Shown here piece after piece: positions 1 to 39,867 of a DNA stretch of 39,867 bases. The number at the start of each line of letters is the position of its first letter. The stretch's first letter is position 1. A program made the position numbers and the translations under genes. The notes beneath the pieces were generated by a model. It searched no databases. It was not told the origin of the DNA and saw only the letters and a program-made list of their open reading frames with translations. The stretch is from Calditrichota bacterium (GTDB lineage: Bacteria; Calditrichota; Calditrichia; Calditrichales; J004). Location of the stretch: positions 1 through 39,867 of the forward strand of contig RFFS01000115.1 of assembly GCA_003696775.1 (NCBI GenBank), given 5' to 3'.

Positions 1-76
1 GACACACCTGCATGATTCCTTCTTCCATGCCTTTGTAAACATGATCCGCGGAAACGGTGGCCAGCCAATAGCTCAT
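1..76 (-). CDS. EVE-domain (UPF0310-like) protein, N-terminal fragment truncated by window edge
   Basis: Reverse complement reads MSYWLATVSADHVYKGMEEGIMQVC..., resembling the N-terminus of EVE-domain proteins (xYWLAVxSxxHVxxGxxxGxxQVCHGK). Its ATG overlaps the stop of the DinB-like gene (ATGA). Confidence 0.6.
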   Translation of the reverse strand, partial: MSYWLATVSADHVYKGMEEGIMQVC

Positions 77-603
77 CGCTTTTCCCTTAAAAAGGCATCA
101 AGACGTTCTTTTTGCGCCAAATGATGTCGAAAGTGCATGGGAATAAGCCGGAACCATTCCCGGGCATTCAAATAAGAGAAGGCCGGATGAGCGGTTTTCC
201 CTTTTTGACCGTTGTTTAAAATTCCCGGGACATCTTCTATCTCTTCCCTTAACCGCGTTATGTCCGTGAGCAGTTCTTCCTTTTGGCGCGGCTGTCTGGG
301 GGTGTACCGTTCGGAAGGCGGCACCTTGATACGTATGTCCGGAAAGCCTTTTATGACATGGAAAACCATAAATCCTTTTACCGACTTGAATTTCCGGCGG
401 TTCTGATTTGTGGAAGCCGCCTGCCGCAGCTCCTTTAGATGAAAATCAAGCGTGCCGCGAAACAAATGGTTGTAGAGTTGCCCCATGGACCAACTCTCCG
501 CGTCCGGTTTAAGGGTAAGGGCGTCCATGCTGTATTCGTTTAGCGCGTTGGCCCACACTTCCATCACTTCCCTGAATGCCTGCAAGGTTTGTTCGTTATA
601 CAT
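73..603 (-). CDS. DinB-like / DinB_2 family protein
   Basis: ORF 73..693 (-); likely start is the internal ATG at 603 (MYNEQTLQAFREVMEVWANAL...WSMGQLYNHLFRGTLDFHLKEL...RLIPMHFRHHLAQKERLDAFL), with the DinB-type helical pattern and C-terminal HxxHHxxQ-like motif. Confidence 0.65.
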   Translation of the reverse strand: MYNEQTLQAFREVMEVWANALNEYSMDALTLKPDAESWSMGQLYNHLFRGTLDFHLKELRQAASTNQNRRKFKSVKGFMVFHVIKGFPDIRIKVPPSERYTPRQPRQKEELLTDITRLREEIEDVPGILNNGQKGKTAHPAFSYLNAREWFRLIPMHFRHHLAQKERLDAFLREKR

Positions 604-923
604 TGGGGGATACCTTTCTGTTGTTACCGGGAAAATAATATATGTATATATAATAATCAAGAATATTAACAGGCGTGGTTGGTATATCCGCAATAATAAA
701 GGGAAACGCCCGTTACTTGTTTTTTTTCTTTTATTCTAACTGAACCCGGATTAAGGACGGGTGTATAAAGGGGCGCATTCATGAAAAAAACCTACGTCGG
801 GAAGAAGTGGGCTGTTTTATCTCTTGCTAAATAAGGAGGCGGCCATTAAATTCGGGCTCTTTAAACCATAAGGAGGGTGCCACCGGAAAAACTGTTACGC
901 ATTTACAGTAAACAAATTTTTTT

Positions 924-3900
924 ATGAAAATCCGATCTCATTCAAATAGCTTCCGGCGTATTGGCATTCTTTTTGGCATTACGTTACTGACCGTAGTACG
1001 GGCCTGGGCACAGGTGGGTCTCACATTACCCCCGCCTCCCCGAACCGTGCAATTGTTCAGTGAAAAACTGATCGCCCTGGGTCAATATAACGTGGATTCC
1101 ACTTTTTTCGCGCAACCTCCGCCCCATTTCCAAAGGCAGGAAACGCTCGATTCCACCAATACCTATATATCCATTTCGGAAAAAGTCGCCGATACCGAAT
1201 TTAACTTCCCCGCCGTGGTGGACCTGGATACCTATGTCCGTTTGCGGCAGGCCTACAACTGGCGGCAGATGCTGGCCGAAAGCGCGCGCCACACTCTTGC
1301 CGAACAAAAGGATGACAGTTTTGGCGCGTTTGAACTCGATATCCCCTTTCGAATCCGCAGTGAGGCCTTTACCCGTATTTTCGGTTCCGATAAGATTAGT
1401 CTGCGTGTAACCGGTAACATCAGCTTTGATCTTTCCGGACGTAGTGAAGACCGCAGCGGCTCGGCCATCAACGCCCGTGAAAATCAAAGTACCTTTAGTC
1501 CGCGTTTCAGCCAAACCCAGCAGTTTACGGTGGAAGGTAAAATCGGCGATAAGGTGACCGTTTCCGTTCAGCAGAACAGCGAGGCGGTAACCGATATCGA
1601 AAACACCCTAAAGTTGCGTTACGACGGCGATGAGGATGAAATCGTCAAAAAGATCGAAGCCGGCAATGTGTCCCTTTCCCTGCCCTCCACCAAATACGTG
1701 ATCTTCGGCGGCAGCAATCAGGGTTTGTTTGGTTTAAAAGCCAATATGCAGCTTGGCGATCTCAAAATGACCACCATCGCCTCGCTGGAAAAAGGGCAGC
1801 AGCAGGAGCTGAAAATTTCCGGTAGTTCTTCTTCCTCCACCAAGGAAATTAAAGATATCGACTACATCCGCGACCGTTTCTTTTTTGTGGATCGCTATTA
1901 CCGGGATACATACGAAAGCGGCTTTTCGGAAGATTTGCAAACCTTTCAATACCAGGCGGGCAAGGATATCACCATCCTCGAAGTCTGGAAATCCACGGCG
2001 CCTTCCGACCAGAACGGCCCGCGCGAGGGGGTGGCCGCGGTCAATCCCGCCGCTTATATGGATATCACTTCGATTGATACGGTTAACGCCCGTGACGGCG
2101 TGGTGCAGAAAGGCTATTTTATTCAGCTTAAGGAAAACGAGTTTAAATTCGATCGTTACCGCGGTATCCTGACCCTGAACCAACAAACCGGCGCTAATGA
2201 TATCATCGCCATCGCATTCCGCACCTCGGATAATTCTCTCTCCGAAGGGACGCTTATTCAGGATATACCGCCCGATAAACCACTTGTTCTTAAAATCATC
2301 AAAGACCGTAATCAAAATCCCGATCCGCTTTATAAAAATACCTGGGACCTGATGTTGCAGAATGTCTATTCCCTGGGTGGCTCCAATATCGAAAAAGACG
2401 GTTTTGAAATCCGCATGGAATACAATAAGGCCGGGGAAGAACAAACCCATCAGGGTGATTTTTCCTTTTTGAATCTGACCGGTCTTGACATTTTGGATGA
2501 AAACGGAAATGTGGTGCAGGGCGGGGATGAAAAGGTGGACCTGAATCCCTATATCATCAACCGTGCCGAAGGTTTGTTGATGTTTCCTTCCCTCCAGCCC
2601 TTTGACCCTCTGGAAAACAGCCGTTTCAACAAGCTGGATAAAAAGTACCGCGTGGCGATGTACGATAAAACCAGTCCGCAAGACCGCAGCGAAGTGAGCG
2701 CCTTCCGCATGCTGGTCACCTCCAAAAGCACCAAGTCCTCGTTTGATCTGGGCTTTTATGTGCTGGAAGGTTCGGAAGTGGTTACCCTTAACGGTCGTAA
2801 ACTGGAACGAGACAAGGATTATGTGATCGATTATTTCAGCGGGCAGTTGAGTCTGGTCTCCAATGAGGCCAAGCGCAGCAGTTCCGATCTGGAAATCAAA
2901 TACGAACGCGCCAATCTTTTCCAGCTTGATAAAAAGACCATACTCGGTACACGTCTGGAGTACGATCTGGGCGATATCGGTTTTTTGGGCTTTACCGCGC
3001 TTTATCTCGATAAATCCACCCTGGATACGCGTGTGCGCGTGGGGCAGGAACCGTTTCAGAATTTTGTATGGGATTTAAACGCTTCCTTTAAATTTAAGCC
3101 GCGCTTTCTCACCGAGGCCATCGATGCGCTGCCCATTGTGGAAACCAGCGCGGAATCCAATGTGGACATCGAAGGGGAATTTGCCCAGGTGCTGCCCGAT
3201 CCCAACACTTTGGATAATCCCAAAACCGATGATAATAACGGGGTGGCTTACATCGATGATTTCGAATCCAGCAAACGTTCCACCACACTGGGTATCCGCT
3301 ATAAAACCTGGACGCAGGCCAGCCCGCCGGCCTATTTGCCGGAACTGGGACCCGTCAACCCCCTGGAAGCGGACGCCGCCCGGGCCCATCTGACCTGGTT
3401 CAATCCATACAATCAGGTGCTTATCAAAGACATTTGGCCGGAACGCGACGTAAACGCCCAAACCGGTCAGACCACCGATGTGCTGGGGCTGGAATTTTAC
3501 CGCGATCCGGATCGCGACCCGGACAGCGCCTGGGTGGGGGTGATGCGCTCCAATGCCAGTTTCCCCGATCAGCAAAAAACCAAGTACATCGAAATGTGGG
3601 TAAAAGGGTATAGCGGTCGTATTCACATCGATGTGGGCCGTATTTCGGAAGACTGGTATCTGCGCGACAAAGTAGTGAATGGTGTGACCTATCCGGCGGC
3701 GGGTTATCTCAATACGGAAGATGTGAATAACAACGGCCTGTTGGATGAAGGGGAAGACGTGGGGCTCGATCTGATTAAATTTGGTCAACCCGGCGCGGAC
3801 ACCGATGACTTATGGAAAGAACCCAACCGTAACGCCCGGAATAAACCGGATGGCGTGGATTACACCGGCATCAATGGTTTGGAAGGCAACGGCAACGCGC

Positions 3901-6900
3901 GCGGCGCCCGCTATCCCGATACGGAAGATTTGGACGGCGACGGCCAGTTGAGCACCACCAACGCCTATTTTGAATATTCTTTTTCGCTGGATTCCAGCGA
4001 CGCGGAGGCCCGTAATTATATCGCCGGTTCCACTCCCAAGGGCTGGCGTCTGTTCCGTATTCCCATCCGTCAATGGCACCGTAAGGTCGGCAATCCCGAT
4101 ACCACTTTTCAGCAGGTGTTGTTCTCGCGGGTCTGGGTGGATCGGCTCCCGACTGAACCGCAACGCATATTCATCGCCACACTCGATTTTGTGGGCAACG
4201 AGTGGGAAGAAGAAGGTTATGCCGTGGAAGATGTGAATGATCCCGATGCGCCGCTTACCTTCACCAAGGATGATTCCGTATTTGTTTTGGCGACCTACAA
4301 TAACGAGGAAAACAAGCAGGGCACCCCGGGCCTGCAAGACCCTTACACAAGTCCGCCTGGTGTAAGCGGCCAGAAAGACCGCATCACACAGACGATTTCC
4401 AAGGAGCAGGCCCTGGCCATGCGCCTGCGCGAGTTGCCGGTTAACGGAGTGGCCGAGGCGCGAAAACAGTTGTTTACCAAAATGGAACTTGTGAACTATA
4501 AACGCCTGAAGCTCTTTTTGTACGGCAGTTCCACCAATACCACGCCCTCTTTTCCGGAAGCGCCGGATGAGGGCGCCCCGCCGGTTCAGTTCTATTTGCG
4601 CGTGGGCGCGGATCGCAACAACTATTATGAATACGGCCAGGATGTCTTTTTAGGCTGGAATAAGCGCAATCAGATCAATGTAAACCTGGATGATCTGGCG
4701 GCGGTGAAAAACGAAGCCGACGGTTACCGGGCACTGAATAACGAACAACACGGCTATTATAAGTCTAAAGGATTACCCAGCCTGAAAACCGTGCGTTATT
4801 TTGTGATCGGTGTGCGCAATATTTCCGGCGAGCCGTTCACCGGTGAAGTGTGGCTGAATGAATTGCGGCTCGCGGACGTCCGGCAGGTTAAGGCGACGGC
4901 CATGCGCCTTAAAACCAATGTGAAATTGGCCGATGTCCTGCGCATCACCGCGGAATGGGAAAGCAAGGACGCCGATTTCCATAATGTGGGCAAACAGTTT
5001 GGCGAGGGCAATACGCTGGAAAGGCAGAACTATTCCGGCCTGCTCAACCTGCATAAATTTTTACCGGCCGATTGGGACCTCTCCATTCCCATCGACGCCC
5101 GGGCTTCCTTTTCGCGTAATATTCCCAAATATCTGCCCAAAAGCGATGAACTGACCGGCTATCAAAACAACACCTTTGCCGATAAACTGAAATCCTTGTT
5201 CGGCTTGCGCGGTTTGCCCGCCGACTTGCAGGACGATATCAATACCAGTGAAACCATCGGTGCCGGTACCACCATCAAAAAACGCGCCAAATCCAAATAC
5301 TGGTTTCTGCGTTATACGATTGATGAATTTGTGTTCGATTTTGATTATGCCCGTCAAAACCGAAGCAGTTGGGATCTCAAATTCAATAAAAGCGAAAAGT
5401 TTAAGGAAAGCTACCGTTATAAAATCCCTTTTGCACAGGATAACTACGTAACGCCCCTGCGCTTTATGAAAGAGTGGCCGGTGCTCGGTAAAATGTATGA
5501 TACCCGTCTGTACTATACGCCGGGCAACATCAATATGAACCTGACCGTTTCTGATAACAATACCCAGACATTGCGCCGGGATTCCACCGCCACCCTAAAA
5601 ACCCAGCGCAACACCGCCACGGTGCGTTCCATCAATACCAATTACAAAATGACGCAGAATCTGACTTTTTCCTTCAACCGAAAATATACCACCGATGCCG
5701 ATTTTGACAGCATCTCCCGTACGCAGTTGTATAAAAACATCTTTACGAAACTGGATTTTGGGCGTGAAACCGATGTGTCCCAGGGATTTAAGGGCTCTTT
5801 TAAACCCAGCCTGATTTCCTGGCTGAAAACCAATTTCGACTACGATAGCAATTTTCGCTTTCAGCTAACCAATAATTACCGTTACAAATCTTCCACCTCC
5901 CGCGTGGGCAAACGTCTCGGGCTGACTCTAAATCCGGGCAAAATGATTAAAGCCATCTACACGCCCAAAAAGAGCGGCAGTAAAACCAAACACCGCCGCC
6001 GCCGTCCGCGGAAAAAGAAAAAAGAGGGCGAAGAAGATAAAAAGACGGAAAAAAGCGGTAGTTTTCCCAACCCGTTATTATGGCTGTATGATTTTGTGGC
6101 TTCCTGGCAGAGTATCAAAATGAATTACAACCTGGACGATACCTACACCAATCAGTTCCTGGCCGGCATGCCCGGCTGGCGGTATCAGTTCGGTTTCAGT
6201 TCCGATCCGGGAATCGGTCAGGATTCCACGGTTTTGGGCAACGGCGTCAATCAGTTGATCCGCCCGTCGCTGACATCCAACCGCACCCTGCGTACCAGCA
6301 CGTCGCTTAATCTGGCGCGCACCGTGAAAATGAATTTAAATCACGAATGGCGCTCCACCTTTAATTCCACCGACGGCGGGCGAACCAAAACCGGTGGGAA
6401 AAGCAGTTCCTTCTTTTTTACCGGTGATGATCCCCTGAAGGATTTTCAGGGCATGGGCAGCGATTTGCGCCTGTTTATCCCGGACTGGACGGTACAAATT
6501 AACAATGTGGAAAAATATCTGTTCTTCAAGCAATTTGCCCAGTCCATCTCCATCGATCACGGTCACAGCGGCAAGTATGATGAAAAAAGCAAACTGGCCG
6601 GGGACGGTGTCACCTTTACACCCTATCAGCAAACATTCAGTAATAACTGGTCCCCGCTGATCGGGATGAATATCCGCACCAAATGGGGTATTTCGGCCAC
6701 GGTGCGCATGACCGACAGTAAAAGCTATTCCTACAGTGTATCCGGTACTACAACACGCACGGAAAACGAAGCGCTAACCGTATCGCTCAATTATAAAAAA
6801 TCGACGGGTTTTCGCATTCCCATACCCATCTGGCCGTTTAAGGGGCGTACCTTTAAAAACGAAATCAATTTTGCCCTGACCTTTGACAGCTCCAAAAACC

Positions 6901-7109
6901 GTTCCTATATTCGGCAGCCCGGTATCGATAAGTTTGTGGAACAACAAAACAACACCTCCTGGAAACTGCGGCCCTCGGCCACTTACCGCTTTAATACCCG
7001 TGTGCAGGGTAGTCTGTTTTTTGAAACCGGCGCCACCACCAATAAAATTTCCGGTAAATACAGTTACAGCGAGTTCGGTATCAATGTAAATATTTCCATA
7101 CGGGATTAA
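924..7109 (+). CDS. sprA: SprA/Sov-like Type IX secretion system outer-membrane translocon
   Basis: 2061 aa; signal peptide (..TVVRAWA|Q); SprA-type motifs such as IEAGNVSLSLPSTKYVIFGGSNQGLFGLKANMQLGDLKMTTIASLEKGQ, FFFVDRYYRDTYESGF, NNGVAYIDDFESSKRSTTLGIRYKTW, VWLNELRL; C-terminal beta-barrel-like alternation. Confidence 0.88.
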   Translation: MKIRSHSNSFRRIGILFGITLLTVVRAWAQVGLTLPPPPRTVQLFSEKLIALGQYNVDSTFFAQPPPHFQRQETLDSTNTYISISEKVADTEFNFPAVVDLDTYVRLRQAYNWRQMLAESARHTLAEQKDDSFGAFELDIPFRIRSEAFTRIFGSDKISLRVTGNISFDLSGRSEDRSGSAINARENQSTFSPRFSQTQQFTVEGKIGDKVTVSVQQNSEAVTDIENTLKLRYDGDEDEIVKKIEAGNVSLSLPSTKYVIFGGSNQGLFGLKANMQLGDLKMTTIASLEKGQQQELKISGSSSSSTKEIKDIDYIRDRFFFVDRYYRDTYESGFSEDLQTFQYQAGKDITILEVWKSTAPSDQNGPREGVAAVNPAAYMDITSIDTVNARDGVVQKGYFIQLKENEFKFDRYRGILTLNQQTGANDIIAIAFRTSDNSLSEGTLIQDIPPDKPLVLKIIKDRNQNPDPLYKNTWDLMLQNVYSLGGSNIEKDGFEIRMEYNKAGEEQTHQGDFSFLNLTGLDILDENGNVVQGGDEKVDLNPYIINRAEGLLMFPSLQPFDPLENSRFNKLDKKYRVAMYDKTSPQDRSEVSAFRMLVTSKSTKSSFDLGFYVLEGSEVVTLNGRKLERDKDYVIDYFSGQLSLVSNEAKRSSSDLEIKYERANLFQLDKKTILGTRLEYDLGDIGFLGFTALYLDKSTLDTRVRVGQEPFQNFVWDLNASFKFKPRFLTEAIDALPIVETSAESNVDIEGEFAQVLPDPNTLDNPKTDDNNGVAYIDDFESSKRSTTLGIRYKTWTQASPPAYLPELGPVNPLEADAARAHLTWFNPYNQVLIKDIWPERDVNAQTGQTTDVLGLEFYRDPDRDPDSAWVGVMRSNASFPDQQKTKYIEMWVKGYSGRIHIDVGRISEDWYLRDKVVNGVTYPAAGYLNTEDVNNNGLLDEGEDVGLDLIKFGQPGADTDDLWKEPNRNARNKPDGVDYTGINGLEGNGNARGARYPDTEDLDGDGQLSTTNAYFEYSFSLDSSDAEARNYIAGSTPKGWRLFRIPIRQWHRKVGNPDTTFQQVLFSRVWVDRLPTEPQRIFIATLDFVGNEWEEEGYAVEDVNDPDAPLTFTKDDSVFVLATYNNEENKQGTPGLQDPYTSPPGVSGQKDRITQTISKEQALAMRLRELPVNGVAEARKQLFTKMELVNYKRLKLFLYGSSTNTTPSFPEAPDEGAPPVQFYLRVGADRNNYYEYGQDVFLGWNKRNQINVNLDDLAAVKNEADGYRALNNEQHGYYKSKGLPSLKTVRYFVIGVRNISGEPFTGEVWLNELRLADVRQVKATAMRLKTNVKLADVLRITAEWESKDADFHNVGKQFGEGNTLERQNYSGLLNLHKFLPADWDLSIPIDARASFSRNIPKYLPKSDELTGYQNNTFADKLKSLFGLRGLPADLQDDINTSETIGAGTTIKKRAKSKYWFLRYTIDEFVFDFDYARQNRSSWDLKFNKSEKFKESYRYKIPFAQDNYVTPLRFMKEWPVLGKMYDTRLYYTPGNINMNLTVSDNNTQTLRRDSTATLKTQRNTATVRSINTNYKMTQNLTFSFNRKYTTDADFDSISRTQLYKNIFTKLDFGRETDVSQGFKGSFKPSLISWLKTNFDYDSNFRFQLTNNYRYKSSTSRVGKRLGLTLNPGKMIKAIYTPKKSGSKTKHRRRRPRKKKKEGEEDKKTEKSGSFPNPLLWLYDFVASWQSIKMNYNLDDTYTNQFLAGMPGWRYQFGFSSDPGIGQDSTVLGNGVNQLIRPSLTSNRTLRTSTSLNLARTVKMNLNHEWRSTFNSTDGGRTKTGGKSSSFFFTGDDPLKDFQGMGSDLRLFIPDWTVQINNVEKYLFFKQFAQSISIDHGHSGKYDEKSKLAGDGVTFTPYQQTFSNNWSPLIGMNIRTKWGISATVRMTDSKSYSYSVSGTTTRTENEALTVSLNYKKSTGFRIPIPIWPFKGRTFKNEINFALTFDSSKNRSYIRQPGIDKFVEQQNNTSWKLRPSATYRFNTRVQGSLFFETGATTNKISGKYSYSEFGINVNISIRD

Positions 7110-7111
7110 TC

Positions 7112-8020
7112 ATGCGTCTTTTTATATACGGATTGATAATTTTTACCCAGGTGGCGTGTCAGGCAGGTGTGCCGAAATTTGACGCGCAACGCAGTTTTGC
7201 CGATCTGGAAAAACAAGTGGCTTTCGGGCCCCGTGTGCCGGGCAGCAAGGCCCATGAACGCTGCGCCGACTGGCTTGTCGCCAATCTTAAAAAATCGGCG
7301 GACAGGGTGGTGCGTCAACGTTTTACTCATCAGGATAAATACAGCGACAGCCTTCTGGTGATGTATAATATCGTGGCTTCGTTTAACACCGCGCCCGGCA
7401 TCAAACGCATTATGCTGGCCGCGCACTGGGACAGCCGCCCGCGCGCCGATCAGGATAAATTGGAAAATCAGCATAAGCCCCTGCCCGGCGCCAATGACGG
7501 GGCCAGCGGCGTGGCTGTATTACTGGAAATCGCCCGGCACCTTAAGGCGCATCCCCTGCCTTACGGCGTGGATATCGTTTTGTTTGACGGGGAAGACTGG
7601 GGCCGTGAAGGCGAATTGGATGAATATTTTCTCGGGGCTAAATATTTCGCCTCGCAAATGGGTGGTTACCGTCCCTATTACGGCATTCTGCTGGATATGG
7701 TGGGCGATGCGAATTTGAGCCTGCCGGTGGAGTATAATTCCGCGCGGATGGCGCCCCGTATAGTGGAAAAGGTGTGGAACGCCGCCCGTGATCTGGGTTA
7801 TACGGAGTTTGAAGAACGCATCGGCCCGGCGGTCAGCGATGATCATCTGTCCATGCTGGACGCGGGCATACCATTCATCGATATCATCGACTTCGCCTAT
7901 CCGGACGAAAGCAACGCGTATTGGCACACCCTGGAAGACACGCCGGATAAATGCAGCCCGGCCAGCCTGAAAGTAGTGGGGCAAACGCTGTTGCAGGTAT
8001 TGTATGTGGAGGAAAAATGA
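7112..8020 (+). CDS. M28-family glutaminyl-peptide cyclotransferase-like protein, probable lipoprotein/exported
   Basis: 302 aa; AAHWDSRPRADQD...GANDGASGVAVLLEIARHL...VDIVLFDGEDWG...YFLGAKYFA...VSDDHLSMLDAGIPFIDIIDF...AYWHTLEDTPDK: zinc-ligand pattern of type II glutaminyl cyclases. N-terminal hydrophobic segment ending in QVAC. Confidence 0.8.
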   Translation: MRLFIYGLIIFTQVACQAGVPKFDAQRSFADLEKQVAFGPRVPGSKAHERCADWLVANLKKSADRVVRQRFTHQDKYSDSLLVMYNIVASFNTAPGIKRIMLAAHWDSRPRADQDKLENQHKPLPGANDGASGVAVLLEIARHLKAHPLPYGVDIVLFDGEDWGREGELDEYFLGAKYFASQMGGYRPYYGILLDMVGDANLSLPVEYNSARMAPRIVEKVWNAARDLGYTEFEERIGPAVSDDHLSMLDAGIPFIDIIDFAYPDESNAYWHTLEDTPDKCSPASLKVVGQTLLQVLYVEEK

Positions 8021-8886
8021 ATCATAAAAGCTGGATAGGTGTGATGATTCCGCTGGGGGAAGCATGGCGCGATGTAATCGCGGCGGAATTGTTTGGCCTG
8101 GGGTGCACCGGAATAGAGGAAAGGGCAAACGGTTTGTATGTCACCTTTGAACAGAGTGGTGAGAAGGATTGGCGGGAAGCCGTAAGTCGCCTGGTGCGCC
8201 GATACGATCCCGGTTTTGATGCCGTCACACTGGAATGCACCGTTGTACGGGCCGAAAACTGGAATGAGAACTGGAAAATTCACTTCAAACCTTTTCGCCT
8301 GGGGCGTCATATTGTGATACGTCCCGAATGGGAAACCGCAAACCTGCAACCTGGCGATGTGGAACTGGTGATCACACCCAAAATGGCCTTTGGCACCGGT
8401 CATCATGAAACCACACGACTGATACTGGAATTGTTGGAAGAACAGCCGCTTGCAAATCACTCTCTTTTGGATGCCGGGACCGGAAGCGGTATTCTGGCGC
8501 TGTATGCGGTAAAGCAGGGTGCGGGGCCGGTAACCGCCTTTGACATCGATCCCGAAGCCACGGCCAACGCATTGGAAAATGAAAAGCTAAACGCGTTGGA
8601 AGGCCGCATTCGTTGGATAACCGGTGTTTTGAACGATGTGCCACCGGCGGGGTATGATTACATTCTGGCCAACATCAATCGCAATGTACTGTTGGAATTA
8701 CCTGCCGAATTTATCCGTTACAGCCACCCGGGCACGCATTTAATCTTATCCGGTCTGTTGCACACGGATGAAGATGCGGTGCGCGCGGCTTATGAAGGCC
8801 AGGGCTGGCAGGTAACGCGCAGGGCCGGGCAGGGGGAATGGATGGCCATTTCATTGAAACGTCAAAATCAGGAAAAAAATCAATGA
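8017..8886 (+). CDS. prmA: Ribosomal protein L11 methyltransferase
   Basis: Start ATG at 8017 overlaps upstream stop (ATGA). ENWNENWKIHFKPF, MAFGTGHHETTRLILELLE, LLDAGTGSGILALYAVKQGA, ILANINRNVLLEL are PrmA signatures. Confidence 0.92.
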   Translation: MNHKSWIGVMIPLGEAWRDVIAAELFGLGCTGIEERANGLYVTFEQSGEKDWREAVSRLVRRYDPGFDAVTLECTVVRAENWNENWKIHFKPFRLGRHIVIRPEWETANLQPGDVELVITPKMAFGTGHHETTRLILELLEEQPLANHSLLDAGTGSGILALYAVKQGAGPVTAFDIDPEATANALENEKLNALEGRIRWITGVLNDVPPAGYDYILANINRNVLLELPAEFIRYSHPGTHLILSGLLHTDEDAVRAAYEGQGWQVTRRAGQGEWMAISLKRQNQEKNQ

Positions 8887-10070
8887 ATCACGGATTAAAA
8901 AAACACGGGTTTAGGTCTCCGTTGGTGCTTGTTGTGGCGCTGCTGTTTTTATGGCATTGTCGGGAAGAAGCGCCCGTAAAAAGTTCCGCCGGTCTTCCGG
9001 AAATCCAGGCCGTGCATGTGCCGCGCGCCTGGAACATCAACGCGACTCAACCGGCGCGTGTGCAACTGGACGGTGCGCATGGCGACGGCCCCTCGGCCCT
9101 GTACAGCGCCGAAATGGATGTGCGGGATGCCGCCGGCAAGACGATTTACAGCGGCACTTTGTGGGACGATGGCGGATATAACAGCGCTTCGGGAGATGTG
9201 TTGGCCGGAGACGGCGTATTCCGCAACCGTTTTTTACCGGCCGATATAACCGATGACAAGGGCGATTATACCTTTGTTTTTCGTCTGTACGATAAAGCCG
9301 GACAGGTGGCCCGACGTGATACGGGGCTGATTGTTTTCGGGAATGACGCGCCGCCGGTGCTCTATGATTTCTCCGCGCCGGATATCCTGCCCAGCGCCTC
9401 GCCGCCCGTAAATTTCACGGTTGTGGCGGGAGACCCGGACTCGCTGACTGAAATTGTTTCCGTTCAATTGGATATTTTAACAAACGGCCGTACCGTGTTG
9501 CCCGAACCAAAGAAGATGGATATCTCTTCCGTGGAAAATGACCGCGCGACATATACTCTGACAGTGGACAGTTCCCTGGCGGCGGGTAAAAAAGGGTCTT
9601 ACCAGTTGGCTGTGTGGGCGACCGATGCTTTTGGTGTGACCAGCGACAGCATTTTTAAAACAATCGAACTGGAAAATGAATCCGGGCGCATTGTTGCCAC
9701 GGAGATGGCCGACCAGGTTCAGCGGCCCTCCGGAGCGGGCAGTTATGTGCTGGTGCCGGTAACCGCACGGGTAAGCGATCCGCAAAGCCTCGCCGACGTG
9801 GATTCCGTTTATTTTTATTCGCGCAAGCCCGAAGGTCAATTGGCCAACAGCGGCAAACCGTTTCCCATGGTGGATAACGGCCTGCCCTTCGATATCAACA
9901 ATCCTTTCACCGCCGCCGGGGATGCCGTGGCCGGAGACGGGACATATACCCTGACCACGCTCATTTTCAACGATGCCGATCCGGGTGTGTACGTGTTTAC
10001 CTTTTACATGCGCGATAAAACGGGACAATTGTCCGCGGCGGTCAGCGATTCCATTGAGGTTTTACCATGA
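8883..10070 (+). CDS. Exported/lipoprotein candidate with duplicated choice-of-anchor/Ig-like domain
   Basis: ATGA-coupled start at 8883; N-terminal hydrophobic stretch LVLVVALLFLWHC; two copies of a DxG...GDxxAGDGxF/Y module (DDGGYNSASGDVLAGDGVFRN; DNGLPFDINNPFTAAGDAVAGDGTYTL). Confidence 0.6.
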   Translation: MNHGLKKHGFRSPLVLVVALLFLWHCREEAPVKSSAGLPEIQAVHVPRAWNINATQPARVQLDGAHGDGPSALYSAEMDVRDAAGKTIYSGTLWDDGGYNSASGDVLAGDGVFRNRFLPADITDDKGDYTFVFRLYDKAGQVARRDTGLIVFGNDAPPVLYDFSAPDILPSASPPVNFTVVAGDPDSLTEIVSVQLDILTNGRTVLPEPKKMDISSVENDRATYTLTVDSSLAAGKKGSYQLAVWATDAFGVTSDSIFKTIELENESGRIVATEMADQVQRPSGAGSYVLVPVTARVSDPQSLADVDSVYFYSRKPEGQLANSGKPFPMVDNGLPFDINNPFTAAGDAVAGDGTYTLTTLIFNDADPGVYVFTFYMRDKTGQLSAAVSDSIEVLP

Positions 10071-11518
10071 TGAATAGAATAATCATTTATGTGTTGCTTT
10101 GGGCCGGGATGACGGCGGTTTATGCGGGCGTTGCCCGGGATTTTTCACTTAAAGGTTCGGGACAACCGGCCTTTTTAGGAAATGCCATCATCGATTTGCG
10201 CCTGCAAAATGAGACCATCTGGGCCGCCACGGGATTCGGTTTGAATGTATCCACGGATTTGGGCGCCAGTTGGCGTCATTTCGCTCCGGGCCAATATCCG
10301 GGCAAGGGCGGTGTTTCGGCCATGGGTTTTATGGATGAAAACACCCTGTGGATCGCCACCGCTTATGATACGACGGTGGAGAATGAAAGCCTCTCCGTGG
10401 GTGGCGGCCTGAATTATACGCAGGACGGTGGTGAAACCTGGCACCATATCAACCAACCGGTGGATGATAAAGATGTGACCGATTACAGCCCGACGACCAC
10501 CCGGGTACAGAATGTAACCTTTGACATGGCATTTTTGGACAGCACGATCTGGATAGCCAGTTTCGGCGGCGGTTTGCGCCGTTCCGATGATATGGGACAA
10601 AGCTGGCGGGTGGTTACCACCGACGGTCAACCCTTTTCCAGTCTCAATCATCTGAATCATCGCGCCTTTTCCGTGATGACCGAAAACGGAAATATCTGGT
10701 ACGGCTCCGCCGAAGGGATCAGTAAATCGTCGGATGGCGGAAAAAGCTGGCAGCGATATACACACCAAAATCAGGATCAGCCCATATCGGGTAATTTTGT
10801 GGTGGCGCTGGCCTGGCAACCGGCGACGCAAACCGTTTGGGCCGCAACGGTGGAAGCGGTGGACGGTGATGAAAAACGGGCCGTCAGCTATTCCACCGAC
10901 GGCGGCGCCAATTGGCATGTGGCTCTGGAAGGGGTATTTGCTCATAATTTCGGCTTTGAAGGCGAAACGGTTTTTGTGGCCGCCGATGCCGGTCTGTTCA
11001 TCTCCGATGATGGCGGCGCCAACTGGTTCCGTGTGCCGGAGGTGGTGGATCAACGCAACGGCGATCGCATATTGGATGATGAATATTTTTCCGCCGCCGG
11101 ACAGGTGGTTAATGGCCGGTCGTATTGGTGGCTGGGCTCCTCGGATGGCTTGGCGCTGACCACGGATCGGGGGAACAGTTGGCGTTTGATCCGTTCTTTT
11201 GTCTCCACCCGGGAGCGTCCCGTGCCGGCGGTATATGCCTATCCGTCGCCTTTTTCGCCGCCGCGCAATGGTTATACCCGGTTTCAATTCGATATCGGAA
11301 CCGCAACCGAAGTGGAAGTGCGCATCTACAACTGGGCGATGGAGCATGTGCGTACCCTGAAGGAGACCGAGGATAACTGGTCTCCCGACAGTCAGGATCG
11401 TAATGTGATCTGGGACGGCCGGGACAGTTTTGGACGCATTGTGGATACCGGCGTTTATTTTTTCCGCGCGGTGGTGGGCAATAAAATTTCCTGGGGAAAG
11501 GTGGTGGTGGTTGATTAA
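10067..11518 (+). CDS. BNR/Asp-box repeat beta-propeller protein with FlgD/T9SS-sorting-like C-terminal domain
   Basis: Signal peptide; seven Asp-box-like SxDxGxxW motifs (STDLGASW, TQDGGETW, RSDDMGQSW, SSDGGKSW, STDGGANW, SDDGGANW, TTDRGNSW); C-terminus YPSPFSPP...VEVRIYNWAMEHVRTL...VIWDGRDSFGRIVDTGVYFFRAVVGNK. Confidence 0.82.
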   Translation: MMNRIIIYVLLWAGMTAVYAGVARDFSLKGSGQPAFLGNAIIDLRLQNETIWAATGFGLNVSTDLGASWRHFAPGQYPGKGGVSAMGFMDENTLWIATAYDTTVENESLSVGGGLNYTQDGGETWHHINQPVDDKDVTDYSPTTTRVQNVTFDMAFLDSTIWIASFGGGLRRSDDMGQSWRVVTTDGQPFSSLNHLNHRAFSVMTENGNIWYGSAEGISKSSDGGKSWQRYTHQNQDQPISGNFVVALAWQPATQTVWAATVEAVDGDEKRAVSYSTDGGANWHVALEGVFAHNFGFEGETVFVAADAGLFISDDGGANWFRVPEVVDQRNGDRILDDEYFSAAGQVVNGRSYWWLGSSDGLALTTDRGNSWRLIRSFVSTRERPVPAVYAYPSPFSPPRNGYTRFQFDIGTATEVEVRIYNWAMEHVRTLKETEDNWSPDSQDRNVIWDGRDSFGRIVDTGVYFFRAVVGNKISWGKVVVVD

Positions 11519-11519
11519 G

Positions 11520-12458
11520 ATGCGTTTTATAATGAAAACAGGGATGGTTATCCTATTATGGGCCGGTAGTGTTCTGGCCCAGGTGAATCATAATGGCGGT
11601 TTGGCAGGCGCCTTTTTACGCGTTGGTCTCGGCGGCCGTTCCATGGCCATGGGCAATGTGGGTGTAGCCATGCCCGCCGGCGCTTACGCCTTTTACGGCA
11701 ATCCCGCGCTGACTGCCGTGGACAACCGTCGTGTTGCGGCCCTGATGGGTCATTTCATGGCTTTGGATCGTTACGCGTATTTTGCCGGATTTACCACGCC
11801 CATACCGGGGGGCGCCGGCGTGAGCGCCGCCTGGCTGAGCAGCGGCACGGGAAACCTGCACGCCTATAACACCATTGGTGAGGATACCGGCGAGCTGAAT
11901 CATTCCATGCACGCCCTGTACGGCACTTTTGCCCGCTCTTTCGGGAAGTTTCGCGTGGGCGTTTCTATCAAAATGGTACTGGAATATCTGAATGACGGCA
12001 CCTCGGAATTTGACTACGCGGCTCAGGCAGTGGGTGGCGACGCCGGGATTTATTACGCCTGGAATGAAGACCTGGCTTTCGGGGTGGCCGTGGATAACAT
12101 CGGGGTGCAACTTAAGGCCAATACGGAAAAGATTTTTACACGCGGTGGCAACACGCAATTCTCTTTGCCGCTTATGATCAAGGCAGGGGCTTTTTACCGG
12201 ACTCCCTTACGCTGGCTCCGCGTGGCATACGAAACGGTAAGCAGTAATGGAGTCCACTTTGATCACCGCATGGGCATGGAAGCTCTGTACGGAGAGAACA
12301 TCGCCTTGCGTCTGGGGCATACCGGCCATAATTTCACATTTGGCGCCGGCATGGATTTTAAATTTATGGACTTGGTCAGCTATCTGGATTACGTTTATAG
12401 CGCTTCGGTGGTGGATGAAGGCGCCGGGCATCTGTTTAGCTGGCAATTTTTCTTTTAA
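11520..12458 (+). CDS. PorV/PorQ family outer-membrane protein
   Basis: Start ATG 11520 (MRFIMKTGMVILLWAGSVLA|QVNHNGG); AFLRVGLGGRSMAMGNVGVAMPAGAYAFYGNPALTA matches the family N-terminal signature; barrel-like remainder ending in ...FSWQFFF. Confidence 0.82.
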   Translation: MRFIMKTGMVILLWAGSVLAQVNHNGGLAGAFLRVGLGGRSMAMGNVGVAMPAGAYAFYGNPALTAVDNRRVAALMGHFMALDRYAYFAGFTTPIPGGAGVSAAWLSSGTGNLHAYNTIGEDTGELNHSMHALYGTFARSFGKFRVGVSIKMVLEYLNDGTSEFDYAAQAVGGDAGIYYAWNEDLAFGVAVDNIGVQLKANTEKIFTRGGNTQFSLPLMIKAGAFYRTPLRWLRVAYETVSSNGVHFDHRMGMEALYGENIALRLGHTGHNFTFGAGMDFKFMDLVSYLDYVYSASVVDEGAGHLFSWQFFF

Positions 12459-12467
12459 GGCAGAAAT

Positions 12468-13358
12468 ATGAAACATTTTTTTCTTTTGTTATTAATGGCC
12501 CTTTCCTGGAGTCCGGCACAAGACAACAGCGGATTTGACGCTCTTAAATTAAATGGCGATGTGCGTACCGCCGCTTTGAGTGGTTCCGGCAGCGCGTTGA
12601 CGGGAGACGCCGGTGTTGTTTTTGTTAATCCCGCCGGTATGCTCGCGGAAGGCCGTTCCTCGGCCGTTTTTCAATATCGGCAAACCGCTTTGGGAGCTGC
12701 ATTTCATACCATGGCGGCGGTATTTGCCATGGAACAAAGCGCCTTTTCCGTTGACGCCGCCTATCTTGCCATTCCCGGCATCGAAATCCGAGGTGTTATC
12801 CCCACGGATGAACCGCAAGGCGTCACCGATGCCTTTAACCTGGCGGTGGGCGTAAGCTATGCCCGCTATCTGGGTAACTGGCAATGGGGGGTAAAGGTCA
12901 AGTATCTGTTCGAAAAATATTATCTTGCTACCGCGCCGGGCTGGGCGGTGGATTGGGGAGTGCAACGCCGGGATGTGGCGGAGGATACGGATTGGGGACT
13001 AACGATACAGAATGTCGGACGTATGGCGCCATTGGATCAGCAAGCCACGCCATTGCCACTTACGGTTCGTAGCGGATTCCGTTACGGTTTGATGGATGAC
13101 GTGTCGGCCGGAACACTCAACCTGATTCCGGAAATTATATGGCGACGGGGAGAACGGCTTACGTACAGCATGGGGCTTATTTATGCTCCCTTGCCTTTTA
13201 TGCGGCTACTTGGCGGAGCCGGTGCACGCGGCGAAGTACTTACCTGGTCCGCGGGACTAAGCGTGCAATACGGTCATTATGTGTTGCGCTATGCTTATGG
13301 GACGGTTGGATACGGTCTGCCCGGCAGTCACAGCTTTGGCGCTTCTTTTTATTTTTAA
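12468..13358 (+). CDS. PorV/PorQ-like outer-membrane protein (second copy)
   Basis: Signal peptide MKHFFLLLLMALSWSPA|Q; GDVRTAALSGSGSALTGDAGVVFVNPAGMLAEGRSSAVFQYRQTALGAAFHTMAAVF; terminal aromatic ...FGASFYF. Confidence 0.72.
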   Translation: MKHFFLLLLMALSWSPAQDNSGFDALKLNGDVRTAALSGSGSALTGDAGVVFVNPAGMLAEGRSSAVFQYRQTALGAAFHTMAAVFAMEQSAFSVDAAYLAIPGIEIRGVIPTDEPQGVTDAFNLAVGVSYARYLGNWQWGVKVKYLFEKYYLATAPGWAVDWGVQRRDVAEDTDWGLTIQNVGRMAPLDQQATPLPLTVRSGFRYGLMDDVSAGTLNLIPEIIWRRGERLTYSMGLIYAPLPFMRLLGGAGARGEVLTWSAGLSVQYGHYVLRYAYGTVGYGLPGSHSFGASFYF

Positions 13359-13382
13359 TGCGCGGTAGAATTTGGATAGGTG

Positions 13383-13907
13383 ATGTCAAGGTTTTTTAAA
13401 TATACATGGCAAAAAATAAATTTTAATCGGTTGTTTCCGAAAGACAGGATGGTGCAAACGCGGAGAGCAGGCATGGATGTCTATGTAAAAGCAACCGATG
13501 ACAACCGTTTGGATGCCCAACGAATGCGCTGGAGTCTGGACCCGGCGGTAAGGCGTTTTGTCGCCTTGCAAACGGAGGACGATACTCCGACAGATAGACC
13601 GGTTTTTATCCGCTATTTTGAAATTTATCAAAAAAAAAGGCGGGTGGGTGATATCCGCATATTCGGTGATAAAAACGATGAAAAGCGCAATATGGCGCAA
13701 CTGCTGATTGTTCTCGGGGAAAAACGCGGCCTGGGGATAGGAACGCGGGCGGTCAGTCTGGTGTTGGATCAACTCAGGGATGTGTACCGTGGTATCTATT
13801 GCCGGGTGAACCGTTATAATCTGGCCAGTATTCGCATGTTGCGCCGTAACGGTTTTGTTTTTCGCAATTTAGTCGGCAATGAATTTATTCTTGAACGGCG
13901 ATTTTAA
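13383..13907 (+). CDS. GNAT-family N-acetyltransferase
   Basis: AQLLIVLGEKRGLGIGTRAVSLVLDQL...VNRYNLASIRMLRRNGFVF: GNAT acetyl-CoA loop and N-x-xS-IR-ML-x-x-NGF motif. Start ATG 13383 (GTG 13380 possible). Confidence 0.8.
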   Translation: MSRFFKYTWQKINFNRLFPKDRMVQTRRAGMDVYVKATDDNRLDAQRMRWSLDPAVRRFVALQTEDDTPTDRPVFIRYFEIYQKKRRVGDIRIFGDKNDEKRNMAQLLIVLGEKRGLGIGTRAVSLVLDQLRDVYRGIYCRVNRYNLASIRMLRRNGFVFRNLVGNEFILERRF

Positions 13908-13932
13908 TTCCAAAAAACTTCCATTTTTTATA

Positions 13933-13961
13933 TTGACATAATTCGTAAAAGACTTTATATT
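13933..13961 (+). promoter_or_regulatory. Sigma70-type promoter upstream of tRNA-Gln
   Basis: TTGACA (13933-13938), 17-nt spacer, TATATT (13956-13961), 22 nt before tRNA start. Confidence 0.75.
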
Positions 13962-13983
13962 ACTGATCTATATTCAATGACGT

Positions 13984-14056
13984 TGGGGCGTGGCCAAGTG
14001 GTTAAGGCAGCGGGTTTTGGTCCCGCCATTCCTAGGTTCGAATCCTAGCGCCCCAG
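13984..14056 (+). tRNA. tRNA-Gln (anticodon TTG)
   Basis: TGGGGCG/CGCCCCA acceptor, anticodon stem GCGGG-TTTTGGT-CCCGC with TTG anticodon, T arm CTAGG-TTCGAAT-CCTAG. CCA not encoded. Confidence 0.95.
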
Positions 14057-14067
14057 CTTTTTTTTAT

Positions 14068-14090
14068 GCAAGCGGCAGCTTGCTTTTTTT
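14068..14090 (+). terminator. Rho-independent terminator after tRNA-Gln
   Basis: GCAAGC-GGCA-GCTTGC hairpin followed by TTTTTTT. Confidence 0.8.
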
Positions 14091-14120
14091 ATGTGATTTT
14101 AATTTTTAGGAGCATTGAAA

Positions 14121-14732
14121 ATGTCGGAAACGATTATTTCCGCGCAAAAACGTGAGCAGGTGGGGACGGGTGTCGCGCGTGCCTTGCGTCGTCAGGGACG
14201 TATCCCCGGTGTATTGTATGGTGCTGACAGTGAAGCGCTTCCCGTAAGTTTTGATAAATTGGAACTGGGGCGTCTGCTTCGTTCCGATTTTTCTCTGATT
14301 ACGGTGGAAGTGGACGGTGAAAAAGAACAGGCCGTGTTGAAGGAAGTGCAAAATCATCCCGTGCGCGGTGATGTTCTTCATGTGGACATGATGCGCGTGG
14401 CTTCCGGTCATGAAATAAAGGTGACGGTTCCGATCAATTATACCGGTGAGTCGTCCGGTGTGAAGCTGGGTGGTTTGATGTCCATTATGCGTAATGAATT
14501 AACCATCCAGGTGTTGCCCAAGGATATGCCCGAAGCTATTGAAGTGGATGTGACCAATCTGGGTATTGGTGATGTGGTGCGTGTGAAAGACCTGCAATTG
14601 GAAAACGTCACGGTTTTGGAAGAGCCGGAAGTGATGTTGTGCCAGGTAACGGTTACCCGTAAAGCCGCGGAAGCCCTTACGTCGGAAGGTGCCGAAGAAG
14701 CCGAAGAGTCGGGTACCGAAGAAGCCGAGTAG
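14121..14732 (+). CDS. rplY: 50S ribosomal protein L25/general stress protein Ctc
   Basis: GTGVARALRRQGRIPGVLYGADSEALPVSF...NHPVRGDVLHVDMMRV; acidic C-terminal tail; SD AGGAG upstream. Confidence 0.92.
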   Translation: MSETIISAQKREQVGTGVARALRRQGRIPGVLYGADSEALPVSFDKLELGRLLRSDFSLITVEVDGEKEQAVLKEVQNHPVRGDVLHVDMMRVASGHEIKVTVPINYTGESSGVKLGGLMSIMRNELTIQVLPKDMPEAIEVDVTNLGIGDVVRVKDLQLENVTVLEEPEVMLCQVTVTRKAAEALTSEGAEEAEESGTEEAE

Positions 14733-14739
14733 TCTCTGG

Positions 14740-15318
14740 TTGCTTAACGTTGTTTTTGGTTTAGGAAATCCGGGGAAGAAGTATCAGGGCACGCGCCATA
14801 ATATCGGCTTTCTTTTTCTGGATTATTACGCAGATCGATTTGGAATCCCCTTTGTGCCCGGCAAAGGGGATTATTTTTTTACAAAGATAAATATCTCGGG
14901 AAAAGACCTGTATCTGGTAAAGCCGCGGACTTATATGAATTTGAGCGGCCTGGCCGTGCGGGAAGTGGTTGATACGCTGGCCCTGACTCCGGAAGATATT
15001 CTGGTCGTTTATGATGATTTTCATTTGCCATTCGGCACGTTGCGTTTCCGTAAAAAAGGCAGTGCCGGAGGGCATAACGGAATTAAATCCATTGTAGGCC
15101 AACTTGGAACGGAAAACTTTCCCCGTTTACGGTTGGGCATCGGGCCGCCGCCCGAAGCATCATCCGTAATAGATTTTGTGTTGGCGCCATTTGCTGAAAA
15201 GGAGAGCGCCGCTCTCGATGCGGTTATGGAGGCCGCCTGGGAAGGTGTGCAGACCTGGCACGAAAAAGGCATTGAGTTTGCCATGAACAACTTTAATAAA
15301 AATGTTTTAGCCCAATAA
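14740..15318 (+). CDS. pth: Peptidyl-tRNA hydrolase
   Basis: [25 protein letters not shown]...[16 protein letters not shown]...[30 protein letters not shown]. Start uncertain: TTG 14740 gives [12 protein letters not shown]; the longer ORF overlaps rplY. Confidence 0.92.
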
Positions 15319-15332
15319 GTGAGGTATTCATA

Positions 15333-17510
15333 ATGCAAAGTACAATACTGTTTGCCATGGGGAGCGCTGTTCTTGCCCTGCTGTACGGTATCTACCGTTC
15401 TTCCTGGATCAATAAAAAAGAAATGGGCACGGACCATATGGCGTCGATTGCCGGTCATATTCGTGAAGGCGCCATGGCGTTTTTACGCGCCGAATATAAG
15501 GTGTTGATCGTTTTTGTAATCGTCGTGGCGGCCCTACTTGGTTTTTCCGCTGATCCGTCCAATTCATCATCGATGATCGCGGTGTCGTTTATCGTGGGCG
15601 CCTTTGCCTCGGCACTGGCCGGTAATATCGGCATGCGCGTGGCCACCAGCGCCAATGTGCGTACCACCAACGCGGCCCGCAAAGGTTTGGGGCAGGCTTT
15701 GGAAATCGCTTTTGCCGGTGGTTCCGTTATGGGGTTGGGTGTTGTCGGTTTCGGCGTTCTGGGGCTTTCCGTGTTGTTACTGTTGTATGAAAATATGTTT
15801 GGCATGGATGCCGAGGGCATCAATCGTGTATTAAGCGTGATCACCGGTTTTTCATTCGGTGCCTCTTCCATCGCTTTGTTTGCCCGTGTGGGGGGTGGTA
15901 TTTACACCAAAGCCGCCGATGTGGGCGCCGACCTGGTTGGTAAGGTGGAAGCTGGCATTCCCGAAGACCATCCGCTTAATCCGGCCACCATCGCGGATAA
16001 CGTGGGTGATAATGTGGGCGACGTGGCCGGCATGGGCGCGGACTTGTTTGAGTCTTATGTCGGTTCCATTATCGGCACCATGGTTTTGGGCGCGGTATTT
16101 CTGAACCTGCCGGAATTTAAGGAAGTCGGCATTCTGAATGGCGTGCTGCTGCCGCTGGTATTGGCCGCCACGGGTATCCTGACCTCGATCGCCGGTACAT
16201 TCTTTGTTAAAGTAAAAGAAGGCGGCGATCCGCAAAAAGCGTTGAATATCGGTGAATTCGGTTCATCGATCGTGATGGTCATTGCTTCTTACTTTATCAT
16301 CGTGCGCATGCTGCCCGCGGAATGGACATTGCATGGCGTGCACTATACCGCTTCCGGAGTCTTTTACGCCACCTTGTTTGGCCTGGTCGCCGGATTGTTC
16401 ATTGGCATGATCACCGAATTTTACACAGGTACCGGTAAAAAGCCGGTTATCAGCATCGCGCAACAGTCTGTAACCGGTTCCGCCACCAACATTATTGCCG
16501 GTCTGGGTGTGGGTATGTTATCCACCGCTTTGCCGATTGTCATCATTGCCGTGGCCATACTCGGCGCTTATAAATTTGCCGGACTGTATGGTATCGCCAT
16601 CGCCGCTGTGGGCATGTTGTCCAACACGGGTATTCAGTTGGCCGTGGACGCTTACGGTCCCATCTCCGACAATGCGGGCGGCATTGCCGAAATGTCCGAA
16701 TTGCCCTCCGAAGTGCGCGGGCGTACCGATAAGCTGGATGCCGTGGGTAACACCACCGCCGCAATCGGTAAAGGCTTTGCCATCGGTTCCGCCGCTTTAA
16801 CGGCCCTGGCCCTGTTCTCGGCTTTTATCGAATCGTACAATGCTACCCATGCCGAAAAACTGGGCGCGATCAATATTACCGATCCCAATGTGATGGCCGC
16901 ATTATTTGTGGGCGCCATGATGCCGTTTCTTTTCTCTGCCCTGGCGATGCAGGCCGTGGGCCGCGCCGCCATGTCCATGATTGAAGAAGTGCGCCGTCAG
17001 TTTAAATCGATTCCGGAATTGAAAGCCGCGTTAAGCGTGATGCAAAAGAACGACGGCAAAGAAATGGCTGACTGGAGCGATGATGACCGGAAGACATTTG
17101 AAGCGGCTAACGGAAAAGCCGAATATGGCAAATGCGTGGAAATATCGACTAAAGCGTCCATCCGCGAAATGATTTTACCCGGTCTGTTGGCGGTCATCGT
17201 GCCCGTGTTAGTGGGATTTTTCGGTGGCGCGACCATGTTGGGCGGATTGCTGGCCGGTGTGACCGCGGCCGGTGTGCTGATGGCTCTGTTCCAGTCCAAT
17301 GCCGGCGGTGCCTGGGATAACGCTAAAAAAATGATTGAAGAAGGCATCACCATTAAAGGTGAAAAATACGGAAAGGGTTCGGAGCCGCATAAAGCCGCGG
17401 TCGTCGGTGATACGGTGGGTGATCCGTTTAAAGATACATCCGGTCCGTCCCTGAATATTCTTATTAAACTTATGTCGGTGGTGGCGTTGGTTATCGCGCC
17501 GCTGCTTTAA
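15333..17510 (+). CDS. hppA: Membrane-bound cation-pumping pyrophosphatase
   Basis: 725 aa, multi-[122 protein letters not shown]. Confidence 0.95.
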
Positions 17511-17521
17511 ATTAAAATCCT

Positions 17522-17545
17522 ATCCCGGTTCATAACGGCCGGGAT
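17522..17545 (+). promoter_or_regulatory. Structured rpsF leader hairpin (candidate autoregulatory element)
   Basis: ATCCCG-GTT-CAT-AAC-(GGC bulge)-CGGGAT can fold as a bulged hairpin between hppA stop and rpsF SD; no U-tract follows, arguing against a terminator. Confidence 0.35.
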
Positions 17546-17566
17546 CATCAGACCAAAGGAGGTTAC

Positions 17567-18019
17567 ATGGCTATTTATGAAACGGTTGTCATTCTCGACA
17601 GCCTGCTTCCCCCCAAGGAGATCGATGACGCCGTGGAGCGTTTCTCTCAAATCATTAAAGAGAACGGCGGCACGGTACGCGTTGTTGATAAATGGGGCAA
17701 GCGACGTCTGGCTTACGAAATCCAGAAAAAACAATATGGATTTTACGTGGCCATCGAATTTGAAGGCGAAGGCAATATTCCCAAAGCCTTGCAAAGCGAA
17801 TACAATTACACCGATTCCGTGTTGCGTTATCTGACCTATCGCTATGACAAGCATAAGCTGAAGGCGATGGAAAAAGCGGGTAAGAATGTGGCGGAGGCCC
17901 CTGTAGTGGAAGAAAAACCAGCGAAAGCCGCGGAAGAATCCAAGCCCGTGGTGGAAGAACAAACTCCGGAAACCGCCACGGCGGAAGAAAGCAGCAAAGA
18001 GGAGGCGCAAAATGATTAA
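17567..18019 (+). CDS. rpsF: 30S ribosomal protein S6
   Basis: [74 protein letters not shown]; followed by rpsR. Confidence 0.94.
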
Positions 18020-18239
18020 GAATCGTAAAAAACGTAATTGTCCGTTTACCGAAGCCGGAATCGTCTATATCGATTTTAAAGATGAAAAATTGCTGAAGAA
18101 ATATCTGACCGAACAGGGTAAGATTATTCCGCGTCATACTTCCGGCGCTTCGGCTAAAATGCAACGCCAACTGGCCCGTGCCGTTAAACGCGCGCGTCAT
18201 CTGGCTCTGATCCCCTTTGTGGCTGACTTTACCCGCTAA
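18012..18239 (+). CDS. rpsR: 30S ribosomal protein S18
   Basis: [70 protein letters not shown]; overlaps rpsF by 8 nt. Confidence 0.95.
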
Positions 18240-18262
18240 ACTAAAATACGAGGAATACTCTC

Positions 18263-18706
18263 ATGAATATTATTTTGAGACAAGACTATCAGGGTTTGGG
18301 TGAAGCCGGTGAAGAAGTGAAAGTAAAAGACGGATTTGCCAGAAACTTTCTGATACCGCAAGGCATCGCTTTTTTGGCCAATGCCCAAAACCGCAAACGT
18401 TTTGAAAACGAACAAAAACAACGTTCCTGGAAACAGGAAAAAGAAAAACAACAGGCCGAAGAACTGGCTAAAAAGCTGGAAAACGTATCCTGCACCATCT
18501 CCGTTCAGGTGGGTGAAGACGATAAACTGTTCGGTTCGGTAACCGCGCAAAATATCGCGGACTCGCTTAAGGAGCAGGGTTTTGAAATGGATAAACGTAA
18601 AATCCTGCTGGATGAGCCCATCAAGGCATTGGGTATTTACACGGTAAATATCAAATTACATAAAGATGTGGAAGGCTCTGTTAAAGTTTGGGTTGTTAAA
18701 GAATAA
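18263..18706 (+). CDS. rplI: 50S ribosomal protein L9
   Basis: MNIILRQDYQGLGEAGEEVKVKDGFARNFLIPQGIAFLAN... plus VGEDDKLFGSVTAQNIADSL. Confidence 0.95.
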   Translation: MNIILRQDYQGLGEAGEEVKVKDGFARNFLIPQGIAFLANAQNRKRFENEQKQRSWKQEKEKQQAEELAKKLENVSCTISVQVGEDDKLFGSVTAQNIADSLKEQGFEMDKRKILLDEPIKALGIYTVNIKLHKDVEGSVKVWVVKE

Positions 18707-18715
18707 ACAAACGTT

Positions 18716-18755
18716 AAACGGACTGTTGCCTTTGTGCGGCAGTCCGTTTATTTTA
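18716..18755 (+). terminator. Probable intrinsic terminator after rplI
   Basis: AAACGGACTG...CAGTCCGTTT inverted repeat (18716-18725 / 18740-18749) followed by ATTTTAT. Confidence 0.6.
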
Positions 18756-18760
18756 TATCC

Positions 18761-21202
18761 ATGCGCTACGCCGAAGTTGTTTTCAACCTGCCTATCTATC
18801 ACGCCTTTACCTATCACATCCCCGAAGAATTTAACCATCTGACAACCGGATACCGGGTCCTGGTCCCCTTTGGGAAACGAACCCTGACCGGTATTGTAAC
18901 TTCCATAACCGAAAAAAGCCGGCTTACACAGGTTAAAAGCATTATGGATGTGCCGGATGACCATGCCCTGATCCGCCCCCGTGCCATGGAGCTGGCGGAA
19001 TGGATGGCACGCTATTACATGGCGCCGCGTGGTCAGGTGCTCCAATTATTCATTCCCAAAGGTCTGGATGCCCATGATGAAGAGCTTTTGCATCTTGTAG
19101 AAGAAATTCCGGATATCGATTTGAGTCCGCGACAAAAAGAACTCTATTTTCTGATTGGTGAAAATCCCGGCAAGAGTAAAACCTGGTATCGAAAAAAAAT
19201 GGGCACGGGATCGTTTTACGATGTGTTGCGGGTATTGCGTGAAAAGGGTCTGGTTTTTGTTGAAAAAAAACAACGCGGCGCCCGGGTCGGCGCGTTGATG
19301 CGCGATTTTGTCATTATACCGGAAGACTGGCGTGAACGTGCTGCCGGCGATGCGCATTATCAGAAATATCTGGAACGACGCCCCGCTGTACAATCCTTTT
19401 TGCAAACACATAGCGGGGAGGCGGTACTTGCTTCGGTATTCATCAAAGAGACGGGCATGGCGTACGGCACATTGCATAAAATGGTGGCACGCGGCCTGGT
19501 GGGCATGGAAAGCCGCTTGGTGGAGCGCCGGCCGGAAATGAACTATGAAGAAGAAGAAAAAAACATTATCCTTACGGCGGAACAACGTCATGTCGTGGAT
19601 ACGGTAACCGCCGGGCTGAACGAACAGGCGTATCGTTCCTATCTTTTGCACGGCATTACGGGTTCCGGAAAAACCGTGGTGTATATCGAAATTTTAAAAA
19701 AGGTGCTGGAAAGCGGCCGAAACGGCATCATTCTGATACCGGAAATTGCACTGACACCGCAAACCGTGAGCCGTTTCGAAAAAGCCTTTGACCGCCCCAT
19801 TGCCATTTTTCACAGCAAGATGTCCGCAGGGGAACGTTACGATGCCTGGCAGGCCTGTTACAAAGGGCAGGTGGCCATCGCCATCGGTCCCCGTTCGGCA
19901 TTGTTCGCGCCGCTGGACAATGTGGGGCTGATTGTGGTGGATGAGGAGCATGAACAAAGTTACAAGCAAACCGACAGCCCGCCGTCTTATAACGCGCGGG
20001 ATGTGGCTTTATACCTGGCCCGGATGCACAAGGCACGCGTGGTGTTGGGCTCGGCCACGCCCAGTTTTGAGTCGTATTACAACGCCCGGCAGGGTAAACA
20101 TATGCTGCTAACCATGACAACACGCGCCAACCAAAAAGCGCTGCCCCCCATCCATTTGGTGGATATGAGCAAGGAATACAGTTCGAAGGGACGGGTGTTG
20201 TTTTCCAAAACCCTGCTGGCCCACATGGACCGCCGCCTGGGACGGGGCGAACAAATCATTTTGCTTCAGAACCGGCGTGGGTACGCTGCGTTTCTGCAAT
20301 GCCTGCATTGTGGATTCATCCCCAAATGTCAGGATTGCGACGTAACCCTGACCTATCACACTTATGATCAGTCCTTGCGATGCCACTATTGCGGTTATAA
20401 AACACCCGCCCCGGCGCATTGCCCCAACTGCGGGGCGAAGGATTTGGACAAAAAAGGCGCCGGTACGCAAAAACTGCAGGAAGAGCTGGAACGCCTTTAT
20501 CCGGGTATGCCCGTTTTGCGCATGGATCAGGACACCACACGCGGAAAGAATAGCTATCAAAACATTCTGGATGCCTTTCGAAAAGGGGAAGCGCCGGTAT
20601 TGTTGGGCACTCAGATGATTTCGAAAGGCCTGGATTTTCCCAATGTGACCCTGGTGGGTGTGATTTCCGCCGATGTGGGGCTGGCTGTGCCCGATTTTCG
20701 CTCGGCGGAAAAAGTGTTCCAGTTGCTGGCTCAGGTGGCGGGGCGTTCCGGACGGGCGGAAAAAGACGGGGAAGTGGTGGTGCAAAGCTATCAGACGGAC
20801 CATTACGCCATCCGATACGCGCAAACCCATAATTTTACAGGATTTTACGAGGAAGAAATAAAACATCGTCAGACCTATAAATATCCGCCGTATTACCGAT
20901 TAGTGGTGATAACCGTAGCGGCGGCGGCGTTTAAGGACGCCATTAACATCAGCCGCGCCATAAGCTTGCCCCTGCGTAAATATTTACGGCCTTATGCCGA
21001 AGTGATCGGCCCGGCGCCAGCAGCATTGTCGCGTTTGCGAAACATGTTTCGTTGGCAGGTAACGGTAAAAATCGATCCGGCGCGGGATAAAACCGGTTCC
21101 AAAAGCAAACGCATCATCCAAGATGTGCTGGAAAGCAACCGGGATAGTAAAAATCATAACATCCGTATTATGGTGGATGTGGACCCCGTGTTTGCCGTTT
21201 AG
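18761..21202 (+). CDS. priA: Primosomal protein N' (replication restart helicase)
   Basis: LLHGITGSGKTVVYIE, IVVDEEHEQSYKQ, VVLGSATPSFES, zinc-binding CLHCGFIPKCQDC...CHYCG...CPNCG, LLGTQMISKGLDFPNVTLVGVISADVGL, AGRSGRAEKDGEVVVQSY. Confidence 0.95.
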   Translation: MRYAEVVFNLPIYHAFTYHIPEEFNHLTTGYRVLVPFGKRTLTGIVTSITEKSRLTQVKSIMDVPDDHALIRPRAMELAEWMARYYMAPRGQVLQLFIPKGLDAHDEELLHLVEEIPDIDLSPRQKELYFLIGENPGKSKTWYRKKMGTGSFYDVLRVLREKGLVFVEKKQRGARVGALMRDFVIIPEDWRERAAGDAHYQKYLERRPAVQSFLQTHSGEAVLASVFIKETGMAYGTLHKMVARGLVGMESRLVERRPEMNYEEEEKNIILTAEQRHVVDTVTAGLNEQAYRSYLLHGITGSGKTVVYIEILKKVLESGRNGIILIPEIALTPQTVSRFEKAFDRPIAIFHSKMSAGERYDAWQACYKGQVAIAIGPRSALFAPLDNVGLIVVDEEHEQSYKQTDSPPSYNARDVALYLARMHKARVVLGSATPSFESYYNARQGKHMLLTMTTRANQKALPPIHLVDMSKEYSSKGRVLFSKTLLAHMDRRLGRGEQIILLQNRRGYAAFLQCLHCGFIPKCQDCDVTLTYHTYDQSLRCHYCGYKTPAPAHCPNCGAKDLDKKGAGTQKLQEELERLYPGMPVLRMDQDTTRGKNSYQNILDAFRKGEAPVLLGTQMISKGLDFPNVTLVGVISADVGLAVPDFRSAEKVFQLLAQVAGRSGRAEKDGEVVVQSYQTDHYAIRYAQTHNFTGFYEEEIKHRQTYKYPPYYRLVVITVAAAAFKDAINISRAISLPLRKYLRPYAEVIGPAPAALSRLRNMFRWQVTVKIDPARDKTGSKSKRIIQDVLESNRDSKNHNIRIMVDVDPVFAV

Positions 21203-21252
21203 CTTGAATTTAAAAGCGTCATGGGGTATTCTTGATAAACAAGCGGAACACT

Positions 21253-22488
21253 ATGAGTAAATATCTCGACGAACAAAAAGAAAATATCAAACGCGTCAAT
21301 AAATTGGTGGATGATCTGAGTCAGGCGGATGATCTGCGTGAAAAGTTGAAAACAACCCGTGAAAAATATAACCGCCTGTTGGAACGCTATGAAAAACTGG
21401 ACAAAGTGTTTCAGTTTCATAAAGGCATTGTCCAAAACCTTTCCAGCGGGATCATCACCACCGATATGAAGGGGCATATTACCTTTCTGAATAAATCCGC
21501 CCTGCAATTGCTGGCTTATACGGACAAGGATATCCTCGGTAAGCCCATGGAGTACCTGTTCGCCGATTCGGAGCAGGCCGCGCGGATTTACAAAAGGGTG
21601 TTTGAACAGCAGGATATGTATGAAAGCAAGGAAATCAATTTAAAAGATGCCAGGGGCGCCCTGATCCCCATCGGTTTTAGCACAACATTATTTCGACATG
21701 GATCCACGCAGGAAGGTGTGGTGTTTATTTTCCGTGACATCCGGGAACAGATCAATTTCCGCCGTCAGATGGGGCGCATGGATCGACTGGCCACATTGGG
21801 CGAACTGGCCGCCGGTCTGGCGCATGAGATACGCAATCCGCTGGCCGGGATCAAAACATCGTCCGAAGTATTGCTGGAAAGTTTAAGTCCCGGCGATTTC
21901 CGAACGGAATTTATCAAACGCATCATCCAGGAAATTGACCGATCCAATGGCTTGTTGCAACGTTTTTTTAATTTTGCCAAACCCAGCCGTCCCAAGCCCG
22001 GTTTTCACAATCTGGTAAATATCGTGGACAGTGTGTTCGTCTTGTTACGTTCGAGATTGCTGAAACGCAATATAGAGTTTGAGCGAACATTTGAGCAGGA
22101 TGCCGTCCATATTTATATTGATGAATATCAATTTGAACAAGTGTTGCTGAATTTGTTCCTGAATGCGATGGACGCCATGCCCGATGGCGGCATTATCCGT
22201 ATGCATGCCTGTCTGGAACCGGCTTATACATTTGAAGGCCGGGAAGAAAAAGGCGCCGTGGTGATCCGGGTGGAAGATAACGGACACGGTATCCCGCCGG
22301 AGAAAATAGAAAACATCTTTCTGCCCTTTTACACCACAAAAAGCGACGGCGTGGGCCTGGGGCTTTCCATATGCACCCGTTTGATGGATGAAAATTCAGG
22401 TAAGCTGGAAGTTCAGTCCAAATTGGGAGAAGGAACGGTTTTCTCACTCTATTTACCTTATGTAAAAAACATTCAACAGGAGTCTTAA
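21253..22488 (+). CDS. Cytoplasmic PAS-domain sensor histidine kinase
   Basis: Coiled coil then PAS (IVQNLSSGIITTDMKGHITFLNKSALQLLAYTDKDILGKPMEYLF), H-box GELAAGLAHEIRNPLAGIKTSSEVL, N-box LLNLFLNAMDAMPDGG, G-boxes VEDNGHGIPPEKIENIFLPFYTTKSDGVGLGLSICTRL. No TM segment. TTG 21232 is an alternative start. Confidence 0.92.
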   Translation: MSKYLDEQKENIKRVNKLVDDLSQADDLREKLKTTREKYNRLLERYEKLDKVFQFHKGIVQNLSSGIITTDMKGHITFLNKSALQLLAYTDKDILGKPMEYLFADSEQAARIYKRVFEQQDMYESKEINLKDARGALIPIGFSTTLFRHGSTQEGVVFIFRDIREQINFRRQMGRMDRLATLGELAAGLAHEIRNPLAGIKTSSEVLLESLSPGDFRTEFIKRIIQEIDRSNGLLQRFFNFAKPSRPKPGFHNLVNIVDSVFVLLRSRLLKRNIEFERTFEQDAVHIYIDEYQFEQVLLNLFLNAMDAMPDGGIIRMHACLEPAYTFEGREEKGAVVIRVEDNGHGIPPEKIENIFLPFYTTKSDGVGLGLSICTRLMDENSGKLEVQSKLGEGTVFSLYLPYVKNIQQES

Positions 22489-22853
22489 TGGCCCGGCGAT
22501 TATTGATAGTTGATGATGAAGAAACCATTCGGTTTAGTTTATGTCAGAGTTTTATCATCGCGAAAAAGGACTACGAAGTAGCCATGGCCGCTTCCGGAGA
22601 GGAAGCGCTGGAGCGTATGACGGAAAAACCGTATGATCTTATCATTACGGATATTTTTATGCCCGGTATCAGCGGGCTGGATTTGCTCCAAATGGTGAAG
22701 GAAAAATATCCGGAAACCGAAGTGATTGTCATAACTGCGTACGGTTCCGATGATAAAAAAGATGAGGCCGCCAGGCTGGGCGCGCGTTACTATGTGGAAA
22801 AACCGTTTGAGATTAAAGAAATACGGCAAAAAGTTTTTGACCTGTTAGGATAG
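22488..22853 (+). CDS. Stand-alone receiver-domain response regulator (CheY-like)
   Basis: LLIVDDEETIR, DLIITDIFMPGISGLDLLQ, VIVITAYGS, YYVEKPFEIKEI; only the receiver domain; TAATG overlap with the kinase. Confidence 0.93.
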   Translation: MARRLLIVDDEETIRFSLCQSFIIAKKDYEVAMAASGEEALERMTEKPYDLIITDIFMPGISGLDLLQMVKEKYPETEVIVITAYGSDDKKDEAARLGARYYVEKPFEIKEIRQKVFDLLG

Positions 22854-22854
22854 T

Positions 22855-23502
22855 ATGGCACTGATCGGAAATTTAAAGGATATCAAATTACCCAGTTTGA
22901 TCCAGTTAAACTGTATGGAGCACAACACGGCCAAATTAACCATCGAACGCGCCGGTAAATTCGGCTTTATCTATTTTGAAAACGGGCAGGTTACCCACGC
23001 GGAATACGATCCCTTTTTAGGCGAAGAAGCCGTTTACCGGTTGTTAAGCCTGATCGACGGACGGTTTAAAGTGGAAAGCGATGTCCGGCCGCCGGTACGC
23101 ACCATACATACCAATTGGAGCAACCTTTTGCTGGAGGGCATGCATAAGCTGGATCATGCCCAGGATGATGCCGACAACATCTATTTCCAAATGTTCGAGC
23201 GGCTGCTGACCATCCGCGGCATCACATCGGCCTGGGTGATGAACGCCAATGGTGAAATGCTGGCCGGCACGGATACGGAAGTTCCCGAACGGGCGCTCAA
23301 TATTCCATTCATTGTACTGCAGGTGAAGCGGCTGGCCGAGCCGTATGCCGATAACAGATTGGAATTCATTAGCATGTTACTGAATAACGCGCGCCTGTTG
23401 ATAACCCCGTATCATAATGAAATTTTAGCCATAACCCTGGAAAAAAAAGTGAAAAGCGACACCGTTATTCCTCTGGTAAAACAGGCGGTAGGGAAAATAT
23501 AG
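22855..23502 (+). CDS. DUF4388 (PATAN-like) protein with C-terminal roadblock-like region
   Basis: GNLKDIKLPSLIQLNCMEHNTAKLTIERAGKFGFIYFENGQVTHAEYDPFLGEEAVYRLLSLIDGRFKVE is DUF4388-like; C-terminal GITSAWVMNANGEMLAGTDT...EILAITLEKKVKSDTVIPLVKQAV resembles Roadblock/LC7. Confidence 0.72.
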   Translation: MALIGNLKDIKLPSLIQLNCMEHNTAKLTIERAGKFGFIYFENGQVTHAEYDPFLGEEAVYRLLSLIDGRFKVESDVRPPVRTIHTNWSNLLLEGMHKLDHAQDDADNIYFQMFERLLTIRGITSAWVMNANGEMLAGTDTEVPERALNIPFIVLQVKRLAEPYADNRLEFISMLLNNARLLITPYHNEILAITLEKKVKSDTVIPLVKQAVGKI

Positions 23503-23503
23503 C

Positions 23504-23938
23504 ATGATCGAACGTTGGTTTCAGGAGATACAGAATATCCCATCGGTAAAGGGCAGTTTTATTACCACCATGCGCGGAACGGTAATGGGCAAGCATGGCA
23601 TAAAGGAAAGCGACCGCCAACTGCAAAATATGGCGCTGCGTATTTTAAGAATCCATGCCCTGATGCATCAGTCCGGAAATAAATTGTCGGAAATCGAGCT
23701 TTACTGGAACCATCTGCTTATCATAGGTAAAATTTCTCAAAACGCTCTATTGGTAACCATCTGTGAAGACGCGCATGTCATATCGCTGTTACGGATAACA
23801 ATGAATGTAAGCCTGTCGCATATTCTTCAGGAAAAAAAGATAAGCAAGAAAGTCCGCAGCCATGCCACCGATCCCGGACATTTACTTAAAAAGGGAACGT
23901 TCGACGAAGAAGAGCGGGCTTTGTTGGCGCAAAAATAA
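23504..23938 (+). CDS. Roadblock/LC7-like protein
   Basis: LKSRP-like regulator pattern: NIPSVKGSFITTMRGTVMGKHG...ALRILRIHALMHQSGNKLSEIELYWNHLLIIGKISQNALLVTICEDAHVISLLRITMNVSLSHIL. Confidence 0.55.
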   Translation: MIERWFQEIQNIPSVKGSFITTMRGTVMGKHGIKESDRQLQNMALRILRIHALMHQSGNKLSEIELYWNHLLIIGKISQNALLVTICEDAHVISLLRITMNVSLSHILQEKKISKKVRSHATDPGHLLKKGTFDEEERALLAQK

Positions 23939-23959
23939 AACAGATAAAGGAAAGAGCAT

Positions 23960-24448
23960 TTGGCCGGTAAACCGAGAAAATTTATAGCGCAGCCTCATGT
24001 GATATATAAGAAATCCGAAATCAAATCGGCATCCGGGCTCAATCTGCGTTCGGCGGAATGGGCCGTTTTGACGCAGGTGAACGGCATCCAGAGCATAGAG
24101 GAAATTGCCCAGGTTCTGGCGATGACGGCCAAGGAAGTGGCGCACATCATGTATAACCTTTACACACACGGCCTCATTGATGTGGCCCAACTGGAAAAAA
24201 CGGAAAAACATTTTGTTGAAAGTGAATTTTTTGATATTCTGCAACAAAAGCTGATGAGTGTAATTGGCCCCGTGGCGCCCTATGTGATTGATGACACCAT
24301 CCAGGATATGGAAGAAGATAAACGCAAATTCCCGCCCGAACGCATAGCCGAATTAATCGAATTGATTAGTGAAGAAATCAGCGATGAAGTTAAAAAAGTT
24401 GCCTTTCAATCCGAGATGTTGCAATATTTGAAAAAGAAGCTCATCTGA
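23960..24448 (+). CDS. Winged-helix-like (PqqD/DUF8082-like) protein
   Basis: LRSAEWAVLTQVNGIQSIEEIAQVLAMTAKEVAHIMYNLYTHGLIDVAQ reads as a small wHTH; C-terminal helical region. TTG start with upstream AAAGGAAAG. Confidence 0.5.
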   Translation: MAGKPRKFIAQPHVIYKKSEIKSASGLNLRSAEWAVLTQVNGIQSIEEIAQVLAMTAKEVAHIMYNLYTHGLIDVAQLEKTEKHFVESEFFDILQQKLMSVIGPVAPYVIDDTIQDMEEDKRKFPPERIAELIELISEEISDEVKKVAFQSEMLQYLKKKLI

Positions 24449-24490
24449 ACTAACCAATAAAATAAAACTAATCCGGTGAAATAATACGTT

Positions 24491-25228
24491 ATGCGATTAA
24501 GTTTAAGATGGAAGATCAGCGGTATCCTTGTGATCAGCAACCTTGTGCTGGGTGTGGCTTTGGTGTTAATTATCAATTCCACCGTTGCCCGGCGCATCGA
24601 AAAGGAAATGATTGAACGGGGAAGGGCCCTGGGCCACAATCTGGCGCAATCGGCTTCGGAGCAGATTTTAAGCGAAGATTCGTTTGGCCTGAAGCAGATC
24701 ATCACCAAGGCCTTAAGTTTTGAAAGCGTGGAATATATCCTTATCCAAAACAGTGACAAGGAAGTGCTGGCCGAAACTTTTAACGGGCAAATGCCGGCCT
24801 CATTAAAAGAATTGTTGCCGCAAACGGATCAAAATATCCATAATCTTGTTTTGGAAGAAGGCAATATACGGTGTTGCGATATTGTGGTGCCGGTGGAAGA
24901 AGGCTACCTCGGGTTCATCCGTATAGGAATGAAACAGGCTTATATCGATGAGGCCATCGCCGAAATTAACATTTTAATTATCGCCATTATCGGCGGCATT
25001 ACGCTGGTTGGCATATTAGTTGTATTATTTCTGGCGAATCGCATAATCAATCCGATTATTTATTTAACGGAAAAAGCAAATGAAATCAGTCAGGGACAAA
25101 TTGATGAGTCCATACAGGTCTCCACAAGGGATGAAATACAAGACCTGGCCGAGGCATTGGAGCGTTTGCGCGAAAGTGTGAAAATCGCGTTGGGGCGCTT
25201 AAAGAAACGGCAAACGACGCAAATTTAA
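24491..25228 (+). CDS. HAMP-domain membrane sensor without recognisable output domain
   Basis: N-terminal TM, periplasmic sensor region, second TM (ILIIAIIGGITLVGILVVLFLA), HAMP (NRIINPIIYLTEKANEISQGQIDESIQVSTRDEIQDLAEALERLRESV), then ends. Confidence 0.82.
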   Translation: MRLSLRWKISGILVISNLVLGVALVLIINSTVARRIEKEMIERGRALGHNLAQSASEQILSEDSFGLKQIITKALSFESVEYILIQNSDKEVLAETFNGQMPASLKELLPQTDQNIHNLVLEEGNIRCCDIVVPVEEGYLGFIRIGMKQAYIDEAIAEINILIIAIIGGITLVGILVVLFLANRIINPIIYLTEKANEISQGQIDESIQVSTRDEIQDLAEALERLRESVKIALGRLKKRQTTQI

Positions 25229-25264
25229 AATATTTGACATATCACCAAATCAGTGGGGTTTTTT

Positions 25265-25777
25265 ATGGTACAAACAAGAAAGCTAAAGGACGGCAGCCGT
25301 CAGGTTATTCTGAATGGTGCCCAGTATGACGGGATTACCCGTGTTTTATCCGAACTGGCTAACAAAACAAAGGCTTCGGCGATCTTATTTGCCGATATGA
25401 GCGGCCAGTTGATCAGTCAACGTGGCAACACGGAAAATATGAACACCACGGTGCTTTCCGCCCTGGCGGCCAGTGACTTTGCCGCTACATCGGAAATGGC
25501 CAAGCTGGTGGGCGAAGAAGCCAAATTTAAATTGTTGTTTCACGAAGGTGAAAAACGCAACGTATATCTGTCCAATGTGGGAGATTCCTTTTTTCTGGTG
25601 GTGGTTTTTGATGTGAGCGTCACCCTGGGGCTTATCCGCATTGATACCAAAAAAGCCATTGAAGACCTCAATACCATTTTGGAAGATGATTCTCAGGCGG
25701 CCGGTGAAGAAGATAAACTCATCGATTCCGATTTTAGCAGCCTTTTAGGGGACGCTTTGGATGATACTTTTAAATAA
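25265..25777 (+). CDS. Roadblock/LC7 (MglB-like) protein
   Basis: GITRVLSELANKTKASAILFADMSGQLISQRG...LSALAASDFAATSEMAKLVGE...LFHEGEKRNVYLSNVGDSFFLVVVFDVSVTLGLIRIDTKKAIEDL. Confidence 0.78.
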   Translation: MVQTRKLKDGSRQVILNGAQYDGITRVLSELANKTKASAILFADMSGQLISQRGNTENMNTTVLSALAASDFAATSEMAKLVGEEAKFKLLFHEGEKRNVYLSNVGDSFFLVVVFDVSVTLGLIRIDTKKAIEDLNTILEDDSQAAGEEDKLIDSDFSSLLGDALDDTFK

Positions 25778-25819
25778 AATGTGTATATTGCGTATTAATT
25801 CGAATAAACGAGGCGACGA

Positions 25820-26404
25820 ATGTTTATAAATTGGGCATTACAGGAGATCAATCTTAAAATTGTATATTACGGACCCGGGATGAGCGGTAAAACCAGTAAT
25901 CTGGAATACATCCACTCAAAACTGGACCCTTCGCTTACCGGTGAACTGGTTTCCCTGAAAACCAAAGAAGACCGTACCATCTTTTTTGATTTTATGCAAA
26001 TTGAAGTGGGTAAAATCAAAGGAAAAAAACCGAAATTCAATTTGTACACGGTTCCCGGACAGGTTTATTACGCATCCAGCCGAAAAGTCATTCTGAACGG
26101 TGTCGATGGGATTGTATTCGTGGCTGATTCGCAACCCCACCGGATGGAAGCCAACATCGAGACCCTTCTGGACCTGGAAAGCAACCTGAAAGCGGACGGT
26201 CATTCCCTGGAAAGTTTCCCGTGGGTCATTCAATATAATAAAAGAGACCTGCCGGGCGTGGAGTCCGTGGATGTACTGCAAAAGAAACTGAATTTTTTCG
26301 ACGTGCCTTCCTTTGAAGGTGTGGCGGTGAAAGGGGAAGGTGTGTTCAACACCCTGAAATCCGTCATCAATCTTGTTGTACAAAACGTGCAAGATCAATT
26401 ATAG
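25820..26404 (+). CDS. mglA: MglA-like small Ras-family GTPase
   Basis: P-loop GPGMSGKTSNL, MglA-type TVPGQVYYASSRKVILNGVDGIVFVADSQ, N-K-x-D QYNKRDLP. Confidence 0.9.
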   Translation: MFINWALQEINLKIVYYGPGMSGKTSNLEYIHSKLDPSLTGELVSLKTKEDRTIFFDFMQIEVGKIKGKKPKFNLYTVPGQVYYASSRKVILNGVDGIVFVADSQPHRMEANIETLLDLESNLKADGHSLESFPWVIQYNKRDLPGVESVDVLQKKLNFFDVPSFEGVAVKGEGVFNTLKSVINLVVQNVQDQL

Positions 26405-26410
26405 CTAAGC

Positions 26411-26434
26411 GGCTGCTTCCGGGCAGCCTTTTTT
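26411..26434 (+). terminator. Rho-independent terminator closing the kinase-roadblock-MglA cluster
   Basis: GGCTGC-TTCCGG-GCAGCC followed by TTTTTT. Confidence 0.88.
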
Positions 26435-26438
26435 GTTT

Positions 26439-27758
26439 ATGGTAAACATGTCAAACGCATCCCGGTCCGCCCCAAACAATCGTAAGGAAATCTTTGCCTG
26501 GGCCTTGTATGATTTCGCCAATACCTCTTTCAGCGTTATTGTGGTCACCGTGGTGTTTGCCGTCTATTTTCGAGATTACATTGTTGGTGATACGCCTGTG
26601 CATCTGTTGGGACTGCACAAAAACGCCGGGGACGTTCTGTGGAGCATGGCCGGTTCCTTATCCATGTTTCTGGTGGCAGTTACCAGTCCCTTTCTCGGCG
26701 CCGCGGCCGATTATTCCAACCGTAAAAAACGTTTTGTCTTTTTCTATTCCGTATTATGCATTCTGAGCACGGCCCTGCTATATATGCCCCGACACGGCAT
26801 GATCTGGAGCGCCATGGCGCTGTTTGTTTTGGCGAATTTCGGATTTGAGGGGTCGCTGGTTTTTTATAATGCCTTTTTACCTAAAATCGCCACACAGGAA
26901 ACCATTGGTAAGGTTTCCGGCTCCGGATTCGCCTTTGGCTATGTGGGCGCACTAGTCAGTTTGATGATCGCTTTGTATTACGCCAATCAGGCCAGGGTAT
27001 TGGGGGATATCACCGCCATGGCTCCCTCTTTTATATGGGCGGCGCTTTTCTTTTTTGTCTTTTCGCTTCCCTTTTATTTTTGGGTACACGAACCCCCGTT
27101 GATTATCGAACGGAAAAATATCAACTACGCGCGTATCGGTTGGTTGCGCACGGTGGAAACGGTCAAAAAATTAAAGCATCTTCCCCAGTTAACACGCTTT
27201 TTGGCCGCTTATTTTATTTATATCGACGGGGTGAACACGGTGATGTTTTTCGGCGCCTTGTTCGCCACGCAAACCCTTGGTTTTTCCATGGTGGAAGTGA
27301 TCATCTTTTTTGCGATTACCCAGTTGGCTGCCATGGGCGGCGCATACTTTCTGGGCAGTCTCAGCGACCGCATCGGCCCCAAACCGACGGTCAACATCAC
27401 ATTGTTAATGTGGATTGGAGTGACCATTGGCGCCTTTTTTTCTTATGACGCCGTTACCTTTTATATCGTGGGCATGATCGCCGGCGCGGCCATGGGCGCT
27501 TCGCAGGCGGCCAGCCGTGTATTAATGGCCCATTTTATCCCCTCCGGCATGGAAGCGGAGTTTTACGGTTTTTATGCCATGATGGGGAAATTTTCCGCTA
27601 TTCTCGGTCCGCTGGTTTTTGGATTTATTTCCGGTACCACCGGTTCCCAACGTTTGGCGGTCTTATCCATTTCGCTCTTTTTTATAACCGGCTATTTACT
27701 GTTAAGGCGTGTGGATACACGCGTCGATTATAAGTCTATCAAGCTCTCATCCGTGTAG
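26439..27758 (+). CDS. MFS transporter, UMF1/Atg22-like
   Basis: EIFAWALYDFANTSFSVIVVTVVFAVYFRDYIV N-terminus typical of the UMF1 family; ~12 TM segments; LGAAADYSNRKKR loop. Confidence 0.85.
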   Translation: MVNMSNASRSAPNNRKEIFAWALYDFANTSFSVIVVTVVFAVYFRDYIVGDTPVHLLGLHKNAGDVLWSMAGSLSMFLVAVTSPFLGAAADYSNRKKRFVFFYSVLCILSTALLYMPRHGMIWSAMALFVLANFGFEGSLVFYNAFLPKIATQETIGKVSGSGFAFGYVGALVSLMIALYYANQARVLGDITAMAPSFIWAALFFFVFSLPFYFWVHEPPLIIERKNINYARIGWLRTVETVKKLKHLPQLTRFLAAYFIYIDGVNTVMFFGALFATQTLGFSMVEVIIFFAITQLAAMGGAYFLGSLSDRIGPKPTVNITLLMWIGVTIGAFFSYDAVTFYIVGMIAGAAMGASQAASRVLMAHFIPSGMEAEFYGFYAMMGKFSAILGPLVFGFISGTTGSQRLAVLSISLFFITGYLLLRRVDTRVDYKSIKLSSV

Positions 27759-27776
27759 CAGGCGGAAGCCGCCGTC

Positions 27777-28712
27777 ATGAAGAAATTATTGTTAAACCCG
27801 GGTAAAATATTTAAATTCGCGATTCTGTTTGGCGCCCTTTTATACGGCAGTGTGCAGGCCCGAAACAGTGTAACTATGCTGGATGATAAACTGGTTATCC
27901 ACTTTGATGACCGGCATCGGAAACTGGTGAATGAACTGGAACGGGCTACCCGGCAACGGCGCCAAAAAATGTATGCTTTTTTTGACGCCCGCGATACCAC
28001 GCCCGTGCAAATTTATCTGACCCGTTTCGAGGCGACCTATCGGAAGCTGGTGGAAAAAGGGATACCGGAGTGGGCGCAGGCGGTCGCCATTCCCGAGCGA
28101 CGGTTCATTGTAATCAAAGTAACCAACGCGGAAGAAATACGTCGCCTGCCGCAGGTGTTTTTGCATGAGCTGGCCCACGTATATCTGCATGATTACGCGG
28201 TTAGCGCCATACCCGTCTGGCTGCACGAAGGCGTGGCGCAATGGCTGAGCATGGAACAACTTTCCCCGGATGAAAAACTGCGCATCGGAAATGCCCTGGC
28301 TGCTAATCGGCTGATTGACTTTGAAGCCATGGACAGCCTGCTTGCCTTTCCGGCGGGCAAAGCCGGTCTGGCTTACGACCTGGCCTATACCGCGGTGGAA
28401 TTTTTAACCCGTCAATACGGCGTTAGCGGGCTGCGTGGACTGTTGCATCAATGGCAAGCCGGTCAGAGTTATGATGCAAATTTTATGCGGATTGTAGGCC
28501 GGGATTTTATCGATTTTGAAGTGAGCTGGTACGCCTGGCTGGAAAAACAATACCGTTGGATGGTTTTGCTCAACGTGGAAAACCTGGTACTGTTGGCTTT
28601 TGTGGTGTTGTTCGCGCTGGCCCTGGCCAGGCTGAAATGGCGCAATCATAAAAAAAAGGCGCAATGGCAACGGGAAGATCAATTCATGGATGATGAAAAG
28701 GAGCCTGAATAA
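27777..28712 (+). CDS. Peptidase MA-like (gluzincin) metallohydrolase with C-terminal TM anchor
   Basis: Signal peptide; VFLHELAHVYLHDY...PVWLHEGVAQWLS (HExxH...E); C-terminal TM VENLVLLAFVVLFALALARLKW. Confidence 0.8.
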   Translation: MKKLLLNPGKIFKFAILFGALLYGSVQARNSVTMLDDKLVIHFDDRHRKLVNELERATRQRRQKMYAFFDARDTTPVQIYLTRFEATYRKLVEKGIPEWAQAVAIPERRFIVIKVTNAEEIRRLPQVFLHELAHVYLHDYAVSAIPVWLHEGVAQWLSMEQLSPDEKLRIGNALAANRLIDFEAMDSLLAFPAGKAGLAYDLAYTAVEFLTRQYGVSGLRGLLHQWQAGQSYDANFMRIVGRDFIDFEVSWYAWLEKQYRWMVLLNVENLVLLAFVVLFALALARLKWRNHKKKAQWQREDQFMDDEKEPE

Positions 28713-29257
28713 TGTATGTACCCAAAAAAATCTTTTTTACACGCGGACTCGGTATTCATAAGGAAAAACTGACCAGTTTCGAGCTGGCATTGCGTAACGC
28801 GGGTATCGCGCCGTTTAACCTGGTGGGCGTGTCCAGTATTTACCCGGCCGGCTGCGTGATCGTCGATCGCGATGAAGGCCTGAGGGAATTGATTCCGGGG
28901 CAAATTGTACACGCCGTGTACAGTAAAATCGAAACCAATGAACCTCATCGTTTGATCGCCTCATCCATAGGCATGGCGCGACCGCGGGATGAAAATGCCT
29001 ACGGCTATCTGAGTGAGCATCACGGCTATGGGGAAACAGAAGAACAATCCGGCAATTACGCCCAAGACCTGGCGGCGGAAATGCTGGCCACCATTCTCGG
29101 TGTGGAGTTTGACCCGGACTCGTCCTGGGATGAGAAACGGCAAATCTGGACCATATCCAATAAAATTGTGGAAACACGCAACATCACCCAGGCCGCGCGC
29201 GGGGACGCTGCCGGACGCTGGACGACGGTTGTTACGGCGGCCATTTTGCTGCCTTAG
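28712..29257 (+). CDS. Pyruvoyl-dependent arginine decarboxylase
   Basis: PKKIFFTRGLGIHKEKLTSFELALRNAGIAPFNLVGVSSIYPAGC...EPHRLIASSIGMARP...GYLSEHHGYGET; VSS self-cleavage motif. Confidence 0.92.
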   Translation: MYVPKKIFFTRGLGIHKEKLTSFELALRNAGIAPFNLVGVSSIYPAGCVIVDRDEGLRELIPGQIVHAVYSKIETNEPHRLIASSIGMARPRDENAYGYLSEHHGYGETEEQSGNYAQDLAAEMLATILGVEFDPDSSWDEKRQIWTISNKIVETRNITQAARGDAAGRWTTVVTAAILLP

Positions 29258-29260
29258 GAT

Positions 29261-30124
29261 ATGCGCGCCATGTCTGCCTTTTTTTTAGGGGAAGAAACCC
29301 GCGATACAAGCTATGAACAGGCGCGGGCGGTTGTACTGCCGATACCGTACGAAAAAACAACCAGTTACGGTAGCGGGACGGCGCGAGGGCCCCAAGCTAT
29401 TATCGAAGCCTCTGCTTACGTGGAACTTTATGATGAGGTGTATGAGACCGAAGTCTGGCGGCAGGGTATTTATACCGATACCGCGCCGGTTTTTACCGGT
29501 GAGACCGAACAGGATTTTGATATCCTTGCCGACCGTGTGGACAAGCATTTGAAAAATGGAAAATTCGTCGTTTCCCTGGGCGGGGAACACGCCATAAGCT
29601 ATCCACTGGTTAAAGCTTTTCGGCATCACTATCCGGATTTGACGGTCATCCAGTTTGACGCCCATTCCGATTTGAGAGACAGCTATGAGGGCAGCATCTA
29701 TTCTCACGCCTCGGTAATGAAGCGGCTTTACGACAGCGGTATAGCATTCCGGCAAATCGGCATCCGTTCCCAATGCGTGGAAGAAGCGCGGTTGATACGC
29801 GAGCAGAACCTGGCCACATTGTACGCACACCATACGCAGAGCCACTGGCGTGATTTCCTTTCGGATATCCGTGGCAATGTCTATATTACCTTTGATGTGG
29901 ATTTTTGGGACCCGTCCCTGATGCCCGCCACCGGCACTCCGGAACCCGGCGGATTTTTTTGGGATGAAACCATGGCCATGTTGGCCTTCATCTTTAGCCG
30001 TGCCCGGGTGGTGGGGTGTGATGTGGTGGAACTTAGTCCGGTGGCGGATTGGCACCACCCGGATTTTACCACCGCCAAACTGGTATATAAAATGATCACT
30101 CTAAAACTGAAAGACTCACTGTAA
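29261..30124 (+). CDS. speB: Agmatinase
   Basis: SLGGEHAISYPLVKAF, VIQFDAHSDLRDSYEGSIYSHASVMKRL, VYITFDVDFWDPSLMPATGTPEPGGFFWDE: ureohydrolase Mn-binding motifs; adjacent to arginine decarboxylase. Confidence 0.92.
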   Translation: MRAMSAFFLGEETRDTSYEQARAVVLPIPYEKTTSYGSGTARGPQAIIEASAYVELYDEVYETEVWRQGIYTDTAPVFTGETEQDFDILADRVDKHLKNGKFVVSLGGEHAISYPLVKAFRHHYPDLTVIQFDAHSDLRDSYEGSIYSHASVMKRLYDSGIAFRQIGIRSQCVEEARLIREQNLATLYAHHTQSHWRDFLSDIRGNVYITFDVDFWDPSLMPATGTPEPGGFFWDETMAMLAFIFSRARVVGCDVVELSPVADWHHPDFTTAKLVYKMITLKLKDSL

Positions 30125-32250
30125 TGAAACGTGTTAAATTTATCTTCGGTATCCATAATCATCAGCCGGTGGGCAACTTCGATTTTGTTTTTGAAGAAGC
30201 GTATCAAAAATCCTACCTGCCATTTTTGGAGGTGCTGGAACGTCATCCCAAAATAAAAATGGCCATCCATTTCACGGGTATTTTATTGGACTGGCTGGAA
30301 GAACATCATCCCGAATTGTTGGAACTGGTGCGTAAATTGTGCGACCGCGGCCAGTTGGAAGTGATGAGCGGCGCCTATTACGAACCGATAATCTCTGTCA
30401 TTCCGCCCAAAGACCGGGTGGGCCAGATAAACAAGCTAACCCGTCGCGTCAAGGAACTATTTGGTTACGACGCCGGCGGCATGTGGCTGGCGGAACGGGT
30501 TTGGGAACCTACCCTGCCCACCACGCTGGAAGAAGCCGGCATGCGTTATACGGTGGTGGATGATACCCACTTTAAATATGCCGGTTTAAAAGATGAAGAC
30601 CTGACCGGCTATTACGTCACGGAAGATTTGGGGCATGAGACCAAACTATTTCCCATCAGTAAAGACCTGCGCTATACCATTCCTTTTCAGGAGCCGCATG
30701 CGACTATTGATGTGTTACGGTCGCTGGCCACGGAAGAGGGCAACCATGTACTGGTTTTTGCCGATGACGGTGAAAAGTTCGGCGTTTGGCCGGATACCTA
30801 TAAACATGTTTATGAAAACGGCTGGTTGGAACGCTTTTTTTGTGCCCTGGAAGAAAACCTGGACTGGATTGAAATGACCACTTTCGACAAGGTGGCCGAA
30901 ACTCTTCCGCCCAGGGGGATGGTCTATTTGCCCACGGCTTCCTACGCGGAAATGATGCATTGGGCACTTTTCCAAAAAACATACAAAGCCTATGAAGATT
31001 TTGAACATTACCTCAAAGACCATAATATGTATGATGATGTGGGCATTTTTGTGCGCGGCGGCTTTTGGCGGAATTTTATGACCAAGTATCCGGAAATCAA
31101 CATCATGCATAAAAAGATGTTGCGGGTAAGCGATAAACTGTGGGCTTACCGTGACAAACATCCCGATGTAGGTCCGGAAGCTTTTGACGCCCTGTGGGCC
31201 GGACAATGCAACTGCCCCTATTGGCATGGCGTTTTCGGCGGATTATATTTAAGCCATTTACGGTTTGCCATTTTTCAGAACCTGATCCGCGCGGAAAACA
31301 TCATCAGCCGGGAAGACCCGTCGGTGTTAACGCCTTATGAAGAAACGGATTTTGATAAAGACAGCCTGCCGGAGGTGTTGATGGAAACACCGGTTCATGA
31401 TGTCTATCTTAAACCCGATGAAGGCGGCATGATCATTGAATATGATTTTAAACCCTGTGAAAAAAATCTGTTGGATACCATGAGCCGTCGCCCGGAAGGC
31501 TACCATGGGCACCTGGCCGAAGCGAAGGTGGTCGGAACGGAAGAAGCCGCTTCCGATGGTACCGCCAGCATTCACGACCTGGTGTTGGCCAAGGAACCGG
31601 GACTGGAAAAATATCTGATATACGACGATTACGAACGGAAGGCGCTTATCGATCACTTTTTTACACCGGATACCGATTGTGCCGCCTTTTATGCCGGCAC
31701 ATGGCAGGAAAGCGGCGATTTTGTAAAAGGAAAGTACGAGGTAACCGCCCATGCCGTGCGCGATGATGCCATTGAGGTAACCTTAACACGGAACGGCCGG
31801 GTGAACGGTCAGTCGGTGCGTGTGGCCAAAACAATTATCGTTCGTCGCGACACGGGCCTTTTGGATATCCGCTACCAAATTACCAATCTTTCCGGGCAGC
31901 CGCTCAACACGTTGTTTGCCGTGGAATTCAATTACGGCTTACAGGCCGGTCATGCCGATGACCGTTATTATTATCTCGAAAGCGGCAAGCCGGATGACCC
32001 CTATCTGGATAGTGTGGGCTCCTTGGAGGCTCAATCGTTTGTCGGCCTGCGCGATGAATATATGCGTATCGATATCCGTTTGGAAGCGGAAAATACGGAT
32101 GCGTGGTGGCGCTGTCCTGTGGAAACCATATCCCTTTCCGAGGCGGGCTTTGAGCGCGTCTATCAAAGTTCGGCGGTTATGCCTGTATGGCGATTAAATC
32201 TTGAAAAGGAGATCATCCTGACCTTGCGCCAAAAGGTGGAGAAAATCTAA
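30124..32250 (+). CDS. Glycoside hydrolase family 57, alpha-amylase/4-alpha-glucanotransferase type
   Basis: FIFGIHNHQPVGNFDFVFEEAYQKSYLPFLEVLE...HFTGILLDWLEEHHPEL...GMWLAERVWEPTLPTTLEEAGMRYTVVDDTHF...VLVFADDGEKFGVWP; C-terminal beta-rich domain as in archaeal GH57 glucanotransferases. Confidence 0.9.
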   Translation: MKRVKFIFGIHNHQPVGNFDFVFEEAYQKSYLPFLEVLERHPKIKMAIHFTGILLDWLEEHHPELLELVRKLCDRGQLEVMSGAYYEPIISVIPPKDRVGQINKLTRRVKELFGYDAGGMWLAERVWEPTLPTTLEEAGMRYTVVDDTHFKYAGLKDEDLTGYYVTEDLGHETKLFPISKDLRYTIPFQEPHATIDVLRSLATEEGNHVLVFADDGEKFGVWPDTYKHVYENGWLERFFCALEENLDWIEMTTFDKVAETLPPRGMVYLPTASYAEMMHWALFQKTYKAYEDFEHYLKDHNMYDDVGIFVRGGFWRNFMTKYPEINIMHKKMLRVSDKLWAYRDKHPDVGPEAFDALWAGQCNCPYWHGVFGGLYLSHLRFAIFQNLIRAENIISREDPSVLTPYEETDFDKDSLPEVLMETPVHDVYLKPDEGGMIIEYDFKPCEKNLLDTMSRRPEGYHGHLAEAKVVGTEEAASDGTASIHDLVLAKEPGLEKYLIYDDYERKALIDHFFTPDTDCAAFYAGTWQESGDFVKGKYEVTAHAVRDDAIEVTLTRNGRVNGQSVRVAKTIIVRRDTGLLDIRYQITNLSGQPLNTLFAVEFNYGLQAGHADDRYYYLESGKPDDPYLDSVGSLEAQSFVGLRDEYMRIDIRLEAENTDAWWRCPVETISLSEAGFERVYQSSAVMPVWRLNLEKEIILTLRQKVEKI

Positions 32251-33864
32251 ATGCGTAAAAATTTACTGTTTTATTTTCTGATTTTATTTTCACTGTTCAG
32301 TTCCTATCAACTTTATAAAACCTATCCCCTTTGGGCCCTGCCTTCCTTTGATGACGACGCCGCGCGGGAAGTGAAAAAATTGCAGGAAGTGGTCGCTCTG
32401 ACCAACGCCTATTATGTGGATACCCTGGATTGGAAGAAAACCATTACCAAGGGCATCGAAGGGATGTTGTCATCGATGGACCCCCACAGCCACTACTTTT
32501 CCGCGGAGGAGGGCAAAGCCAACGACGAGCGCTTCGACGCCCGTTATCAGGGCGTGGGCATCGAGTTTGATATTTTGGATGAAAAAATCACTGTTATCGC
32601 GGTCATCCCCGGCGCGCCGGCCCAAAAGGCCGGTTTGCAAAGCGGCGACCGAATTGTGGAAATAGAGGGTAAAAACGCGGTGGGACTAAAAAGGGATGAA
32701 GTACCGCGTCTGTTAAAAGGCCCAAAAGGCAGCAGCGTGAAAGTCGGCGTGGAGCGGATTGGATACGATGAATTGTTGTATTTTACCATTGACCGGGATG
32801 AAATACCGATCTTTACAATCAACACGTGGTTTATGGCCAACGACACAACCGGCTATGTGTGGGTCAATCGTTTCGCCGCCACCACCACGGATGAATTGGA
32901 AAGCGCTCTGGTTCGTCTGGAACGAAAAGGGATGAAACAACTTGTCCTGGATTTGCGTGGCAATGGCGGCGGTTATCTGAGCGAAGCGGTAAAAATGGTG
33001 GCCAAGTTTGTCAACGGCCATGAGCTGGTGGTTTATACCCGCGGACGCCGTGATGAAAACAACCGGGAGTATTTTACGGATGATTACGGCCCGGCGCATA
33101 CCCGGGATATTCCGTTGGTGGTCTTAATCAATCAGGCGTCGGCCAGCGCTTCGGAAATTGTGTCCGGCGCCTTGCAGGATTACGATCGCGCACTGATAAC
33201 CGGTGAGCATAGTTTTGGCAAGGGCCTGGTGCAAAATGAGTTCAATTTAACGGACGGTGCGCGGTTGCGTTTAACGGTTTCCAAATATTATACACCCAGC
33301 GGCCGCCTGATCCAGCGATCTTACAAGGATAAATCGGTGAAGGATTATTTTAAGGATGCTTACGATACAACCGGAGCGGTCTATGATTCCACCGGACGGC
33401 CCAAATTCCGTACACGGATGGGACGTATCGTCTATGGCGGCGGAGGGATTATGCCGGATCATCTGCAAAAACTGACTACCGTTTCACGCTATTCGGAATT
33501 TACACAAAAACTATTGACCAAACGCATCTTCTTCTTATTTGCTACGGATTATGTTTATCGCCATAAATCTTCCCTGGACGATGCGGAAAGGTTTTACGCC
33601 GCGTTTCGTTTGAATAAGGCCGAGTGGCAACGCTTTAAACGGTTGGTGAAAAAGCAGGGATTGTCCCCCGATGCCGGTCAGTTGGAGAAGGATCGCCGTT
33701 TTTTGGAAAATCGGATTAAGGCAGCCATTGCGCGGAATCTGTGGTCTGAAAAAGGCTACTGGCGGGTTATACTGGAATATGACAATCAATATGATACAGC
33801 GTTAACCCTGTTCCCGGAATATCAGGAATTAGTTAAAAAGCGTGGCACAACCCATAAAAATTAG
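32251..33864 (+). CDS. S41-family carboxy-terminal processing protease with PDZ domain
   Basis: SMDPHSHYFSAEE, PDZ GVGIEFDILDEKITVIAVIPGAPAQKAGLQSGDRIVEIEGK, VLDLRGNGGGYLSEAVKM, NQASASASEIVSGALQDYDRALITGEHSFGKGLVQ (Ser/Lys dyad). Confidence 0.94.
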   Translation: MRKNLLFYFLILFSLFSSYQLYKTYPLWALPSFDDDAAREVKKLQEVVALTNAYYVDTLDWKKTITKGIEGMLSSMDPHSHYFSAEEGKANDERFDARYQGVGIEFDILDEKITVIAVIPGAPAQKAGLQSGDRIVEIEGKNAVGLKRDEVPRLLKGPKGSSVKVGVERIGYDELLYFTIDRDEIPIFTINTWFMANDTTGYVWVNRFAATTTDELESALVRLERKGMKQLVLDLRGNGGGYLSEAVKMVAKFVNGHELVVYTRGRRDENNREYFTDDYGPAHTRDIPLVVLINQASASASEIVSGALQDYDRALITGEHSFGKGLVQNEFNLTDGARLRLTVSKYYTPSGRLIQRSYKDKSVKDYFKDAYDTTGAVYDSTGRPKFRTRMGRIVYGGGGIMPDHLQKLTTVSRYSEFTQKLLTKRIFFLFATDYVYRHKSSLDDAERFYAAFRLNKAEWQRFKRLVKKQGLSPDAGQLEKDRRFLENRIKAAIARNLWSEKGYWRVILEYDNQYDTALTLFPEYQELVKKRGTTHKN

Positions 33865-33865
33865 A

Positions 33866-33894
33866 TTGACTTTATAGGGCTAAAATCTTATACT
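33866..33894 (+). promoter_or_regulatory. Sigma70-type promoter upstream of exbB-exbD-exbD-tonB
   Basis: TTGACT (33866-33871), 17-nt spacer, TATACT (33889-33894). Confidence 0.65.
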
Positions 33895-33966
33895 TGATTT
33901 TCATTAGAAATCTAACTCGCCCGTAAAATTCAAAAAATCATCATTAATTAGTTAGGAGTATATAGT

Positions 33967-34590
33967 ATGGCAGGATTGGTTGAGCTCTTTAATAAGGGTG
34001 GCGTGTTTATGTGGCCTATTCTGGTTCTTTTCATTATCGGATTGGGATTTGTCATTGAACGTTTTATTACCCTCACCCGTGCTTCGGTAAACACACGTAA
34101 ATTCCTGGCTCGTTTGCATAATGCCTTGCAAGAAGGTGGTGTGGAAGGCGCCGCCGCTGTATGTGAACAAACCCCCGGCCCTGTTGCCGCTATTTTACAC
34201 GCCGGTCTGGCCCGCGCGGATAAAGGGTTGGAAAGCGTGGAAAAATCCATCGCTAACGCCGGTTCCATTGAGATGGCCTTTCTTGAGCGTGGTATGACCG
34301 TACTGTCAACGGTTATCGTTTTGGCGCCGATGCTCGGTTTTACCGGTACGGTTGCCGGTATGGTGGGCGCGTTCGAAGCTATTAAAAAAGCCAACGATAT
34401 TTCCCCCGCCGTTGTGGCCGGTGGTATTTCCGAAGCATTGTTAACCACTTTGTTTGGTCTGGTTGTGGCTATGATCATACAGGTGTTCTATAACTATTTT
34501 ACTTCCCGTATCGACAAACTGATCATCGATATGGAAGAAAGTTCCGTGGAGTTGATGGACGCCCTGGTAGATTTGGAACATAAAAAGTAA
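33967..34590 (+). CDS. exbB: MotA/TolQ/ExbB proton channel family protein
   Basis: GGVFMWPILVLFIIGLGFVIERFITL...LAPMLGFTGTVAGMVGAFEAI...ISEALLTTLFGLVVAMIIQVFYNYF. Confidence 0.93.
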   Translation: MAGLVELFNKGGVFMWPILVLFIIGLGFVIERFITLTRASVNTRKFLARLHNALQEGGVEGAAAVCEQTPGPVAAILHAGLARADKGLESVEKSIANAGSIEMAFLERGMTVLSTVIVLAPMLGFTGTVAGMVGAFEAIKKANDISPAVVAGGISEALLTTLFGLVVAMIIQVFYNYFTSRIDKLIIDMEESSVELMDALVDLEHKK

Positions 34591-34612
34591 TACAGCAGAA
34601 AAGGCCTATCTT

Positions 34613-35020
34613 ATGTTAATTGGCAAGAAGAAAGAAAAAGATGTCGAAATTCCGTCGGCGTCACTTGCGGATATCGTGTTTCTGCTTTTGATTTTCTTTT
34701 TGGTGACCACATCCATCGATACGGAAAAAGGATTGGATCTGGTATTGCCGCCTCCCGGTAACGAAGAGGTTAAAATACCTAAGAAAAATATTACCAATCT
34801 GTTTATCAACGCCGCCGGACAGGCGATGATTGATAATGAAGTGGTCGATGTGAATCAATTGTCTGGGATCATTAAAGAAAAGCTTTTTGAAAATCCCTTA
34901 TTGATTGTTTCGCTTAAAACCCATAAGGATTCCGAGTATCGGGTTTATGTGGAAGTTTTGGACCAACTGAAAAAAGCAGGCGCAAAAAGGATTTCCCTTG
35001 CGGATCCTGATGAAGAATAA
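34613..35020 (+). CDS. exbD: ExbD/TolR family biopolymer transporter (copy 1)
   Basis: EIPSASLADIVFLLLIFFLVTTSIDTEKGLDLVLPPPG with conserved TM Asp. Confidence 0.9.
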   Translation: MLIGKKKEKDVEIPSASLADIVFLLLIFFLVTTSIDTEKGLDLVLPPPGNEEVKIPKKNITNLFINAAGQAMIDNEVVDVNQLSGIIKEKLFENPLLIVSLKTHKDSEYRVYVEVLDQLKKAGAKRISLADPDEE

Positions 35021-35034
35021 TATGAGGCATATCC

Positions 35035-35451
35035 ATGCAGTTTAAAAAGAAAAGCAAAATCAAGCTTGCAATTCCCACGGCCTCCATGCCGGATATTATC
35101 TTTATGCTGCTAATCTTTTTTATGGTAGCTACGGTTATCCGTCAATATTCAGGATTGAAAGTGAAACTTCCTGAAGCGGCCAAAGTACAAAAACTGAAAG
35201 TTTCTAAGCGGCACATTTCCACCATCTGGGTGGATAAAAACAACAATGTGGTGATGGATGATATTCCCGTAAAGAATATAAAGACACTGCGGAACCTGGC
35301 CTATCAAAAGCTGGTGGCCGACCCGCAACTGATTATTTCCATTAAAGCCGATAAACTGGCCAAAATGAGTATAATCAATGATGTCCATCAGGAGCTACGC
35401 AAAGCCAATACGCTTAGAGTCAATTATTCCGCATTACCGGGGGAATTTTAG
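35035..35451 (+). CDS. exbD: ExbD/TolR family biopolymer transporter (copy 2)
   Basis: IPTASMPDIIFMLLIFFMVATVIRQYSGLKVKLPEA with conserved TM Asp. Confidence 0.9.
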   Translation: MQFKKKSKIKLAIPTASMPDIIFMLLIFFMVATVIRQYSGLKVKLPEAAKVQKLKVSKRHISTIWVDKNNNVVMDDIPVKNIKTLRNLAYQKLVADPQLIISIKADKLAKMSIINDVHQELRKANTLRVNYSALPGEF

Positions 35452-36081
35452 ATGAAAGCATTACAAACGGATCCGTCTGTTGATCTTAAGTTGAAATATA
35501 AAAAGACCTTGGAAATGTCCATGGCCGTGGCGTTGTTTGTATTAACCGTGCTGTTTTATTCTTTTCAACGTTATGATGTGAAGGCGACTCTGCCTCAACA
35601 GCCGGAATTAACCATTGAAGCTATAAATATTCCGCCCACGCAACAGTTGCAAAAACCGCCGCCTCCTTCGCGTCCTTCTATACCGGTTGAATCCGAAGAT
35701 GAAGATTTACTGGATGACGTGACCATAGAAGAGACGGAAATTGATCTGAGTCAGGTAACGGACGCACCGCCGCCACCGCCTGAAGAAGACGAGGTGTTTG
35801 AGTTTTTCGCTGTGTCGGAAAAACCGGTGTTGAAGCACAAGGAAACCCCCAAATATCCGGACCTGGCCCGTCGGGCCGGTATAGAAGGCCGGGTAACGGT
35901 GATGGTAACAATTTCTAAAAAAGGCGATGTGATTGATGCCAAGATTCTCAAATCGATCCCCATGTTGGATGACGCGGCATTGGCTGCGGCCAGAAAATGT
36001 AAATTCAAGCCCGCCAAACAACGCGATCGCTTTGTGAAAGTTAAAATGTCCATTCCGTTTGATTTCCGATTGCGGAATTAA
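35452..36081 (+). CDS. tonB: Energy transducer TonB
   Basis: Single N-terminal TM, Pro-rich linker (PPPPSRPSIP, DAPPPPPEED), C-terminal PKYPDLARRAGIEGRVTVMVTISKKGDVIDAKILKSIPMLDDAALAAARKCKFKPAKQRDRFVKVKMSIPFDFRL. Confidence 0.93.
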   Translation: MKALQTDPSVDLKLKYKKTLEMSMAVALFVLTVLFYSFQRYDVKATLPQQPELTIEAINIPPTQQLQKPPPPSRPSIPVESEDEDLLDDVTIEETEIDLSQVTDAPPPPPEEDEVFEFFAVSEKPVLKHKETPKYPDLARRAGIEGRVTVMVTISKKGDVIDAKILKSIPMLDDAALAAARKCKFKPAKQRDRFVKVKMSIPFDFRLRN

Positions 36082-36091
36082 CACAACTTAA

Positions 36092-36115
36092 GCCCGCCGC
36101 CCGGCGGGCTTTTTT
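36092..36115 (+). terminator. Rho-independent terminator after tonB
   Basis: GCCCGCCG-CC-CGGCGGGC perfect hairpin followed by TTTTTT. Confidence 0.93.
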
Positions 36116-36124
36116 GATTTTGTC

Positions 36125-36994
36125 ATGTCTGTTTGTATCATCTTAAATCCCATTTCTGGTTATAAATTTAAGCGCAAGCGCATACAATCTTATTTAAAGC
36201 AATTATCGCCCGACATTCCGGTATGGGAAACACATTATGCGGGACAGGCCGCGGAGTATGCCCGTCAGGCGTTGCAACAAGGCTACCGGCGCATCATTGC
36301 CGTGGGAGGTGACGGAACGGTTAATGAAATCGCGGCTCAATTAACGCGGAAGGAAGCCGCGTTGGGCATCGTTGCCGCCGGATCCGGAAACGGTCTGGCG
36401 CGTAGCCTCGGGCTGCCTCTTTCCGTTGAACAGGCTTTTCATACGGCTTTGAACGGTAGGGAACACCGGATGGATGTGGGCAGCGTGAACGACCGTTATT
36501 TTTTTGCCGTAACAGGTGTGGGGATCGACGCCCGGATTGGACAGCGTTTCCAAAAACTGAAACACCGCGGCATCCTGCCATATTTTATTCAGGGCGTCCG
36601 GGCTTATTTAGAGTACGATTACCCCTCCTGCACAATAAAAACCGATCCCCCACAATCCCTGCCAGCCAACCGCAGGCCATTAACCATTGTGGTGGCCAAC
36701 GGAACCGAATTTGGAAACGGCGCCCAAATAGCCCCCCGTGCCCTGATCGATGACGGCTGGCTGGACCTGTGCATTTTAAATAAAATGTGCTTCACACAGG
36801 TTGTCGGCGCCTTACCGGCACTATTTTCCGGAGCAATTGATTCCAAAAAGTCTTATAATACGTTCCGGGTGAAGACCGTTGTCATCACGCCGCAAACAGT
36901 TCCGTTTGTCTATCATGTGGATGGTGAACCTGTAATAAGTCATGAACCGTTGCATATATCCATCATGCCCAAAGCGTTGAAGGTGATTGTATGA
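36125..36994 (+). CDS. Diacylglycerol kinase-like (YegS/DAGK) lipid kinase
   Basis: CIILNPISGYKFKRK, IIAVGGDGTVNEIAAQL, LGIVAAGSGNGLARSLGLP, GTEFGNGAQIAPRALIDDGWLDL. Confidence 0.9.
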   Translation: MSVCIILNPISGYKFKRKRIQSYLKQLSPDIPVWETHYAGQAAEYARQALQQGYRRIIAVGGDGTVNEIAAQLTRKEAALGIVAAGSGNGLARSLGLPLSVEQAFHTALNGREHRMDVGSVNDRYFFAVTGVGIDARIGQRFQKLKHRGILPYFIQGVRAYLEYDYPSCTIKTDPPQSLPANRRPLTIVVANGTEFGNGAQIAPRALIDDGWLDLCILNKMCFTQVVGALPALFSGAIDSKKSYNTFRVKTVVITPQTVPFVYHVDGEPVISHEPLHISIMPKALKVIV

Positions 36995-38169
36995 GTACCG
37001 ATTTACTAAAAAAAATTGCCAATGAGGTCGCTCAGCGCCAGGATGCACACTTATCCCCGTTGGCAACAAAAAACAGCGACGCACACCGCATAAGGGAAGA
37101 AAATACGGCCGGATTACGTCCGCCTTTTGCCATCGACCGTGACCGGATCATGTATTCAGGCGCGTTTCGGCGTTACACCGGTAAAACACAGGTGGTCTAT
37201 TTTGCCTCACTGTTGGATGAGCAGCTCACCAGCCGCAGCCTGCATACCATAAGCGTGGCTCAGGTTGCCGTAACCATCGGGCGGATGCTCGGATTGAATA
37301 CCGATCTGATTGAAGCCATTGCCCTGGGCCACGACCTGGGACATCCCCCTTTCGGCCATGACGGGGAAAAATTTTTAAGCTGCGAAAGCGTACGGCGCGG
37401 ATTGGGGCATTTTCATCATAATATCCAAAGCCTGCGCACAGTAGATAAAATTACCAAGGGCGGTCAGGGCTTGAACCTGACCTTTCAAACGCGAGACGGA
37501 ATCATTTCTCATAACGGCGAAGTCAATGATCAGGTTTTGGAGCCGTTCAGGGAAAAAACGGAACGGGACATCCTGGATTATATAGCTGCTATGGAGGCCG
37601 GGGAAAAGGCGGATACCCGGCCACAAACCCTCGAAGGCTGTGTAGTGCGCATAACAGATACCATTGCCTATATTGGTCAGGATATCGAAGATGCGATCCG
37701 CATAGGATTGATCCGCCGTGAAGATTTACCGCAATTATCCGTCCAATGGCTGGGTAATCGAAACGGCACGATCATCGAAGCACTGGTCAATGATGTGGTA
37801 TCCATGAGCCATGGTCATAATTATGTACGTTTCAGCGACACCATTGCCCGCGCCTTATTTGAGCTGAAGGCGTTTAATTATAAACACATATACGGCAGCC
37901 CGCGACTTAAGGTCAATCATCAAAAAATAGAAAAAGGATTTGAACTTCTGTTTGATCATTTTTTAAGGGATGTCCAACAACAAAATAAAACCAGCGCTAT
38001 TTACAAACATTTTCTGAATAGCAAGGGGGAAGCATATGTTGAAAACACGCCTCCTGAATTATTGGTGCGTGATTTTATCGCCGGTATGACCGACCGATAT
38101 TTTGTGCATACATTGAAAGAAATCGTCATACCCGATGTGAGTGGATTTGAATTAGCCGATGAAGAATAA
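36991..38169 (+). CDS. dGTPase-like HD-domain dNTP triphosphohydrolase
   Basis: RPPFAIDRDRIMYSGAFRRYTGKTQVVY...RSLHTISVAQVAVTIGRMLGLNTDLIEAIALGHDLGHPPFGHDGE; ATGA overlap with lipid kinase. Confidence 0.92.
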   Translation: MSTDLLKKIANEVAQRQDAHLSPLATKNSDAHRIREENTAGLRPPFAIDRDRIMYSGAFRRYTGKTQVVYFASLLDEQLTSRSLHTISVAQVAVTIGRMLGLNTDLIEAIALGHDLGHPPFGHDGEKFLSCESVRRGLGHFHHNIQSLRTVDKITKGGQGLNLTFQTRDGIISHNGEVNDQVLEPFREKTERDILDYIAAMEAGEKADTRPQTLEGCVVRITDTIAYIGQDIEDAIRIGLIRREDLPQLSVQWLGNRNGTIIEALVNDVVSMSHGHNYVRFSDTIARALFELKAFNYKHIYGSPRLKVNHQKIEKGFELLFDHFLRDVQQQNKTSAIYKHFLNSKGEAYVENTPPELLVRDFIAGMTDRYFVHTLKEIVIPDVSGFELADEE

Positions 38170-38181
38170 GGAGCCCTAATA

Positions 38182-39426
38182 ATGAGTAATGAACGTTATG
38201 CCCGATTGGCTGAATATATCGAAAAGCAACAGGATGAAGTGATTCATTTAATGAAGCATTTAATACCGTTCCGATCCCTGGGGCCGTTAAACGGCGGCGA
38301 GGGTGAGTCAAAAGAGGCGGAATGGATCATGAACTATCTCAGGGAACTGGGGATTGGCGATGTGCGCAATTACCCGGCACCGGACCATACGGTACCTTCC
38401 GGTGAACGTCCCAATGTTGTGGCCACCATTCCGGGCAAAAACAAGACAAAAAACATCTGGATTATGAGCCATATCGATGTGGTTCCCGAGGGGGATATGA
38501 ATAAATGGAAGACACCGCCTTATGAAGCCGTGGTCAGGGATGGCAGGATTTACGGTCGCGGAACGGAAGATAATCATCAGGGTCTGGTATCTTCCCTGAT
38601 TGTTGCCGGCGCCTTTGCCCGATTGAACATACAGCCGGAACATACTCTGAAACTGGTGTTTGTTTCCGATGAAGAAACAAACAGTATTTACGGATTGGAA
38701 TATTTGATGAAGCATCATAAGGATATGTTCGGCAGGGATGACCTATACATAGTGCCGGATGCCGGTGAACCGGACGGCTCGATGATTGAAGTGGCCGAAA
38801 AGTCTATTTTATGGCTTAAATTCACCACCAGGGGTAAACAGGTGCATGCCAGCACGCCGGAACGCGGTGTGAATGCTTTTAAGGCCGCGGCGCATTTCAT
38901 TGTGGAATTGAACACCTTATATGATATCTTTGATCGAAAAGACGAGGTGTTCGATCCGCCGATCAGCACGTTTGAACCAACGCGACGCGAGGCCAATGTG
39001 CCCAATGTCAATACCATTCCGGGTGATGATGTTTTTTATCTGGATTGCCGGATTTTACCCTCTTATTCCATAGATGAAGTCGAAGAGGCCATCCGTACTA
39101 TGATGCGACGGATTGAAGAAAAATTCGGCGTAACCATCACCATGGAAGAAAATCAGCGGGAGGATGCGGCGCCGGCAACTGCGCCGGACGCGCCGGTAGT
39201 AAAGGCTTTGCAACGCGCCCTGCGGGAAACAAGGCACATCGAGGGACAGCCCGTTGGAATCGGCGGTGGTACCGTGGCGGCGGTTTTCCGGCGCGCCGGT
39301 TTAAGTACGGCCGTTTGGTCAACCCTGGATGATATGGCGCATCAGCCTAATGAATATTGCCGTATCGATAATTTATTGAAGGATGCCCTGGTGTTTGCCC
39401 ATGTGACCACACAATCTTTAGATTGA
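38182..39426 (+). CDS. M20-family metallopeptidase (ArgE/DapE-type)
   Basis: IWIMSHIDVVPEGDMNKWKTPPYEAVVRDGRIYGRGTEDNHQGLVSSL, FVSDEETNSIYGLEYL, GKQVHASTPERGVNAFKAAAHF. Confidence 0.9.
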   Translation: MSNERYARLAEYIEKQQDEVIHLMKHLIPFRSLGPLNGGEGESKEAEWIMNYLRELGIGDVRNYPAPDHTVPSGERPNVVATIPGKNKTKNIWIMSHIDVVPEGDMNKWKTPPYEAVVRDGRIYGRGTEDNHQGLVSSLIVAGAFARLNIQPEHTLKLVFVSDEETNSIYGLEYLMKHHKDMFGRDDLYIVPDAGEPDGSMIEVAEKSILWLKFTTRGKQVHASTPERGVNAFKAAAHFIVELNTLYDIFDRKDEVFDPPISTFEPTRREANVPNVNTIPGDDVFYLDCRILPSYSIDEVEEAIRTMMRRIEEKFGVTITMEENQREDAAPATAPDAPVVKALQRALRETRHIEGQPVGIGGGTVAAVFRRAGLSTAVWSTLDDMAHQPNEYCRIDNLLKDALVFAHVTTQSLD

Positions 39427-39467
39427 TTTGCGACAAGGCGATCCTCTTTTTAGATTTGATGCTTACA

Positions 39468-39542
<75 letters not shown>

Positions 39543-39718
39543 TTTTTTTCTCCGCCTGTTTTTATTTTTTTACATTTCCTTCCGAATGAGAATGTATTCT
39601 GATAATTAAAATCGATTAAATGTTGAAAATAGTCCGGTGATTCGAGTCACAGTATTTTTAACATATATTGTCTTAATTGATTTTTCCAACGATTTACAAA
39701 GCTAACCCCGGAGGAGCT

Positions 39719-39867
39719 ATGCAAACATTAATAAAGGTCAAGTTGCTTATTGTGTCCTTTTTGATCGTCGTGTCACAAGGACAGGTCGTACAACAGGTAC
39801 CGAATGCCGGGATGGTCAATTGGCAGGATCAGATCATCAAGGCAACCGGTATAGGCGCTCCGAATCC
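39719..39867 (+). CDS. Exported protein, truncated by window end (possibly LPP20-like)
   Basis: SD GGAGGAG then ATG: MQTLIKVKLLIVSFLIVVSQG|QVVQQVPNAGMVNWQDQIIKATGIGAPN..., signal peptide evident; family assignment weak. Confidence 0.5.
   Translation, partial: MQTLIKVKLLIVSFLIVVSQGQVVQQVPNAGMVNWQDQIIKATGIGAPN

What the first reader, a model, noticed from the sequence alone, without database searches (positions are those of the whole stretch)
21253..26434. Conservon-like two-component / roadblock / MglA GTPase operon
Seen: eight co-directional, closely packed ORFs (first four nearly abutting; TAATG at kinase/receiver) ending in a strong terminator at 26411-26434. The order is soluble PAS histidine kinase, receiver-only regulator, DUF4388+roadblock-like, roadblock-like, winged-helix-like, HAMP membrane sensor, roadblock/MglB-like, MglA-like GTPase. 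Established: Streptomyces conservons encode histidine kinase-like (CvnA), roadblock (CvnB), DUF742 winged-helix (CvnC) and GTPase (CvnD), and MglB roadblock proteins are GAPs for MglA. Inference: this is an analogous membrane-to-GTPase signalling module in an FCB-type bacterium, in which phosphorelay and GTPase state are coupled. The three roadblock-like domains could act as alternative MglA regulators or scaffolds.
Basis: partly seen in the sequence, partly recalled or inferred. Interest (0 to 1): 0.82.

Follow-up and report, generated by a model that had tools for sequence, protein, structure and literature searches.

The report
Eight-gene bacterial Ras-like GTPase signalling operon
A fixed block of eight genes, found in every Calditrichota genome where it could be read end to end, appears to wire two sensors (a soluble kinase relay and a membrane receptor with no output part of its own) to a Ras-like GTPase switch, and it suggests what such receptors talk to.

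Summary
In detail: eight co-directional ORFs at 21253-26404, then an intrinsic terminator. The order is conserved in all 32 fetched Calditrichota loci long enough to show it; 12 of 34 also carry a ninth gene, a PATAN protein. Three roadblock domains and a winged helix are supported by profiles and, for ORF 23504, by a confident AlphaFold model. It is not a conservon: MglA is Wuichet Group 1 (intrinsic Arg finger, TVPGQ; conservons are Group 2), the kinase is soluble, there is a receiver, and no DUF742 was matched. New here: the C-terminus of the 'winged-helix' ORF is a STAC domain (GPxA motif; an enriched profile ranks Af1502/5A1Q first in the PDB, E=5.5e-4). The next gene is a receptor that ends at HAMP with no effector, the Af1502/Af1503 pairing known from archaea. 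The same pairing occurs in 6 of 7 other families carrying the domain. In other phyla receiver, PATAN and roadblock are fused, and STAC is fused to PATAN or roadblock. Best model: a kinase relay and a HAMP receptor converge on roadblock scaffolds that tune MglB/MglA. Type IV pili as output is inference. No interaction or activity has been tested.

The parts
21253..22488 (+). Soluble PAS sensor histidine kinase (PAS-HisKA-HATPase_c, 411 aa)
   Evidence: Pfam PAS_9 1e-11, HisKA 2e-15, HATPase_c 1e-23; no hydrophobic segment; H191, N304, D342 and G-box glycines invariant in 33 sequences
22488..22853 (+). Receiver-only response regulator (121 aa)
   Evidence: Response_reg 5e-30; D9, D10, phospho-acceptor D55, T83, K105 invariant in 33; fused to PATAN-roadblock in L142 and L177
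22855..23502 (+). PATAN (DUF4388, 22855-23160) plus roadblock domain (about 23191-23433), 215 aa
   Evidence: DUF4388 7e-22, Robl_LC7 0.017; family profile matches dynein roadblock chains, best E 6.5e-4, at positions 104-191
23504..23938 (+). Second roadblock protein (RBL2, 144 aa)
   Evidence: Robl_LC7 in 11 of 30 orthologues, best 6e-5; profile vs PDB roadblock 2e-5; vs MglB hhalign prob 90.5; AF2 pLDDT 91.6, Foldseek hits MglB 6hjm, TMt up to 0.77
23960..24208 (+). Winged-helix domain of the wHTH-STAC protein (TTG start)
   Evidence: weak wHTH hits POLR3C_WHD 3e-5, DnaD_N 3e-5, TFIIE_alpha 5e-5; AF2 helix/strand order fits a winged helix
24209..24448 (+). STAC domain of the wHTH-STAC protein, GP motif invariant
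   Evidence: profile A10 vs PDB: Af1502 (5a1q) first, E 5.5e-4; Foldseek 5a1q prob 0.96, TMt 0.65, but E 0.45; published LGPx(x)A signature
24491..25228 (+). Effectorless receptor: TM, sCache_3_2, TM, HAMP, end (245 aa)
   Evidence: HAMP 1e-11 at 180-230, sCache_3_2 2e-6 at 34-159, just below its curated cut-off; hydrophobic stretches 7-36 and 150-193; 15 residues after HAMP
25265..25777 (+). MglB, roadblock GAP homologue (170 aa)
   Evidence: Robl_LC7 3e-12; M. xanthus MglB 5e-24 in PDB; mean pairwise identity 0.81 in the class
25820..26404 (+). MglA, Group 1 Ras-like GTPase (194 aa)
   Evidence: M. xanthus MglA 5e-67 in PDB; P-loop, Arg52 finger, T53 and TVPGQ invariant in 34, NKRD in 33 with one truncated; the only MglA in its genome
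26411..26434 (+). Intrinsic terminator closing the operon
   Evidence: GGCTGCTTCCGGGCAGCC TTTTTT; comparable hairpin in 26 of 34 relatives

Best explanation
The block is one operon encoding a two-input regulatory module for a Group 1 MglA/MglB GTPase switch. Input 1: the soluble PAS kinase phosphorylates the receiver-only regulator, which acts on the PATAN-roadblock protein. Input 2: the sCache-HAMP membrane receptor, which has no output domain, signals to the STAC domain of the winged-helix protein encoded next to it. Both inputs meet in a complex built from roadblock domains (PATAN-roadblock, RBL2, MglB) that changes MglB GAP activity or nucleotide exchange on MglA. MglA-GTP then acts on a cell-pole machine, most likely type IV pili. 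Shown: gene content, order, operon-like packing, domain identity, intact catalytic residues, fusions in other phyla. Inferred: every physical interaction, the direction of signalling, and the output.
For: Eight-gene order intact in all spanning Calditrichota loci, with tight or overlapping genes and a shared terminator. Kinase, receiver and MglA catalytic residues invariant. Fusions elsewhere join the same parts: receiver-PATAN-roadblock (L142, L177), PATAN-wHTH-STAC (L097, L099, L100, L118), PATAN-STAC (L166, L167), roadblock-STAC (L142, L168, L169, L177). STAC assignment: profile E 5.5e-4 to Af1502 as top PDB hit, GP motif invariant, fold match. STAC genes outside Calditrichota and its sister lineage sit near a receptor that ends 0-8 residues after HAMP in 9 of 14 loci and 6 of 7 families, against 2 of 40 control MglA loci. 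MglA Group 1 signature. Own genome has a type IV pilus cluster with PilT, secretin, PilO and pilins. Published precedent: MglA is regulated by the receiver protein RomR with RomX and by RomY acting through MglB; PATAN regulators act on type IV pili.
Against: No interaction, phosphotransfer or GTPase assay. The sister lineage (L099, L118) keeps seven genes but no adjacent kinase, so input 1 may be replaceable. Some MAGs have the operon but no convincing PilB/PilT hit (G012 94%, G023 92% complete), so pili are not proven as output. STAC rests on one solved relative, and its profile became significant only after adding distant members. The loci counted for STAC-receptor pairing are not independent. 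Mean identity of RBL2 (0.29) and wHTH-STAC (0.38) is low against MglA (0.88), which fits adaptor roles but also loose constraint.
Confidence: 0.66

Rival explanations
1. A true conservon (actinobacterial G protein system) shared with or moved into Calditrichota: membrane kinase, roadblock, DUF742, GTPase.
For: Kinase, roadblock, winged-helix-like protein and GTPase are all encoded together, as in CvnA-D.
Against: Group 1 GTPase signature, not Group 2; soluble kinase; LPxR tail in 1 of 33 kinases; receiver present; no DUF742 match.
Confidence: 0.04
2. Two functionally separate units that only travel together: a two-component/PATAN/roadblock unit (first four genes, nearly abutting) and a receptor/MglB/MglA unit.
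For: Gaps grow from 1 bp to 21-42 bp after the fourth gene in the window; MglB/MglA are far more conserved than the rest; most MglA loci elsewhere lack the extra genes.
Against: Order never breaks in 32 Calditrichota loci; in nine-gene loci genes overlap across the proposed border; fusions join parts of both halves: roadblock-STAC, PATAN-STAC, and receiver-PATAN-roadblock near MglA.
Confidence: 0.17
3. The winged-helix protein is a DNA-binding output, so the operon is mainly a transcriptional switch, as suggested for Group 3 MglA systems with a receiver-like/wHTH protein.
For: Winged-helix profile hits; Group 3 precedent.
Against: Hits are to many unrelated winged helices, at or below curated cut-offs; the best fold matches, all with E above 0.001, are chains of SEA/GATOR1-KICSTOR complexes, which regulate Rag GTPases; the domain is joined to STAC and PATAN, both thought to be protein-interaction modules.
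Confidence: 0.13

Closest known systems
Group 1 MglA/MglB polarity module of Myxococcus xanthus with RomR/RomX, MglC and RomY (PMC4316618, PMC9481161, PMC12719032)
   Same: Group 1 MglA with Arg finger and TVPGQ, MglB roadblock GAP, accessory MglB partners, and a receiver protein feeding in
   Different: In M. xanthus mglA is not located near the genes of its response-regulator partners; here all candidates are in one operon. No RomX or RomY was recognised here; PATAN-roadblock, wHTH-STAC and an effectorless receptor are added
Group 1/5 MglA genes with PATAN neighbours (Makarova 2006; PMC4316618)
   Same: PATAN genes beside MglA/MglB
   Different: Reported as occasional in otherwise variable neighbourhoods; here a fixed 8-9 gene order across a phylum with STAC and receptor
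Af1502/Af1503 STAC-receptor pair of Archaeoglobus (PDB 5A1Q; PMC4834066)
   Same: STAC domain encoded next to a sensor-TM-HAMP receptor that lacks an effector; GPx(x)A motif
   Different: There a stand-alone archaeal STAC linked to transport genes; here bacterial, STAC attached to a winged helix, PATAN or roadblock and linked to a Ras-like GTPase
Streptomyces conservons / actinobacterial G protein systems
   Same: kinase, roadblock, small protein and GTPase in one operon
   Different: Group 2 GTPase, membrane kinase with LPxR tail, DUF742, no receiver

Membership tests
Group 1 MglA (Wuichet and Sogaard-Andersen) | Arg finger next to the G2 threonine and TVPGQ in G3 | tested here: met
   R52, T53, T77 and Q81 invariant in 34 sequences
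Group 1 MglA (Wuichet and Sogaard-Andersen) | Coupled MglB roadblock protein | tested here: met
   mglB directly upstream with a 42 bp gap, PDB MglB 5e-24; GAP activity not tested
Conservon (CvnA-D) | Group 2 GTPase (GTPGQ, no Arg finger) | tested here: not met
Conservon (CvnA-D) | Membrane histidine kinase with C-terminal LPxR | tested here: not met
   no hydrophobic segment; LPxR in 1 of 33
Conservon (CvnA-D) | DUF742 CvnC protein | tested here: not met
   no DUF742 match for the window protein at E up to 1, nor among the 25 commonest families of 31 orthologues
Conservon (CvnA-D) | No response regulator in the locus | tested here: not met
   receiver at 22488-22853
STAC domain | 60-90 aa helical domain with LGPx(x)A motif | tested here: met
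   GP invariant, then V/I/M and usually A. The model has three helices, the first long, where Af1502 has two hairpins
STAC domain | Sequence or fold similarity to Af1502 (5A1Q) | tested here: met
   E 5.5e-4, top PDB hit; Foldseek prob 0.96 but E 0.45
STAC domain | Genomic coupling to an effectorless HAMP receptor | tested here: met
   adjacent in all Calditrichota loci; 6 of 7 other families
Roadblock/LC7 (RBL2, ORF 23504) | Roadblock fold | tested here: met
Roadblock/LC7 (C-terminus of the DUF4388 protein) | Roadblock domain | tested here: met
   profile E 6.5e-4 to dynein roadblock; no structure modelled
RomR/RomX-type GEF or RomY-type co-GAP | GEF or GAP-stimulating activity on MglA | not testable with these tools
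   needs biochemistry

The most novel reading that the evidence does not exclude
A membrane receptor that ends at HAMP, with no kinase, cyclase or chemotaxis output, controls a Ras-like GTPase through a STAC-winged-helix adaptor and roadblock scaffold. That would be a general answer to what effectorless (Af1503-like) receptors signal to, and a bacterial receptor-to-small-GTPase route that bypasses phosphotransfer.
Probability: 0.4. Interest if true: 0.82.

Novelty: new variant of a known kind. Interest (0 to 1): 0.66.

Why it matters
MglA/MglB control of cell polarity is known mainly from Myxococcus, Thermus and Bdellovibrio; in the papers read, mglA in Myxococcus and Bdellovibrio is not near the genes of its response-regulator partners, and Group 1 neighbourhoods are called variable. 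A phylum with the whole candidate parts list in one conserved operon makes it possible to reconstitute the switch. The STAC link gives effectorless HAMP receptors a concrete, testable partner and ties them to roadblock-domain GTPase regulators. Among the papers listed by a search for STAC with MglA, roadblock or PATAN, none mentions STAC.

Tried and rejected
Conservon membership: rejected on the tested features. Transcription-factor reading of the winged-helix ORF: kept as a rival only. Direct profile match of the PATAN-roadblock C-terminus to MglB: hhalign gave no meaningful hit; dynein roadblock chains did match. The A9 STAC profile alone gave Af1502 only E 0.1; it became significant after adding distant members. 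Promoter scan: 12 sites against 12.1 by chance, uninformative. Papers on Caldithrix with MglA, or DUF4388 with roadblock: none found.
Full report
Observation. The eight ORFs are present, co-directional and closely packed (gaps -1, 1, 1, 21, 42, 36, 42 bp), and a GC-rich hairpin with a T-run follows mglA. In this region such sites are hardly more frequent than in shuffled sequence (11 against 9.1), so the terminator rests on comparison: 26 of 34 relatives have a hairpin plus T-run within about 120 bp of the mglA stop, although its sequence has diverged. The MglB start is most likely ATG 25265, as conservation shows.

Conservation. The window belongs to Calditrichota: named records that carry the block are mostly Calditrichia/Calditrichota MAGs, with some labelled only 'bacterium' or otherwise. 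In the fetched loci of this phylum the eight genes keep their order in all 32 whose contig spans them, and all 41 held genomes of the phylum carry the winged-helix gene. Twelve of the 34 fetched loci have a ninth gene between the DUF4388 gene and the second roadblock gene, a PATAN protein of about 340 aa (10 of 12 match DUF4388); the window lacks it, and its patchy presence across families suggests repeated loss (inference). Flanking priA is present in some families only. MglA (mean identity 0.88) and MglB (0.81) are far more conserved than the receiver (0.62), kinase (0.47), PATAN-roadblock (0.43), receptor (0.42), wHTH-STAC (0.38) and RBL2 (0.29).

Domains. The kinase is soluble, with PAS, HisKA and HATPase; its catalytic residues and those of the receiver are invariant in 33 sequences. 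ORF 22855 is PATAN plus a roadblock domain. ORF 23504 is a roadblock protein by profile and by AlphaFold model (pLDDT 91.6; Foldseek to MglB 6hjm, TMt up to 0.77). MglA matches M. xanthus MglA at 5e-67 and has the Group 1 marks, the Arg finger beside the G2 threonine and TVPGQ. It is the only MglA in its genome, and the Pfam roadblock model finds only two proteins there, both of this operon.

STAC. The last 79 residues of ORF 23960 carry an invariant GP followed by V/I/M and usually A. Foldseek of the AlphaFold model lists Af1502 (5a1q) with probability 0.96 and TMt 0.65, although its E-value is 0.45. The profile from Calditrichota (with one sister-lineage member) gives Af1502 E 0.1, in register on the motif. 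The same profile finds this domain in other genomes; adding those members makes Af1502 the top PDB hit at 5.5e-4, the next at 0.07. Af1502 defines the STAC domain, whose signature is LGPx(x)A and which is encoded next to Af1503-like receptors that end at HAMP without an effector (PMC4834066). In the window the next gene is just such a receptor: TM, sCache, TM, HAMP, 15 residues, stop.

Outside the phylum. A sister lineage (L097-L100, L118) has receiver, PATAN-roadblock, RBL2, PATAN-wHTH-STAC, receptor, MglB and MglA, without an adjacent kinase; the shorter contigs show only part of it. Another genome (L119) has a PATAN protein, receptor, MglB and MglA. Two genomes (L142, L177) carry a receiver-PATAN-roadblock fusion, a roadblock-STAC fusion, further roadblock proteins, an effectorless receptor and MglA. 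Elsewhere STAC is fused to PATAN (L166, L167) or roadblock (L168, L169). In 14 STAC loci outside Calditrichota and its sister lineage 9 have an effectorless receptor nearby (6 of 7 families), against 2 of 40 control MglA loci (Fisher p 1.7e-5, not corrected for relatedness). PATAN profiles hit 5 of the 40 control MglA loci, in keeping with the published 'occasionally'.

Mechanism. The fusions suggest that the receiver acts on PATAN-roadblock, and that STAC passes the receptor's state to PATAN/roadblock proteins. Regulators of this kind act on MglA in Myxococcus: MglB is its GAP, RomY stimulates MglB, and RomR/RomX promotes exchange (PMC9481161). The likely reading is a two-input module on a Group 1 MglA switch. 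For output, the genome has a type IV pilus cluster with a PilB-like ATPase, pilins, PilO, secretin and PilT, MglA drives pili in Myxococcus, and PATAN regulators act on pili in cyanobacteria. A few MAGs with the operon lack detectable PilB/PilT, so this step is weak. No interaction or activity has been shown.

Comparison. Conservon membership fails on the GTPase group, kinase topology, LPxR tail, DUF742 and the presence of a receiver. It is a new variant of the Group 1 MglA/MglB module, with a receptor-STAC input not described with MglA in the papers read.

Noticed in passing
window 28712-30124: Pyruvoyl-dependent arginine decarboxylase followed directly by an arginase-family gene: a likely polyamine pair downstream of the MglA operon.
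   Followed up: partly
window 26433-28712: ATG22-like MFS transporter and a peptidase-MA family protein follow the terminator; both recur downstream in many Calditrichota relatives.
   Followed up: partly
window 15333-21202: Membrane H+-pyrophosphatase, ribosomal proteins S6 and L9 and PriA lie upstream of the block.
   Followed up: partly
L176:5634-7025: A protein whose start resembles a Ser/Thr kinase carries two tandem STAC-like domains (0.003 and 4e-8), with an effectorless HAMP receptor gene nearby on the opposite strand.
   Followed up: no
L048 (G011): mglA is interrupted by an in-frame TAG (119 aa ORF) in one relative; sequencing error or pseudogene not resolved.
   Followed up: no
L034 (G005): The kinase gene is split into two ORFs (154 and 239 aa) in one relative; frameshift or assembly error not resolved.
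   Followed up: no
L164 (own genome, contig C51): Type IV pilus cluster: PilB-like ATPase, prepilin peptidase-like, PilC-like, pilins, PilO, secretin, PilT.
   Followed up: partly
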